From Candidatus Kuenenia hertensis (lineage in GTDB: Bacteria; Planctomycetota; Brocadiia; Brocadiales; Brocadiaceae): DNA of 64,000 nucleotides. Below, piece by piece: positions 1 through 64,000 of this stretch. The number at the start of each line of letters is the position of its first letter. Position 1 is the first letter of the stretch. Below the pieces are notes generated by a model that was not told where the DNA came from, made no database searches, and saw nothing but the letters and a program-made list of their open reading frames with translations. The position numbers and the translations under genes were made by a program. The stretch lies in NCBI GenBank assembly GCA_021646465.1, contig SOET01000011.1, positions 1 through 64,000 on the forward strand. Reading direction: 5' to 3'.

Positions 1-172
1 TCAAAGAACATACAAAAAATTATGACTACGCAAATACTTATCCGGACAATACTGAGTATAATTGAAATAATAATAGAGAATGTATTGACACGTTTATCCA
101 TTATAATTTATTGCAAAGGTTCAATTCGTTTTTGTTGCGTATTTACATATATTAATTAGGAGAAGTATTTAC

Positions 173-445
173 GTGCACTGGAAAATTATCATAACTACAT
201 TTATTACTATATTTTTGGCAGAGCTTGGAGATAAAACGCAAATTGCTTCTATCCTTATGTCAAGCAAAACGGATAAGCCGTTATTGGTATTTATCGGCAC
301 AATGCTCGCTTTTGCATTAGTGACGATACTTGGTGTCACCATAGGTTCGGTAATGGCAAAGACGTTACCCCTTAACTATATTAAAACGGGGGCGGCAATT
401 ACTTTTATTATGGTAGGTATTCTGATTTTATTCGGTAAAATATGA
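173..445 (+). CDS. TMEM165/Gdt1-family membrane protein (single-domain)
   Basis: A 90-residue protein with about three hydrophobic segments. It carries the family signature E-x-G-D-K-T at residues 17-22 (ELGDKT). Members of the Gdt1/UPF0016 family are cation (Ca2+/Mn2+) exporters; eukaryotic members have two such halves in tandem, while many bacterial members are one half, which matches the length here. The start is a GTG at 173 preceded by AGGAG about 10 bases upstream. The next gene begins one base after the stop region, so the two are probably co-transcribed. The family is clear from the motif; the transported ion is not. Confidence 0.82.
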   Translation: MHWKIIITTFITIFLAELGDKTQIASILMSSKTDKPLLVFIGTMLAFALVTILGVTIGSVMAKTLPLNYIKTGAAITFIMVGILILFGKI

Positions 446-446
446 T

Positions 447-896
447 ATGGAAGAAAAAAATATGGTTCCACAGGCGCAAAAAGTGGGGAAGGTTGCTAAT
501 CTTGTTATTTTTCTTGGAATATTAGGTGTTATTTTAAGTATTATTGCTTTAACCATTAGTAATAGTCTTGCACAACGGGGTTATGGAACTCTTTATATTC
601 TAACAGGAATGTTTATGATCGGGCTTGGTTACGGGATACGACATCGTTATAAATATTGCTTGCTTGCGGCACTGATATTATTTCTGGTGCTTTCCTGCAG
701 TTTTCTTTATCGGTTTGTTGTTCATCATACCACATATCTTTTAATACGGTTGTCGCTAAGCACGTGGGTTTCTTACCGGCTTTTTCAATCTGTTTCTTCA
801 ATGAGAATACTTATTGAAACGAATACATTTCCTGACAAAACCAATCGTTTTATTGGATTTCTATCGAGACAAAAGAAACATGACAATTTTGGATGA
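447..896 (+). CDS. Small polytopic membrane protein, unknown function
   Basis: A 149-residue protein with three or four hydrophobic helices (about residues 15-40, 50-65 and 70-92) and a basic C-terminal tail. I do not recognise a family. An in-frame ATG at 462 is an alternative start. The last 17 bases overlap the preferred start of trpC in another frame, so translation may be coupled. The tight packing between a Gdt1-like gene and trpC supports a real gene, but function cannot be given. Confidence 0.55.
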   Translation: MEEKNMVPQAQKVGKVANLVIFLGILGVILSIIALTISNSLAQRGYGTLYILTGMFMIGLGYGIRHRYKYCLLAALILFLVLSCSFLYRFVVHHTTYLLIRLSLSTWVSYRLFQSVSSMRILIETNTFPDKTNRFIGFLSRQKKHDNFG

Positions 897-1659
897 GATT
901 TACCATTATAAATTATCTGAAGTAGCGGCAAACAAGAAACATGCTCCTGTTGAACTGCTGAAAGCAAATATTCAGCACAGAACTCCCGCCAAACCCTTTG
1001 GCCAGGTGTTAAAAACAAATGGGAAAATAAATATTATTGCCGAAGTGAAAAAAGCTTCACCTTCCCTTGGTATTATCAGAAAGGATTTTAACCCCCTTGA
1101 AATTGCCCAGATGTATGAATCAAACGGTGCTGTCGCAATATCGGTATTAACAGACGAGAAATACTTCCAGGGTTCTTTGAAATATTTAACTGACATTAAA
1201 AAGACCGTGCATTTGCCTATCCTGCGGAAGGATTTTATTGTTGATTCGTATCAGATATATGAGGCGCGTTCCGCAGGTGCTGATGCAATACTGCTCATTG
1301 CTGCGCTTCTTTCGGCAGAGGAAATAGAATCCTTTTTAGAGGCGGCAGAAAAACTGGGGATGGATTGTCTTGTTGAAGTGCATTCTGCAGTTGAATTGGA
1401 GAAAGTCTTGCAAACGAAAGCAACTATTATTGGTATTAATAATCGTGATTTAAAAACCTTTATCACCGACCTGAACATTACGTTCCAATTAAAGGCTCAG
1501 ATTCCTGAAGACAAAATTGTCGTGAGTGAAAGCGGTATTAAATCACGATCGGATATGCTAAAATTGCTGGAAAATGGCATCCACGCCGCTCTCATAGGGG
1601 AAACATTAATGAAAAGCGACGACATTCCGGCAAAAATTCACGAATTATTAGGTACGTAA
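880..1659 (+). CDS. trpC: Indole-3-glycerol phosphate synthase
   Basis: TrpC closes the indole ring: CdRP to indole-3-glycerol phosphate, in cytosolic tryptophan synthesis. The (beta/alpha)8 barrel is seen through its standard motifs: the E-V-K-K-A-S-P-S loop near residue 50, the L-R-K-D-F strand, I-N-N-R-D-L and the late V-S-E-S-G-I phosphate-binding segment. The open frame reaches back to 814, but the ATG at 880 gives 259 residues, the usual length, and the extra 22 residues look unlike the family. No other trp genes are in the window, so trpC is detached from a trp operon here. It converges on trxA with only 5 bases between stops. Confidence 0.93.
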   Translation: MTILDEIYHYKLSEVAANKKHAPVELLKANIQHRTPAKPFGQVLKTNGKINIIAEVKKASPSLGIIRKDFNPLEIAQMYESNGAVAISVLTDEKYFQGSLKYLTDIKKTVHLPILRKDFIVDSYQIYEARSAGADAILLIAALLSAEEIESFLEAAEKLGMDCLVEVHSAVELEKVLQTKATIIGINNRDLKTFITDLNITFQLKAQIPEDKIVVSESGIKSRSDMLKLLENGIHAALIGETLMKSDDIPAKIHELLGT

Positions 1660-1664
1660 CGAGA

Positions 1665-1991
1665 TTATAACTGAGCATCCAGCGCCGTCTTTAAATCATT
1701 TTTAGACTTTACGCCCACCATTTTATTTACAGCCTTTCCGCCCTTGAATATTATAATTGTAGGAATTGCAGTAATGCCAAATTTTGCAGGTATGCTATTA
1801 TTTTCTTCTGTGTTAAGTTTTCCTACCTTTGCCTTTCCGCTGTATTCTTTTGCAAGTTCGTCGATGACGGGAGCTAATTGCCTGCAAGGCCCGCACCATG
1901 ACGCCCAGAAATCAACGAGGACGGGAGTCGTTGCATTGGTAACTTCGTCATCAAAATTTGCATCCGTTATTTCGATTAAACCTTCGGCCAT
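1665..1991 (-). CDS. trxA: Thioredoxin
   Basis: A 108-residue classical thioredoxin that reduces protein disulfides in the cytosol. The active site W-C-G-P-C has Cys33 and Cys36, with the buried Asp27 and the cis-proline in the A-I-P-T segment near residue 77. It follows a ferredoxin-thioredoxin reductase catalytic chain on the same strand with a 32-base gap. This suggests reduction by ferredoxin through FTR rather than, or as well as, NADPH. No NADPH-thioredoxin reductase is in the window. Confidence 0.95.
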   Translation of the reverse strand: MAEGLIEITDANFDDEVTNATTPVLVDFWASWCGPCRQLAPVIDELAKEYSGKAKVGKLNTEENNSIPAKFGITAIPTIIIFKGGKAVNKMVGVKSKNDLKTALDAQL

Positions 1992-2023
1992 AATTCATTC
2001 TCCTCTCTCTAATTGGTTTATTT

Positions 2024-2314
2024 TTAATTACCACGTACAAAAAGATTACAGTGGCATTCTCCATCACGTTCAATTTCTTCTATGTGGTATACGCAAGGGC
2101 ATATTGTTTTTCCGTCTTTTTCCGCGTCACCGGTAACTATGCGGCAAGGGCAATAAAAGTATCCATATTTCGATTTTCGCATAACAAGTCCCTTGATTAC
2201 TCTATCAACGATTTTTGTATCGGGATTTAAATTGTATGGGCTTGAGGATACGTAATCATTTAGCATTTCACGAATTTTTGTTGTTTCATCTTCCATTGAA
2301 TCGTTGTTATCCAT
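2024..2314 (-). CDS. Ferredoxin-thioredoxin reductase, catalytic (beta) chain
   Basis: A 96-residue protein with the full FTR catalytic cysteine pattern: C-P-C at 55-57, C-P-C at 72-74 and C-H-C at 87-89. In the family these hold a [4Fe-4S] cluster and the redox-active disulfide that passes electrons one at a time from ferredoxin to thioredoxin. It lies directly upstream of trxA in the same transcript. No variable (alpha) chain gene is seen nearby; FTR-like catalytic chains outside phototrophs commonly lack one. The family call is firm; the actual ferredoxin and thioredoxin partners are inferred from context. Confidence 0.9.
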   Translation of the reverse strand: MDNNDSMEDETTKIREMLNDYVSSSPYNLNPDTKIVDRVIKGLVMRKSKYGYFYCPCRIVTGDAEKDGKTICPCVYHIEEIERDGECHCNLFVRGN

Positions 2315-2432
2315 TATTTAGTGGTTAAAAAAGTTATAAAGAAAACGTATTATGTTAGTGAACGATTTTGTTGACATCCGAAACGCGGTATTTGAAACAC
2401 ATTGCGAACCTTCACGTTAGAGAGAAATTTGT

Positions 2433-2744
2433 TTAGTGGGTTGGTTCTGTATCTGTTTTTTCACGCGGCGTACGTTTTAATTCCCATACAGCACCTGTTG
2501 GGTCAGGACAATGAGTTAATAAAGTATTTTCGCTTGTCTGCCAGGGAAGCCTTGCTCCATAGCGCAGTGATTGGGCATCCCTTGAAAGGACAGCATATGC
2601 GCAATCACAAACCCCTTTAGGGGTAAAACCCGTTAATGGGAATGAATCTCCTTCTTTATAATAGTTACAGCTGCCTTTTTTTACAACTGTTGCAATTACT
2701 TTAAAACTAGAACTTTTACACTTCAAAATAGTAGCTCCAATCAA
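2433..2744 (-). CDS. TIGR04076-like small cysteine-containing protein
   Basis: A 103-residue soluble protein. The core pattern is a beta start (F-K-V-I-A-T-V), a Cys near residue 26, G-D-S-F, P-x-G-x-C-D-x-A and a late Cys at H-C-P-D. This matches what I recall of the TIGR04076 family of uncharacterised redox- or metal-linked proteins. The arginine- and lysine-rich tail is not typical. It lies upstream of the FTR/thioredoxin pair on the same strand, 118 bases away, so a redox role is possible but not shown. Confidence 0.6.
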   Translation of the reverse strand: MIGATILKCKSSSFKVIATVVKKGSCNYYKEGDSFPLTGFTPKGVCDCAYAVLSRDAQSLRYGARLPWQTSENTLLTHCPDPTGAVWELKRTPREKTDTEPTH

Positions 2745-3057
2745 TGGTTGGTATATCTTATGTTTATTAATAAATTATTATATTTTATAAAATCAGCATA
2801 TTGCAAGGACAAAAAAATGAACCGGTTATTATTCTTTACAAAAGTACAAATTGTATGAAATCAGAAAACCCCAAAATGATGTTTTTTCTTGTCATTGAAA
2901 TGGTACTAAAACCGGTGAGACAAGGTGGGAAGAGGCAACAGGCAATCGGATCAACTCATAGTACCGAAGAAATCGGGATAATTGTTAATTTTATCGGATT
3001 ATTACTTTTCGAAGACGGCGCCAATGCCGTTTCTGTAACACAAGTTCAGATTATTAT
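2745..3057. other. Intergenic, no supported gene
   Basis: A stretch between the TIGR04076-like gene and the PilZ gene. A plus-strand open frame at 2801-3085 has no recognisable domain and lies over the expected promoter region of the minus-strand gene ending at 2433. I see no repeat or clear terminator. Confidence 0.4.
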
Positions 3058-3456
3058 TTATCTTTCATATATATCTTTGAGTTGATTATCGCTTGTTTTT
3101 TTTCTTTCAGCAATATAATCCTCTATAATCTTTTTTTCATTAGGCGACACCTCGCTAAACTGAACAGCAAATTTATAATTGTCATATGCGTTTGTTTTGC
3201 TGGACTGATCAAAACGAATGACAATTCCCTGCAACCGTATCTGTTGAGATTCAAATTGATTAATTGGCAGTTTGAAGGCTACTTGTACTTTTGTCTTCAG
3301 AGGAAGGAATTCTTCTAACACGCACTGTACACCTCCGCAACTCAAGTTCAATATCATCCCTTTAAATGAACTATAAAATGCGCTGATTATGACGGGAATG
3401 CAGGTAGTTATTCGCTGATGTTCACGCCGTTGTTCAGAATTATTATCTTGTTTCAT
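3058..3456 (-). CDS. PilZ-domain c-di-GMP receptor
   Basis: A 132-residue single PilZ domain. Both parts of the c-di-GMP-binding signature are present: R-R-E-x-x-R near residues 10-15 and N-L-S-C-G-G near residues 37-42 (consensus D/N-x-S-x-x-G). PilZ proteins bind cyclic di-GMP and act on motility, exopolysaccharide or transcription partners. It stands alone on the minus strand. The window also encodes a GGDEF cyclase (28034) and an HD-GYP protein (45449), so the signalling loop has candidate makers and breakers nearby, though no direct link is shown. Confidence 0.85.
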   Translation of the reverse strand: MKQDNNSEQRREHQRITTCIPVIISAFYSSFKGMILNLSCGGVQCVLEEFLPLKTKVQVAFKLPINQFESQQIRLQGIVIRFDQSSKTNAYDNYKFAVQFSEVSPNEKKIIEDYIAERKKTSDNQLKDIYER

Positions 3457-3594
3457 ATTTTTTTCTTTCTATCTTAATAAAGTACGATGGTTCGCCAAGA
3501 GGAAAAAATGGAAAGCAGGAATGTTCATTTTTTAATGTTAATAAATCTAAAAATATTGCATTGCCATACGTATCATAAATGAACAGGTGGTGTA

Positions 3595-4011
3595 TTATTC
3601 ATCCAATTCAAAGGGGTCGTCCACAACCCTTCCGTTAAATTTATCCATATGGATTTGTGCTGATTCTCTTTGTTGAAAGACATGGATGCAATTATCGTTT
3701 GTTTCATTGGTAATGAGTTCACTCTCAACAAAGTATGCCATATATGAATCTATTTTATTGCCGCGTATTTCATCAGTGACAATAACGTGGTCAACATTAT
3801 GCTTGTTGTTTTTGAACCATTGTACAGCACAATAGATAGAGCAAAATCTTTTGATAGCTCCGTCCTTAAGAATTATTTCAACTTCGTAAATAGGAGGAAC
3901 AGGAGAACCATCATAGTCGCAATGGGGGTATTTTACATGTTTTTGGTAAAATACCCCAAGCGTTGCTATTATAAAAAAAATCACCAGTCCTATCCAGAAT
4001 TTTTTTGTCAT
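3595..4011 (-). CDS. NosL-like membrane-anchored protein
   Basis: A 138-residue protein with an N-terminal anchor helix (residues 4-23) and an exported domain. After the anchor come a C-D-Y-D-G segment, a strand pair ending K-D-G-A-I-K-R-F-C-S-x-x-C, and a tail with V-V-T-D-E, Y-M-A-Y-F-V-E-S and G-R-V-V-D-D-P. This order resembles NosL, the Cu(I)-binding helper for nitrous oxide reductase, in fold-level features more than in exact residues. It is the last of four genes, one base after the 8-TM gene, so it probably works with that ABC system. A metal-chaperone role is inference. Confidence 0.6.
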   Translation of the reverse strand: MTKKFWIGLVIFFIIATLGVFYQKHVKYPHCDYDGSPVPPIYEVEIILKDGAIKRFCSIYCAVQWFKNNKHNVDHVIVTDEIRGNKIDSYMAYFVESELITNETNDNCIHVFQQRESAQIHMDKFNGRVVDDPFELDE

Positions 4012-4012
4012 A

Positions 4013-5038
4013 TTACGTTAAAACGAGATGTATTGTAACCATAATCAATGATGTCAGCAAACAAAACACGGATAAACTGTTTACCCGTTTTACAAAAATA
4101 TCGGTTACTTGTTTTGCAGCGGAATTTTTACAAATATAGCGTAGTATGCCTATCCAGCCGATGCTGAAAGTACCGATGATAAACAACCCCAGCATGAGAG
4201 GTGCGTCCGGAACTATTCCATTTCCGATAAAACAATACAAACAATGGTGAAAGGGGAGTTGCATGAGTTTTGGCGCGATTACCTCCATAAACGATAGTAC
4301 TACTACCGGAATATTAATAAGCCCGATGCCGGACTGAATGTAAAGCAATATTTTGTCTGATAAATGTAACAAAGATTTCCATTTGTTTGAAAGTGTTAAA
4401 AACAAAAATATGACAAGCACAATGTTTATAAAATAATAAAGAAAGAATAATGCTGTATCAAAATTTTTTCCAAAAATAGCCTGGGGGATCATTGCGGAAG
4501 GACGTAACGGCACGTCGAAAAAAGTAGCGCAACAGGATACAGAAACAAGCGGTTTCATAAATAGTATGTAATAGATATCTGTACCACTATCAATAAAGAG
4601 TAAAGTGCATATGGGAAGGAGAAATAATAATATTTTTCTGGTTAATGGCGATGTGGGGTGTGCCTTGTCCACATAATAACAAAAAATCCATCCTCCCATA
4701 AAGAAAAATGAAACAGGCTTGATAATTTGCAGGAAGGTGACTGTTGATGGCATAATACGCGTCACACCAAATATGCACATTGCACCGGGTACTTCCGGTA
4801 CAAAGCTTTGAAGCATAAAGTAAAACCAAGGCCATGCGAGCATTCGTATGAAGATAACTACACACCCTAATAAAAATATCAGGTATCCCTTTTGTTCATA
4901 TTTCGTTTTTGATTCTAATGGCACAAATGTATTAAATGTTATAATTGCTTTCAGTGTGAGTGAAAGGAGAAATCCTCCCAAAGAGAGCGAAACAATGGCA
5001 ATAAACAACATGATGATGGTATAAATGTTAAGAATCAT
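4013..5038 (-). CDS. Eight-helix membrane protein, unknown, in ABC cluster
   Basis: A 341-residue protein with about eight transmembrane helices (around 5-27, 51-75, 98-120, 134-152, 193-215, 230-255, 278-300 and 318-340). Several cysteines cluster in loops, including V-S-C-C near residue 178 and H-H-C-L-Y-C near residue 268, which would suit metal or haem binding. I do not recognise the family. Its ATG overlaps the TGA of the upstream ABC ATPase (ATGA), a sign of coupled translation, and the NosL-like gene follows directly. Confidence 0.65.
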   Translation of the reverse strand: MILNIYTIIMLFIAIVSLSLGGFLLSLTLKAIITFNTFVPLESKTKYEQKGYLIFLLGCVVIFIRMLAWPWFYFMLQSFVPEVPGAMCIFGVTRIMPSTVTFLQIIKPVSFFFMGGWIFCYYVDKAHPTSPLTRKILLFLLPICTLLFIDSGTDIYYILFMKPLVSVSCCATFFDVPLRPSAMIPQAIFGKNFDTALFFLYYFINIVLVIFLFLTLSNKWKSLLHLSDKILLYIQSGIGLINIPVVVLSFMEVIAPKLMQLPFHHCLYCFIGNGIVPDAPLMLGLFIIGTFSIGWIGILRYICKNSAAKQVTDIFVKRVNSLSVFCLLTSLIMVTIHLVLT

Positions 5039-5697
5039 TGGAACCTCCCCTTTTTCATGGTAAATGTTTCATCAGCGATTTCATTAAAACGGGAGTCATG
5101 AGTGGCTACAACGATTGTTGTGCCTTTGTGTTTCAAATCACTCAGGATGTTCAGTAGTTTTGCGCTGGTTTCTTCATCTATATTGGACGTTGGTTCGTCA
5201 GCTATGATGATTTCAGGATTGTTAACCAATGCCCGTGCAATGGCTACGCGTTGTTGCTGTCCTCCGCTGAGTTCTTCCGGGGCATGTGTAATCCTGTCTT
5301 CGAGACCCATTATTTCCAAAAGCGATCGAGCCTTTGTAAAACGTTCTTTTACAGGAATACCCATTGGAATAAGGGGATACGTTACGTTTTCCCAACTCGG
5401 GAGTCTGGGAATAAGATTAAAATCCTGAAAGATAAAACCGATCTTTTGCCGCCGTAGTGAAGAAAGAGCAATATCCGAAAATGTGGTGATTTCTTCTCCG
5501 TCAATAAACACCTTGCCTGTTGTAGGTCTGTCTAAAGTTCCGATAATATTCAGGAGTGTGGTCTTGCCTGAACCTGAAGGACCTTTCAATATTATAAAAC
5601 TATTTTTGGGGATGGTAAAATTTACTTCCTCTACTGCTTGTACTTTGTGCTTTGTATGTGCTCCATACAATTTGCATAGTTTTTCTGCCTTGATCAT
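5035..5697 (-). CDS. ABC transporter ATP-binding protein, LolD/MacB type
   Basis: A 220-residue ATPase. It has Walker A (G-P-S-G-S-G-K-T), a Q-loop (F-Q-D-F-N-L-I-P), the signature L-S-G-G-Q-Q-Q-R and Walker B ending in A-D-E-P-T-S. The E-P-T-S-N-x-D and K-T-T-L-L-N pattern is that of the LolD/MacB/FtsE group, which power FtsX-type permeases. I chose the ATG at 5697, which shares its A with the stop codon of the permease gene; the open frame extends 14 residues further inside that gene. It energises the adjacent permease; the substrate is unknown. Confidence 0.88.
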   Translation of the reverse strand: MIKAEKLCKLYGAHTKHKVQAVEEVNFTIPKNSFIILKGPSGSGKTTLLNIIGTLDRPTTGKVFIDGEEITTFSDIALSSLRRQKIGFIFQDFNLIPRLPSWENVTYPLIPMGIPVKERFTKARSLLEIMGLEDRITHAPEELSGGQQQRVAIARALVNNPEIIIADEPTSNIDEETSAKLLNILSDLKHKGTTIVVATHDSRFNEIADETFTMKKGRFQ

Positions 5698-6845
5698 TAT
5701 TTCATTGCAACAACCGGCGATACGGATGAAGCCCTCCATGAGGAATAAATACTGCCTACCATGGTTAAAAGTAATGCAAAGAAGAAACTCAACAAAAACG
5801 GCAGGGGCAGAAATTTCGAAGGCACGGTAAATTTTGGTAAAAGTGTTATTTCTGCGATAAAAAACTGGCCAATAAAAATGCCGTTAAAGACCCTGATCCA
5901 AAAGATTGATAAAAGGATTGCTATGGTTGCTCCAAGCAGGCTGATCAGTAATTGTTCAAAAGTAATCAGTTCCAGCACTTCCAGTGTATTCCATCCGGTT
6001 GCTTTCATGATGCCGATTTCTTTTCTCCGGTCTGATAATCCGAACCCTGACGCTACGAGGATTGCCGGGATGCCAAGGGCAAAAGCAACAACGTATAGTG
6101 CGGTAAAAATTCCTTCTTTCAACAGAAATCCTTTTTTTACAAAAAGTTCTATAATTTGCTTGTCTTGCAAGCGATACGGTTCATTCATTAATATGCTATA
6201 TAAATCTGTCGCTATTTCCGAATTGTGTCCGGGAATACTGTATATTTGTATGTCTGTAGCAACTTCCGGCTTTCCGAATAACTCCCCGGCATCTTTGAAA
6301 GACATGAAAAGTAAGGAAGCCCCCCAAATGCCTGAATCAGGGGTGAACACTCCAGCAGCAGTAAACACTTTTCGTTGCTGTCCGCGCATGCTGAATTGAT
6401 CGCCAATGCGTAAATGAAAATGCCGGGCTAATTCGTTGCCAATGATTACTTCGTTTGGGTTTTCAAACATTCTCCCGGAAATGCATGATACGGAATCCGG
6501 GATATCTTCTTTATTGATTCCAACGATTACCACCAATTTGTTTTGAAAATAAGCCCTGCCGATAATGCGAGGTACGGCTTTTTTTACCCCGAAAATAGTT
6601 CTGATTTCCTCTAAGTATTTCAAAGGAACGGAGGTGTTTCTGCCAAACTCATCAAAGGTAAGGTAGAGATCTCCGCCTTCCTCAACCGAGGCAAGGGATT
6701 GTTCCCTTATTCCTTCTGAAATAGAGATTGCAGTAATAAACGGCGATAAAATTGCTATTACGCACAGGCAGACCACAATGGTCTTCGTTCTGTGTCGTAA
6801 TAAGTTTTCAGCTGCAAGCAAAAGTAAATTAATGTGTTTGTTCAA
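5697..6845 (-). CDS. FtsX-like ABC transporter permease (MacB/LolC type)
   Basis: A 382-residue permease with the MacB_PCD plus FtsX layout: one N-terminal helix (about 20-42), a large periplasmic domain (about 45-240) and three C-terminal helices (around 248-272, 300-330 and 345-368). The conserved cytosolic segment D-R-R-K-E-I-G-I-M-K-A-T-G-W follows the second helix, as in FtsX permeases. It is first of four tightly spaced minus-strand genes. Family members move lipoproteins or peptides, or act as mechanotransmitters, rather than importing small solutes. The NosL-like partner hints at cofactor or metal-protein maturation, but this is inference. Confidence 0.85.
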   Translation of the reverse strand: MNKHINLLLLAAENLLRHRTKTIVVCLCVIAILSPFITAISISEGIREQSLASVEEGGDLYLTFDEFGRNTSVPLKYLEEIRTIFGVKKAVPRIIGRAYFQNKLVVIVGINKEDIPDSVSCISGRMFENPNEVIIGNELARHFHLRIGDQFSMRGQQRKVFTAAGVFTPDSGIWGASLLFMSFKDAGELFGKPEVATDIQIYSIPGHNSEIATDLYSILMNEPYRLQDKQIIELFVKKGFLLKEGIFTALYVVAFALGIPAILVASGFGLSDRRKEIGIMKATGWNTLEVLELITFEQLLISLLGATIAILLSIFWIRVFNGIFIGQFFIAEITLLPKFTVPSKFLPLPFLLSFFFALLLTMVGSIYSSWRASSVSPVVAMK

Positions 6846-7106
6846 AACGAAAAAAACCCTGTTGTTTAATGTGTGATTAAAAAAGTTTCCTGAAAAATAA
6901 TAATAAACTATTTAGTTATATTACAGAGAAAGATGATATAAACTGAGTAAAAAAACTATTTTAATCCAATAATTTGAGCATTGCAAGGGTGTTCCATTGG
7001 CGGAGAAATAAGTTTTATGGGGGAAAAATATTACTTGTTTTGGTGTTTTTCTGCACTAAAATATGCTTTTTTGATATAGGCAGGTAAATCTTCAAAATTA
7101 GCTCAT

Positions 7107-7436
7107 TTATTTTAGTATATCTATTAATACCCCTGTTTCTATCGTATCGGAGATAAAAGAAACGGTACCGGAATGGTCAGGGCTGTAACAATATCCTCCC
7201 GGAATCGGCCATTCGATACAGGTACATCTTGGTTCTATTCTTGGGTCAAAATTAATATAACCCCAGGCAGGTTTCGTTGTTGCACCTAAACCCACCCCGT
7301 GCACAAGTTTTTGAAAGTCCTGCACATTACGAATATATGTCGTGTGAGAGTGTAAGGCATCTATGGTGAAAAAGGAAACTACGGCTATTATCAGGCAGAT
7401 GATAGTGCCTAAGATGTAGAAGGTGTTTTTAGTCAT
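7107..7436 (-). CDS. Small membrane-anchored protein with Cys-rich exported tail
   Basis: A 109-residue protein with one N-terminal anchor (residues 7-27) and an exported domain containing R-C-T-C-I-E-W-P and G-G-Y-C-Y-S-P. Three cysteines in this short region suggest a disulfide or metal site. I do not recognise a family. It follows the transglutaminase-like lipoprotein gene by 14 bases and is probably the last gene of the kinase/regulator operon. The preceding 260 bases toward the FtsX gene hold no gene. Confidence 0.55.
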   Translation of the reverse strand: MTKNTFYILGTIICLIIAVVSFFTIDALHSHTTYIRNVQDFQKLVHGVGLGATTKPAWGYINFDPRIEPRCTCIEWPIPGGYCYSPDHSGTVSFISDTIETGVLIDILK

Positions 7437-7450
7437 TTTAATTTCAGATA

Positions 7451-8338
7451 TTAATATACTAATGGTTTCTGGCCTTTTTTATCGCATAATTTTTTTAAGA
7501 GAATGTAAGTTTTGTTAAAAAAAGTTTTATCGTCAGGATGTTGCGCCAGGTATTTATCCAGATGTATAAAAGCTATTTCATACTCCTTTTTTGCGATGTA
7601 GTTGTCGAGCAACAAAATCATTGGACGATTATCTTCGGGATTACACAACATTGCCTGTTCGCAAAATTTTACAGACATATCATAATCTGCGTTTGTATTG
7701 TTATTACGGGCTTTGTACAAGAAAATTTCACCGACAAGTTCGATATTTTTCATAATCTTTCTTTGAGGATGATACCGGTCTTTCTTTTTGACAATTCCGT
7801 CACTGTGCGTGTGTTCAAATAAATGTTCATGATCATTGTCAGAAACCATATTGTAAATGTGGCCCGGGACAAAAATATTTTTTATATCAATGTCAAAATG
7901 GCGGCAAAGAATGGTAAATCGTATTGCATAGGAAAGGCAATTTCCCACCTTTATGTTGAGTGTGTCTTTGAAATCATAGCAATTCCTGTATGAACCTTCA
8001 CTTGCATTTTCTTTTAACCAGTCAAAGATTATTTTGGCTTTTTCGATGTGGCCATTAACGTTATTGACGCTTGTTTCTTTTGTAATTTGTAAAATAAGAA
8101 GGTCTATTTTTTTCTGATAAGTCTGTATCTTTCTGTTGTTATGCACACCCGAAGCAATCAGACATGCACGATCCAATGGCATGTCAAGGTGGCCGTCATT
8201 TATATCACGGATGAGAGACATTTCTATATCATTACAGGTATATTGATTTACCTGATGTGTCTGTTGTGCCGATTGGCAGCCAGTAAAACTGAAGAGAGAT
8301 AAGAGACAGACAAAAAGTAACAAGAACATAATTTTCAT
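7451..8338 (-). CDS. Transglutaminase-like lipoprotein with C-terminal TPR-type region
   Basis: A 295-residue lipoprotein. The signal peptide ends in F-T-G-C with the lipid Cys at 21. The middle has a papain-like/transglutaminase core: G-N-C-L-S-Y-A with the likely nucleophile Cys, then V-P-G-H-I-Y-N with the likely catalytic His about 30 residues on. The last 80 residues look like two TPR helices pairs (N-P-E-D-N-R-P, H-P-D-D-K-T). Its start lies 5 bases after the response-regulator stop, so it is in the two-component operon. It may act on envelope peptides or on an envelope signal; the substrate is unknown. Confidence 0.68.
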   Translation of the reverse strand: MKIMFLLLFVCLLSLFSFTGCQSAQQTHQVNQYTCNDIEMSLIRDINDGHLDMPLDRACLIASGVHNNRKIQTYQKKIDLLILQITKETSVNNVNGHIEKAKIIFDWLKENASEGSYRNCYDFKDTLNIKVGNCLSYAIRFTILCRHFDIDIKNIFVPGHIYNMVSDNDHEHLFEHTHSDGIVKKKDRYHPQRKIMKNIELVGEIFLYKARNNNTNADYDMSVKFCEQAMLCNPEDNRPMILLLDNYIAKKEYEIAFIHLDKYLAQHPDDKTFFNKTYILLKKLCDKKGQKPLVY

Positions 8339-8343
8339 GTGTA

Positions 8344-8709
8344 TTATTCTATTTTTCCTTTAATAACCTCCATTAATTGTTCCTGAGTGAATGGTTTTTC
8401 GAGGTATGCTAACTCCGGGTCGATTTCAAATATTGTTTTATTTGAATGAGGAGAAAAACTACTGGCAACAATAACGGGGATATCTTTGTATTGCGAATCG
8501 GACTTTAGTTGCTTGAGGAATTCATCTCCTGGTAATTTATCAAGCAATAAATCAAGAATAATGAGGTCCGGTTTTTCTGTTTTTATCATTTCCAATGCTT
8601 GTTTTCCATCAAGCGCGTGTATGATAGTATAATCAGTATCTTCAAGCATCATTTCGTAAAAAAAGAAAAACTCCTGCTCGTCTTCGACGATAAGTATTTT
8701 TTTACTCAA
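8344..8709 (-). CDS. Single-domain response regulator (TTG start)
   Basis: A 121-residue receiver domain with no output domain. The acidic pair Asp10/Glu11, phospho-acceptor Asp53, Ser83 and Lys105 are all in place. I chose the TTG at 8709 because an AGGAG (8716-8720) lies 6 bases upstream; the open frame continues to 8811 but that would run into the kinase gene and adds residues unlike a receiver. An ATG at 8713 in another frame stops after three codons. As a CheY-like regulator it must act by protein contact or phosphotransfer. Its kinase is the adjacent upstream gene. Confidence 0.88.
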   Translation of the reverse strand: MSKKILIVEDEQEFFFFYEMMLEDTDYTIIHALDGKQALEMIKTEKPDLIILDLLLDKLPGDEFLKQLKSDSQYKDIPVIVASSFSPHSNKTIFEIDPELAYLEKPFTQEQLMEVIKGKIE

Positions 8710-8741
8710 GCATAACTCCTTTTGATTAAGTGCATCCTGAT

Positions 8742-10817
8742 TTATGAATTTTCTAATGGAACCACCGGTAAGGTAAATTTGAAAATAGTACCTTTTCCAA
8801 TACCTGCACAATCAACCCAAACCTTTCCTTTATGCGCTTCAATAATATTCTTGCACAATGCAAGTCCCACACCGGAACCGTACATAGTTGGATGTTCCTG
8901 GTAAAATCTTTCAAACAATTTATCATATTCTTCTTTAGGTAATCCAATGCCCATTCCGGTATCTTCAACAGAGATTTCCAGATAAGAACCTTTGCATGCT
9001 CCATAAATGTTAATACTGCCTTTTTCCGTATATTTTATTGCATTGTCTATAAGATTGGTAAGTACACGAATAATTTCGCTTTTGTCGCCAATGGTTGGCG
9101 GTAAATTTTCTGATGAATGGTATGTTAATGTCAATCCTTTTTTTTCTGCCAGAAGTCTCATGCCCATAACAGTCTGATTGATAATTTCATCCATTTGGAT
9201 AGGTTCTTTTTTAAACACAAAACGTCCTGATTCCAAAACGGATAAGTCGAGTATGCTTTCAATCGTTTTCCTTAATCTTTGTAAACTGCTATTGATGATA
9301 TGTCTGAATTTTTCTTCTTTTGAACGATCGAGTCTTTCTTTTTTTACTTCATTCATCCATAGATCGATAGCCATTTGTACTTGTGCAACAGGCGACTTTA
9401 ATTCATGAGACACGTCTCGAATCATTTTGTCCTTCATTTGATCGAGGGTAAGCAATTCTTTGTATGTTTTTTCCAAATCTTGGCTTTGTTTTTCAAGTTC
9501 TTTGTTTATTTGTGTAAGATCTTTTGTGCGTTCTTCAATAATTTTTTCCAGATTAGAAGTATATTCTTCCAATGCATGTGTTTTTTCTTCGACAAAATCA
9601 GCCATTTTGTTAAAAGATTTTGATAGTTCTCCGATTTCGTCTTTTGTGCCGATGTTCACGCGTTTGCTAAAATCGCCTTCTGAAATACTTTTTGTAACAT
9701 CGGTAAGATATACTATAGGTTCTGATATTTTTTTCCCAAAAACAAATGCGAAAGAGATTACGGCAAATGTCAGCAATGAGACAATCGATATGATTATTTT
9801 GTGTAATTTCTTTGCGGGTCCATACCATTCCTCCTTGTCAATTTCCGCAATAATACCCCATTCCAATTCAGGTATCCATTGCCAAAATCCTAAAACAATA
9901 GTGCCGCGGTAGTCTGGATAGCCGTTTGCATCATACCCGGTACCGCCTTTTAAACATTCCTCAACACTTTTGATAAATTTACCGGTAGAGGGATTAATTA
10001 ATTTTAATTCAAGTGTTGTTCTTTGTTTCACCAAGCCGAAATCTTTGAGAGAACCGAGAAATTTTGATTCTGAGATCATATAACCTTCGTTGTTTATAAG
10101 GTATGTTTCTCCTGTCTTTCCAAGACGAACGCTTCTCATGAGCTTGTTAATTTCCATTACATCGATTCTCATACATACGACGCCAATAATCTTGCGTTCG
10201 TAAATTACCGGGGTTGTTATAAACAACGTTGGCATCCCTTGTTCGAGATTGCCGTATTCGTTTATTATTGGAATTACTGATGGAATTACCGGCGATACAT
10301 AGGTAGAACCAATTATTGCCTGCTTAAAAAATTCGAATCCTTCTACATTGCTAATAACTTTTCCCGTTGAAGTGGTAATTTTTAAATCGCCGTTTCTGTC
10401 ACAAATAAAGATTTCTTTATATCCATATATTTCTTTCGTATATTTTAAATGGTGAAGCAGGCGGTAAAAGTTTTCGCTGCTTTCAGATTTATAAATTACG
10501 CCGGGGACGTTAGGATTTTTGGCAATCAGCCAGGCATCCGCTTTTCGTTCTTCAATCCATTTTTCCACAAGTTCTGCCTGTTTATGACCAATACTGTCCA
10601 GGTTTTGAATTAAAGCATTACGTAAAGCATTTTTTTCCTTCGGATAAATATATACTATTGTAATGAAAATGGGAAAAGTGGAAAGAAGGATTGAAGTGAA
10701 AATAATCTTTTGCTTTATGGAATTGAAGGAAAAAAGATGGAAATTGTTAAATAGTGCGGAAAGAGACTTTTTCAGATGCAGGTATTTTTTCAATAACTGT
10801 TTTATTAAGTTATCCAT
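8742..10817 (-). CDS. Membrane sensor histidine kinase (dCache-HAMP-HisKA-HATPase)
   Basis: A 691-residue kinase. A cytosolic N-terminus is followed by TM1 (about 38-58), a periplasmic double-Cache sensor (about 65-330), TM2 (about 337-357) and a HAMP. A coiled coil runs to about 470, then the H-box H-E-L-K-S-P, and an ATP domain with N-box N-L-I-D-N-A, D-T-G-M-G-I-G and G-S-G-V-G-L-A. dCache sensors usually bind small metabolites such as amino or carboxylic acids. The cognate regulator follows 32 bases after the stop. It starts 66 bases after the radical SAM gene and may share its transcript. Confidence 0.92.
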   Translation of the reverse strand: MDNLIKQLLKKYLHLKKSLSALFNNFHLFSFNSIKQKIIFTSILLSTFPIFITIVYIYPKEKNALRNALIQNLDSIGHKQAELVEKWIEERKADAWLIAKNPNVPGVIYKSESSENFYRLLHHLKYTKEIYGYKEIFICDRNGDLKITTSTGKVISNVEGFEFFKQAIIGSTYVSPVIPSVIPIINEYGNLEQGMPTLFITTPVIYERKIIGVVCMRIDVMEINKLMRSVRLGKTGETYLINNEGYMISESKFLGSLKDFGLVKQRTTLELKLINPSTGKFIKSVEECLKGGTGYDANGYPDYRGTIVLGFWQWIPELEWGIIAEIDKEEWYGPAKKLHKIIISIVSLLTFAVISFAFVFGKKISEPIVYLTDVTKSISEGDFSKRVNIGTKDEIGELSKSFNKMADFVEEKTHALEEYTSNLEKIIEERTKDLTQINKELEKQSQDLEKTYKELLTLDQMKDKMIRDVSHELKSPVAQVQMAIDLWMNEVKKERLDRSKEEKFRHIINSSLQRLRKTIESILDLSVLESGRFVFKKEPIQMDEIINQTVMGMRLLAEKKGLTLTYHSSENLPPTIGDKSEIIRVLTNLIDNAIKYTEKGSINIYGACKGSYLEISVEDTGMGIGLPKEEYDKLFERFYQEHPTMYGSGVGLALCKNIIEAHKGKVWVDCAGIGKGTIFKFTLPVVPLENS

Positions 10818-10883
10818 ACAACATGCGGAAAAATAATACTAAAAATGGTGTAATTTTAATACAAAATTTGCGATTGAGGCTGT

Positions 10884-12779
10884 TTATGACTTGTTTCTAT
10901 CTGACCGTTTTCTGATAAAAGAAGGGATGTTTGCCATGTGTTTGTCGATTATCTCGTTGGTAATTTTTTTTGATCCCATTTTTAGAGCAAAATCTTCAAT
11001 TGATTTCTTAGCCTTGCTGCGAATAAATGCCGGAATTCTTTCCAGACGGATTTTTGCGTCTTCAGCCCACACGGGTTCTGTTAATAACGTTTTTTGGCTG
11101 CTGGTAGTGCTGTTTTTTAAATAAGCCTGAAATTTTGCAATGATACCATCGTTTTTGATTGTACGTTCATTGAGAAATGTCTTGATTTTATCGACGACTT
11201 CTTTTTTATGAGAACTGGTAAACTTTTGTTTTGCCTCATCCCATGCTTCCATACGAAGCTCATCAAAACCAATATTTTTAATGCGTTTTGAAGCGAGCAT
11301 CATTGATTCGTCTCGTATCTTGGAAAGAAACAGAGAATTGATTTCGGTATAACCGTGTTGTTGCGCTTTTTTTTGCATAAGCTTGTAAATTCCTGGCCGC
11401 ACAAAATCCGGTGCGTTTAAAACGCGTTTTTTTGCTTCTTCTGACCAGGGTATTTCTTCGTTGCTGTGGCCTGTATTTTCGGCATGTTCAGATACAGGAT
11501 TTGTAATAGCAGGATTCGGGAAGGCCGTTTTATTGTCCGACATCATTTCCTTGCGTGCTGCTTTCATAACCTCAATCGTTATTTCCTGGTAATTATTCTG
11601 TTCGGCAAAGCGTTCCACATTTTTTATTACCATTCCTCTTCCGAAGGAGGGTATTTGTTTCAGGATTACCAGCGCCTCGGGGCTCCATGTCATGGTAAAA
11701 TGCTCTTCAATACCAAAGGTTTCTGAAGATTTCAGTTGTATTACCTTGCTGCCAAATTTTCCCGGTACATAGTTGCACCATGTATCCTCATCCATTTGGT
11801 TATTCGTTGTCGCAAGGGCACGGGCGCGGCATCCTTTACAAATTTCTTTAAATTCACATATCCCGCATCTTCCATTTAAATCCGCATGCCTGAGTGTCTG
11901 AAATTCAGCGTTGTCGTTCCATATTTCCACGAAACTTTTTTCCTTAACATTTCCGCTAATGTTAGGCATATAGGGGCAAGGGGTAACATTCCCTTCAGGA
12001 GTTATTCTGCAATAGTGTGTTCCGGCAGGACACCCGCCCGCATATGTTCTTATCAATGGTGAATTATTGTCATGTTCGTATACAATTCTCCGATAATGTG
12101 GGGCGCATTTTGCCCCTACCATCATCTTTCTCTTATATTTTTCCTGTATAACATAAAGTTGGTGTAATGCCTGATCGTACTGTTCCGGAGTGATATCCGT
12201 TAAATCCTGCCCTTTACCGGTACATACCAGAAAGAATAAGTTGAATACCTTTGCTCCGAGATTAAAAGAGAAGTCAATGATATCGGAGAGTTCCATAATA
12301 TTATTTTGGGTAACGGTAGTTTGTATTTGGAAGTCGAGCCCTTGACGGCGGCACGCCTCAATTCCATTGAGCGTATCATCCCATGTGCCGTTCATCCCTC
12401 TAAAGGAATCGTGTTTTTCTGGTTGAATAGAATCGATACTGATGCCTACTCCCGTGACCCCGCATGATTTTAATTTTTTTGCCGTATCGTCGTCGATTAA
12501 GTTTCCATTTGTTCCCAATACTACCATCATGCCTTTTTTCGACGCGTAATGCGATAAATCATAAATATCTTTTCTTAAAAGCGGTTCCCCCCCCGTCAGA
12601 ATGAGTAAAAGATTAGGATTGAGCTCTGCCATTTGGTCGATGAGTTTAAATCCTTCCAGGGTAGTAAGCTCATTTGGTGATTGCTTGGTTAATGTGTTGG
12701 CGTCAAGATAACAATGGTCACATTGCAGATTACAACGATACGTTGTATTCCAGGAAATGGCGTAAGGTTTATATTTCAT
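10884..12779 (-). CDS. Radical SAM/SPASM protein fused to repeated PCP_red-type modules
   Basis: A 631-residue protein. The N-terminal radical SAM core has C16-x3-C20-x2-C23, G-G-E-P and the G-I-S-I-D-S strand. A SPASM-type auxiliary cluster region follows (C-P-A-G, C-R-I-T-P-E-G, C-G-I-C, C-K-G-C-R). The overall pattern is like the haem-biosynthesis enzymes AhbC/AhbD/NirJ. The last 270 residues hold at least three copies of a helical module (near 363, 447 and 575) with W-x-x-E-A, a Pro-x-Phe and I-T/E-I, as in the PCP_red domain (PF08369) of light-independent protochlorophyllide reductase; a fourth, weaker copy lies near 510. The substrate may be a tetrapyrrole or a peptide; this is not settled by sequence. 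Confidence 0.8.
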   Translation of the reverse strand: MKYKPYAISWNTTYRCNLQCDHCYLDANTLTKQSPNELTTLEGFKLIDQMAELNPNLLLILTGGEPLLRKDIYDLSHYASKKGMMVVLGTNGNLIDDDTAKKLKSCGVTGVGISIDSIQPEKHDSFRGMNGTWDDTLNGIEACRRQGLDFQIQTTVTQNNIMELSDIIDFSFNLGAKVFNLFFLVCTGKGQDLTDITPEQYDQALHQLYVIQEKYKRKMMVGAKCAPHYRRIVYEHDNNSPLIRTYAGGCPAGTHYCRITPEGNVTPCPYMPNISGNVKEKSFVEIWNDNAEFQTLRHADLNGRCGICEFKEICKGCRARALATTNNQMDEDTWCNYVPGKFGSKVIQLKSSETFGIEEHFTMTWSPEALVILKQIPSFGRGMVIKNVERFAEQNNYQEITIEVMKAARKEMMSDNKTAFPNPAITNPVSEHAENTGHSNEEIPWSEEAKKRVLNAPDFVRPGIYKLMQKKAQQHGYTEINSLFLSKIRDESMMLASKRIKNIGFDELRMEAWDEAKQKFTSSHKKEVVDKIKTFLNERTIKNDGIIAKFQAYLKNSTTSSQKTLLTEPVWAEDAKIRLERIPAFIRSKAKKSIEDFALKMGSKKITNEIIDKHMANIPSFIRKRSDRNKS

Positions 12780-13119
12780 TAAATAGTCTCTAAAAAATAA
12801 CTTTCAGTACTATCGGTCTTGTGTTAAGAGAAGCCAAATGGTTTTAGGTTCAGAATGAATAATTTTTTTGCAATTCGGAGCCTGTTTTTTTTAAATATCC
12901 CTCACTTACACATATAAAGGTATCTAGTGAAAATATATAAAATAAACGATAAAAAAACAATCATATTATCAAAGAGGAATGTGATTGTTCGTATTTTGAA
13001 TCTCTTTAAAAATGTAAATAAAGTAAATTGCCTTGAATACCCCTGACTTACTGGTAAAATAAAAACCATACAATGTTTGTGAATTGTCCGTTCATTTTAA
13101 TGTGGAGATATCAAAGATA
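12780..13119. promoter_or_regulatory. Divergent intergenic region
   Basis: About 340 A+T-rich bases between the radical SAM gene (minus) and a TPR lipoprotein gene (plus). It must hold both promoters. I could not pick a convincing -35/-10 pair for either side and see no repeat. Confidence 0.4.
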
Positions 13120-13854
13120 ATGCAAATGGTTATTAAAAATCTGAATAAAATAGTTCCATGTGTTCTGGCCCTTTTTGTTTTCTATGGCTGTGGCAAACAG
13201 CAATCATCGGATACTATTGGGGCAAAGGATGAGGGAGTAATTGCAGAAGGTGATGCCGTGTCCCAGGAAGCAAAAAAAGTAGTTAAGATTCCTGAAAACA
13301 TGACTGCTGAACAATATTATACTTTTGGATTGGAAAATATTAAAAAAGGACAATTTGATGTATCAATAGCCGCATGGGAAAAAGCAATAGAATTGGATCC
13401 TGCAATGGTGAAAGTATATGAAAAACTTGGAAAGGCATATTATACTTTGGGTAAATTTAGTAAGTCCAGTCAGGTGTATAGAAAAGCAATTGAACTGGAA
13501 CCCTACGATGCAATGTTATACTTTAGTTTGGGAGTTGTGTATCGGATGAATCTGCAATATGAGGATGCAATTGATGTGCTAATGAAGTCCTTATCGTTCG
13601 ATCCAAACCTTGCAATAGTCTATAATGAACTTGGATTGGTTTACTGTAAGCAGAAAATGCTAGATGAAGCTATTGCAGCCCATAAAAAGGCACTTGAGTT
13701 GGATCCAAAACTGGGGAATGCACATAATTATCTTGGTGTTGTTTATTTGTTAAAAGGTATGAGTAAAGAAGCAGAAGAAGAATTTGATGAGTACAAAAAG
13801 TATGAAGCCGGCATCCAAATGCCCCCAGGACATGGCGCACCTGCGTCTCATTAA
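13120..13854 (+). CDS. TPR lipoprotein
   Basis: A 244-residue protein with a signal peptide and lipobox F-Y-G-C, so predicted to be membrane-tethered in the periplasm-like compartment. After a linker come about five consecutive TPR units from around residue 70 to 225, seen by the repeated Y-x-x-L-G-x-x-Y, A-I-x-x-x-x-K-A-x-x-L-D-P pattern. TPR lipoproteins are scaffolds for protein complexes. The TTG at 13084 would lengthen it by 12 residues; the ATG at 13120 sits better against the signal peptide. A similar lipoprotein lies downstream on the opposite strand. Confidence 0.85.
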   Translation: MQMVIKNLNKIVPCVLALFVFYGCGKQQSSDTIGAKDEGVIAEGDAVSQEAKKVVKIPENMTAEQYYTFGLENIKKGQFDVSIAAWEKAIELDPAMVKVYEKLGKAYYTLGKFSKSSQVYRKAIELEPYDAMLYFSLGVVYRMNLQYEDAIDVLMKSLSFDPNLAIVYNELGLVYCKQKMLDEAIAAHKKALELDPKLGNAHNYLGVVYLLKGMSKEAEEEFDEYKKYEAGIQMPPGHGAPASH

Positions 13855-14003
13855 GAGAATTGAAAATGTATGCTCTCTTTTTTCTCTGAAGTATTGTGGG
13901 TTTGCATAATGGGTGGCAGAGGCTATATATTACGGAGATTTTGATGAAAATATTGGAGGGTCTTATATAACGCGGTGGTGCAGTCATATTAAGAAGAATG
14001 CAA

Positions 14004-14201
14004 CTAGGCGGAATAATTTTGCTTTTCCGTATATTTTAAAATGGCTAATTGTGTAATTGCAAATTCTTCTATTTTTCTGGATTTATGCAAAACATGAAGC
14101 CAATCATCAATAGTACCATATGCCCCTTTATTTTTAATTGTCTTTTCTAAATTCTTTAAATCTGATTCTAATAGCTCGAGCCTGTTTTTAATTTCTTTCA
14201 C
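14004..14201 (-). CDS. Small helical/coiled-coil protein
   Basis: A 65-residue protein with a heptad-like first half (L-E-L-L-E-S-D-L-K-N-L-E) and no transmembrane segment. The start is a GTG at 14201, 12 bases after the stop of the TPR lipoprotein gene, so it is probably co-transcribed. No family is recognised. The spacing, not the sequence, is the main support. Confidence 0.45.
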   Translation of the reverse strand: MKEIKNRLELLESDLKNLEKTIKNKGAYGTIDDWLHVLHKSRKIEEFAITQLAILKYTEKQNYSA

Positions 14202-14213
14202 TTTTAGCTGCCC

Positions 14214-14942
14214 CTAATTTGTGGATATCTCAGATTCATCACAAATTGTAAATTCCTCTTTTGCCTTTTCTGCCCAACCTTTAGCGCGATAAGCCATACC
14301 TAATTTTTTGTGTATTATCTTATTTTCCGGTTTAAGCGCCAATGCTTTTTTGTATTCATCAATTGCTTCATCAATCGATCCTAAGGAAAAATAAGAATCG
14401 CCAAGATTGTAATGAATATTTGCCTGTTGTTGTGTCTTATTTGCAGGAATAAAGTTTAATGATTGTTTATATTCACCTGCTGCATCATTGTATAATCCTT
14501 TACGTTGATAAGCATATCCAAGGTTGTAATGTGTTTCTGGAGATCCGGGGTTTTGGGCAATATCTGTTTGAAAGGCGCAAATTGCCTCGTCCTGCAAACT
14601 CATGTCACGATATAACAGACCAAGGTGATAATAAATTCTGGGATAGTGAGTATCATGTTCTAATATTTTGTTATATGCGGCAAGTGCCTCTGAATAGCTC
14701 CCTTGATTCCCACACGCAAGGGCAAATTGAAAGAGATCGTCATTGTTCATATGATTTAACTTTTCGTCGATCTGTTGTTGTGAGACTTTTGCATTGTTTG
14801 TGTTGGTGTGAGTATTTTTATTGGTGTAATCAGTTGGATTATAAAGTACCCCGATATTTGTATATTGAGAATCCTCTTTGCTGCAACCAAGAAACGAACA
14901 GGAGCAAAACAAACTAAATACTATGGTGTAAGTAATTTTCAT
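14214..14942 (-). CDS. TPR lipoprotein
   Basis: A 242-residue lipoprotein with the lipobox F-L-G-C (Cys20), a Thr/Asn-rich linker (about 25-55) and about five TPR units (65-235), with N-P-G-S-P-E-T-H-Y-N-L-G and K-P-E-N as typical turns. It resembles the plus-strand TPR lipoprotein at 13120 in design, but the two are not close copies. It probably serves as an envelope scaffold. It is transcribed away from parA across a 600-base gap. Confidence 0.85.
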   Translation of the reverse strand: MKITYTIVFSLFCSCSFLGCSKEDSQYTNIGVLYNPTDYTNKNTHTNTNNAKVSQQQIDEKLNHMNNDDLFQFALACGNQGSYSEALAAYNKILEHDTHYPRIYYHLGLLYRDMSLQDEAICAFQTDIAQNPGSPETHYNLGYAYQRKGLYNDAAGEYKQSLNFIPANKTQQQANIHYNLGDSYFSLGSIDEAIDEYKKALALKPENKIIHKKLGMAYRAKGWAEKAKEEFTICDESEISTN

Positions 14943-15550
14943 GTTTATTAACCGATTAAAAAAATTTAAAAGTCATTGAAATAGATTAAATAAAACATAC
15001 TCAGTTTTCAAGGAAAATTAGCGGCTTTTTTCAGGACAAATTAACGACAAAGATGAACGAATAACTATTAAAAAAATGAAAGCTGCAAAAGTCCTTGGAG
15101 CGTTTTATACTAAAGGGTAAAACTATATTGGAGTTCAGTATTTTAAGATATTTTAGGACCTTTATTGGGAAAGCAATTAGTAAGTGGAATAAACTGGTGG
15201 AAAAAGTTTAGTTGCAAATATAAAACGATTTTTGTATATTTAACTTATTCTCAAATCAGGGGTTGCCGTTAAGCATATGATAAACACGTACATTGTCAGG
15301 TGCGTTACCTAAGAAAGGAGGAATATTGATGTAATGTTTTGATATATTGTATGTTAGATATTTTATCTTATTAAAATACTAAATTACTTTGTAAATTACA
15401 AATAAACAATTGAAACATTTGCTAAAAATTTTGAATGTTTTATAACTTGCATTGCCGCTAATACACTTTTCTTAAATCATATTAAAATATTTAAACTGTA
15501 GTAGTAATTAGCAGATTGCATGGCCAACCTGTAAAAGGAGGGTATATAAA
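14943..15550. promoter_or_regulatory. 608-base divergent intergenic region upstream of parA
   Basis: This region holds no convincing gene. Two features stand out. A strong AAGGAGG (15315-15321) is followed at 15329 by ATG TAA, a start-stop pair with no coding room. A perfect 15-base palindrome (arms TTTGTAA and TTACAAA around one A) lies at 15388-15402, about 150 bases before parA, and could be an operator. The parA gene has its own AAAGGAGGG just before the ATG. Confidence 0.45.
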
Positions 15551-16324
15551 ATGAGAAGTATTGCCTTGCTCAATCAGAAAGGGGGGGTAGGTAAAACCAC
15601 TACGACTGCAAATGTGGGTGCGTGTCTGGCAGCATTAGGAAGAAAGGTGCTGGTTATTGACATGGACCCCCAGGCTAATTTAAGTGTACATCTTGGAGTG
15701 GATGTTCACAATTTGCAAAATTCTGTGTACAATCTTATTATGGGAAATTGTGGGCCTTCTGAAGTAATTTTGCATACGTCAAATATTGGTCTTGATATTA
15801 TACCTTCCACGATAGATCTCTCCGGTGCGGAAATTGAACTGGTTGGCATTGTTGGAAGAGAAACTGTTCTTAAAGAATACTTGGGGGATTCAATAAAGCC
15901 ATATGACTATGTGCTGATTGATTGTCCCCCTTCGCTTGGTTTGTTGACTATCAATGTTATGACATTTGTGAAAGAATTGTTTATTCCTGTACAAACTGAA
16001 TTCTTCGCATTGCAGGGAGTGCGAAAATTGCTGGATACATATGAGATTGTGAAAAAACGATTGAATCACAACCTGGAAATTACTGGTGTAATTCTTTGTA
16101 TGTATTCAAGTCGTGCCCGCCTTTGTAACGAGGTCGTGGAAAAAGTTAAAGAGTATTTCGATGCGAAAGTGTTTGATACGATTGTTAGAAAAAATATAAA
16201 GCTTTCGGAGTCTCCAAGTCATGGAATGCCGGTTATTTCCTATGCGCCTGATTCGAGTGGTTCAGAAGATTACATGTCTCTTGCAAAAGAAGTTGTAAGT
16301 AGGGAAAATAACCATAAGCACTAA
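15551..16324 (+). CDS. parA: ParA/Soj-family ATPase
   Basis: A 257-residue ATPase with the deviant Walker A K-G-G-V-G-K-T-T at the N-terminus, D-M-D-P-Q-A-N (A') and Y-V-L-I-D-C-P-P-S (Walker B). There is no N-terminal DNA-binding domain, as in chromosomal Soj-type ParA. Such proteins position chromosomes or protein cargo by ATP-driven binding to the nucleoid. No parB follows; instead the next plus-strand gene encodes a membrane-anchored protein with a basic N-terminus. This makes cargo positioning as plausible as chromosome segregation. Confidence 0.92.
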   Translation: MRSIALLNQKGGVGKTTTTANVGACLAALGRKVLVIDMDPQANLSVHLGVDVHNLQNSVYNLIMGNCGPSEVILHTSNIGLDIIPSTIDLSGAEIELVGIVGRETVLKEYLGDSIKPYDYVLIDCPPSLGLLTINVMTFVKELFIPVQTEFFALQGVRKLLDTYEIVKKRLNHNLEITGVILCMYSSRARLCNEVVEKVKEYFDAKVFDTIVRKNIKLSESPSHGMPVISYAPDSSGSEDYMSLAKEVVSRENNHKH

Positions 16325-16493
16325 AAATACGTTTCTATCTATATTTTTTGGTTTTAAATAATCTGTTTCAGAACGGAATATCAGCAAGACAGGTATATTT
16401 TCGTATAAGAATGTTTGTTCCCTGAGAAAAGAGCTCCTTCGTAATGTTCTATGGAGGTAGCAGTTATTATTCTGAAAAATTTCGAGGAAAGAG

Positions 16494-17111
16494 ATGAAAA
16501 AGAAAAACGTGCTAGGGCATGACCCGCTCGGCTGGATGAAGGTGGAACGGGAGAAGAAGTCTCCTTCACCTGAAACAGTAAAAGATGAAAACAAAACTGT
16601 TGTAGAAAATAATCAACAAAAAACTCAAGACTCTGTAAAGCAGCAATCTTTTCCTTTGCCAAAAGATGATAAAAATGATAACGAAACTGGTATTTCAAAG
16701 GATAATCAAACGGAAAGAGTTTTTAATGTTATCACTGGCAGTAACGAAACGCCGCCAAAACCTAAGGTAGTAATAGGCCGTTTGTATGAAGAAGTATCAA
16801 AAAAGGCCGCAAGTGCCACTCAACAGAATAATGTGGCAACTCCGCCTCCTGGCACAACAAATAGTGCTCAAAAAACAACAGAACAATCTTTTCCACAGTA
16901 TGAAACAATAAAAACAGACATGGGCATGCAGTCGAGGGGTAAGAAATTACCGGGAACCGAAACGAGGGCTCAGTTTTCTACTTATCTTATTGTAGCGTAT
17001 ACGGTATTATTGCTTATTCTGGGATATTTTGTATATACGGATTTCTCAAAACGCACAAACAGGTTGGAAGCAAAAATATATGCAATAGAAAGGGCATTGC
17101 TTTTAAGATAA
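16494..17111 (+). CDS. Membrane-anchored, mostly disordered protein paired with ParA
   Basis: A 205-residue protein in three parts: a short basic N-terminus with a G-H-D-P-L-G-W-M motif (residues 8-15), a long Lys/Gln/Pro-rich disordered middle, and a C-terminal transmembrane helix (about 162-180) followed by a short amphipathic end. It follows parA by 169 bases on the same strand. ParA partners often stimulate ATPase activity with a basic N-terminal peptide, so this is a candidate ParA partner at the membrane. That role is inference; no family is recognised. Confidence 0.6.
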   Translation: MKKKNVLGHDPLGWMKVEREKKSPSPETVKDENKTVVENNQQKTQDSVKQQSFPLPKDDKNDNETGISKDNQTERVFNVITGSNETPPKPKVVIGRLYEEVSKKAASATQQNNVATPPPGTTNSAQKTTEQSFPQYETIKTDMGMQSRGKKLPGTETRAQFSTYLIVAYTVLLLILGYFVYTDFSKRTNRLEAKIYAIERALLLR

Positions 17112-17176
17112 AATATGAGGAGAAGCAGGGCACGCTAAGGACAGAGAGGAAAAAATTACAAAAAAAGTTTTTACAA

Positions 17177-17998
17177 CTATAGTATACACCTTTCGCTTTT
17201 TATTGTTGCGTGTTCTCCCCGGAATATTTTCGTGCTTCCGTTGTTTAATTTTAACATTAAACCTCCATTATATGATATTCCGATTACCCTGCCGGAATAT
17301 TCTTTTCCATAGTCTGCAATAATTAGTTCCTTTCCTATGGTAATACAATATTCCTTCCACTTTCCAATAATATATTTAAAGTGTTCATCTCTCAGGATTA
17401 AATACCATTTGTCGAGATATTGGAGCAGTGTCCTGGCAAAAAGTATTCGATCGATGTATTCTTTTTTTTCGATGGCAATTGAGGTAGGAGGGATGTGCAA
17501 ATTATTGGGGAATTCACGTTCCGAGTTGTTTATGTTTATACCTATACCAATCAGAAAAACGGGTTGCCTGTTGTGATTTTTTTCTATTGTAACAAGGATT
17601 CCCCCCAGTTTCTTTCCGGAAATTAATATGTCGTTTGGCCATTTGATTTCTGCTTGTAATTGACAGGATTCCCGGACCATTTCCGTTATTGCTACCGCAA
17701 TTGTGCCTATTAACAAGCACAGGCTGTCAGGTTTAATAGTGTGTTTTAGCAAAATGGTAAGAAGTAAGCCTTTGTATTTTGGGCAGACCCAGACATGGTT
17801 GGAACGGCCTCTTCCGTTGGATTGTTCTTCGGTAAAAATTGTAGTACCGTTTTTAAAGTTTGTTTGTATGAGTGCCCTTGCCACATCCATTGTTGAGGTG
17901 GTTTTCTCATAGTAAAGAATTTCACTTCCGACAATTTTTGTCTTTAAATTTTTCTTTATTTCTTCCGGTCTTAAAAGATCCGGGGTTTTTGTTTTCAT
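17177..17998 (-). CDS. birA: Biotin--[acetyl-CoA-carboxylase] ligase
   Basis: A 273-residue biotin protein ligase that makes biotinyl-AMP and transfers biotin to carboxylase carrier domains. The biotin/ATP loop G-R-G-R-S-N-H-x-W, the K-W-P-N-D-I strand, G-K-K-L-G-G-I-L and G-I-G-I-N-I-N-N are all present, with the small C-terminal beta domain. It lacks the N-terminal winged helix of the E. coli repressor form, so it is expected to act only as an enzyme. It converges with the ParA partner gene. Confidence 0.93.
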   Translation of the reverse strand: MKTKTPDLLRPEEIKKNLKTKIVGSEILYYEKTTSTMDVARALIQTNFKNGTTIFTEEQSNGRGRSNHVWVCPKYKGLLLTILLKHTIKPDSLCLLIGTIAVAITEMVRESCQLQAEIKWPNDILISGKKLGGILVTIEKNHNRQPVFLIGIGININNSEREFPNNLHIPPTSIAIEKKEYIDRILFARTLLQYLDKWYLILRDEHFKYIIGKWKEYCITIGKELIIADYGKEYSGRVIGISYNGGLMLKLNNGSTKIFRGEHATIKSERCIL

Positions 17999-18161
17999 CG
18001 AAGAGAATGTTTATAGACTTTTAATTCAAAATTAATAGAGAAGAGAGTGATGAGATGCGGGCAATATCTGCGTATGTCTTCCCTATATGTCATAATTTAT
18101 TTTGAAAGTCAATAAGATAATAGAAAAAATTGTTCTTGGTTTTTGAGAGGTAATAAAAGCT

Positions 18162-18217
18162 CTGCCATTGTGGCAGTTGGGGTTAAAGGTGATTTTTCTA
18201 TTCTGTCACTATGGCAT
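18162..18217 (+). promoter_or_regulatory. Pair of palindromic operator candidates upstream of groEL1
   Basis: Two 15-base sites of the form CTG-Y-CA-N3-TGGCA-N. The first (18162-18176) is a perfect hyphenated palindrome with arms CTGCCA and TGGCAG. The second (18203-18217) is a close copy, CTGTCACTATGGCAT. They are 41 bases apart, about four helical turns, and their centres lie near -103 and -62 from the proposed start of transcription. This is not the CIRCE/HrcA sequence. An activator binding here is inference. Confidence 0.5.
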
Positions 18218-18236
18218 ATTAAAAGTCTGAAATAAA

Positions 18237-18265
18237 TTGTTTGGCTAGATATAAAACTTTATAAT
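18237..18265 (+). promoter_or_regulatory. Candidate sigma-70-type promoter of groEL1
   Basis: TTGTTT (18237-18242), a 17-base spacer, and a perfect TATAAT (18260-18265). This leaves an untranslated leader of about 130 bases before groEL1, which has an AAAGGAGG site. In this A+T-rich DNA a chance match is possible. Confidence 0.45.
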
Positions 18266-18402
18266 TTTGACGGTTAGAGTATATTATAATTAATAGTTTG
18301 ATGCGGCATTTATTTTGCTAATTCTCTGTGGGTTAATGCGATTTTTAATATTGTTATAAACTTAGTTAGTCTCTATTCGAAATTTTGAAAGGAGGTACTT
18401 GA

Positions 18403-20103
<1,701 letters not shown>

Positions 20104-20194
20104 CCCGTACTCGTTAAAAAGTGTACATAAAAATTTTTGAGAAGAAGATTTTTATACTTTAATTAATTTATGTTAAGGAGGTAAATAAAAAGCT

Positions 20195-20500
20195 ATGGCA
20201 AACATTAGACCATTAGATGACAGGGTAGTTGTTGAACCTATGGAGGCTGAGGAAAAAACAAAGGGTGGAATTGTTTTGCCTGAAACGGCAAAAGAAAAAC
20301 CAATAAAAGGGAAAATAATCGCAGTTGGGGAAGGAAAATTGCTGGAAAATGGTAAAAGGGCAGAGATGCTGGTGAAGGTTGGAGATATTGTTTTATATGG
20401 AAAATATGCTGGGACAGAGGTCACGGTTGACGGCAAAGAATATTTGATTATGAGAGAAAGCGACATTTTAGCTACAGTTAAAAGCTTGAGCAATAGCTGA
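20195..20500 (+). CDS. groES: 10-kDa co-chaperonin GroES
   Basis: A 101-residue co-chaperonin with the usual N-terminal [10 protein letters not shown], the mobile loop K-T-K-G-G-I-V-L-P and the G-D[11 protein letters not shown] segment. It caps GroEL rings. AAGGAGGT precedes the ATG. It sits between two groEL genes, 91 bases after the first and 32 before the second, and presumably serves both. Confidence 0.96.
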
Positions 20501-20532
20501 TAAATAAATGATAATTTCTTGGAGGTTATAAC

Positions 20533-22152
20533 ATGGCAGCAAAGCAGTTAATTTATGATGAAATTGCCAGAGGGTCGCTTCAAAAAGGGATAAAACAATT
20601 AGCAGACGCCGTTCGGGTGACTATGGGGCCTACCGGAAGGAACGTAATTCTGGAAAAAAGTTTTGGCGCTCCTTCCGTTACAAAAGATGGTGTAACGGTT
20701 GCTAAAGAGGTCGAATTAAAAAATCCCTTTGAAAATATGGGCGCAAAAATGGTATGCGAGGTGGCATCAAAAACCAGCGATATTGCGGGTGATGGCACTA
20801 CCACAGCAACTATTCTGGCAGAGGCAATTTTTAACGAAGGACTAAAACATGTCACGGCAGGCGCTAACCCAATGGCTCTTAAAAGAGGCATTGACAAGGC
20901 AGTGAATATTGTGGTTTCAGAATTGAAACAGTTGTGTATACCTATAAAAGGGCGCGCAGAGATTGCGCAAGTGGGAACAATTTCTGCAAACAACGACTCT
21001 TCTATTGGAAATCTTTTGGCTGATGCGATGGATAAGGTTGGAAAGGATGGCGTGATTACGGTAGAGGAAGCCAAAGGAATAGAGACGACTCTGGAAATTG
21101 TGGAAGGTATGCAGTTTGACAAAGGATATCTGTCTCCCTATTTTATAACCGACGCTCAAAATATGGAAGTTGTTCTCGAAAATGCTTATATTTTGATCCA
21201 TGAAAAGAAAATATCCAGTATGAGGGACCTTCTTCCTTTATTGGAAAAGATTGCCGGAAGCGGAAAACCGCTTTTGATTATTTCCGAGGATGTTGAAGGA
21301 GAAGCGTTGGCAACTCTCGTTGTGAATAAATTGCGTGGAGTATTAAGTTGTGCGGCTGTTAAAGCCCCTGGATTTGGTGACCGCAGAAAAGCAATGTTGG
21401 AAGATATTGCCATACTGACGAATGGAAAAGCAATTACCGAAGATTTGGGATTGAAGCTGGAGAATATTGGCATAGAGGATCTTGGAGTTGCGAAGAGAAT
21501 AACCATAAATAAAGATAACACTACCATAATCGAAGGCGCCTCTACAAAAGAAAACATTCAGGCCAGGATTAAGCAAATTAAGCACCAGATTGAACAGACA
21601 ACATCAAACTATGATAAAGAGAAACTCAGCGAGAGGCTTGCGAAATTAGCGGGCGGGGTTGCGGTTATACACGTTGGTGCTGCAACTGAAGCGGAGATGA
21701 ATGAGAAAAAGGCACGTGTGGAAGATGCACTGCATGCAACCAGGGCTGCCGTTGAGGAAGGCATTGTTCCCGGTGGAGGGGTAGCTTTTATACGAACGAT
21801 TCCGGCATTGAAGGAGGCGAGTAAAAATGCTGAAGGCGATGAAAAGATCGGCATGGATATTATAGCAAAAGTACTGGAAGCCCCCTTACGTCAGATTGCG
21901 AATAATACCGGAGCTGATGGTTCGGTTGTTGTTGAAGAGATGAAAGGGCTTTCCACAAATATGGGATATAATGCCAATACCGGTGAATATGTTGATATGT
22001 TCGAGGCTGGTATTGTTGATCCTGCAAAAGTGACGAGGGTTGCTTTGCAAAATTCGGCAAGTGTTGCTGGTTTATTGTTGACGACAGAGACCATGGTGAC
22101 TGAATATAAAGAGGATGAAGAAGAGAAAGCCATAAGTGGTAGTATTCATTAA
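20533..22152 (+). CDS. groEL2: 60-kDa chaperonin GroEL, tailless paralogue
   Basis: A 539-residue second GroEL. Core motifs match the first copy ([23 protein letters not shown]), but the C-terminus ends in an acidic, then polar tail (K-E-D-E-E-E-K) with no Gly-Gly-Met repeat. In the family the GGM tail fills the bottom of the chamber and tunes folding, so the two rings may handle different clients. They could also form mixed rings; sequence does not decide. A terminator follows. Confidence 0.95.
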
Positions 22153-22181
22153 AATAATTATCAAAACTGAGAATAAAAGTA

Positions 22182-22208
22182 AAAAAGGCTGCTACATGTA
22201 GCCTTTTT
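22182..22208 (+). terminator. Rho-independent terminator after the gro operon
   Basis: A hairpin with arms AAAAAGGCT and AGCCTTTTT around a nine-base loop, running straight into T-rich DNA. It lies 30 bases after the groEL2 stop. The A-rich left arm means it could also work on the opposite strand. Confidence 0.8.
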
Positions 22209-22353
22209 GCTTTTATGTGCTTTCTAATACAAAAACAAGAAATACCCTTAAGCAAAGTGTTGCAAAACGTTCTTGATTTTGTTCTGACCTATGTACTATA
22301 ATTTTGCTTGGTGTAATTATAGTTGGAGTTAAAATTCGAAAAATAAAATACTT

Positions 22354-23472
22354 ATGGGAAAAGATTATTATCAGATATTGGGAGTAAACAGGAATGCAAG
22401 CAGCGATGAGATAAAAAAAGCTTATCGTAAACTGGCAATGAAATATCATCCCGATAGAAATCCCGGGAATAAAGAAGCTGAGCAAACTTTTAAAGAAGCA
22501 GCGGAAGCGTATGGTGTGTTGAGCGATGCCGAAAAGAAGAGATTATATGATCAATACGGAGAAGAAGGGTTAAAGGGTGCCGGTACGCGTGGTTACAGTT
22601 CCTTTGAGGATATTTTTGACGCATTTGGTGATATTTTTGGCGGTGGGAGCATATTCGATGAATTTTTTGGAAGGGGCAGAAGCCGGGCAGAAGCCGGGAA
22701 AAGAGGGGCGAGTTTAAAATGTGATATCGAGATAGGATTTAAAGAAGTTGCTACCGGTGTAGAGAAAAAGATCGAACTCATGCGGAAAGAAATTTGCGAT
22801 GTATGTCATGGAACAGGAGCGAAGGAAGGTACTTTTCCTGTTACTTGTCCTTATTGTGGCGGGAGGGGACAAGTTCAACAATCACAAGGTTTCTTTACCC
22901 TGCGTACCACATGTCCTAAATGCCGTGGTAACGGCAAGATTATTGAATCACCGTGCAAAAAATGTGGCGGTACAAAACGTTATCCCAGAAAGGCATCTAT
23001 ATCAATACAGATTCCTGCGGGGGTGGAGGATGGTACCAGGTTGAGGTTAGTCGGCCAGGGTGAGCCAGGCGAAAATGGTGCGCCTCCCGGAGATTTGTAT
23101 TGCGATGTACACGTCACTCCTCATCCGATCTTTAAAAGGCATGGCAATGATGTGTTATGTGAAGTCCCCATTAGTTTTACCCAGGCGGTATTAGGGTGCA
23201 AAATCGATGTTCCCACTCTGACGGGTAATATTATTCAGGTAAAAGTACCGAAAGGAATACAAAATAACGAGATTATTCCTATTAAAGGAGAAGGATTCCC
23301 TAATGTACACAGGTATGGCAAGGGTAATTTATTAGTTCAGGTAGAGGTTGAAATACCAACAAAGATTTCTTCGCGCCAGGAGGAATTATTAAAAGAATTT
23401 GCAGAACTGGAAAAGAGCAGCACTTCTTCCCGGCAAAAGAAGTTTATGGAAAAAATGAAACAGATATCGTAA
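22354..23472 (+). CDS. dnaJ: Chaperone protein DnaJ
   Basis: A 372-residue type I Hsp40 that delivers clients to DnaK and stimulates its ATPase. It has the J domain with H-P-D at about residues 33-35, a Gly/Phe-rich linker (about 75-110), four zinc-binding C-x-x-C-x-G-x-G-type repeats (about 145-205), and two beta-barrel domains. The final zinc repeat is C-K-K-C-G-G-T-K, slightly degenerate. No dnaK or grpE is adjacent. It follows the gro cluster after a terminator, so it is likely transcribed separately. Confidence 0.95.
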
Positions 23473-23602
23473 TGGTTCTTATTGATATTGATGAATAAAT
23501 ATGCAGTATAGCGATGTGAATCGATTCTATTTATTGAAAGGAGGAACGGCTTGATTTTTTATTGAGGCATTTTTGTGCTGAAGTAAAATTTAAGCGAGAG
23601 GT

Positions 23603-23890
23603 ATGCCAACATACGAATATAGGTGCAGTGAATGTAATCATGAATTTGAATTATTTCAATCCATTAAATCTGATCCGGTGAAGGAATGCCCTTCTTGTGG
23701 CCGTTTTTCTGTTGAGAGAATTATCGGAATGGGTGGAGCGGTAATTTTTAAAGGTTCAGGGTTTTATCAGACGGATTATCGAAGTGATGAATATAAATCC
23801 AGGGCAAAAAAAGAATCGGAAATAGCAAAACCAGAAACAAAAGATAAAAAACAAGAGAAAAAGGCAGAAAAATCACATGCCGAAAGTTAA
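23603..23890 (+). CDS. FmdB-type zinc-ribbon protein
   Basis: A 95-residue protein with the FmdB-family zinc ribbon at the N-terminus: M-P-T-Y-E-Y-R-C-S-E-C then C-P-S-C-G. A G-S-G-F-Y-x-T-D-Y segment follows, then a highly charged Lys/Glu tail. FmdB-type proteins are named for a putative regulator in methylotrophs; their role is mostly unknown. The last 14 bases overlap yacG, so the two zinc proteins are translationally linked. Confidence 0.85.
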   Translation: MPTYEYRCSECNHEFELFQSIKSDPVKECPSCGRFSVERIIGMGGAVIFKGSGFYQTDYRSDEYKSRAKKESEIAKPETKDKKQEKKAEKSHAES

Positions 23891-24080
23891 TTGTCCTAAT
23901 TGCAGAAAAATACTTTTCTATCGCGTGATAAAAGATTTGCCATATTTCCCCTTTTGTAGCGACAGGTGCAAATTGATTGATTTTGGCGCATGGATGGATG
24001 AGGAGTATCGTATAGAGGAAGATATAGGCAATGATGGGGCAAAGTGCATAGATGAAAAGGGAGAAGGAAATGATGGTTGA
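23877..24080 (+). CDS. yacG: YacG-like zinc-binding protein (DNA gyrase inhibitor family)
   Basis: A 67-residue protein with the YacG zinc finger: C-P-N-C-R, then P-F-C-S-D-R-C-K, followed by L-I-D-F-G-A-W. E. coli YacG binds GyrB and inhibits gyrase. The acidic tail after residue 45 is expected for the family. It overlaps the FmdB-type gene upstream and, by about 11 bases, the membrane protein gene downstream. Confidence 0.85.
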   Translation: MPKVNCPNCRKILFYRVIKDLPYFPFCSDRCKLIDFGAWMDEEYRIEEDIGNDGAKCIDEKGEGNDG

Positions 24081-25257
24081 AACAAAGACACATATACATA
24101 GCTGGCGCGATATTTTTATTACTTTTAAAATGGCATTTGATCCCAAAAAAATGTTTCTCGGTTATGTCGGCCTTCTTATAAGTTTGCTTTGGTGTGTGAT
24201 GGCGGTGTCTTTTTTTTCTGCGTTGAAAATAATAAATGTGTCCCCGTTCTTTATTATAAAGATTATTTTATCTCCGATGCGGGAGAATTGTCCCATACAC
24301 GGATCGAATTTTTCATCAGTAGTTGCTGGATTCAGTGGGGGGGGATTTGTCGTTTTCGTGATTATTGTTCTGGGGCTTCTGGCTATATGGTCGTTACTAG
24401 GCGGCGCAATTACCAGAATAACTGCACTTGATTATGCAAGAGATGAAAACGTTCGGTTAATGGATGCGATTAAATTTGCCAGAAAAAAATTCTGGTCATT
24501 TTTTTGGTCCCCGATGATTCCTTTTATAGGGGTATTTTTCTTCGGGTTATGTAATGTCATTGGCGGTTTAATAGGAAGGATACCAGTACTAGGGGAATTA
24601 GCTGTTGCTTTGGGATTTCCTTTTGCCTTTATTGCCGGTTTAATGATGGTGTTTGTCGGGGTAATCGGAGTACTGGGCATGTGTTTTATGTACCCAACAA
24701 TCAGTGCTGAGGGATCAGATGCCTTTGATGCAATGAGCCGTGCTTACAGCTATGTGCTTTCAAGACCGAAACAATTTTGTATGTATTGTGGCATATATAT
24801 AGTGTATGGCATTATTTGCCTTTCAATAGTTGCATTTTCGGCATGGTTAGTGATTCATCTGTCTTTTTGTACCGTAGGGTTTGGGATGGGTGAGAAATTT
24901 TATGCGGTTAAATCATATATACTGCAACGATGCGATATCGCTTGCCTCGGTTTTTGCATGAAACCTGTTGATAAATCACAGACGGCGGCTTCTGTTCTTG
25001 GCGGATGGTCTTTGAAGTTTCTTGCCGGTATGTTGATTGTTTACATCTTCTTTATAAAATTGGCAGTATGGAATTTTTTGGTCAATTATGTATTTTCAGC
25101 AAAAACAGTTATTTATTTTTTGTTGAGAAAGGAAATTGATAGTACAAATTTCAGTGATGTGTATTTGGAACAGAGTAGTCAGAATGAACTCGGGTCTGAT
25201 AATGTTCAAGATGATAATCTAAAGAGTATTTCTGAAAATGCACGTAATGACTTTTAA
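24070..25257 (+). CDS. Polytopic membrane protein, unknown function
   Basis: About 395 residues with seven or so hydrophobic segments and a hydrophilic, Asn/Ser-rich C-terminus. The central region has an F-A-R-K-K-F-W-S-F-F segment and a S-A-E-G-S-D-A-F-D-A-M-S-R-A-Y-S-Y motif between helices, which looks like a conserved interaction loop. The ATG at 24070 (or 24073) follows GGGAGAAGG. No family name is supported. It overlaps yacG and is probably in the same transcript. Confidence 0.7.
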   Translation: MMVETKTHIHSWRDIFITFKMAFDPKKMFLGYVGLLISLLWCVMAVSFFSALKIINVSPFFIIKIILSPMRENCPIHGSNFSSVVAGFSGGGFVVFVIIVLGLLAIWSLLGGAITRITALDYARDENVRLMDAIKFARKKFWSFFWSPMIPFIGVFFFGLCNVIGGLIGRIPVLGELAVALGFPFAFIAGLMMVFVGVIGVLGMCFMYPTISAEGSDAFDAMSRAYSYVLSRPKQFCMYCGIYIVYGIICLSIVAFSAWLVIHLSFCTVGFGMGEKFYAVKSYILQRCDIACLGFCMKPVDKSQTAASVLGGWSLKFLAGMLIVYIFFIKLAVWNFLVNYVFSAKTVIYFLLRKEIDSTNFSDVYLEQSSQNELGSDNVQDDNLKSISENARNDF

Positions 25258-25559
25258 AAAATCAGTTTACGGATGAATATTCTAAGAATGGATAACGGGC
25301 ATAATGGAAAAGGTTAAAACAATGACATTTTCTTGTTAATTCATTTCGTGCAGATAGTATTAAAATGTAATTCCTCCCATAATATCTGATAGTGCTTTCG
25401 TCAAAATAAATAATCAATTTTATTTTTCATTCCCCGGAAAATATCACGCCTCAATGATAATTTCAACGGATCGATATTAGAAACAATTTGTTGTGTTATT
25501 TTCAGATAAAAGAATATAATCTTTTTAATTTATTAATTATAAATCAATTTGGGTTAAAT
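25258..25559. other. Intergenic, nothing recognised
   Basis: An A+T-rich gap of about 300 bases between the membrane protein and der. It presumably holds the der promoter. No repeat or RNA is recognised. Confidence 0.4.
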
Positions 25560-26897
25560 ATGTCTATACCGGTAGTAGTGATTGTCGGAAGACCAAACGT
25601 AGGAAAATCAGCGCTTTTTAATTGTTTTTCCAAACGGAGGATATCTATCGTTGAACCTACCTGTGGTGTAACAAGAGACCGTGTCTCTACGGAAATACGC
25701 CATATGGACTATATGTTTGAATTGGTTGATACTGGAGGAATGGGTATTACCGATTCTGATGGTCTTACAAAAGATATTGAAGCGCAGATAGAAGTAGCGC
25801 TTGCTGCTGCAGATATTGTTCTTTTTGTGGTGGATGTGCGTGACGGTATAACTCCTTTAGATAGAATTGTTGCGGAAAGATTGCGGCATATAAAAAAGGA
25901 AATAATTCTTGTGGCAAATAAGGTAGATACTCCAAAATTTGAGCATTTAATGGCCGAATTTAATAAACTGGGATTTGGAGAACCATATCCGGTTTCCGCA
26001 TTAGAAGGATACGGCCGGACTGATTTGCTGGATAAACTCATTTCTCTTTTACCACCGCAGGAAGCCGGCGATATTGCTGCCGAGGCTATTATGAAATTGG
26101 CAATAGTGGGGAAGCGAAATGCGGGAAAGTCTACTTTAATTAACACGCTTGCAAGAAAGCAACGCGTAATTGTAAGCGAGGTGCCGGGAACAACAAGGGA
26201 TTCAATTGACGTAAAATTTGAAATCGATAATAAACAATTTCTGGCGATAGATACTGCCGGAGTACGCAAAAAACGGCAGGTAAAAGATTCCATTGAATTT
26301 TACAGCATGGCACGTGCGGAAAGGTCTATTCGGCGGGCTGATGTGGTATTGTTTCTGATTGATGCAACTCTCAAAATCTCAGAGGTAGATAAAAAATTGG
26401 GGGCGTATATAGATTCACAAAAAAAACCATGCGTGATTGTTATTAATAAATGGGATTTGGTTAAGGGGATTGAAACGGAAGAGTACCATAAGTATATCAA
26501 TAAATGCCTTCCGGGACTCTCGTTTGTCCCGCTTTCATTTATAAGCGCTAAAAACAACGATCACGTTGTTGAAATGATTCATCTTGCCATGGATCTCTAT
26601 GAACAGGCCCATACAAGGGTTTCTACTTCGGAGTTAAACAAAGTAGTCGAAGAGGCTTTGGCATTGCAGCGTCCGGCGCAAAGAAGGTCAAAAACACCAA
26701 AAGTGTATTACAGTACGCAGATAAATGTTGCTCCCCCTACATTTGTAATATTTGTAAATGATCCAACGCTTTTTGATAGTAATTATGAACGATACCTTGG
26801 TAACCAACTCCGGAGTAAATTACCATTTTCAGAAATTCCCCTCAGATTTTACTTCCGTCAGAGATCAAAGACAAAACAGAACATAGAACATTCATAG
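25560..26897 (+). CDS. der: Ribosome-assembly GTPase Der (EngA)
   Basis: A 445-residue protein with two GTPase domains in tandem and a C-terminal KH-like domain. The first P-loop G-R-P-N-V-G-K-S and D-T-G-G lie near residues 10 and 57. The second, G-K-R-N-A-G-K-S, is near 186 with D-T-A-G-V-R-K-K and N-K-W-D. Der acts in 50S subunit maturation. The open frame extends 24 codons upstream to 25488, but the ATG at 25560 gives the standard start directly before the first beta strand. Confidence 0.95.
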   Translation: MSIPVVVIVGRPNVGKSALFNCFSKRRISIVEPTCGVTRDRVSTEIRHMDYMFELVDTGGMGITDSDGLTKDIEAQIEVALAAADIVLFVVDVRDGITPLDRIVAERLRHIKKEIILVANKVDTPKFEHLMAEFNKLGFGEPYPVSALEGYGRTDLLDKLISLLPPQEAGDIAAEAIMKLAIVGKRNAGKSTLINTLARKQRVIVSEVPGTTRDSIDVKFEIDNKQFLAIDTAGVRKKRQVKDSIEFYSMARAERSIRRADVVLFLIDATLKISEVDKKLGAYIDSQKKPCVIVINKWDLVKGIETEEYHKYINKCLPGLSFVPLSFISAKNNDHVVEMIHLAMDLYEQAHTRVSTSELNKVVEEALALQRPAQRRSKTPKVYYSTQINVAPPTFVIFVNDPTLFDSNYERYLGNQLRSKLPFSEIPLRFYFRQRSKTKQNIEHS

Positions 26898-27010
26898 TTT
26901 ATAAATAATAATTATTATATAAAAATCAATTTGCTTTTTGAAGATAGTTATTATATATTTTACGGAGTTCGCACATAAAATTTAATGGTAATTTATGAAG
27001 AGGAGATCAA

Positions 27011-27481
27011 ATGAATAACGTAAATGAAAAAGTCCATAACATGTTATGTGAGGTATATACAGCGGAGATAGGTGCTATAGGTATATATATGGATCAACAT
27101 ACAAAATGTGAAGATCTTGGATTAAAGAAACTCGCTGAAATTCTGGAAAATGATGCTAAAGATGAGATGAAGCATGCTGAAATGCTAGCGGAACGTATAT
27201 TGTTTTTAGGGGCAACGGTTAAAAACCAGAAACATGCTTTACCTGAAGAAAAACAGTTTGACGTTGTTGAAATGTTACAACTTAACGCAGATATTGAAAT
27301 GAAAGCTATTGCAAGACTAAATGAAGGTATCACAATATGTTTTGACGAAAAAGACCACGGAAGCAGAATGCTTTTAGAAGAAATCCTCAAGTCGGAAGAA
27401 GAACATTTGACTAATTTGCAAACAATGGTAAACAATATTAAAAAATATGGCGATCCATACGTTGTTTCACAGTTAATGTAA
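27011..27481 (+). CDS. bfr: Bacterioferritin
   Basis: A 156-residue four-helix ferritin-like protein. All diiron ligands expected for a ferroxidase site are seen: Glu19, Glu52, His55, Glu96, Glu129 and His132. Met53 next to Glu52 matches the haem-ligand Met of E. coli bacterioferritin, so haem binding between subunits is predicted. It stores iron as a 24-mer, useful in a haem-rich organism. AGAGGAG precedes the ATG. It follows der but is probably transcribed on its own. Confidence 0.9.
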   Translation: MNNVNEKVHNMLCEVYTAEIGAIGIYMDQHTKCEDLGLKKLAEILENDAKDEMKHAEMLAERILFLGATVKNQKHALPEEKQFDVVEMLQLNADIEMKAIARLNEGITICFDEKDHGSRMLLEEILKSEEEHLTNLQTMVNNIKKYGDPYVVSQLM

Positions 27482-27586
27482 TTTTTATTTTCATCATAGA
27501 TTACAAAGGCGAGAATTAGTTTTGCATATTATTTGCCAATAAATGATAAAAATGATTCCACGTATGTTATAATCAAACAAGTCTGT

Positions 27587-27618
27587 CCTGACACTTCCTG
27601 TCAGTAAGAAGTGTCAGG
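27587..27618. repeat. 11-bp perfect inverted repeat (hairpin)
   Basis: Arms CCTGACACTTC (27587-27597) and GAAGTGTCAGG (27608-27618) around a ten-base loop, 106 bases after bfr. No T-run follows on either strand, so it is not a standard terminator. The rest of the 550-base gap up to 28033 holds no supported gene. Confidence 0.6.
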
Positions 27619-27947
27619 GAAGAAACAATTCCGCTTTTAAGTGTTTAATGATAATAAATGGTTGTTCCGTGAATGTTTTTTCCGGAAATATTAATATAAG
27701 AGATATTGCCTCTGTGTGCTGGTATTATAAAACCTTTCTTCATTATTATATTCCTTTTATTATCATCCACATGTCATTATTTCCCCCAAAACAGGTGTGT
27801 CCATTTGGATACAGTATAACTGTTTCTTCATCCATTTTTCACAAAAATCATGTATTAAAGTATTAAAACACAACCTGAACTGTTGGTGTAAAGACAGTAA
27901 CTCCTGAGCAATTTTTTGGTGTTTTATCAAATAGATAGTGTAATACA

Positions 27948-27977
27948 TTGACATAGCTATTTTTAAAGTTGTAGAAT
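27948..27977 (+). promoter_or_regulatory. Candidate sigma-70-type promoter of the diguanylate cyclase
   Basis: TTGACA (27948-27953), an 18-base spacer and TAGAAT (27972-27977), about 57 bases before the ATG at 28034. Confidence 0.45.
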
Positions 27978-28033
27978 GTCACTTTAAAGTTTTACTATGT
28001 AAAAATCACTTATTTTGTAAGAAAACAAAACTG

Positions 28034-30259
28034 ATGGAGAATGTTGAACCAGTGCATTTAGATAACAATGAATTAAAATCTTTATTGATTGAGTATAAAC
28101 ACAAGAATGAGCTTCTCCGTGAGAATGAAAACCGTTTTCGTACTGTAACGAACATGTTGCCTGTGGGAATTTTTTATACCGATCCTGAAGGAAATTTTTT
28201 ATTTGTTAATGAACAGTGGTGTTGTATTACAGGGCTTACCGTGAAGGAATCACTGGGAAACGGATGGATGACTGCTTTCCATCAGGATGACGGGATGCGT
28301 GTGTTAAAAGAATGGGACGATGCCGTAAAAAATAAAAGGACATTTAAGTCAGAATTTCGTCTTACCCGCCCTGATGGAAAAATTACATGGGTATTGTGCA
28401 TGGGAATTCACGCAGTTTTTTCTGATTCAAAGAAAACAAAAGAAAGTACCGGCTACGTAGCGACAATAACTGATATTACTGAGCGGAAGTTCATGGAAGA
28501 GGAGTTGCGGAAGAGTAAGGATACACTCGCCCATGCTCAGAGAATTGCCCAGTTAAGCAGTTGGGAGTGGGATATTGAAAACAAGAAACTGTATATGCCT
28601 GAAGGGATATTCCATATGTACGGCTTCAGCCAGGAACAATCTCCCCGTAATATTGAAGAATTTATAGCGTGTGTGCATGAAGATGATCGTAATTTAGTGA
28701 AAGATGCTTTCTATAAAGTATTGCATGAGGGAAAGTCACTTGATATTGAGTACAGGATAATACTTCCCGATGAAACTGAACGTGTTATTAGATCGTATGC
28801 GGAGATTGCATATAACGATAAAAACGAACCGCTGAAAATTATCATTGCCAATCTGGATATTACTGAAAATGTGTACATAGAAGAGGAGCTTCATAAGTTG
28901 CATAGGGCTGTTGAATACGGCCCTGCTGCTGTTATGATTACAAATACGAGGGGGCAAATAGAATATATTAACCAAAGATTTACCCAGTTAACTGATTACA
29001 AATATGATGAAGTTATTGGTAAAAATCCGTCTATTTTAAAATCCGGTAGCACACCTCCTGAATTGTACAAACATTTATGGAAGACAGTTACTTCGGGTGA
29101 GGAATGGCGTGGCGAGTTATGCAATAAAAAGAAAAACGGAGAACTCTATTGGGAATCAATGTCGATCTCACCGGTAAAAAATCGCAAAGATGAGATAGTT
29201 CAATTTATTGCTATTATGGAGGATGTCACTGATCGGAAACGTCTTGAAATGGAAAGAGACAGTAATTTTAAAAATCTGAGAAGGTTGATGGATTTTTCTA
29301 CGTTTCTCGACGAGGAGATTCAGGAGGACGTATTACTGAAACACTTATCCAAAACCTTAAAGGATATTTTAAATCCGGATGTGATTGCAATATTGCTGTT
29401 AGATAATGATAACCACTTGCTGAACGTTGCCATAATAGACCCTCCCGAATTATCAGACAAAATAATAAGGGATGAAGTACTTCTTGAGCCTTCGTTGTGC
29501 CGTGTGATAAGGACTGGTAAGGAGCTTTATGTGAGCGATATTGCAAAAGAACATGCATGTGAGTGCCTGGCCTATAAATTCGAGAAAGGAGGTTTTGCAT
29601 GTTTTCCCTTAATAACAGGCGGAACTACGATCGGGATGTTGTTTGTGATAAAGGAAGAAACGGGGTACTGGAATAATGAAGGGGTAAAGAAATTATTGGC
29701 CACATATGTTGGTCTGGCAATGTCTGCACTGCAAAGAATAAGACTGATGAATTTTGCAAAACGCACTGCAATTACCGATGCATTAACCGGCGTATATAAT
29801 AGAAGATTTTTCGATGAAATGTTGAAAAAACAATTGGCTTTAACCAAAAGGCGCGATGAGTCTTTGTGTTTACTTCTGTTAGATTTTGATCACTTTAAGA
29901 GTATTAACGATACGTATGGTCATACGGCAGGCGACCGTGTATTACAAGAAGTTTCCAAGATGTTAAATAATTCTTTAAGAGCTTCAGACGTTTTGGCACG
30001 ATATGGCGGTGAAGAATTCGTAATTATTATGCCTGGTGCAGATATATCACATGCAAAAGAGAAAGCGGAAATAATTCGTGAATCAATTGAAGCAATGTGT
30101 TTTGATACTATTGTTCATGGCCAAACACTTAAACTTACCATAAGTATCGGAATCGCGTCTTTTCCTGAATGCAGAACCGGTGAATCATTGGTAAATGTTG
30201 CGGATGACGCATTATACAAAGCCAAGAAAAATGGGAGAAACAGGGTAGAAATATTATAG
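28034..30259 (+). CDS. PAS-PAS-PAS-GAF-GGDEF diguanylate cyclase
   Basis: A 741-residue cytosolic signalling protein that should make cyclic di-GMP from two GTP. Three PAS/PAC units (about 30-150, 165-285 and 290-405) precede a GAF domain (about 420-560) and a GGDEF domain. The active site is G-G-E-E-F, catalytically competent in the family. R-A-S-D five residues upstream fits the inhibitory I-site R-x-x-D, so product feedback is likely. There is no transmembrane segment, so it senses an internal cue (redox, gas or ligand). The window also holds an HD-GYP protein and a PilZ receptor. Confidence 0.92.
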   Translation: MENVEPVHLDNNELKSLLIEYKHKNELLRENENRFRTVTNMLPVGIFYTDPEGNFLFVNEQWCCITGLTVKESLGNGWMTAFHQDDGMRVLKEWDDAVKNKRTFKSEFRLTRPDGKITWVLCMGIHAVFSDSKKTKESTGYVATITDITERKFMEEELRKSKDTLAHAQRIAQLSSWEWDIENKKLYMPEGIFHMYGFSQEQSPRNIEEFIACVHEDDRNLVKDAFYKVLHEGKSLDIEYRIILPDETERVIRSYAEIAYNDKNEPLKIIIANLDITENVYIEEELHKLHRAVEYGPAAVMITNTRGQIEYINQRFTQLTDYKYDEVIGKNPSILKSGSTPPELYKHLWKTVTSGEEWRGELCNKKKNGELYWESMSISPVKNRKDEIVQFIAIMEDVTDRKRLEMERDSNFKNLRRLMDFSTFLDEEIQEDVLLKHLSKTLKDILNPDVIAILLLDNDNHLLNVAIIDPPELSDKIIRDEVLLEPSLCRVIRTGKELYVSDIAKEHACECLAYKFEKGGFACFPLITGGTTIGMLFVIKEETGYWNNEGVKKLLATYVGLAMSALQRIRLMNFAKRTAITDALTGVYNRRFFDEMLKKQLALTKRRDESLCLLLLDFDHFKSINDTYGHTAGDRVLQEVSKMLNNSLRASDVLARYGGEEFVIIMPGADISHAKEKAEIIRESIEAMCFDTIVHGQTLKLTISIGIASFPECRTGESLVNVADDALYKAKKNGRNRVEIL

Positions 30260-30302
30260 TTGCCTGAGACATCATTCATAAAAAATAAAACAAAAATATT
30301 AC

Positions 30303-30794
30303 ATGGACAATGTAATTATTCGAAAAGCGAACCCGGAAGATATTAATGATTGTTACGAAGTTGAATATACGTGTTATACTTCTGACGGCGCTTCAAAAGA
30401 GAGAATAGGGAAACGGATTCAATTGTTTCCGGAGGGATTTCTTGTAGCGGAAATTCGTGACAGAGTTGTGGGAATTATTAATAGTGGTGCAACAAATGAG
30501 GAAGATATATCTGATGAGGAATTTAAGGATATGATCGGACATGATAGGAATGGGAAAAATATAGTAATTTTTTCCCTCGCAGTGTTGCCGGAATTCCGTG
30601 GAAATGGTATTTCGAAGATGCTCATGTCACAATTTATTAAAAATTCGAAAGAAATGAAAAAAGAGAATATCTTGTTGCTTTGTAAAGTCGGCTTAATTCC
30701 CTATTATCAGAAATATCATTTCATCTATCGCGGGACATCAAAATCACTTCATGGTGGTTTTTCCTGGCATGAAATGTATCTTCCGCTTCTTTGA
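30303..30794 (+). CDS. GNAT-family N-acetyltransferase
   Basis: A 163-residue acetyltransferase. The N-terminus V-I-I-R-K-A-N-P-E-D-I-N-D-C is the typical first strand and helix. The acetyl-CoA pyrophosphate loop is R-G-N-G-I-S (consensus Q/R-x-x-G-x-G/A). The substrate is unknown. It lies 43 bases after the diguanylate cyclase and may share its transcript. It converges with the SPL-family gene. Confidence 0.82.
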   Translation: MDNVIIRKANPEDINDCYEVEYTCYTSDGASKERIGKRIQLFPEGFLVAEIRDRVVGIINSGATNEEDISDEEFKDMIGHDRNGKNIVIFSLAVLPEFRGNGISKMLMSQFIKNSKEMKKENILLLCKVGLIPYYQKYHFIYRGTSKSLHGGFSWHEMYLPLL

Positions 30795-30821
30795 AATAGT
30801 TAAAAAAGTAAAGTTTGCTAT

Positions 30822-32177
30822 TCATTGCAGTGTCTGGGAAAGTTGCGTGTTTCGATGCATTTTCATATCTTCCATACATAAATAAACAGGGACATTTTTA
30901 CTCTTTTTCCGTATCCACGATGTCATAGAGTTGTAAATGAATGATCTTACCTCCGTCGGGTACCTCAGTTTTCCATCGAAACCGGTTAATAATTCCTCAT
31001 CAAGCAGGGTCGTTTCCGGGAACCGGTTTTCAATAATTTTTTTCAATTGAGGGGATACTCGCAATGTGCCCAAACTTAACCATGCCATATTTTCTGCTTC
31101 GCCTATCTTGTCAAAAACAGCATTGATTAATAGTTCGTAATCCGTCTCCCATCCACGATAACAAACAATAGGATCAAAGTGGAAAGCAACACGGTATCCT
31201 GCCTCTATACATTTTTGTGCGGCTTCTAATCTCTCATCCAGAGAAGCGGTAAAAAACTCTGCGGTATCAATTAACTTCTGAGGATTCAATGACCATGAAA
31301 TAATGATATTCTTTGTCCCTTGCAGTGAAGTCAGAAGTTGTATGTTGTTGCTCTTTGTCTTAAACTCAAAAGTGCTTTTGGGATATTGCCGGAAGAAGTT
31401 TACAATTTTAGGAGAATATTCCATGATATGGTCGAACGCAAGGGAATCGGTAAATTCTCCCGATCCAAGGCGCATGTCTTTTTTTAGATTCCTGAAAACG
31501 GCAAAGAAATCTTCTATGTTTGCAGGTAACATAATACCCGGCGAATTCACGTAGTTTTGAAGAAAGCAATAGACACATTCATAAGGGCATCCGCTTCCTA
31601 AATTCATAACATAGTATCCGCACGAAGCGGAATCATTTGAACAGGGACAGTGTTTATAAAAATCAAATTTTTCCCGGATAATATAAAAACTTTCAAGTCT
31701 TTTATTATAATCGATTATCGAAAATTCTTTATTTTTAACGTGGTCGCGGTAGGACTCAATTGCAGTAAAAGTGCTGTCGGGAAATTTGTCACGTATTTGT
31801 TGAACAGTGTCAGTAGACAAAACGGATTTTTCTATAAAGAACTGTTTTGGTACTATTAGTGGTTTTGTGGTGAGATCAACTTTAAAAGAGGGATTTATAT
31901 CGACATCGCAAAAAGCCTGACTAATTTTAAGACCCTTTTGGTGAAATGAAGGGTAACGCCGTTCCAGCAAATAGTTTTTAATAAAAGAGAAACGGTGGGG
32001 CGGAGGAGGTATCTGCTCTAAAACATCAGAAAACCCAACCTTTTCCCGTTTTGCAATCTCAAATATAAGGCGTGATATTTCCTGCTGCTTGTTTTTGCCG
32101 AGATAATAATATTTTTTGCCAATAAGGGTCTTTAGAGAGTCAATATTGTTTATTATCGGATGTTGATATTCCATCAT
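30822..32177 (-). CDS. SPL-family radical SAM protein (DNA-photolyase-like)
   Basis: A 451-residue protein of the spore photoproduct lyase family. The radical SAM motif C-P-Y-E-C-V-Y-C (C-x3-C-x2-C) follows G-S-G, and an upstream C-P-C pair at about residue 175 is also present. True SPL repairs the spore photoproduct thymine dimer. This organism shows no sign of sporulation, so the protein may repair another lesion or act on a different substrate. ATG codons at 32177 and 32174 are both possible. Confidence 0.82.
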   Translation of the reverse strand: MMEYQHPIINNIDSLKTLIGKKYYYLGKNKQQEISRLIFEIAKREKVGFSDVLEQIPPPPHRFSFIKNYLLERRYPSFHQKGLKISQAFCDVDINPSFKVDLTTKPLIVPKQFFIEKSVLSTDTVQQIRDKFPDSTFTAIESYRDHVKNKEFSIIDYNKRLESFYIIREKFDFYKHCPCSNDSASCGYYVMNLGSGCPYECVYCFLQNYVNSPGIMLPANIEDFFAVFRNLKKDMRLGSGEFTDSLAFDHIMEYSPKIVNFFRQYPKSTFEFKTKSNNIQLLTSLQGTKNIIISWSLNPQKLIDTAEFFTASLDERLEAAQKCIEAGYRVAFHFDPIVCYRGWETDYELLINAVFDKIGEAENMAWLSLGTLRVSPQLKKIIENRFPETTLLDEELLTGFDGKLRYPTEVRSFIYNSMTSWIRKKSKNVPVYLCMEDMKMHRNTQLSQTLQ

Positions 32178-32261
32178 GAATGTATGATAAACGAGTTTTT
32201 TCCAGAAAGGAATATTTGTAATACTTTAGCTTTTTGAAACACCAGCGGTTTCTGCTTGCTT

Positions 32262-32347
32262 GTTCCCAAACTCCTGTTTGGGAACACAATTTTAAAGAGA
32301 AGCTCAGTTTCTCGTCTATTTACGCTCCCAAACAGGAGTTTGGGAGC
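32262..32347. repeat. Two inverted copies of a 24-base palindromic repeat
   Basis: Two hairpins at 32262-32285 and 32324-32347. Each has arms of the type CCCAAAC and GTTTGGG around a six-base centre (CTCCTG in the first, CAGGAG in the second), with GTT/AAC or GCT/AGC ends. A 20-base core of the second is the exact reverse complement of the first, so the pair also forms one larger inverted repeat. It marks the left edge of the toxin-antitoxin/restriction island. Confidence 0.75.
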
Positions 32348-32626
32348 GAGCAGATTAAATTTATTTTTCAAAATACTAAACTGTTACAAATATCTTTATT
32401 GTATATTACCCCAAAATGTTCGCAACGTAATTGTTATAGATTCATTTTATATTGAAAATCTGGCATTACACATTATATGAGGAGATGCACATGCCCGCAA
32501 TCCGAAAACGTGGTCACTTGGTCTATATTATGACTTGGTTTTTATACAGGATGATTTTAATTGTTGCACTAATATCAAAATGCTATCATATTAAATCATC
32601 GATATTTGAGAAGATAATAATAATCC

Positions 32627-32757
32627 ATGGCAGACGTTTACAATAAAAAAACCAGGGGTTATACGATGTCCATAATCCGGGGTAAGGCACACCTGTCCGA
32701 CCGACAGGTGGGAAGCCGGAAATAATGGTCAGGAAATTCCTCTTTGAGAAATGGGTT
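32627..32757 (+). pseudogene. 5' remnant of a vsr endonuclease gene, copy 1
   Basis: The frame from the ATG at 32627 reads M-A-D-V-Y-N-K-K-T-R-G-Y-T-M-S-I-I-R-G-K, the conserved N-terminus of Vsr (very short patch repair endonuclease). The frame is then broken by a small hairpin insertion: CACCTGTC (32690-32697) and GACAGGTG around five bases. After it the DNA again resembles vsr (ATGGTCAGGAAATTCCTCTT), but the gene ends within about 130 bases. It lies just upstream of a DUF433 gene, as does copy 2. Confidence 0.7.
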
Positions 32758-32791
32758 ATTGTTTCACGAAATAATGATTATGGAGGTAAAA

Positions 32792-33022
32792 ATGGAAGAG
32801 AAAGAAATTATGCAAAGGATTTCATCTGATCCAGATATTTGTCATGGGAAACCATGTATTAAGGGAACGCGGATACCTGTTTATTTGGTAGTTTCTCTTG
32901 TACCAGGGGGGGAATGCTTCAAAAATATCATAAAGGACTGCTCATCGCTTACCCCGGATGATGTAAAAGCAGCCATCCATTATGCAGCAAAGCTATGTGA
33001 ATATGAGGCATATGCAATATGA
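32792..33022 (+). CDS. DUF433 antitoxin-like protein, module A
   Basis: A 76-residue protein with the DUF433 core: I-S-S-D-P-D-I-C-H-G-K-P-C-I-K-G-T-R-I-P-V and a second half with L-T-P-D-D-V-K-A-A-I-H-Y-A-A. DUF433 proteins are small HTH-like proteins that pair with DUF5615 PIN-like proteins in proposed toxin-antitoxin modules. I chose the ATG at 32792 because GGAGG lies 5 bases before it; the frame opens 48 bases earlier. The stop overlaps the next ATG (ATGA), so the pair is translationally coupled. Confidence 0.85.
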   Translation: MEEKEIMQRISSDPDICHGKPCIKGTRIPVYLVVSLVPGGECFKNIIKDCSSLTPDDVKAAIHYAAKLCEYEAYAI

Positions 33023-33321
33023 GCATACAATTTCTGCTCGATGAGAATATGCCATATGCACTGATTGACTTCTTAGAAAGCAGAGGTTTTACTGCCACGC
33101 ATTTAAAAAGGATAGGTAAGGGTGGAATTAGAAATGGGGAAGTGTATGAATTTGCTGAAAAAAATAAGATGTGGATTATCACACGTCATGCAGATTTTCA
33201 GAATATCAAAAAATTTAATAATTATAATGAAATAAGCGACTTAGATGCTTATCATAAGGCAAAAGAGGAGGTGCTGTTTATTATTGAAAATAATTTGATG
33301 CGGAGTCATTTTTTACGGTGA
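33019..33321 (+). CDS. DUF5615 PIN-like putative toxin nuclease, module A
   Basis: A 100-residue protein. It opens with the acidic strand F-L-L-D-E-N-M-P of the DUF5615/Mut7-C-like PIN fold, followed by R-H-A-D-F, where most relatives have D-x-D-F. The change of the first Asp of that motif to Arg-His could weaken nuclease activity. It is coupled to the DUF433 gene through an ATGA overlap. The toxin assignment rests on family and context. Confidence 0.78.
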   Translation: MSIQFLLDENMPYALIDFLESRGFTATHLKRIGKGGIRNGEVYEFAEKNKMWIITRHADFQNIKKFNNYNEISDLDAYHKAKEEVLFIIENNLMRSHFLR

Positions 33322-33351
33322 AAAATCTTCGATATTTAAGGAGTGTTTTTA

Positions 33352-33456
33352 TGACGAACTTATTAGAAAAAACTTACTATTGACAGTTCAGTTATCATTT
33401 CGTCTCTTCTGAAAAGTGTAAAAATCATAAATTATAGTTATAGTTACAGAGCATGA
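33352..33456 (+). pseudogene. Remnant of a toxin-antitoxin pair with PIN-domain start
   Basis: A GGAGTG-led ATG at 33352 starts a ten-codon frame (M-T-N-L-L-E-K-T-Y-Y) that looks like the beginning of an antitoxin. In an overlapping frame from 33373 the DNA reads L-T-I-D-S-S-V-I-I-S-S-L-L-K-S, a typical VapC-type PIN N-terminus, and then degenerates. Both pieces are too short to work. This is a tentative reading. Confidence 0.4.
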
Positions 33457-33664
33457 ATTTTGAATCTCCAATGTGATGAGGCACATCACCATGTGTATAT
33501 AAAGGCAGGGAGAAAAGAAAGAATAAGTCCGGTTCATGGTAATAAGGTTTATTAAGAACAATCATGAAGATTGCACAAATAGAGGAAGATGAATTGTAAC
33601 GAGTTGCGTGAATAATGAGATGCTTTTAAAGTAACAAATTCATCAAGCAGGGAAACTAAAATTC

Positions 33665-33763
33665 ATGGCAGACGTTCACAACAGGAAAACCAGAAGTCAT
33701 AATATGTCCATGATAAAAGCAAGGACACAAAGCCGGAGATCATTGTCTGAAAATTATAAATAA
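33665..33763 (+). pseudogene. 5' remnant of a vsr endonuclease gene, copy 2
   Basis: It starts M-A-D-V-H-N-R-K-T-R-S-H-N-M-S-M-I-K and aligns base for base with the longer vsr at 34444. A one-base loss near 33718 shifts the frame and a stop follows; in the restored frame the DNA still reads K-D-T-K-P-E-I-I-V. The likeness ends within 100 bases. DUF433 of module B begins 60 bases downstream. The 200 bases before this remnant hold nothing I recognise. Confidence 0.72.
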
Positions 33764-33824
33764 AGTTTTTAAAATGTTTACTTAAATTTAACTACACGAA
33801 AAAGCATGAAAGAGGTAAGGGAAG

Positions 33825-34070
33825 ATGAATACCAAACAGTTATTAGACAGAATCACCATTAATCCTGAAGTGATGGTTGGTAAGCCAACCATCAGAGGTT
33901 TAAGAATTACTGTTGAGCAAATTTTGAAGGCATTGGCTGGAGGGATTACAACTCAGGAACTTCTTGAAGATTACCCTGAATTAGAACCCGAAGATATTCA
34001 AGCCGTTTTACTCTATGCGGCTGAGTTAGCGGGTGAAGAACAGGTATTTGAAGTTGGTACAGGTGCTTAA
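33825..34070 (+). CDS. DUF433 antitoxin-like protein, module B
   Basis: An 81-residue DUF433 protein: I-T-I-N-P-E-V-M-V-G-K-P-T-I-R-G-L-R-I-T-V, then L-L-E-D-Y-P-E-L-E-P-E-D-I-Q-A-V-L-L-Y-A-A. It is the standard form of the family and a better match than module A. GGGAAG precedes the ATG. Two bases separate its stop from the GTG of the DUF5615 gene. Confidence 0.88.
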   Translation: MNTKQLLDRITINPEVMVGKPTIRGLRITVEQILKALAGGITTQELLEDYPELEPEDIQAVLLYAAELAGEEQVFEVGTGA

Positions 34071-34072
34071 CA

Positions 34073-34435
34073 GTGGAGCAAATAAAGTTAAAATTTTTAG
34101 TCGATGTTGGGGTAGGGAAAAAGGTAGAAAAATGGCTCTTAAATCAGGGATATGATACAGTAAATGTAAGAGATATAGATCCGCATCTCTCTGACAAGGA
34201 AATATTGAGAACGGCTGTCTCAGAAAAAAGAATGGTTATCACAATGGATAAGGATTTTGGGGAGTTAACCTATAATTCAGGATTAATGCATGGGGGAGTT
34301 TTACTGCTACGACTTGAAGATGCAAAGTCTGATGAAAAATTAAAAATCGTAGAAAATATTTTAATAAAACATGCCAACAAGTTGCCAAATAAATTCTGCG
34401 TTTATAAAGATGGAAGATTGAGAATCAGAAAATAA
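34073..34435 (+). CDS. DUF5615 PIN-like putative toxin nuclease, module B
   Basis: A 120-residue PIN-like protein with F-L-V-D-V-G-V-G in the first strand and the intact M-D-K-D-F-G-E-L motif near residue 62, followed by G-V-L-L-L-R-L. It starts with GTG at 34073. In this module the acidic motif is kept, unlike module A, so it may still be active. The vsr gene begins 8 bases after its stop. Confidence 0.85.
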   Translation: MEQIKLKFLVDVGVGKKVEKWLLNQGYDTVNVRDIDPHLSDKEILRTAVSEKRMVITMDKDFGELTYNSGLMHGGVLLLRLEDAKSDEKLKIVENILIKHANKLPNKFCVYKDGRLRIRK

Positions 34436-34443
34436 GAAAAGTT

Positions 34444-34713
34444 ATGGTAGACGTTCACAGCAGGAAAACCAGAAGTTATAATATGTCGATGATTAGAGGT
34501 AAGGATACAAAACCGGAAATGATTGTCAGAAAATTCCTTTTTGGGAACGGTTTCAGATATAAACTCCATGATAAAACATTACCAGGCAAACCTGACCTTG
34601 TTTTACCAAGATATAAAACGGTTGTATTTATCCACGGTTGTTTCTGGCATGTGGGGTGTAAATATAAAACAAGGACAAATATATCGGGAATTCTCAAGAT
34701 TTATCAGGAGTGA
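34444..34713 (+). pseudogene. vsr: Truncated Vsr mismatch endonuclease, copy 3
   Basis: An 89-residue frame with the Vsr N-terminal half: M-S-M-I-R-G-K-D-T-K-P-E, L-P-G-K-P-D-L-V-L-P and F-I-H-G-C-F-W-H-V-G-C, which include the metal-binding Asp and zinc-site residues. Vsr is normally about 135-150 residues; here the sequence changes after K-T-R-T-N and ends. Vsr nicks next to T:G mismatches left by 5-methylcytosine deamination. The stop overlaps the ribosome-binding region of the Type IV restriction gene, so the end was probably lost in a rearrangement. Confidence 0.8.
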
Positions 34714-34720
34714 TACATTA

Positions 34721-37700
34721 ATGCAGTGCTCTCATCACAACAAAATCGATTCTCTTTCCACAGGTATCTATGACGCGCTGCTTGATGAAAGATTAAGAGA
34801 TGCGCTAAAATCCCACCCTGAGGTACGCACTGTTTTCTCGAAGCTTGATCCGGAAGAACAGCCTGTTCGCTATGCCGCATTCATTGCTAAAGTGATTGAA
34901 CAAACGCTACGACAAGAGGATGATCCGGCTGTACGCTTTGCCCTCTGTAATCGGTTGATTGACCTTATATCAAATGAAGCAAATAGAAGTCACTTTAAAA
35001 AATTGCGGCTTGTGGAGGAGCGGAAGGCTGTATTAGAAGAGATTACACCGCCATACTATTCACAGCAGGGTATTCCACGTCCTGTAACCTCCATTGTCGA
35101 AAGCAGTTTATTTACTGGTTCACCCCTTGAACCTCAGCTTTCTCACGAGTTGATTCAAGAGATGCTTTCTGCTGATGGAGTTGATATACTGGTTTCTTTC
35201 ATCAAGTGGTCTGGGTTACGCCTTTTGAGGCCTGCCTTTGAGGATATCTTAAAACGCAACGTTCCGGTCAGAGTCATTACTACCTCATATATGGGCGTGT
35301 CAGATCCTTCTGCGGTTGAGTGGTTGGCAAAGCAACCAAACATAACAGTTAAAGTATCTTATGACACAGACAGAACGCGATTGCACGCCAAGGCATATCA
35401 TTTTTTCCGAAAATCTGGCTTCTCTACAGCCTACATTGGCTCAGCCAATATATCACATGCAGCAATAACGAGTGGGCTTGAGTGGAATCTTAAAATTACG
35501 GCTCAGGATATGCCACACATACTCAACAAATTTTGTGCAGAGTTCGAAACATATTGGAATAGTAAAGAGTTTGTTCGGTTTGATCCCGATAATCCCCATC
35601 CACTACGTGAAGCAATACGGCATGCTCGCAATCCGAAAACACAACTTCCAATAGCTTTTTTCGACATTCGTCCCCACCCGTTTCAGGAACGCATTCTCGA
35701 TGTTCTGGAATCAGACCGTAATGTCCATGGTCACTGGCGCAATCTCATTATTGCCGCCACTGGTACTGGAAAAACAGTTATAGCAGCTTTTGATTTCAAG
35801 CGCTTTTTTGAAAAGTATCACAATCAGGTACGGCTTCTATTTGTTGCGCATCGAAGAGAAATTCTTGAGCAGGCTATGGTCACCTTTAGAAATATACTGC
35901 GTATGGCAAATTTTGGGGAACTTCTTGTTGGCCCGTTTCAAGCTGTTCGCATGGAGCATTTGTTTTGTTCTGTAGATATGCTGGCAAGCCGTCGTTTATG
36001 GGAACAGGTTGGCAGAGATTTCTATGACTACATTGTTGTTGATGAAGTGCATCACGGTCCGGCAGAGAGTTATCGTCCTATTTTTGACTATTTCAATTCT
36101 CGTGTCCTGCTTGGTCTGACAGCAACACCTGAACGTATGGATGGGAAAAGTGTTGCTGCGGATTTTGGAAACCGGTTTGCTGCTGAAATCCGCTTGCCGG
36201 AAGCACTCGAAGAAAAGCTACTTTGTCCATTTCATTACTTCGGTGTTACTGATCCTGTGGCTATCAACGAAGACAAGTTTTGGAAAAATGGTAAATATGA
36301 CATCCAGGAACTTGAAACCATCTATACCGGTGCCCATATTTTAGCGAAGCAACGCCTTGATGCGATACTCAATGCCCTCCTCCGCTACGAACCTGATTTG
36401 TCTCTTGTAAGAGGTATTGGATTTTGTGTGTCAGTTAAACATGCGAAATATATGGCACAAATGTTTAACCAACAAGGGATTTCTTCTGCCGTACTTGTAG
36501 GAGAGACGACCGATGAGGAACGAACGGCTATTTTGCAGGATTTCAAAGGTGGTAAACTGACTTTTCTGTTTACCCGCGATGTACTCAATGAGGGGCTTGA
36601 TGTTCCAGATATAAATACCGTTTTATTTTTAAGACCTACGGAAAGTCTCACTGTATTTTTACAACAGTTGGGCAGAGGATTACGTCATGCTCCAGGGAAA
36701 GATTGTCTAACAGTCCTTGATTTTATTGGGCAAGCTCATAGGCGTTATCGTATTGATTTAAAGCTAAAAGCATTATTACCAAAACATCGTTTTACCATTG
36801 ACCGGGAAGTCGACCTCAATTTTCCTCATCTCCCGGCAGGATGTTCCATTCAACTTGACCGTCTTGCACGAGAATACGTTATCACAAATATCCGTGAGAA
36901 TTTACTAAATCTTGCTGTTCAAATTCCAGAGCGTTTACAAACCTTTGAGCACGAATCAGGGTTGCCTCTCACTTTTGGAAACTTCATACGTTATCATGAA
37001 TATGAGCCTGATATACTACTTACAAGAAAAACATGGTCAAGTTGGAAAGCAAAGGCACGCCTCCTGCCATCGCCACTAGATCCAGATATTGACCTCCTAA
37101 AAGATGCTCTTCTGAGGGCTGCATTTACAACCGGTCCTAAAGAAATTAAACGCTTACGTCAGGTTGTGGTAAAACTCCAGCAAAACGATATCCCAGAGGC
37201 AATGTCTGTTGCTGATGAAGTTATGATATCGATTCATTACCGGTTGTGGGGGAAGCCAGGTGCAAAACTTGGAATTGAGACTATTGAGGATTCGTTTAAA
37301 CGACTTGTTGGAAACCCATCGATACTTTCAGATTTGGATGAAATTCTCGAATGGGCAGCAGATGAAACAAGAATTAGCGGGGTTCCCACAAATTTACCCT
37401 TCCCTTGTACTTTTGAACTTCATGCGCAGTATAGCAACGTAGATATCAAAGCTGCACTTGGACAGGCAACACTTGAATCGGCAGGCCAAACTGGCGTAGG
37501 TGTTTTACACTTCAGAGATTTAAAAGCATACGTTTTACTTATTACATTTCAGAAGACTGAACGTGAATTTTCACCGAGTACCATGTATGCGGATTATCCA
37601 ATTAGCCGGGAACTATTACACTGGGAATCACAGTCGAATACTACACAAAATAGCGAGACCGGTCAGAATCTGATACACGGTAAGGAAAATGGTTATACTA

Positions 37701-37873
37701 TTTTGATATTTGCCAGAGACGTTAAAAAAAGAAATGGGATTACTGTCCCATTTGTATATTTGGGTCCTGCGGATATTGTCAATTATGAAAACGAACAGCC
37801 GATTAAAGTTGTCTGGAAATTGCGATACCCCATGCCAGCAGAGATGTATGAGGAAAACCGACGTGGCGGCTGA
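34721..37873 (+). CDS. SauUSI-like Type IV restriction enzyme (PLD nuclease-helicase-DUF3427)
   Basis: A 1050-residue protein. The N-terminal phospholipase-D-type nuclease has H-A-K-A-Y near residue 221 and the following G-S-A-N-I-S. A superfamily 2 helicase follows with G-T-G-K-T (about 347), D-E-V-H (about 440), L-T-A-T-P-E-R and Q-L-G-R-G-L-R-H (about 648). The C-terminal third matches the DUF3427 region. This order is that of SauUSI, which cuts DNA with 5-methyl- or 5-hydroxymethylcytosine. I chose the ATG at 34721 because AGGAG lies ten bases upstream. No DNA methyltransferase is in the window, as expected for Type IV. Confidence 0.85.
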   Translation: MQCSHHNKIDSLSTGIYDALLDERLRDALKSHPEVRTVFSKLDPEEQPVRYAAFIAKVIEQTLRQEDDPAVRFALCNRLIDLISNEANRSHFKKLRLVEERKAVLEEITPPYYSQQGIPRPVTSIVESSLFTGSPLEPQLSHELIQEMLSADGVDILVSFIKWSGLRLLRPAFEDILKRNVPVRVITTSYMGVSDPSAVEWLAKQPNITVKVSYDTDRTRLHAKAYHFFRKSGFSTAYIGSANISHAAITSGLEWNLKITAQDMPHILNKFCAEFETYWNSKEFVRFDPDNPHPLREAIRHARNPKTQLPIAFFDIRPHPFQERILDVLESDRNVHGHWRNLIIAATGTGKTVIAAFDFKRFFEKYHNQVRLLFVAHRREILEQAMVTFRNILRMANFGELLVGPFQAVRMEHLFCSVDMLASRRLWEQVGRDFYDYIVVDEVHHGPAESYRPIFDYFNSRVLLGLTATPERMDGKSVAADFGNRFAAEIRLPEALEEKLLCPFHYFGVTDPVAINEDKFWKNGKYDIQELETIYTGAHILAKQRLDAILNALLRYEPDLSLVRGIGFCVSVKHAKYMAQMFNQQGISSAVLVGETTDEERTAILQDFKGGKLTFLFTRDVLNEGLDVPDINTVLFLRPTESLTVFLQQLGRGLRHAPGKDCLTVLDFIGQAHRRYRIDLKLKALLPKHRFTIDREVDLNFPHLPAGCSIQLDRLAREYVITNIRENLLNLAVQIPERLQTFEHESGLPLTFGNFIRYHEYEPDILLTRKTWSSWKAKARLLPSPLDPDIDLLKDALLRAAFTTGPKEIKRLRQVVVKLQQNDIPEAMSVADEVMISIHYRLWGKPGAKLGIETIEDSFKRLVGNPSILSDLDEILEWAADETRISGVPTNLPFPCTFELHAQYSNVDIKAALGQATLESAGQTGVGVLHFRDLKAYVLLITFQKTEREFSPSTMYADYPISRELLHWESQSNTTQNSETGQNLIHGKENGYTILIFARDVKKRNGITVPFVYLGPADIVNYENEQPIKVVWKLRYPMPAEMYEENRRGG

Positions 37874-37925
37874 TTATCTTATGCATAACAAATTATTTAT
37901 GGTCTAAAAATTATCGGAGGTTCTT

Positions 37926-38093
37926 ATGTGTTCGACAGTGCCAAAGACAAAAAAGATAACTATATCCTTGTCAGCAGAAATTTTAAAAGAAGTTGAAGAG
38001 TTGGAGAAAAAAGTAAAGAATCCACCTGCTCCGCGGGTGGATTCTTTACTTGCAGGCAGAGTGGGAATTCGGATTAAGCAGAGATTTGTTTGA
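37926..38093 (+). pseudogene. Truncated RHH antitoxin-like gene interrupted by a hairpin
   Basis: A 55-residue frame behind a perfect GGAGG. Residues 8-31 (K-T-K-K-I-T-I-S-L-S-A-E-I-L-K-E) fit a CopG/RHH DNA-binding strand and helix. From there the coding sequence runs into a 16-bp perfect inverted repeat and loses all resemblance. Either the repeat inserted into the antitoxin, or it serves as a new C-terminus. No toxin gene follows directly. Confidence 0.5.
38011..38051. repeat. 16-bp perfect inverted repeat inside the RHH frame
   Basis: Arms AAGTAAAGAATCCACC (38011-38026) and its exact complement (38036-38051) around the nine-base loop TGCTCCGCG. The strong stem ends in a G+C-rich loop and is read through in frame by the RHH gene. 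Confidence 0.8.
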
Positions 38094-38264
38094 AAGCAAT
38101 TCCCCGGTCTGTCTACGCATGAAAAAGCCGTGAATTGTCGATAAAGAGAGCAGGTTTTCAGAAAATACTTCACTCCCAAATAGGCACAAAATTGGAATTA
38201 TTTTCATTTTTTTATGCAGTTTTAAGGGTTATATGAAATACCTTTTTTAAGAGTTTAAAACTAT

Positions 38265-38656
38265 ATGACAAAAGATGAAATTATACAATATTGGACTGAT
38301 TCAGCAGAAATTGATTACAAAGCAATGGATTCACTTTTCATAAATGGGCACTATATATGACATTGTTTACCGGACATCTGGTTCTGGAAAAGTTATTAAA
38401 GGCTTATTGCGTTAAAAACGTTGACAACAAAGTTCCGAAGATACACCATTTGCTTAAGATAGCAGAAGGAACAAATCTTCGACTTTCTGAAGAACAAAAA
38501 AATTTTTTAATCGAAGTTACTGCATTTAACCTGGAAGCAAGATATCCTGATTTTAAAAATAGGTTTTACAAAAAGGCAACACGTGAATTTAGTGAACGTT
38601 ATATTATTATGATAAAGGAGTTCAGAGAATGGCTTATAGAAAGGATAAAAAGGTAA
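38265..38656 (+). pseudogene. HEPN-domain toxin gene, frameshifted at a TA run
   Basis: The first 31 codons (M-T-K-D-E-I-I-Q-Y-W-T-D-S-A-E-I-D-Y-K-A) are a typical HEPN N-terminus and stop at 38358-38360. The rest of the domain continues in another frame from the ATG at 38357 (T-G-H-L-V-L-E-K-L-L-K-A-Y, 99 residues). The break lies at TATATATG; two bases fewer would restore one continuous protein. The stop and the second ATG overlap as ATGA, so re-initiation could make two chains. HEPN proteins are RNases or toxins paired with MNT. The MNT gene overlaps its end. Confidence 0.72.
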
Positions 38657-38952
38657 TTTATCAAATTATTCAAAGATATGTAGATACGCTAAGAATGAAT
38701 AGTATCCCTGTCTGGCGGATATATCTTTATGGATCGTATGCAAAAAACACGTATCATGAAGATAGTGATATAGATCTTGCTGTGTTTTGGGACAAGGACG
38801 ATATAGAAGGGTTTGACGAAAACGTTCAATTGATGAAACTTACAAGAAACGTTGACCTTCGGATTGAACCTCATTCGTTTGCAAGGAACGACTTTGATGA
38901 AACAAATCCTGTTATAAAAGAAATTATAGAAGCAGGAGAACGTATTATTTAA
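38629..38952 (+). CDS. MNT-type minimal nucleotidyltransferase (antitoxin)
   Basis: A 107-residue protein with the nucleotidyltransferase signature: Y-G-S-Y-A-K-N-T, then D-S-D-I-D-L-A-V, giving G-S-x10-D-x-D. The third acidic residue is in V-D-L-R-I-E. In HEPN/MNT modules the MNT partner silences the HEPN RNase, in studied cases by AMPylating it. It overlaps the HEPN gene by 28 bases, normal for these pairs. The 215 bases after it hold no clear gene. Confidence 0.85.
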   Translation: MAYRKDKKVIYQIIQRYVDTLRMNSIPVWRIYLYGSYAKNTYHEDSDIDLAVFWDKDDIEGFDENVQLMKLTRNVDLRIEPHSFARNDFDETNPVIKEIIEAGERII

Positions 38953-39167
38953 AAGTTCGGGGAATTTACAGATAGCAAACGAAAAGTCTCATGATCTGCA
39001 CACCAAGCTTTAATTGAGATTCATCAATTGGAGCGGGAATTAGAAAAACCAGACCGTGCGTCGTTTTAAATGATGATAGTAATTGAATACTGTCGGCATC
39101 CGGCAAAGAAATTGAGGTCATTAATTTTGGTAACAGTTATCAATAAGAGATGAACTAAGAGTAACTC

Positions 39168-39761
39168 ATGAAAAAACAAAGTAGTATATTCGGCTTATGC
39201 GTTATAATATTTCTTTTTGTTCTTATACCTTCAGCATCTCTGTTAATTGCAGAACCAAAGGAACATGCAACGAAAATAGAGACTTTTCTCTCAAAAGTTG
39301 ATACATTGATTATAAATGAAAGTGTTGATTTGGGAATGGTTGAAGGTACGTATGGGGCAAACGTGGAAATAAAAGCAATTGCCTCGTATGAGCCAGCCAT
39401 TGGTAGTCAAAAAGTAAGCGGTTTTCACATTACTGTTCTCGGTGGCGGAAGAAATGAACAGAGAAAAACAGTGTATGTTGATATGGACGAAATTGAAAAT
39501 GTGTCCAAAGCATTGGAATATATGATAAGTCTCTCTGAAAAATGGAAGGCTGTGCGTAGAATAAACACTGAGGTTGCATTTACCACGAAAGACTCATTCA
39601 GAGTAGGGTTTTCCCAGAACGGGTATGCATGGAAAGGTTTTGCTTCTGGGAGTGGTGATGTTGAAGCCGTATGCAACTTTAATTCTTTAGAAAACCTGAA
39701 AACTCTGAAATCATTAATTGACACAGGGTTAGAATGGTTAAAAGGCAGCGAAGGACGTTGA
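39168..39761 (+). CDS. Exported protein of unknown function
   Basis: A 197-residue protein with a signal peptide (hydrophobic 9-25, A-E-P cleavage region near 28) and a soluble mixed alpha/beta body. No cysteine-rich or catalytic motif is apparent; the pattern V-Y-V-D-M-D-E-I and G-F-S-Q-N-G-Y-A-W-K-G-F suggests a beta domain. I do not recognise a family. It stands alone between the island and repeats. Confidence 0.6.
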   Translation: MKKQSSIFGLCVIIFLFVLIPSASLLIAEPKEHATKIETFLSKVDTLIINESVDLGMVEGTYGANVEIKAIASYEPAIGSQKVSGFHITVLGGGRNEQRKTVYVDMDEIENVSKALEYMISLSEKWKAVRRINTEVAFTTKDSFRVGFSQNGYAWKGFASGSGDVEAVCNFNSLENLKTLKSLIDTGLEWLKGSEGR

Positions 39762-39827
39762 TATAGTACGGTTTTTACCTTGCATTTCAAAAATTATTTA
39801 CTTACTATAATTCAACGATGTGCGTAA

Positions 39828-39956
39828 CTATTCAGCATATTTGTTACACACCCCTAAATCCCCTCTTAATAGAGGGGACTTACTCGTTTTTATGAAACGT
39901 ATGCAAGGTAATCCCCTCTAAAAAGAGGGGTGGCAGCGTAGCTGACGGGGTGTGTA
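39828..39956. repeat. Miniature inverted-repeat element, copy 1
   Basis: About 130 bases beginning CTATTCAGC, with ACACACCCC(T) near the left side and GGGGTGTGT at the right. It contains two CCCCTCT/AGAGGGG hairpins and the phrase GGCAGCGTAGCTGACGGG. The same blocks occur in the element at 58717-58863, reversed. No coding capacity. Confidence 0.75.
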
Positions 39957-39964
39957 TATTTTTG

Positions 39965-40036
39965 TGCTGTTAGGAGTTTCCTCCTCTGACAGCAATCTAT
40001 GCCGTATCAAGGCGGCAGGAGGTAACTCCTGCCGCC
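39965..40036. repeat. Two hairpins downstream of element copy 1
   Basis: The second (40011-40036) has 11-bp perfect arms, GGCGGCAGGAG and its complement, around GTAA. The first (about 39965-39993) pairs GCTGT..AGGAG with CTCCT..ACAGC and is imperfect. Both share the AGGAG/CTCCT core. Confidence 0.65.
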
Positions 40037-40136
40037 ACTGTTCATAAATTTTAGAAAAACAGATTTGTCTGACTGTATAATTCTACAATGTGTTATTATT
40101 TATTAAATGTAATAAACTAATATGGGAGAATGTTCT

Positions 40137-40880
40137 ATGCAATTAAAGGATAAAGTAGCCATTGTAACTGGCGGTACACGGGGAATTGGTAAAGCGATTG
40201 TATTGGAGCTTGCAAAGAATGGTTGCAATGTTGCCTTTAATTATAGTAAGAGTGCAGATGCTGCCAATTTATTATTGCCAGAGATTGAAGCGTTGGGAGT
40301 TAAGGGGCTGTCTTTTCAGGTAGATGCGGTGAGTTTTGACGGTGCAAAGGATATGGTGAAAGCAGTGAAAGACACCTTCGGGAAGATTGATTTTTTAATA
40401 AATAACGCCGGAATAACCCGTGACAAACTATTGGCGCTTATGTCGGAAAATGACTGGGATGACGTCATAAATACCAACCTCAAAAGTGTATATAATTTCT
40501 CAAAGGCGTTGATAACGCAGATGATTAAGCAGAAATCCGGCAGTATCATCAATATAACATCGGTAAGCGGTATTATGGGGATGGCAGGCCAGGTGAATTA
40601 TTCTTCCTCAAAGGCCGGTATGATCGGTTTTACAAAGGCATTGGCAAAAGAGGTGGGCAAGGCTAATATTACGGTAAACGCCATTGCCTGCGGCTTTATT
40701 GAAACGGATATGACCAATGTCTTGCCGCAGGAATATAAAACAAAGATGATTGATATGATTCCGGTAAAAAGATTCGGGTTGCCGGAGGAAGTTGCAAAAT
40801 TGGCAACTTTCCTGCTGTCTGAAGATGCAAAGTACATTACCGGTCAGGTAATTAATGTTGATGGCGGTTTGGCAATGTAG
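40137..40880 (+). CDS. fabG: 3-oxoacyl-[acyl-carrier-protein] reductase FabG
   Basis: A 247-residue short-chain dehydrogenase. It has the NADP-binding T-G-G-T-R-G-I-G near residue 12, N-N-A-G, the catalytic Ser in N-I-T-S-V-S-G and Y-S-S-S-K. The overall sequence and the ending G-Q-V-I-N-V-D-G-G-L-A-M are those of FabG, the NADPH-dependent step of fatty acid elongation. The ATG at 40137 is chosen over 40122 because GGGAGA lies just upstream. Other fab genes are not nearby. Confidence 0.9.
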   Translation: MQLKDKVAIVTGGTRGIGKAIVLELAKNGCNVAFNYSKSADAANLLLPEIEALGVKGLSFQVDAVSFDGAKDMVKAVKDTFGKIDFLINNAGITRDKLLALMSENDWDDVINTNLKSVYNFSKALITQMIKQKSGSIINITSVSGIMGMAGQVNYSSSKAGMIGFTKALAKEVGKANITVNAIACGFIETDMTNVLPQEYKTKMIDMIPVKRFGLPEEVAKLATFLLSEDAKYITGQVINVDGGLAM

Positions 40881-40942
40881 TTTTTTGTTCGCGACAACAA
40901 GTAATGATAAAGCTATTTCTTTCGAAAATAGATTATTGCCGT

Positions 40943-40970
40943 GTAGGGGCTGAAGATTTTCAGCCCCTAC
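40943..40970. repeat. 12-bp perfect inverted repeat after fabG
   Basis: Arms GTAGGGGCTGAA and its complement around a four-base loop, 63 bases after the fabG stop. No T-run follows. It resembles the other short dispersed palindromes. Confidence 0.7.
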
Positions 40971-41084
40971 GTTGTGAATAGGAATTATTGTAATAATCAT
41001 TGTTTTTTTATCTCCTTTAGTGAGTCATAGTTCATGGATGTTTTCATAAAAATAGTGTTTTTAACAGTTGAAAGGTAAAAAGAA

Positions 41085-41399
41085 ATGCTGTTTCTTTTAA
41101 AAGTAGAGGTAAAACAAATGCCGCCGCAATTGACGGTGAAGGATTTTTTGGGGTATGTGATAAAAGAGTGGGAGTATTTTGGCCGTTTTCAGAGACGTGG
41201 GAAGATCATTGCCGGGGGAAAACTTTCGGGCAGGAGAGGCGCAGCGGCGATTATCGATGCGGAGTCAAACGAAGAAGTGGAAGAAATTGTTGCAAAACTG
41301 CCGCTCTTTCCATTCTTTACCGATATAGAAATTACACCCCTGGTGCCAATGGAAAAAGCATTGCAAGATACCAAGAGGATTCATTCCCTTATGAAGTAA
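41085..41399 (+). CDS. Muconolactone-isomerase-like small protein
   Basis: A 104-residue ferredoxin-like alpha/beta fold: M-L-F-L-L-K-V-E-V, a W-E-Y-F-G-R-F-Q-R-R-G-K-I turn, G-R-R-G-A-A-A-I-I-D-A, and a late L-P-L-F-P-F-F-T-D-I-E-I-T-P-L. This is the pattern of the muconolactone delta-isomerase family (PF02426). No aromatic degradation genes are near, so a catabolic role is doubtful; it may act on another small lactone or bind a ligand. Confidence 0.68.
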   Translation: MLFLLKVEVKQMPPQLTVKDFLGYVIKEWEYFGRFQRRGKIIAGGKLSGRRGAAAIIDAESNEEVEEIVAKLPLFPFFTDIEITPLVPMEKALQDTKRIHSLMK

Positions 41400-41876
41400 C
41401 TCTTCTCGTCCCCAATGAAAATACCACTTTGACGGAAAGAAACTCTATTCGCACTTTTGATCGTTTTGCTATTTTCAACAATCCACCGAAAATGCAATAA
41501 ACGCTATCCTGAAAAATGAATATTTACACTTTCATGTCTTGGTGATCTGGTGAAATGGATGCCTTGCATTAATATTATGGTAAAGAGGAGGGTTGGGGAT
41601 TTATTGTAATGTCGGGTAAGAAACCCGACCTTATAAAAAATTGTGTATTCATGTAGGGTGCGTTTCTTACGCACCAATTAATCCAAAATCGTAATTGGGG
41701 GCATTCCCGATTTTTTGTGACTTCTGCCAGGTTTTAATGAAACATACAATAGTATTAACCCTGACCCCATGAACAGTTACAAAAAATCGGGAATGCCCCG
41801 TCGTAATTCGTAAATCAAAAATGGTAAATTTCCATTTAAGACTCTGCCGGCTCGTTTGGGTTAGAAATGAGAAAAG
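41400..41876. other. Repeat-rich intergenic region
   Basis: About 480 bases without a gene. It holds two 7-bp hairpins (41611-41629 with arms GTCGGGT/ACCCGAC, and 41657-41675 with arms GGTGCGT/ACGCACC, loop TTCTT). It also holds a spaced inverted repeat, 41698-41721 against 41776-41799, identical at 23 of 24 positions, whose core reads GGGGCATTCCCGATTTTTTG. Confidence 0.65.
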
Positions 41877-42638
41877 ATGAAAAAAATAAAAAACTTAGTT
41901 GCAATACCGGTTTTTAATGAAAGTGATGTGTATGATATTATCCGGCGGGTAAAAAAGTTTGCTGTTGACGTCCTGGTGCTGGATGATGGATCTACCTACG
42001 ATGTTGTTCATAGTTTAAAAGACATACACGACTTATATGTCATCAAACATCAGAAAAATTTAGGGTATGGGAAAACTATCATCGATGCATTTAATTTTGC
42101 AATTGATAATAATTATGATTATCTCATAACGATTGATGCTGACGGACAGCATGAACCGGAGGAAATCCCGCTGTTTCTCAACAAAATTCCCTTTCACGAT
42201 TATGATATACTTTCAGGTTCCCGCTACCTTCTTCCCGTCAATATTGATCAGGAAGTGCCTCATGACCGCTATCGTATTAACATGGAAATTACACAGATTC
42301 TCAATGATATTACCGGGTTTCAGCTTACTGATGCATTTTGCGGTTTTAAGGCATATAAGGTAGAAAAATTACGGGATTTAATCCTGACGGAGCATGGATA
42401 TGGCATGCCGGTACAATTGTGGATACAGGCATGGAAGATGGGTTTGGAAGTAAGGGAATTACCTGTTAAACTTATTTATAAAGACCTTACAAAGCGGTTT
42501 CATGGCAATTTGGAGAACGCCAAAACAAGGCTGGAGTATTATAAAAATATTATAAAAACAGAGCTTGACGGTGTAAAAGGTGTATATTGCGATATGGGGA
42601 AGAAAAAAAGGTCTATTTACATAGATGAACAGAATTAA
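41877..42638 (+). CDS. GT2-family glycosyltransferase (DPM1-like)
   Basis: A 253-residue GT-A glycosyltransferase. It opens V-A-I-P-V-F-N-E, with D-D-G-S-T and the D-A-D-G-Q-H metal/sugar-nucleotide site. The pattern is that of polyprenyl-phosphate mannosyl/glucosyltransferases, but no C-terminal membrane domain is present. It may transfer sugar to a lipid carrier or glycan. Its end overlaps hemW by 14 bases. Confidence 0.85.
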   Translation: MKKIKNLVAIPVFNESDVYDIIRRVKKFAVDVLVLDDGSTYDVVHSLKDIHDLYVIKHQKNLGYGKTIIDAFNFAIDNNYDYLITIDADGQHEPEEIPLFLNKIPFHDYDILSGSRYLLPVNIDQEVPHDRYRINMEITQILNDITGFQLTDAFCGFKAYKVEKLRDLILTEHGYGMPVQLWIQAWKMGLEVRELPVKLIYKDLTKRFHGNLENAKTRLEYYKNIIKTELDGVKGVYCDMGKKKRSIYIDEQN

Positions 42639-43764
42639 GCCATCATTATCATCCCTTTACATTCATATTCCTTTTTGTGCGAAAAAGTGCGATTATTGCG
42701 ATTTTAATTCGATTGTATCAGGATCAGATATAATTGATCGCTATATAAATACCATAGATAAGGAATTAAATGCATTTGCAGGGAAATATGTCTATGATAC
42801 CGTATATATCGGAGGAGGAACTCCCACTGCTTTAAATGAAAGCCAGATAAGAACCCTCCTTTGTATTATGAATCATCATATTAAAAATGCCGGTGTGCCT
42901 GAATACACGGTAGAAGCAAATCCCGGTACTCTGACGAAAAACAAAGTAAGGTTGCTGAAAGAATATGGCGTTAATCGTATAAGCTTAGGAGTACAATCGT
43001 TTCAGGACGCCTATTTAAAATTTCTCGGAAGGATACACACTGGCACAGTTGCAACACAAAGCATTGAGTTGCTTGTTTCTGAGGGGTTTAAAAATATCAA
43101 TATTGATTTAATCTTTGGGTATCCGGGGCAGACATTGGATGAATGGATGCAGGATCTGCACATAGCAGTGGGATTGCAACCGGAACATATATCAACGTAC
43201 GCTCTTACCTACGAGGGGGAGACTCCGTTAGTGAAAAAGGCAAGAAGTGGGTTGGTAAGCAGGTTGGATGAAGATGTTGAATTGAAAATGTATCAAACGG
43301 CAATACGTTTTTTACGGGAAAATAATTATTGCCATTACGAAATATCAAATTTTGCCAAACCCGGTTATGAATGTTTTCATAACAGGAATTACTGGAATAA
43401 TAGGGAGTATATAGGGATTGGCGCCGGTTCTTTTTCCTTTATTGCTGGTGAAAGGGCTATGAATGAAAGAAATGTATTACATTACATAAAAGGAATAAAT
43501 GAAAACAAGAATGTAAAAGTGTTTCGTGAATCTTTGCCACAGCATAAATATGCATCTGAAACGATTGTAATGGCCTTGCGTATGCTTCATGGTATTTCTG
43601 AAGTTGATTTTTATAACCGGTTTGGTTATAAAATCGGGGATCAGTTCGGAACACAGATTAATGATTTGAAACATCTTGGGTTGGTGAATTATGATGATGA
43701 AAGGCTGAAATTAACGGAAAAGGGTTTGTTTGTTGCCGACAGTGTTATGGCGGAATTTTTATAA
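42625..43764 (+). CDS. hemW: HemW-like radical SAM haem chaperone
   Basis: A 379-residue radical SAM protein. The start is S-L-Y-I-H-I-P-F-C-A-K-K-C-D-Y-C-D-F with C-x3-C-x2-C, followed by G-G-G-T-P-T. HemW proteins resemble coproporphyrinogen dehydrogenase HemN, but act as haem-binding chaperones for respiratory enzymes. The C-terminal HemN-like domain is complete. In a cytochrome-rich organism a haem-delivery role is fitting; family names alone do not exclude a HemN activity. Confidence 0.87.
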   Translation: MNRIKPSLSSLYIHIPFCAKKCDYCDFNSIVSGSDIIDRYINTIDKELNAFAGKYVYDTVYIGGGTPTALNESQIRTLLCIMNHHIKNAGVPEYTVEANPGTLTKNKVRLLKEYGVNRISLGVQSFQDAYLKFLGRIHTGTVATQSIELLVSEGFKNINIDLIFGYPGQTLDEWMQDLHIAVGLQPEHISTYALTYEGETPLVKKARSGLVSRLDEDVELKMYQTAIRFLRENNYCHYEISNFAKPGYECFHNRNYWNNREYIGIGAGSFSFIAGERAMNERNVLHYIKGINENKNVKVFRESLPQHKYASETIVMALRMLHGISEVDFYNRFGYKIGDQFGTQINDLKHLGLVNYDDERLKLTEKGLFVADSVMAEFL

Positions 43765-43781
43765 ATAGTTTTTTAGGAGTA

Positions 43782-44345
43782 ATGAAATTGATTAGTGCTA
43801 CGGAAATGAAGAAAGGCGGAGTGATAAAACTTGATAATGAATTGTATGTGGTCGTAGATTATCAACACGTAACGCCGGGAAATTGGCGGGGCATGGTGCA
43901 GGCAAAATTGAAGAATTTAAGACAGGGAAACATTGTACAAAAACGTTTTCGGTCAACTGATAAAGTTGAGGATATATTTCTCGAATACCGTACCATGGAA
44001 TATTTGTATAAAGACGGAGACAACTACTGCTTTATGGATTCGGAAAATTACGAACAAATAATGTTGCCGAAAGAAGCAGTGGAGGATGCTATCCCTTATA
44101 TGAAGTTAAATACGCAAGCCAGGATAGCTTTTTATGAAGATAAGGCAATATCAGTGGAGCTGCCGACGTCAGTTGTATTGGAAATAGTAGAGACCGATCC
44201 CGGGAAAAAAGGGGATACCGTAGTGAATGTTTATAAACCGGCTACCCTGGAGACAGGTCTTGTCATAAAAGTACCGCTGTTTATAAACAACGGCGAAAAA
44301 GTAAAAGTAGATACAAGAACCGGAGAATTTCTGGGCAGGGAATAG
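43782..44345 (+). CDS. efp: Translation elongation factor P
   Basis: A 187-residue three-domain EF-P that helps ribosomes through polyproline stretches. The KOW-like first domain, the central OB domain and the C-terminal E-T-G-L..V-K-V-D-T-R-T-G-E-F-L-G-R are all present. The domain I loop tip reads T-P-G-N-W-R-G: Asn34 stands where E. coli has the lysylated Lys34, so EpmA-type modification cannot occur at that site. It follows hemW by 17 bases. Confidence 0.93.
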   Translation: MKLISATEMKKGGVIKLDNELYVVVDYQHVTPGNWRGMVQAKLKNLRQGNIVQKRFRSTDKVEDIFLEYRTMEYLYKDGDNYCFMDSENYEQIMLPKEAVEDAIPYMKLNTQARIAFYEDKAISVELPTSVVLEIVETDPGKKGDTVVNVYKPATLETGLVIKVPLFINNGEKVKVDTRTGEFLGRE

Positions 44346-44396
44346 CACTGTCGATATTTAAACAACTAAAGCATTGAAGGGGTTGAGGAGAATAAA

Positions 44397-45380
44397 ATGG
44401 GCATAGAGGATTCAATAAAGACGTATGGCGCAAGGATTGATGATATGCTCAGGGAGCTGATTCCTGTAAGTGAAAAAAACTATCTCAGTGAGCCTATATG
44501 GTATCACATGAGTACGAAAGGAAAACGGGTGCGGCCTGCAATATGTCTTATCACATGTGAAGCCCTTGGTGGCAATCCGGACAATGCTTTGAGTTTTGCC
44601 CTTGCAATAGAAGTGCTGCATAATATGTTTCTTATGCATGATGATATTGAAGACGGTGACACGGTAAGGCGTGATCAGCCTACGGTATGGGTAAAATATG
44701 GAACGGCAAATGCAATAAATGCGGGCGATTATCTCCTCGCCTGTGCATACAGGAGCACTCTTGCGAGCCCTGTTGATCTGGAAAAGAAGTTAAAATTATT
44801 AGAGGTATTGACGCTGACCTATGAAAAAACAGTAGAAGGCCAGGCCCTTGATATTAACGCACGTGCCGCTGAAGATTTTACTGTGGATGAATATATGAAA
44901 ATGGTGGAACTTAAGACGGGTTATTATCTAGCCTGCGGTATGGTGGGTGGCGCCATTGTATCCGGCGTCTCGGATGAGGTGGTAAAAAAGATATGGATGC
45001 TTGGCAAAAACATGGGGCCTGCATTCCAGATACGGGATGATCTTATTGACCTGACACACGGAAAAGGGCGCGGGGGTGTTATTGGTTCTGATATAAAAGA
45101 AGGGAAAGCAAGTTTCTTATATTCATATGTTTTACAAATTGCTTCCGGGGAACAAAAGAAAAAGCTGCGTGAAATTATGTTAAAACCGAGGGAAGAAACA
45201 ACCACAGACGATATAGCCTGGGTACTTGGAATGTACAGACAATATGATGCGATGAAATATGCCCAGGAGTATGCGGATAATTTAGTGAAAGAGGCGTACA
45301 ATACCATTAATGATATTCCGGTGGATGACAAAACAATATTCAAAGAAATTGCGTCGTTTATGGCACAGCGCCTGTCGTAA
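44397..45380 (+). CDS. Polyprenyl (geranylgeranyl/farnesyl-type) diphosphate synthase
   Basis: A 327-residue trans-prenyltransferase. Both Asp-rich motifs are clear: D-D-I-E-D (first) and D-D-L-I-D (second), with G-K-R-V-R-P near the start. It condenses isopentenyl diphosphate with allylic diphosphates to make chains for quinones, carriers or membrane lipids. The residues before the first motif that set chain length (M-F-L-M-H) do not let me fix the product. It follows efp by 51 bases. Confidence 0.9.
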   Translation: MGIEDSIKTYGARIDDMLRELIPVSEKNYLSEPIWYHMSTKGKRVRPAICLITCEALGGNPDNALSFALAIEVLHNMFLMHDDIEDGDTVRRDQPTVWVKYGTANAINAGDYLLACAYRSTLASPVDLEKKLKLLEVLTLTYEKTVEGQALDINARAAEDFTVDEYMKMVELKTGYYLACGMVGGAIVSGVSDEVVKKIWMLGKNMGPAFQIRDDLIDLTHGKGRGGVIGSDIKEGKASFLYSYVLQIASGEQKKKLREIMLKPREETTTDDIAWVLGMYRQYDAMKYAQEYADNLVKEAYNTINDIPVDDKTIFKEIASFMAQRLS

Positions 45381-45448
45381 TGTTCTTTTGCAATACTCAG
45401 CAGGCTAACTGACGTGCAGTAATCAATTTTTTGTTACAATCAGGCAAT

Positions 45449-46714
45449 ATGCAGCGCGGAACCACTGTTAATTTAGGTAATCTTATCCTTTCGCTATCTG
45501 ATGCAATGGATTATGCCAGTTCATTTCTGGTGCAGCACCAGCAAAGAGTTGCCTTTATTGTATGGGAAATGAGCAGGGCTGCAAATCTGCCTGTCGGGAG
45601 AACAGAGACAAACTTTGTTGCTGCATTGCTCCATGACATAGGTGCGTTTTCAGTAGAAGAAAAAATTGCAATCCGTAATATTGAAATAGAAAATATTGAA
45701 GATCATTCCATTCGTGGCGCACTTCTTCTCGAAAACATACCATTATTGAAAGGAACTCCGGAACTTATCCGAGCACACCACAAAGCATGGAAACATTGGA
45801 AAGAACCCATTGAAACATCTCTTGTCTTTGATTCACAATTGCTGCATGTTGCCAACTATCTCGAGTGCTTAATTGATCGCAATAAGCATATACTCCATCA
45901 AAACGAAGATATTATTTCGAAGATTAATACTCTCTCCGGCTCTGTTTTTCACCCTCAAATTATAGACCTACTGAACAACGTATCTAAGCGTGAAGAGTTT
46001 TGGTTAGACATCGTTTCGCCAAGATTATATTCTGTCTTGCTCCATGAAGGACCGTACAGGAGAATAGAAGTAGAAATTTCCGATATTGTTAAAATTTCAG
46101 AACTCTTTAGAAATATAATTGATTTTCGGTCCCGTTTTACAGCGACTCATTCATCCGGGGTAGCAACAGCAGCTTCAATATTGGCAAAGACAATAGGTTT
46201 AACTGATAGAGAAATTGAGCTTATGTATGTTGCAGGCAATCTGCATGATTTGGGAAAATTAGCCATACCAAATGCTATTCTTGATAAACCGGGAAAACTT
46301 GATAAAAAAGAAACGGCAACAATGAAATCACATACATATTTTACTTTTTCAATTCTTAAAACTATTGGCAACCTTAAACAAATCGCAGAATGGGCTGCTT
46401 ATCATCATGAATTCATTGATGGTTCAGGCTACCCATTTCATTGCAAAGCAGAAGAGCTTGATACCGGATCAAGAATTATGATGGTGGCTGATGTTTTTAC
46501 TGCACTGGAAGAAGATCGGCCATACAGAAAAGGCATGTCAAAGGAAAATATAATAAATATTATAAGAAAATTTGCAGAGAAAAATCTTTTTGATGCCAAA
46601 ATAGTGGGCAATTTATTTGAAAATTTCGACGAAATCTATACTTGTACACGTGAAAAACAAGCTGCTGCCAAAGAATTTTATAAACAACAGTTTAAATGTA
46701 TTGAGAGAAGGTAA
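45449..46714 (+). CDS. HD-GYP-domain protein with an additional N-terminal HD domain
   Basis: About 421 residues. The N-terminal half has an HD-like domain (A-L-L-H-D-I-G-A, I-R-A-H-H-K). The C-terminal half is a canonical HD-GYP: N-L-H-D-L-G-K, H-H-E-F and D-G-S-G-Y-P. HD-GYP proteins hydrolyse cyclic di-GMP to GMP or pGpG. There is no membrane segment. The ATG at 45449 is preferred; a TTG lies six codons upstream. The first HD domain lacks a GYP motif and may be regulatory. Confidence 0.85.
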   Translation: MQRGTTVNLGNLILSLSDAMDYASSFLVQHQQRVAFIVWEMSRAANLPVGRTETNFVAALLHDIGAFSVEEKIAIRNIEIENIEDHSIRGALLLENIPLLKGTPELIRAHHKAWKHWKEPIETSLVFDSQLLHVANYLECLIDRNKHILHQNEDIISKINTLSGSVFHPQIIDLLNNVSKREEFWLDIVSPRLYSVLLHEGPYRRIEVEISDIVKISELFRNIIDFRSRFTATHSSGVATAASILAKTIGLTDREIELMYVAGNLHDLGKLAIPNAILDKPGKLDKKETATMKSHTYFTFSILKTIGNLKQIAEWAAYHHEFIDGSGYPFHCKAEELDTGSRIMMVADVFTALEEDRPYRKGMSKENIINIIRKFAEKNLFDAKIVGNLFENFDEIYTCTREKQAAAKEFYKQQFKCIERR

Positions 46715-46720
46715 AAATTA

Positions 46721-46755
46721 CCTATTCAGCGTAATTCATAACACACCCCTAACTC
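46721..46755. repeat. Partial end of a miniature inverted-repeat element
   Basis: CCTATTCAGCGTAATTCATA followed by ACACACCCCTAA, the same end as the element at 58717-58863. The other half is missing. It lies just after the HD-GYP gene and about 180 bases before the truncated outer-membrane efflux gene. Confidence 0.65.
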
Positions 46756-46903
46756 GGCGATAATTCATGTCTTGTGACAGGCGGTTTTGAACCACTACCT
46801 TCTTGAACCTTGATGAATGAGTAGCTGTTTGTATCTTTGTTAAAAACGTGTATTCCAAAATTTATTATTTCAAAAGGTCATACTATGTCTACATATTTCT
46901 TTA

Positions 46904-47934
46904 ATGTTCATAAGTTTCATTTATCATGAAATAGGGCTGAATGAAAGCCAGAACCTTGTATCAATAACTCAACCCATTATTACTGCAGGCAAGAGAGGCC
47001 TCGAAATAAAGGTAAGCAAAAAAGCAAAAGAAAAAAGTGAATTTGAGCGAGACTCTTTTCTCCTCAGTGTTATTGCTGATACCAAAAAGGCATTTTACAA
47101 GGTATTAGCAGATCAGGAAGGCTACACGGTAGCAAAAGAAACAGAAAAGATATCGAAAGATATTTATGAAAGTGAAAAGCTGCGGTTTGAATCAGGAGAG
47201 GTTGCTCTTACAAATGTACTCAGGGCAGAGGTAGAATTATCAAAAGCAAGAAATCGTGTATCTCTCATGGATGGAAAACTGCAAAACTCTTTCAAGGAAT
47301 TACAAACGATCATGGGTATCCCGGAGGTAAACGATTTGAACATCACCGGAAAACTGATAACAGCACCCATGGAACTGTCATTAGATGAGCTAGAACTGAA
47401 TATGAAAAACAATCAGCCGATGCTCAAGGCGTCGGAAAAGAAGATAGAAATAGCGGTAGCTCAGTTAATGCTGGAACAAAGACAGGTCATACCGAACATC
47501 TCCGTATCAGCAGGCTATAAAAGGCTTTCACAGGAAGATGCAGATACCGTTCAATTTGGTTTGGGAATACCAGCCCTTTTTTTTACCGTAATCAGGGAAA
47601 TATACAAAAGAGCAAGGCCCTTTCCCGAAAGGCAAAGAACGAAAGCGCTTCAGTGTATCAGCAAATGCTGTTCGAGTTAAAAAAGAATTTTAACTTATAC
47701 AATGTTGAGAGAAAACGCATACTCGAATTTAAAGACAAGATTCTGCCACGGGCAGAAGAAGCCCTAACACTAATTACCAGGGGATATAAAGAAGGAGAAT
47801 TTGGTTATATAGACCTGCTGGATACACAGAGGATATGGGCAGATACAAGGATCACCTATATTGAGTTGGCAAAACACTTAAACCTGATAATAGCGGATAT
47901 TGAAAGACTTGCGGTCGTGAAAATAGGAAAATAA
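46904..47934 (+). pseudogene. czcC: CzcC/CusC-like outer-membrane efflux protein, truncated and frameshifted
   Basis: The first frame (46904-47680) covers the middle of a TolC-like protein: S-I-T-Q-P-I-I-T-A-G-K-R-G, long coiled coils and N-Q-P-M-L-K-A-S. A one-base loss in the T-run near 47573-47586 shifts the frame; the true reading resumes as R-N-Q-G-N-I-Q-K-S and continues to 47934 with G-Y-I-D-L-L-D-T-Q. The signal peptide and first 100 or so residues are absent. The efflux pump downstream would need another outer-membrane channel. Confidence 0.8.
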
Positions 47935-47974
47935 TAAATAAAGACGTTTATATAGAATGAACAGGGGATCAGTA

Positions 47975-49504
47975 ATGTGGGTCAAAAAGATATATCAAAC
48001 AGTTTATTTTAAGAAGTTGTTACCAATCAGTATTGCCGTTTTGACAGGTATTGTTCTGGCGTTGATTATTCTCCGCATGGAAAAAACAACGGTTAAAGAT
48101 TCTCATGAACATACCGAATCACCAGATGAAGCGGATGTATATAGAAAGGGACCTCATGGAGGCAGATTATTATCAGAAGATGACTTTCAGGTTGAGATCA
48201 CGATTTATGATCGGGGTGTTTCTCCCCAATTTAGGGTTTATTTATTTGACAGAGGAAAAACTATTAACCCTGATGAGGTAAGGCTGACCATAGAATTGCA
48301 TAGGCTTGGTAACCGTGCGGATATGATTGACTTCCGGAGGGAGGGTGATTATCTTTGTGGCAACAAGGTTATTGAAGAGCCACACTCTTTCGATGTCCGG
48401 GTGTTTGCAGAATGGAAAGGTAAGAGCTATCAATGGGAATATTCACAGAGTGAAGGGAGAGTCAAACTTACTCCGGAGGCAGTAAAAAGCGCCGGGATTG
48501 GTATTGAGACAGCCGGATCTGCTCAGATTAAAACCGTCCTTGAGCTTCCTGGCGAAATCGAACTCAATGCCGATAAGGTAGTGCATGTCGTACCAAGGGT
48601 CTCAGGGGTAGTAATGGATGTGTACAAGAATCTTGGTGATACGGTCAGGCATGGAGAGGTTATCGCCGTTCTTGACAGTCAGGAAGTGGCGGAACTAAAG
48701 AGTGAATACATGGCCTCATTGAAACGGGTAGAACTGGCGCGAGCAACATTTGAAAGGAAAGAGCGCCTCTGGAAACAGAAGATCTCTTCAGAAAAAGACT
48801 ATCTCGCCAGTCGGCAGGCATTGGCAGAAGAAGAGATAAACCTGCAAACGGCGGCACAAAAACTGCTCGCATTGGGGTTTTCACAAACTGATTTGGATAC
48901 TATTCCGGGAATCGTAGGTAGGGTGCTTACCAAGTATGAGCTAAAAGCACAGTCTGATGGCATTGTTATCAAAAAAGAGATTGCCGTGGGTGAGGCTATT
49001 AAGGAAGATGCCGATATCTTCGCTATTGCGGATTTATGTACGGTTTGGGTGGGAGTAACGGTGTACGCTAAAGACTTACGTGTGATCAAGGTGGGGCAGG
49101 ACGTTACGGTAAGATCAAAAATATTAGGCCTGGAAACGGATGGTACACTGACGTATCTTGGTCCACTTGTCGGCGAACAAACACGTACTGCTCAAGGGAG
49201 AGTTATTGTGCAGAATCCGGAAGGTCGTTGGCGTCCAGGTCTTTTTGTTACTGTTGAGATAGTTCAGGAAGAGGCGACAGTGCCGGTAGCAGTATCAGTC
49301 GATGCAATACAAACATTCCATGACCGGTCTGTAGTTTTTGTACAATACGGCGACCTGTATGAGATCCGCCCGTTGGAGTTGGGAAGAAGCAATGGAAGGT
49401 GGGTAGAGGTATTGCATGGTCTTTCTCCGGGTGAGAAATACGTTTCACGCAACAGCTTTATTCTCAAGGCAGAGTTAGGCAAAGCAGGGGCAATCCATGA
49501 GTAG
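47975..49504 (+). CDS. czcB: RND efflux periplasmic adaptor, CzcB/CusB type
   Basis: A 509-residue membrane-fusion protein. One N-terminal membrane helix is followed by a short His/Glu/Asp-rich stretch and G-P-H-G-G-R-L-L, a heavy-metal adaptor feature. A beta domain precedes the lipoyl/barrel-sandwich pair with an alpha-helical hairpin (about 225-300), then the beta-barrel and membrane-proximal domains. It links the inner RND pump to the outer channel. The ATG at 47975 with AGGGGAT upstream is preferred to 47957. Confidence 0.88.
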   Translation: MWVKKIYQTVYFKKLLPISIAVLTGIVLALIILRMEKTTVKDSHEHTESPDEADVYRKGPHGGRLLSEDDFQVEITIYDRGVSPQFRVYLFDRGKTINPDEVRLTIELHRLGNRADMIDFRREGDYLCGNKVIEEPHSFDVRVFAEWKGKSYQWEYSQSEGRVKLTPEAVKSAGIGIETAGSAQIKTVLELPGEIELNADKVVHVVPRVSGVVMDVYKNLGDTVRHGEVIAVLDSQEVAELKSEYMASLKRVELARATFERKERLWKQKISSEKDYLASRQALAEEEINLQTAAQKLLALGFSQTDLDTIPGIVGRVLTKYELKAQSDGIVIKKEIAVGEAIKEDADIFAIADLCTVWVGVTVYAKDLRVIKVGQDVTVRSKILGLETDGTLTYLGPLVGEQTRTAQGRVIVQNPEGRWRPGLFVTVEIVQEEATVPVAVSVDAIQTFHDRSVVFVQYGDLYEIRPLELGRSNGRWVEVLHGLSPGEKYVSRNSFILKAELGKAGAIHE

Positions 49505-49568
49505 TAACTATTGATAAATCTAAAGCACAAATTTGTATTTGTTTCGGATTTACCAGGAAGTACATTAA

Positions 49569-52781
<3,213 letters not shown>

Positions 52782-52801
52782 GGAATTTCAAAGTTTTCAC
52801 A

Positions 52802-52827
52802 TAGCGGCAAGATGCGTCTTGCCGCTA
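52802..52827. repeat. 11-bp perfect inverted repeat after czcA
   Basis: Arms TAGCGGCAAGA and its complement around TGCG, 20 bases after the czcA stop. No strong T-run follows, but it could act as a transcript end. A related palindrome (GTAGCAAGGCG type) lies at 61218-61241. Confidence 0.7.
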
Positions 52828-52902
52828 CATTGTTAAAAGCAACCGAATGCCTAATTAAAAAAAATTACCATACAGGCGCTGTATGCAGAAAGAGAATAGA
52901 CG

Positions 52903-54009
52903 TTGAGTAATTTAAACCGGCTTACTATTGGTGCATATGTATATCCCGGATGGCACGCATGCCCCGAACGTAACCGTAACTTTCCTCTGTCCTGGAGTGA
53001 GTGGGAGCTTGTGCTTAACGCACTGGCGCGTTTTGAGGGACACAATCAGCCACGTGTTCCACTCTATGGACCATATGATGACTCACTCCCTTCTTCCGCA
53101 AACAAACAAGTGTGTCTTGCCCGTGAATACGGGATAGATTTTTTTATCTACGGATTTTTCTGGTCAAGGGGAAAACGCGTATTAGACGCGGCGCTGGATA
53201 CCGGCTTTCTCGGAAAAGAAGGGGGAGGAAATTTTCCGTTTGCACTCATGTGGGCAAACAGAATGCCCCGCGGTGTTTTGCCGGTAAAGCAAGATCATGG
53301 GTCGGAAATAGACCCGGGAAGACGGGTATATACCGATCCTGATGATTTTATGCAATTGATCCAATATCTCGAAGAAAGATATTTTTCACGGCCAAACTAT
53401 TTCCTTATAAATAATATGCCGATGTTTTCCATTTTCGACAGCACTTTTTTTCTGCGGCAGCTTGGTGTGGAATGTGCTTTTAAAGCGATAAAGCGGGCAA
53501 AAGAGTATCTTATGAAAAAAGGGTACCGGGGATTGCACCTCATGGCGGTCAATCCATCAGTTACAATGATTAAGGAATTCAAAAAAGCCGGATTTGACAG
53601 TGTGAGCCATTATGTGTGGCTGCCGGAATGGAAAGGAGAGTATCTGCAGGATTATGGGGAATTGATTATTACCCGAAGCAGTGAATGGAACTCTTTTGCC
53701 GAAATGTCAAACCTTGCCTATTATCCTTCCGTATCTCCCGGATGGGACGCCTCACCCCGTGGGGAAGTACATGGGAAACAAAAACCCTTTCGCTATCCAT
53801 GGTGGCCGATTGTGGTAAATGAACACCCAAAACTATTTTCTGAATTTCTCGGGAAAGCAATTCAATATACAAAAAGAAACAACAATAATCAACTTTGCTT
53901 TATTGCATCATGGAATGAGTGGAGCGAAGGACATTATCTGGAACCGGATACCCGTTTCGGTACGGAATGGCTGGAAGCCGTGCGAAGGGAGAAATTCAAT
54001 GCCGTCTGA
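52903..54009 (+). CDS. WbsX-like / GH99-like glycan enzyme
   Basis: A 368-residue protein matching the WbsX family (PF14307), found in O-antigen and polysaccharide clusters and related to GH99 endo-mannosidases. Seen features are I-G-A-Y-V-Y-P-G-W near the start, E-Y-G-I-D-F-F-I-Y-G-F-F-W, and the C-terminal W-N-E-W-S-E-G-H-Y-L-E-P-D signature near residue 337. No signal peptide is seen. The only reasonable start is the TTG at 52903; an ATG just upstream reads into a stop. The last 11 bases overlap the radical SAM gene. Confidence 0.8.
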   Translation: MSNLNRLTIGAYVYPGWHACPERNRNFPLSWSEWELVLNALARFEGHNQPRVPLYGPYDDSLPSSANKQVCLAREYGIDFFIYGFFWSRGKRVLDAALDTGFLGKEGGGNFPFALMWANRMPRGVLPVKQDHGSEIDPGRRVYTDPDDFMQLIQYLEERYFSRPNYFLINNMPMFSIFDSTFFLRQLGVECAFKAIKRAKEYLMKKGYRGLHLMAVNPSVTMIKEFKKAGFDSVSHYVWLPEWKGEYLQDYGELIITRSSEWNSFAEMSNLAYYPSVSPGWDASPRGEVHGKQKPFRYPWWPIVVNEHPKLFSEFLGKAIQYTKRNNNNQLCFIASWNEWSEGHYLEPDTRFGTEWLEAVRREKFNAV

Positions 54010-54916
54010 GTGGACTTTTGTGTCTGTTGATCTGGAGATTACCAATGTTTGTGGTGCAAAATGCCTTATGTGTCCGCGTGACTCAATAACCCGGCCAAAA
54101 GGTATGATGAAAAATGAAATATTTAAAGTGATAAGCGAAAAACTCATCAGGGAAGGAAGTCTTATAACGTTTTCCGGCATGGGGGATCCATTATCGCATC
54201 CGATGGTATTTGAATGGATCCGGGAAATACGCGGGAATAAAGGAGACGTTGGTATTGTTGTTAACCCGGCGTCTTTAGGAGATAATATTTCTCATGCGCT
54301 TATTCAGGCAAGGCCAAACTCCATTACCCTTTCTTTTCCCAGTATACGAAAGGAAGTTTTTGAGAAGTTGTGTCCTCAGATACCTTTTGATCTGGCAATA
54401 GAAAGGGCACGAGAGTTGATAAATCTGTCTACCGGAAATGTTGGTCTCAGAATATCAGGAATACTTACTGAAATGAATCCTGACGAGCATGAAGTGTATG
54501 TGTTTTTCTGGAAGAGTCTGGGTGTTCCTTCCGCCCAGGTTGCATGTCATGGCCGCGGTGGAAATTTAAAAGCGCCTGGCGTATATAAACAACGGGACTA
54601 TGGGATGGAAACAGGATATTGCGGACTTCTCAGGTACCATTCGTTTGTTACATGGGAGGGAAATGTACTTACGTGTTGTCACGACCTTTCCGGCGAAACT
54701 ATGCTGGGAAGTCTCATAGACAGCGATATTTGCGAAATTGCAGACCGGAAACGGAAACTATTAAACAGCAATATATCCTTTAAGGTGTGCACGCAATGTG
54801 ATGAACCGTTAAGAAATTCGAATCCTCCGATAGAAGGTTTTCCTCCAAAAAATAGAGATGAACGAAGGGCATTTTTCCGGAAAATGAGATTGAAAAATAA
54901 AGTTCTGGCAACATAA
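53999..54916 (+). CDS. Radical SAM/SPASM-like protein paired with WbsX-like gene
   Basis: A 305-residue radical SAM protein. The cluster motif C-G-A-K-C-L-M-C lies near residue 19, G-M-G-D-P near 60, and a C-terminal cysteine region (Y-C-G-L, T-C-C-H-D, V-C-T-Q-C) fits a SPASM/Twitch auxiliary cluster. I chose the ATG at 53999 inside the end of the WbsX-like gene; the long frame upstream is coding shadow. SPASM enzymes modify peptides, sugars or cofactors. The overlap with a glycan gene suggests sugar modification, which is inference. Confidence 0.8.
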   Translation: MPSEWTFVSVDLEITNVCGAKCLMCPRDSITRPKGMMKNEIFKVISEKLIREGSLITFSGMGDPLSHPMVFEWIREIRGNKGDVGIVVNPASLGDNISHALIQARPNSITLSFPSIRKEVFEKLCPQIPFDLAIERARELINLSTGNVGLRISGILTEMNPDEHEVYVFFWKSLGVPSAQVACHGRGGNLKAPGVYKQRDYGMETGYCGLLRYHSFVTWEGNVLTCCHDLSGETMLGSLIDSDICEIADRKRKLLNSNISFKVCTQCDEPLRNSNPPIEGFPPKNRDERRAFFRKMRLKNKVLAT

Positions 54917-54985
54917 ATTGTTATAGTGAAACAAATAATGTTTTCAAAATATAAACCTGTTTTTTCACTGTCGTACGAGAAATAC

Positions 54986-55287
54986 CCTTCGACTCCGCTC
55001 AGGGTGACAGTTCGTATCATCTATGCAAAAGCATGTCATGCTGAGCGGAGTCGAAGCATCGAAAAACAGATGCTTTTGACAAAATGGGGATCATTCCCAA
55101 ATTTTTGCAAAATCCCCCCCCCGGCGGGTTCAGGTCTGTGACCTGAACCCCACGTTTCATGCGTGGTAATTTAGCCATGAAATGTATATATCGCTATTAA
55201 TCACATAAACTATTGGGTTCAGATTACAAATCTGAACCCGCAAGGGCGGAGTTGAAGCATCGAAAAACAGATGCTTTTGACAAAATG
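54986..55287. repeat. Composite repeat region with palindromes and a 42-bp direct repeat
   Basis: A 16-bp perfect inverted repeat CTTCGACTCCGCTCAG (54986-55001) pairs with 55041-55056. Two further hairpins follow: 55126-55150 (arms GGGTTCAGGT) and 55215-55239 (arms GGGTTCAGATT). A 42-base segment at 55045-55086 recurs directly at 55246-55287 with one mismatch, ending ATGCTTTTGACAAAATG. No gene lies in this 390-base gap. Confidence 0.75.
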
Positions 55288-55308
55288 TTATATCATTAAC
55301 TAAAGGTT

Positions 55309-55869
55309 TCATTTTTTTTTGAGCACAGCCCTCCATCCTGTTGCCGGTGTTGCAGTCGGATAAAGCACTTTGCTAACGTCTTTTGCCATTTCGGTAATGT
55401 AAAATGCCTGAGGGTCTTCTTTAAGGACAATCTGCAGTATCCACTTAATATTTTTACGGCGACAAATTACGTAGAGTACGGCTACTTTACCGTACATTCC
55501 CTCTCCTTCCAGCTTTGTTACCACCTGACCTTGTTTTCTGAGTTCGTGTGCGATACGTTCCCCCGCATTTTTTGTGAATACCCTTAGAATGAAAAATCCC
55601 AGAGCCATTTTACGCTCAACAAATATTCCAACGGCATTCCCTGCCGCAAATCCAAAAGCATAAAAAAGGCATAATATTGGGGAACTCATAACCTTTTGGA
55701 TAACGGTGGAAATCACCGCTATCCAGATAAGAATCTCGAAAAAACCTAAAATGAACGCAAGGAGAGATCTCCCCTGAATGGTTACTATTGTGCGAAAAGT
55801 GCCTAATGTTACATCACAAATACGTGCAAAGAAGATAATAAATCCGGTTATGAGAATTTCGTAATTCAT
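55309..55869 (-). CDS. UPF0316 / DUF5698-DUF2179 membrane protein
   Basis: A 186-residue protein with three N-terminal helices (about 5-25, 35-58, 65-82) and a cytosolic alpha/beta domain. The start R-I-C-D-V-T-L-G-T-F-R-T-I and E-I-L-I-W are typical of the UPF0316 family, and the C-terminal part matches DUF2179 (V-L-Y-V-I-C-R-R-K). DUF2179 domains can sense nucleotides, but no function is established. It stands alone on the minus strand. The 320 bases upstream hold two hairpins. Confidence 0.82.
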   Translation of the reverse strand: MNYEILITGFIIFFARICDVTLGTFRTIVTIQGRSLLAFILGFFEILIWIAVISTVIQKVMSSPILCLFYAFGFAAGNAVGIFVERKMALGFFILRVFTKNAGERIAHELRKQGQVVTKLEGEGMYGKVAVLYVICRRKNIKWILQIVLKEDPQAFYITEMAKDVSKVLYPTATPATGWRAVLKKK

Positions 55870-56017
55870 TGTTTATAAAAATACGAATAGAGAAGTGAAA
55901 AAAAATTAATATATTATACTAGCCCTTATGCAAGCGTGATTTTATAAGCAGAGTAAACGTATAAGAGTTCAAAAGAGAGCATTCCTGATTTTTTGTAAAC
56001 TGCCCGTATTATAGTAT

Positions 56018-56069
56018 CACAAGCATCCTGCTTGTGCAATTTATTAACACTCAAGCCGGAAGCTTGAGT
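56018..56069. repeat. Two short perfect hairpins
   Basis: CACAAGCA/TGCTTGTG around TCC (56018-56036) and ACTCAAGC/GCTTGAGT around CGGAA (56049-56069), in the gap before the second toxin-antitoxin cluster. A nearby GCATTCCTGATTTTTTGTAA (55979-55998) resembles the repeat at 41698-41721. Confidence 0.65.
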
Positions 56070-56196
56070 TACTTTATGCGAATGTTTTTTAGACATTGGC
56101 AAAGATTTTTTTACTTTTAATGCAGAAGGTTAAGATACATTTTCATGTTTGACCAAATGGCAGGTATGATATATTGTAATACCAGGGAGGATTCTT

Positions 56197-56475
56197 ATGA
56201 GCAAAACGAAAATAGCAATTACTTTGGATCAACATATCGTTAAACGCTTAGACAGACTTGTAAAAGAAGACGCTTTTACAAGCAGGAGTCAGGCAATTCA
56301 GGAAGCAGTTGAGGAGAAACTGCAAAGGATGGATAGCAGTAGGTTAGCGAAAGAATGCTTAAAGTTTGATCCAGCCTTTGAGAAGTCTATAGCAGAAGAA
56401 GGTATGTCGATAGAAAGGATTGGTAAAAAAATTGGCCGAGTGTATCTAGAGGAATTAGATAAGATTATTGAATGA
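56197..56475 (+). CDS. RHH (CopG-family) antitoxin-like regulator
   Basis: A 92-residue protein with an N-terminal ribbon-helix-helix: K-T-K-I-A-I-T-L-D, then S-R-S-Q-A-I-Q-E-A-V-E-E-K-L. The C-terminal part after residue 60 would normally wrap a toxin; here it ends E-E-L-D-K-I-I-E. No PemK-type toxin follows. Instead the C-terminal half of a DUF5615 gene starts in an overlapping frame, so the original partner may be lost. AGGGAGG precedes the ATG. Confidence 0.82.
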   Translation: MSKTKIAITLDQHIVKRLDRLVKEDAFTSRSQAIQEAVEEKLQRMDSSRLAKECLKFDPAFEKSIAEEGMSIERIGKKIGRVYLEELDKIIE

Positions 56476-56689
56476 AAACCGTATCTTGTTAACCAACGAT
56501 AAGGATTTTGGAGAGATTGTATTCAGACAGAAATTAATCTCCTCAGGAATTGTTCTTTTTAGGATTAGAGGACAAGATACAATGGAAAAGTTAAAATTAC
56601 TCAGAAAAGTTCTAATCTCTCACAAGGACAGAATATCGAAACATTTTGTTGTTATCACCAAAGAAAAAGTTAGATTTATACCTATATAA
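56468..56689 (+). pseudogene. C-terminal half of a DUF5615 PIN-like toxin
   Basis: A 73-residue frame opening at a TTG. It begins directly at N-R-I-L-L-T-N-D-K-D-F-G-E, the second acidic motif of DUF5615, and continues with G-I-V-L-F-R-I-R. The first strand with its conserved Asp (as in F-L-V-D) is absent, so the active site cannot be complete. The join to the RHH gene upstream looks like a deletion scar. Confidence 0.65.
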
Positions 56690-56711
56690 AAAATTAAGGA
56701 GGGGCATAAAA

Positions 56712-56942
56712 GTGGAGAAAAAATTACTGAACAGGATAGAAACAAATTCAAAAATAATGTTTGGTAAACCGGTAATCAAAGGAACACGATTAACGGTAGA
56801 AATAATCCTGGAAAAACTCGCCTATGGTGAAACAGAGAATGAGATACTGAAAGAATATCCATTCCTAAAAAAAGATGATATTAAGGCAGCGCTTCTCTAT
56901 GCCGCAAAGGCAGTATCGCTTGAAGAGACAGTTGAAATATAA
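56712..56942 (+). CDS. DUF433 antitoxin-like protein, module C
   Basis: A 76-residue DUF433 protein: I-E-T-N-S-K-I-M-F-G-K-P-V-I-K-G-T-R-L-T-V, E-Y-P-F-L-K-K-D-D-I-K-A-A-L-L-Y-A-A-K. The start is the GTG at 56712, behind AAGGAGGGG; the frame opens earlier at 56646. Here DUF433 follows rather than precedes the DUF5615 half-gene, unlike modules A and B. Confidence 0.85.
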   Translation: MEKKLLNRIETNSKIMFGKPVIKGTRLTVEIILEKLAYGETENEILKEYPFLKKDDIKAALLYAAKAVSLEETVEI

Positions 56943-57078
56943 CCCCGGACAGAAAACAAATAGTTTTTGTCTTTGTATGATTAGATTGCGGATATGTAGT
57001 TAATTTTAAATATTGACTTTAGCAAACACAATATTTATTGTATCGAGCTAATAAGGATAATTTACGGCAAAATAATGA

Positions 57079-57315
57079 AAAACTATACCCATAACGTCTG
57101 AAATTAAAACAGGACAAATTGTTACTATAAGAAACCGTCTGTGGAGGATCGATTCCATTTATCATAATGAATTATCCGCTACTTCCATAGATGGCATACA
57201 GAATTTCCAGAAGCGGTTTTACATTCCGTTTGAGAGAATAAAACCGGCAAAAACCGATATCCCGCCATTCGATAAAATCGGGGAATTATCCAAACAACAG
57301 TTATTAATTATTTAA
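57079..57315 (+). pseudogene. 5' remnant of a DISARM DrmD-like SNF2 helicase
   Basis: About 78 codons with no usable start: T-G-Q-I-V-T-I-R-N-R-L-W-R-I, S-I-D-G, R-F-Y-I-P-F-E-R-I-K-P-A and G-E-L-S-K-Q-Q-L-L. This is the conserved N-terminal region of DrmD-like SNF2 helicases as I recall them; the rest, including all helicase motifs, is absent. It ends at a TAA and mazE starts about 70 bases later. Confidence 0.5.
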
Positions 57316-57387
57316 ATAATTTGATTTTCTGTTTTTTTTATGGCTATACTACGGCTATACGAAAAACTATAGAAGAAGGAGAATAGT

Positions 57388-57636
57388 ATGATAACGAAAT
57401 TACAAAAATGGGGGAATAGTCAGGGTATTAGAATTAGCATGGACTTGTTAAAAGAAGCGCACCTCAATATAGGGGATGAGGTGGAAGTGAAGGTTAGTGA
57501 TGAAAAGATTATTATAGAAACATTACATAAGGTCAGAGGGAAATACGACATACATAATCTGGTAAAAAAAATACCCGGAGGTTATAAATCAAAGGAAACT
57601 GTATGGGGCAAACCGACAGGAAAGGAAGCATGGTAA
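57388..57636 (+). CDS. mazE: MazE-like antitoxin (AbrB fold)
   Basis: An 82-residue protein with the MazE/SpoVT-AbrB swapped-hairpin start: K-L-Q-K-W-G-N-S-Q-G-I-R-I, then L-N-I-G-D-E-V-E-V. The C-terminal part is the toxin-binding tail. AGAAGGAG precedes the ATG. Its TAA is directly followed by the mazF ATG. It should bind and silence the MazF toxin and repress its own promoter. Confidence 0.92.
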   Translation: MITKLQKWGNSQGIRISMDLLKEAHLNIGDEVEVKVSDEKIIIETLHKVRGKYDIHNLVKKIPGGYKSKETVWGKPTGKEAW

Positions 57637-57981
57637 ATGCCTGTGTATATACCTAAAAGGGGAGACTTTGTAACCGTTTCTTTTGGCCATCAGCCTGGTC
57701 ATGAGCAAAAAGGGAGAAGACCTGCTCTCATTGTAAGTAATTACCTGTTTAATAAACATACCGGCCTTGCAATTGCCTGTCCAGTAACAAACACAAAAAG
57801 GGATTTCCCTTTTCATATAAAAGTTCCTGACGGTTTATCACTTTCTGGTTACATTATGGTTGAACACATCAAATCCATTGATTATAAAAGCCGGAACGTG
57901 AAGTTTCTTGAAAGGTCTTCCAGAGAAGTAATGAATGAGGTACTGGCAATTTTAGATGCCTGTATATACCAGGAAACTTAA
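57637..57981 (+). CDS. mazF: MazF endoribonuclease toxin
   Basis: A 114-residue MazF. It has Y-I-P-K-R-G-D-F-V-T-V-S-F near the start, G-R-R-P-A-L-I-V-S-N and A-C-P-V-T-N-T, the typical core with the catalytic Arg and Thr positions. MazF cuts RNA at short sequence motifs to slow growth. The gene is complete, so this is the one fully intact classical toxin-antitoxin pair of the 56-58 kb cluster. Confidence 0.93.
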   Translation: MPVYIPKRGDFVTVSFGHQPGHEQKGRRPALIVSNYLFNKHTGLAIACPVTNTKRDFPFHIKVPDGLSLSGYIMVEHIKSIDYKSRNVKFLERSSREVMNEVLAILDACIYQET

Positions 57982-58189
57982 CCGTGCAACTATCAGTGAT
58001 CCGTAAGCTTTAAAAATCTGATTAATTATGTTCAATCTAAATTACCTATGGATTATTTCTATGCAGGTATCTATTCAGACCAGATTGGCGCCGTATTCAA
58101 GGCACTTGGGATGGATTAGAAATATGTACAAATACAATGCATCAGGAAAATAAAACCCTGATATTTTTCCCTACAAACCTGATTCAATT

Positions 58190-58382
58190 TACCAAATCAC
58201 CTTTTGCAAGGGGAGCATTCCCCCAGCTTAATGTAGCAATCTCAAGTGCCCGGTCTCTTGCCGTAGTAGTTGGAAACCCGAGACTTGCTTGCAGAGGGAG
58301 ATTGCACATTTGTTGCAGGTATGGAACAATTCAATTTGTACTCATGGTTACAGGATACTGGAAGTTTGCATTCATCTTCTGA
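58190..58382 (+). pseudogene. C-terminal remnant of an SF1 helicase
   Basis: The frame reads P-Q-L-N-V-A-I-S-S-A-R-S-L-A-V-V-V-G-N-P-R-L, matching the motif VI region of AAA_12-type superfamily 1 helicases. A frameshift follows; in another frame M-E-Q-F-N-L-Y fits the usual last helix. Nothing before it is helicase-like, so only the end survives. The 200 bases between mazF and this remnant contain a second unidentified fragment. Confidence 0.5.
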
Positions 58383-58716
58383 CTAGAATCCTTGTAATGT
58401 TTACCATACCAAGCGTGTTTTTCCGGGTTGTTCCTGCGTATTACGAACAAGGAAATCATCAAGCTAAGCAAAAATGGAAAATGCAAAATAGGAGATTATT
58501 GACGGAATAAAAGAATGGATTGTTGCAATATCAAAAACGGCAAAAAATAATATGTTTTCAAGAATAAGGAAAGCAGTGCGTTACATGGGGAATGCTCCTC
58601 TTATATGTTGCCCTTATCAACTATTATCTTGAATTTAATTTCCTTTTGACTCATAATAATTTTCCGATAAGGCTTCGGTGAGGGGATTAAGATGGGTGTC
58701 AAAACCTTCCATAAAT

Positions 58717-58863
58717 GTATCTATTCAGCGTGTTAATACACATCCCGTCAGCTACGCTGCCACCCCTCTTTTTAGAGGGGAAGATGGGAAGTAGAGACGC
58801 AATGCATTGCGTCTCTACAAGAGGGGATTTAGGGGTGTGTTATAAATTACGCTGAATAGATAC
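58717..58863. mobile_element. Miniature inverted-repeat element with nested palindrome, copy 2
   Basis: A 147-base element with perfect 15-base terminal inverted repeats GTATCTATTCAGCGT (58717-58731 and, inverted, 58849-58863). It is flanked by CCATAAAT and TCATAAAT, a likely target duplication. Inside are CCCCTCT/AGAGGGG stems and a separate perfect 28-base palindrome (58791-58818, half-site GTAGAGACGCAATG). It has no coding capacity and ends 52 bases before atpD. Confidence 0.82.
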
Positions 58864-58906
58864 TCATAAATAATAGTTTTTCCGGAGCAATTCATAGAGT
58901 GAATGA

Positions 58907-60685
<1,779 letters not shown>

Positions 60686-60693
<8 letters not shown>

Positions 60694-61000
60694 TCCCGCA
60701 CGAAAGAAGCCTGATGATGTACTCAAAAAATTTGCTGATGAAGTAGGGAGAAAAGAATCGCGCAAGATTAAGGGCAGGAGAGAAAAAAAATATAAAACGG
60801 TTTGGTTTGGCATGGGTATGTCGGGGATTATAGGCTGGTCAATAACTATTCCTACATTACTTGGGATAGCAGCAGGTATATGGATTGATAAAAAATGGCC
60901 CTCTCCTGTATCATGGACGCTTACGCTTCTTAGTGTAGGGATAGTTGTTGGTTGTCTGAATGCATGGTACTGGATGAAATCGGCGGGTAAAAATGATTAA
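60686..61000 (+). CDS. atpQ: N-ATPase-specific membrane protein AtpQ
   Basis: A 104-residue protein with a charged N-terminus (about 1-45) and two helices (around 48-68 and 76-98). It matches AtpQ by position and by G-I-W-I-D-K-K-W-P, an AtpI-like feature. AtpQ and AtpR are found only in N-ATPase operons and are thought to help assemble the c-ring or bring Mg2+. The ATG at 60686, overlapping atpC by 8 bases, is chosen over the longer frame from 60599. Confidence 0.82.
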
Positions 61001-61023
61001 TGAGAAGAGTTATTCAACGTTTA

Positions 61024-61193
61024 TATAGTCAAATAAATTTGATTTTCGAATGTTTACACACCCCTAAATCCCCTCTTGATAGAGGGGACTTGCCTTCTCT
61101 CCCCTCTATTAAGAGGGGCAGGGGGGTGTTTCGTCAAATAAATCTATTTTTTCAAAAAGCTTAATTTTCGAAAATCAAATTTGTTTGACTATA
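61024..61193. mobile_element. Miniature inverted-repeat element within the ATPase operon, copy 3
   Basis: A 170-base element with 27-base terminal inverted repeats (61024-61050 and 61167-61193) that differ at one position; the outer part reads TATAGTCAAA, the inner part ends TTTTCGAA. The centre carries ACACACCCC, CCCCTCT/AGAGGGG stems and GGGGGGTGTTT, the same core as the elements at 39828 and 58717, but with different ends. It separates atpQ from atpR. Confidence 0.78.
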
Positions 61194-61217
61194 CATGGGA
61201 TTTCAAACTGTTCAAGT

Positions 61218-61309
61218 AGTAGCAAGGCGCGCCTTGCTGCTGCAAGATTATTGAAAAGTAAGGATGGGTGAGGCTTCAGCTTGCCTACCGGCAGGCAGGC
61301 ACACCCATC
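61218..61309. repeat. Two further palindromes between atpQ and atpR
   Basis: The first (61218-61241) is a near-perfect palindrome with half-site AGTAGCAAGGCG. The second (61263-61309) has outer arms GATGGGTG/CACCCATC and an inner TGCCTaCCGGcAGGCA core. With copy 3 they make the atpQ-atpR gap about 376 bases, where N-ATPase operons are normally compact. Confidence 0.7.
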
Positions 61310-61376
61310 AAACAAAAGTAAATATTGACTAATTGAATAATAAAAATTCTTTTTGATAACGTTAAAAAAGGATGTA

Positions 61377-61682
61377 ATGTCCATGATAAATAATATATTT
61401 ACACTCGCTACTTCATTTGTTGTTGGAATGGCAATGGGCATACTGAATTTTGCCGGTATGTGGAGTACCATTCACTATCTTTCAGTTGTAAAATATCCCT
61501 CCGTCCTGATTGCGCTAAGTTATACAGTACGTATGGCAATTATTCTGGCAACATTTTATTTCGTCATGGATGGCCGCTGGGAAAAGTTGCTTGCGTGCAT
61601 GGTGGGATTTTTTTTCGTCCGAAGAGTTTTGATAAAACGTTTTCTTCCCGAAGGGTTCAAAAGAACATATCACTCCAAATAA
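61377..61682 (+). CDS. atpR: N-ATPase-specific membrane protein AtpR
   Basis: A 101-residue protein with three helices (about 8-28, 38-60 and 65-85). The core F-A-G-M-W-S-T-I-H-Y and V-R-R-V-L-I are typical of AtpR, thought to aid assembly of the N-ATPase membrane part with AtpQ. I chose the ATG at 61377, where AAAGGA lies just upstream. It is separated from atpQ by repeat elements but keeps its own start signals. Confidence 0.82.
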   Translation: MSMINNIFTLATSFVVGMAMGILNFAGMWSTIHYLSVVKYPSVLIALSYTVRMAIILATFYFVMDGRWEKLLACMVGFFFVRRVLIKRFLPEGFKRTYHSK

Positions 61683-61695
61683 AGGGGGGCAATGC

Positions 61696-62406
61696 ATGGA
61701 TATCAGTCCAGACGAGTCAATATTTCTTCATATTGGCCCGGTTGCATTAAATGCAACAATAGTTTATACGTGGATTACAATGGCGGTAATTCTTGCAATA
61801 TCATGGCTTGGTACGAGGAAATTGACAAGTGAATCCAAAATGTCTCGCTGGCAAAATCTTCTCGAAGTGCTTATATTAGGCATGAAAAACCAGATCCGGT
61901 CAATTAGTCATCAGGAACCGGACAAATTTTTACCTTTTATAGGAACGTTATTTTTATTCATTGCAGTGTCTATTATCATGAGCATTATTCCTGTGTATCA
62001 GCCGCCTACTGGTTCCTTATCGACCACGGCCGCTCTTGCAATCTGTGTTTTTGTGGCAGTTCCCGTTTATGGAATAGCAAAACATGGTATTATTGGTTAT
62101 TTGAAATATTATTTGAAACCAACTCCGTTCATGCTGCCGTTTAATGTTTTGGGGGAAATATCCCGTACGATAGCGCTGGCGGTGAGGCTTTTCGGAAATG
62201 TTATGAGCGGTTCTATCATCGTAGCAATCTTACTTTCGATTGCACCTCTTTTTTTCCCCATCCTCATGCAGGCGTTGGGTTTGTTGACAGGATTAATACA
62301 GGCATACATTTTTGCAATTCTTTCTGTCGTATACATTGCTTCTGCAACGCGGGTGCATGAAGAAAAGGAACAAAAATTTGAAGAAAACAGAAAAGGAAAG
62401 GAGTGA
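61696..62406 (+). CDS. atpB: N-type F0 ATPase subunit a
   Basis: A 236-residue subunit a with five or six helices. The conserved Arg is in A-L-A-V-R-L-F-G-N-V-M-S-G; it faces the c-ring carboxylates. Subunit a forms the two half-channels for the ion. The highly charged C-terminal tail (E-E-K-E-Q-K-F-E-E-N) is cytosolic. It follows atpR by 13 bases. Confidence 0.92.
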   Translation: MDISPDESIFLHIGPVALNATIVYTWITMAVILAISWLGTRKLTSESKMSRWQNLLEVLILGMKNQIRSISHQEPDKFLPFIGTLFLFIAVSIIMSIIPVYQPPTGSLSTTAALAICVFVAVPVYGIAKHGIIGYLKYYLKPTPFMLPFNVLGEISRTIALAVRLFGNVMSGSIIVAILLSIAPLFFPILMQALGLLTGLIQAYIFAILSVVYIASATRVHEEKEQKFEENRKGKE

Positions 62407-62412
62407 GACGGT

Positions 62413-62694
62413 ATGGATAATGTCGGCTTGATTGGAATGATTTCTATTATTATCGCCGGTTTTACAATAACAGTTGGTTCGATTGGCCCTGCTCTGGGTG
62501 AGGCTCGTGCGGCATCTCAGGCACTCAGTTCAATTGCCCAGCAGCCTGACGAGGCAAATACCATTACAAGGACCTTATTTGTCAGTATGGCCATGATAGA
62601 ATCTACTGCAATTTATTGTTTTGTTGTTACCATGATTCTTATTTTTGCAAATCCTTTTTGGAATTATGTAACAAATAAAGCCGGGGGACAGTAA
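62413..62694 (+). CDS. atpE: N-type F0 ATPase subunit c (predicted Na+ binding)
   Basis: A 93-residue hairpin. Helix one has P-A-L-G-E with Glu30; helix two has M-I-E-S-T with Glu63, Ser64 and Thr65. A carboxylate in both helices plus the E-S-T motif is the ligand set reported for sodium-binding c-rings of N-type ATPases. The loop A-Q-Q-P-D-E-A is standard. Coupling to Na+ is predicted from these residues, not shown. It starts 6 bases after atpB. Confidence 0.92.
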   Translation: MDNVGLIGMISIIIAGFTITVGSIGPALGEARAASQALSSIAQQPDEANTITRTLFVSMAMIESTAIYCFVVTMILIFANPFWNYVTNKAGGQ

Positions 62695-63461
62695 TGCTTA
62701 TCAATTGGTTTACTGTATTTGCGCAGATATTTAACTTTCTGCTTCTCGTGTTTCTCCTGAAACATTTTCTTTACGGAAGAATTATTTCGGCGATGAATGT
62801 GAGGGAAGAGAAGATAGCCTCAAGGTTGCAGGAGGCGGAACAGAAAATGATGGATGCAGAGCATGAAAGAGATTTGTATTTCCAAAAAAACAAAGAAAAT
62901 GATGAAAGGTGTGCAGGTCTCTTTGCAAGCGCAAATCTGGAAGCGGAAGCACAGAAAAAGGAACTTATCGAAAATGCACGCAGGCAGGTTGATGAAATGA
63001 AAAAACGGTGGAATGAATCGTTGAGAGAGGAGAGAGATGTATTTCTTTCGAACCTCAGAAAAAGAGCGGAAAAACAGATATATATTATCCTGGGAAAAAT
63101 TTTTTCGGATCTTTCAAATACTAAACTTGAACAAAATATAGTTGAAACATTTCTCGGGAAGATCAAAAGCCTTGACCATACCGAGCGTAATCATATAAAA
63201 GTTATCTTAAAAGAGTCATACAATAAAGCCGTGATATCGAGTACGTATGAGATCCCTGTGGAACAACAACACATTATTACCGCTGAAATCGGCGATGCTG
63301 TTGGTGAAACAGTGGAAATCCGCTATATAAATTCTCAGGACCATATTTGTGGGATAGAGTTCAAGGTGAAAAACTACAGGATTGGATGGAACGTTGATGA
63401 TTATGTGAAATTTCTTGAAAGAGAAGTCAATAAAACCCTGGAAGAAGAATTAGCAGGATAA
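62694..63461 (+). CDS. atpF: N-type F0 ATPase subunit b (stator)
   Basis: A 255-residue stator subunit: one N-terminal helix (about 5-27), a long charged coiled coil (45-155) and a C-terminal domain (160-250) resembling the delta subunit. N-ATPase operons often lack a separate delta gene, and this long b form may supply that job. It overlaps the atpE stop by one base. Confidence 0.88.
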   Translation: MLINWFTVFAQIFNFLLLVFLLKHFLYGRIISAMNVREEKIASRLQEAEQKMMDAEHERDLYFQKNKENDERCAGLFASANLEAEAQKKELIENARRQVDEMKKRWNESLREERDVFLSNLRKRAEKQIYIILGKIFSDLSNTKLEQNIVETFLGKIKSLDHTERNHIKVILKESYNKAVISSTYEIPVEQQHIITAEIGDAVGETVEIRYINSQDHICGIEFKVKNYRIGWNVDDYVKFLEREVNKTLEEELAG

Positions 63462-63470
63462 TATCCCACT

Positions 63471-64000
63471 ATGAAAACAAAGAGAAATATCCTTGAGGCG
63501 CAAATAAACAAGACCTTTGATACTTTCGGACAAGTATTAGAGGAAAAACACTATACTCTGAGAATACAGGAAACAGGTACGGTTACCTACGTGGGAAAAG
63601 GAATTGCACGGGTAAATGGTTTGTGGAATGTGAAATCAGAAGAAATGGTACTTCTTTCCGGCGGTGTTCTTGGGATGGTATTTAATCTTGATCCTGAGGA
63701 GGTAGGGATCATTTTGCTAGACGAAGACATTGACATACAGGCGGGAGGTGAAGTGCAACGAACGGGCAATGTCATGGAAGTGCCTGTAGGCAAGATGCTG
63801 CTTGGGCGGGTTGTTGATGCAGTCGGGAGACCGTTGGATAATCTTGGGCCGGTACGAACGGCGCAACGTCAGATTATAGAAAGGGAAGCACCGGCAATTA
63901 TTGATCGTTCTCCGGTAGATACGCCGCTGCAAACAGGGATAAAAGTAATCGATGCGTTAATCCCCATAGGAAGGGGACAAAGAGAACTCATTCTTGGCGA
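63471..64000 (+). CDS. atpA: N-type F1 ATPase subunit alpha, partial at window end
   Basis: The first 176 residues of alpha. The beta-barrel start (G-T-V-T-Y-V-G-K-G-I-A-R-V) and the run P-L-Q-T-G-I-K-V-I-D-A-L-I-P-I-G-R-G-Q-R-E are clear; the window ends just before Walker A. It starts 9 bases after the atpF stop. The usual atpG would follow outside the window. Confidence 0.94.
   Translation, partial: MKTKRNILEAQINKTFDTFGQVLEEKHYTLRIQETGTVTYVGKGIARVNGLWNVKSEEMVLLSGGVLGMVFNLDPEEVGIILLDEDIDIQAGGEVQRTGNVMEVPVGKMLLGRVVDAVGRPLDNLGPVRTAQRQIIEREAPAIIDRSPVDTPLQTGIKVIDALIPIGRGQRELILG

What the first reader, a model, noticed from the sequence alone, without database searches (positions are those of the whole stretch)
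58709..58871. Miniature element with perfect ends, probable 8-bp target duplication and a nested palindrome just before atpD
The element has 15-base perfect ends flanked by CCATAAAT/TCATAAAT, and contains an unrelated 28-base perfect palindrome that interrupts the core seen in the copy at 39828. This shows one small element inserted in another. Its end lies about 50 bases from atpD, so it may supply or disturb the promoter. A transposase with matching ends is expected elsewhere.
Basis: seen in the sequence. Interest (0 to 1): 0.58.

Follow-up and report, generated by a model that had tools for sequence, protein, structure and literature searches.

The report
IS66-type mini-transposon carrying swapped palindrome
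A 147-base non-coding mini-transposon, moved by the transposase of a larger insertion sequence (IS66 family), landed in the leader of an ATP synthase operon of an anammox-type bacterium, and one of its inner hairpins had earlier been replaced by a small palindrome that recurs, often in place of other hairpins, all over these genomes.

Summary
Window 58717-58863 is a 147-bp element with 15-bp perfect inverted ends, a 7/8 target duplication and a 28-bp perfect palindrome, 52 bp before atpD. It belongs to a large family. In the home genome, 25 of 44 compiled end pairs have a perfect 8-bp duplication; no other length of 5 bp or more occurs, and 0 of 1,892 cross-pairs match perfectly. The source enzyme is identified: an IS66-family (ISBst12-like) element with the same ends and 8-bp duplications. 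It is broken in this genome and intact in the same-genus genome, whose length equals that of Kuenenia stuttgartiensis MBR1. The nearest atpD relative lacks the insertion. The element sits in the leader, downstream of a conserved promoter-like site, so it probably does not supply the promoter. The nesting is less simple than proposed: the palindrome was not just inserted, it replaced 11 nt (one arm and the loop) of a hairpin, before this copy moved, because other copies share the junction. The same palindrome class replaces hairpins in four other repeat contexts and sometimes joins halves of different repeats. The MITE is a new member of a known kind; recurrent hairpin replacement is the unusual part, and its mechanism is unknown.

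The parts
58709..58716 (.). left target duplication CCATAAAT
   Evidence: 7/8 match with right copy
58717..58731 (+). left terminal inverted repeat GTATCTATTCAGCGT
58738..58746 (+). 5' side of the inner core stem (ACACATCCC)
58763..58780 (+). core hairpin CCCCTCT-TTTT-AGAGGGG
58791..58818 (.). 28-bp perfect palindrome standing where palindrome-free copies have TCCCCTCTATC (5' arm and loop of a second CCCCTCT/AGAGGGG hairpin)
58819..58841 (+). 3' part of core, with the surviving arm AAGAGGGG of the replaced hairpin and GGGGTGTGT closing the core stem
58849..58863 (-). right terminal inverted repeat
58864..58871 (.). right target duplication TCATAAAT
58629..58657 (+). promoter-like TTGAAT-17-CATAAT, conserved as TTGCAT-17-TATACT upstream of atpD in same-genus genome G001; upstream of the element
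58916..60304 (+). atpD (ATP synthase beta subunit) whose leader holds the element
39824..39960 (-). related copy of the core with one degraded end (39824-39838), palindrome-free, different inner spacer

Best explanation
The feature is a non-autonomous mini-transposon (MITE) with the ends of an IS66-family, ISBst12-like insertion sequence. SHOWN: shared 15-bp ends, 8-bp target duplications, a full-length but broken IS66 copy in this genome, intact copies in the same genus, many dispersed copies, and no element at the site in the nearest atpD relative. INFERRED: the IS66 transposase recognises the ends and moves the element in trans; it inserted into the leader of the atpD operon, duplicating 8 bp, one base of which later changed. 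The 28-bp palindrome entered the family before this copy moved, replacing the loop and one arm of a core hairpin (replacement shown by comparison; the route, template switching or conversion between extruded hairpins, is inferred). If the conserved upstream promoter is used, the element is transcribed as a large folded leader of the atpD mRNA and would alter stability or translation rather than start transcription.
For: Ends and palindrome. 143 v 2 end matches. TSD statistics: 25 of 44 perfect, 35 of 44 at 7/8 or more, no identical flanks at lengths 5-7 or 9-13, cross-pair control 0 and 15 of 1,892. IS66 transposase PF03050 in a 1,721-bp copy at G000:C78:12559-14279 with ends 2 and 1 mismatches away and TSD GTTTATCA. 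Of 30 transposase loci read, 16 have an end pair and 10 of these a perfect 8-bp TSD; G001 copy L266 has ends GTATCTATTCAGCGA and GTATCTATTCAGCGT. Pfam DDE_Tnp_IS66 5e-50 on its 473-aa ORF. Of 12 atpD loci read, only the window's has the paired ends. Palindrome-bearing copies aligned with 11 palindrome-free ones. Fold -75.6 kcal/mol, z -10.7.
Against: No transposition was observed. The only IS66 copy found in the home genome is broken, so present mobility would need a copy missed by the 89-contig assembly. The MITE and the IS share only about the terminal 15 bp (compare), so direct descent by internal deletion is not shown. Of the 44 pairs, 9 have fewer than 7/8 flank matches. The promoter scan found 3 sites against 1.9 expected, so the promoter rests on conservation in one relative.
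Confidence: 0.88

Rival explanations
1. The ends belong to a transposon of another family (IS256, IS4 and similar) and the match with IS66 is coincidental.
For: The MITE and the IS share only the terminal ~15 bp.
Against: Ends within 0-4 mismatches at the outer edges of a ~1.7-kb unit in 16 of 30 IS66 loci, with perfect 8-bp TSD in 10; TSD length is the same in MITE and IS.
Confidence: 0.04
2. The palindrome inserted into the MITE as its own tiny mobile element by ordinary insertion, followed by deletion of the neighbouring hairpin arm because nested palindromes are unstable.
For: The palindrome is dispersed: 49 places, 16 of 56 held copies with both flanks unique, and it lies in several unrelated repeats. 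Palindrome instability is established knowledge.
Against: No target duplication noticed at the palindrome edges; replacement rather than addition in all five repeat contexts compared, with no intermediate seen.
Confidence: 0.35
3. The palindrome is a REP-type element mobilised by a REP-associated tyrosine transposase (RAYT).
For: It begins with GTAG, the tag of GTAG REPs (PMC3733652, abstract and passages read), is 28 bp and is dispersed. Y1_Tnp genes exist in these genomes.
Against: 0 of 30 Y1_Tnp loci fetched (of 58 matches) have GTAGAGACG within about 1.5 kb. In REPs the tag is unpaired; here it is paired.
Confidence: 0.08
4. The element supplies or controls the atpD promoter and was kept by selection.
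For: Position 52 bp from atpD; strong fold.
Against: Conserved promoter-like site lies upstream; the element is one of many scattered copies; relatives keep the gene without it.
Confidence: 0.07

Closest known systems
IS66 family, ISBst12 group (e.g. ISDge4 of Deinococcus geothermalis, PMC12898284, passages read)
   Same: ISDge4 ends GTGACTACTCAGCA / GTAACTGCTCAGCA against GTAACTATTCAGCG here; 8-bp direct repeat; single transposase ORF (449 aa there, 473 aa here)
   Different: The window element has no transposase ORF of its own and shares only the ends with the insertion sequence
Bacterial MITEs (MITECca01, PMC9769881; MITEPsy1, PMC3189936; passages read)
   Same: 100-240 bp, non-coding, inverted ends matching a resident insertion sequence, copies inside other mobile elements
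   Different: Those derive from IS982 and possibly IS5; here IS66, and with an exchangeable internal hairpin
Small dispersed repeats (SDR) of Nostoc (Elhai et al. 2008; recalled, paper not held; SDRs named in passing in PMC3116915)
   Same: From recall: 21-27 nt, hairpin-forming, found inside mini-transposons, paired changes in the arms
   Different: Sequence unrelated as far as recalled; replacement of an existing hairpin is not something I recall for SDRs
GTAG-tagged REPs (PMC3733652, abstract and passages read)
   Same: Short dispersed palindrome starting with GTAG
   Different: Tag paired rather than unpaired; no such palindrome near the 30 Y1 transposase loci tested

Membership tests
MITE | short, no transposase ORF, terminal inverted repeats | tested here: met
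   147 bp, 15-bp perfect ends; no ORF of 80 aa or more within it
MITE | target duplication of constant length across copies | tested here: met
   8 bp only: 25 of 44 perfect; this copy 7/8
MITE | ends match an autonomous element | tested here: met
   IS66 copies in G000 and G001
MITE | mobilised in trans by that transposase | not testable with these tools
   needs a transposition assay
IS66 family, ISBst12 group (for the partner element) | DDE_Tnp_IS66 transposase | tested here: met
   PF03050 5e-50
IS66 family, ISBst12 group (for the partner element) | single ORF rather than several | tested here: inconclusive
   One long transposase ORF in L266 (ORFs of 200 aa or more only); small accessory genes were not sought
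IS66 family, ISBst12 group (for the partner element) | ends like those of ISDge4 and 8-bp duplication | tested here: met
   10 of 16 end-paired loci, from 30 read, have a perfect 8-bp TSD; ISDge4 ends
GTAG REP / RAYT system (palindrome) | unpaired GTAG tag beside the hairpin | tested here: not met
   GTAG pairs with CTAC
GTAG REP / RAYT system (palindrome) | copies flank a Y1 transposase gene | tested here: not met
   0 of 30 loci read, of 58 matches
SDR-like small mobile palindrome | dispersed copies with compensatory arm changes | tested here: met
   centres AATGCATT, ATTGCAAT, ATGGCCAT, ACGGCCGT; 21 of 41 copies with exact outer arms are perfectly palindromic, the other 20 have one mispair
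SDR-like small mobile palindrome | recent insertion shown by empty sites | tested here: inconclusive
   One orthologous unique site read: a different palindrome at the same place in G002, no empty site

The most novel reading that the evidence does not exclude
The GTAGAGAC...GTCTCTAC palindromes are interchangeable hairpin modules of anammox-lineage genomes. They spread by replacing pre-existing hairpins (loop plus one arm, or most of the hairpin) in unrelated repeats, and also replace one another at orthologous sites, by a hairpin-directed template switch or conversion. In doing so they act as joints that splice halves of different repeat families into new mini-transposons.
Probability: 0.3. 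Interest if true: 0.65.

Novelty: new variant of a known kind. Interest (0 to 1): 0.4.

Why it matters
It gives an IS66/ISBst12-type MITE with its partner transposase and a clean 8-bp rule in a lineage whose genomes are known to be rearranged by transposases (PMC7709395, passages read). More interesting is a testable question it opens: whether short palindromes can spread by swapping with existing hairpins, which would explain how mini-transposon cores are built as mosaics and how palindromes stay palindromic.

Tried and rejected
RAYT/REP origin of the palindrome: rejected on 0 of 30 loci and on the paired tag. Rfam: no family reaches threshold in the window. Literature look-up by the letters GTAGAGACGC: the search reports 19 papers, of which the 10 listed are, by title, not about this repeat. 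Anammox plus MITE, insertion sequences or palindromic repeats: nothing describing this family in the listings; the two Kuenenia genome papers were read in passages only. Orthologous empty sites for the palindrome: one 13.4-kb region with three palindromes compared with G001 and G002; only one site was clean, and a G001 match at the same query stretch was not orthologous. G002 has no close atpD of this type, so the site without the element rests on G001 and more distant genomes. The leader sequences of G001 and the window align poorly outside the promoter-like stretch and the gene, so the exact empty target is not resolved.

Limits of the counts: end pairs were compiled only from fetched stretches (60 stretches, 237 kb), not from the whole genome, and only about the first 100 of 143 end places were listed. 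The palindrome pattern used missed the degenerate copy at C69:15744 listed. Six end pairs were dropped as spurious combinations before the 44-pair count. Of the six composite copies that keep IS66-like ends, only C3:59193 (8/8) and the window copy (7/8) show a good duplication; C49 and C79 score 4/8 and 3/8, and C75 and C69 did not pass the end threshold.

Full report
What is there. Window 58717-58863 is 147 bp with 15-bp perfect inverted ends and a 28-bp perfect palindrome, flanked by CCATAAAT and TCATAAAT, 52 bp before the atpD ORF. As RNA the stretch folds into one closed structure in which the ends pair, the core stem pairs inside them, and the inner hairpins, the palindrome among them, branch off (-75.6 kcal/mol, z -10.7, 0 of 200 shuffles as good).

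It is one of a family. The home genome (G000, 4,171,735 bp, 89 contigs) has 143 end matches with up to 2 mismatches, control 2. From the stretches I fetched I compiled 50 end pairs and dropped 6 as spurious combinations. Of the 44 left, 25 have identical 8-bp flanks and 35 have at least 7 of 8; no pair is identical at lengths 5-7 or 9-13; pairing left flanks with the right flanks of other elements gives 0 perfect and 15 at 7/8 or better among 1,892. The 44 include one IS66 copy. The ends also occur in relatives: 32 of 59 genomes (the home genome counted) with up to 1 mismatch, control 0 in all.

The partner. IS66 transposase (PF03050) gives two matches in G000, both parts of one broken gene. 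Around it lie the same ends, making a 1,721-bp unit at C78:12559-14279 with the perfect duplication GTTTATCA. With one piece as query, 18 of 59 genomes matched at E <= 1e-20. Of the 30 loci fetched, 16 have an end pair around the gene and 10 of those a perfect 8-bp duplication. In G001 (same genus) the ends of L266 are GTATCTATTCAGCGA and GTATCTATTCAGCGT, the latter identical to the window's. G001 is 4,406,153 bp, exactly the length published for Kuenenia stuttgartiensis MBR1 (PMC5854607, passages read), so the window is very probably from a Kuenenia relative; this naming is an inference. The ends and the 8-bp repeat fit the ISBst12 group of IS66 as described for ISDge4 (PMC12898284, passages read). 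Past the first 15 bases the MITE and the IS differ.

The atpD site. Of 12 atpD-type loci read with close flanks, only the window's has the paired ends. In G001 a 39-bp stretch matches window 58628-58666 at 79% and holds TTGCAT-17-TATACT against TTGAAT-17-CATAAT at 58629-58657. From the second hexamer to the start codon there are 259 bases in the window, 104 without the element and one duplication, and 142 in G001. So the element lies in the leader, downstream of the likely promoter. The scan alone is not significant (3 sites, 1.9 expected).

The palindrome. It occurs at 49 places in G000 (up to 3 mismatches, control 0) and, with a free 8-base centre, in 31 of 59 genomes of the relatives set and 12 of 294 genomes drawn across the phylum, 11 of them in the home family (both counts include the home genome). 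Aligned with 11 palindrome-free copies, the window copy and six others (C49, C3, C79, C75, C69, C10) show GGGAAG-[palindrome]-AAGAGGGG where the free copies have GGGAAG-TCCCCTCTATC-AAGAGGGG (small variations between copies; one palindrome-free row, C61:93990, differs more): the palindrome replaces one arm and the loop of a hairpin. Because several copies at different places share the junction, and C3:59193 has a perfect duplication, the composite moved as a unit.

The same happens elsewhere. In the ~269-bp members of this MITE family, GCGAG-AAACCGGAGTTTCTCG-AACAA becomes GCGAG-ACTT-[palindrome]-AACAA. In three further repeats, CACGGACAAAC-GGAGTTTG-TCCGTG, GAGAAAC-TGAGTTTCTC-GTCC and TGCTGTTAGGA-GTTTCCTCCTCTG-ACAGCA each lose their loop and 3' arm or part of it. 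All five replaced segments belong to hairpins by folding. A sister 29-bp palindrome, GTAGAGACAGGTTT-N-AAACCTGTCTCTAC, sits at the same core site in C42 and C58, and a differently centred 28-bp palindrome in C26 replaces mainly the arm. Several of these altered MITEs have perfect 8-bp duplications: C2:12639, C33:352, C79:98396, C26:9613, C42:53703.

Joints. Of 56 palindromes held, 31 have both flanks in repeat clusters, 9 one flank, 16 none. Two join flanks otherwise found with other partners: C31:15787 and C76:65588. At one orthologous unique site, after a gene end that reads like gyrB (recalled, not tested), G000 has the 28-bp and G002 the 29-bp type.

Against this reading: the repeats are hairpin-rich, so a palindrome landing in one will often hit a hairpin; the direction of change rests on palindrome-free copies in other genomes and on their greater number; the third and fourth contexts rest on one to three palindrome-free copies each; only one orthologous site was clean; and insertion followed by deletion cannot be excluded. 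I therefore hold the MITE/IS66 reading firmly (0.88) and the exchange mechanism loosely (0.3).

Noticed in passing
window 61024-61193: A second mini-element inside the ATP synthase operon: a related CCCCTCT/AGAGGGG core between quite different inverted ends (TATAGTCAAATAAATTTGATTTTCGA), so this core type travels with more than one kind of end.
   Followed up: partly
window 32257-32350: Palindrome-free copy of another repeat (CCCAAACTCCTGTTTGGG arms around a GAGAAGC-TCA-GTTTCTC hairpin), the form that elsewhere carries the 28-bp palindrome.
   Followed up: partly
window 39960-40040: Directly beside the degraded copy at 39824 lies a further repeat (TGCTGTTAGGAGTTTCCTCCTCTGACAGCA ... GGCGGCAGGAGG), also found with the palindrome at C33:10711.
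   Followed up: partly
window 46718-46732: An isolated end-like sequence, 2 mismatches, followed by MITE-like sequence; its other end was not sought in detail.
   Followed up: no
L381:12355 (G000 C43:86654) and G002 C51 near 7410: Two different palindromes of the same class at the same place after the same gene in two species: apparent replacement of one hairpin by another.
   Followed up: partly
G000 C31:15787 and C76:65588: Palindromes joining halves of two different repeat families.
   Followed up: partly
G194: A distant genome of the phylum has five copies of the palindrome, all with centre ACGGCCGT, possibly transferred.
   Followed up: no
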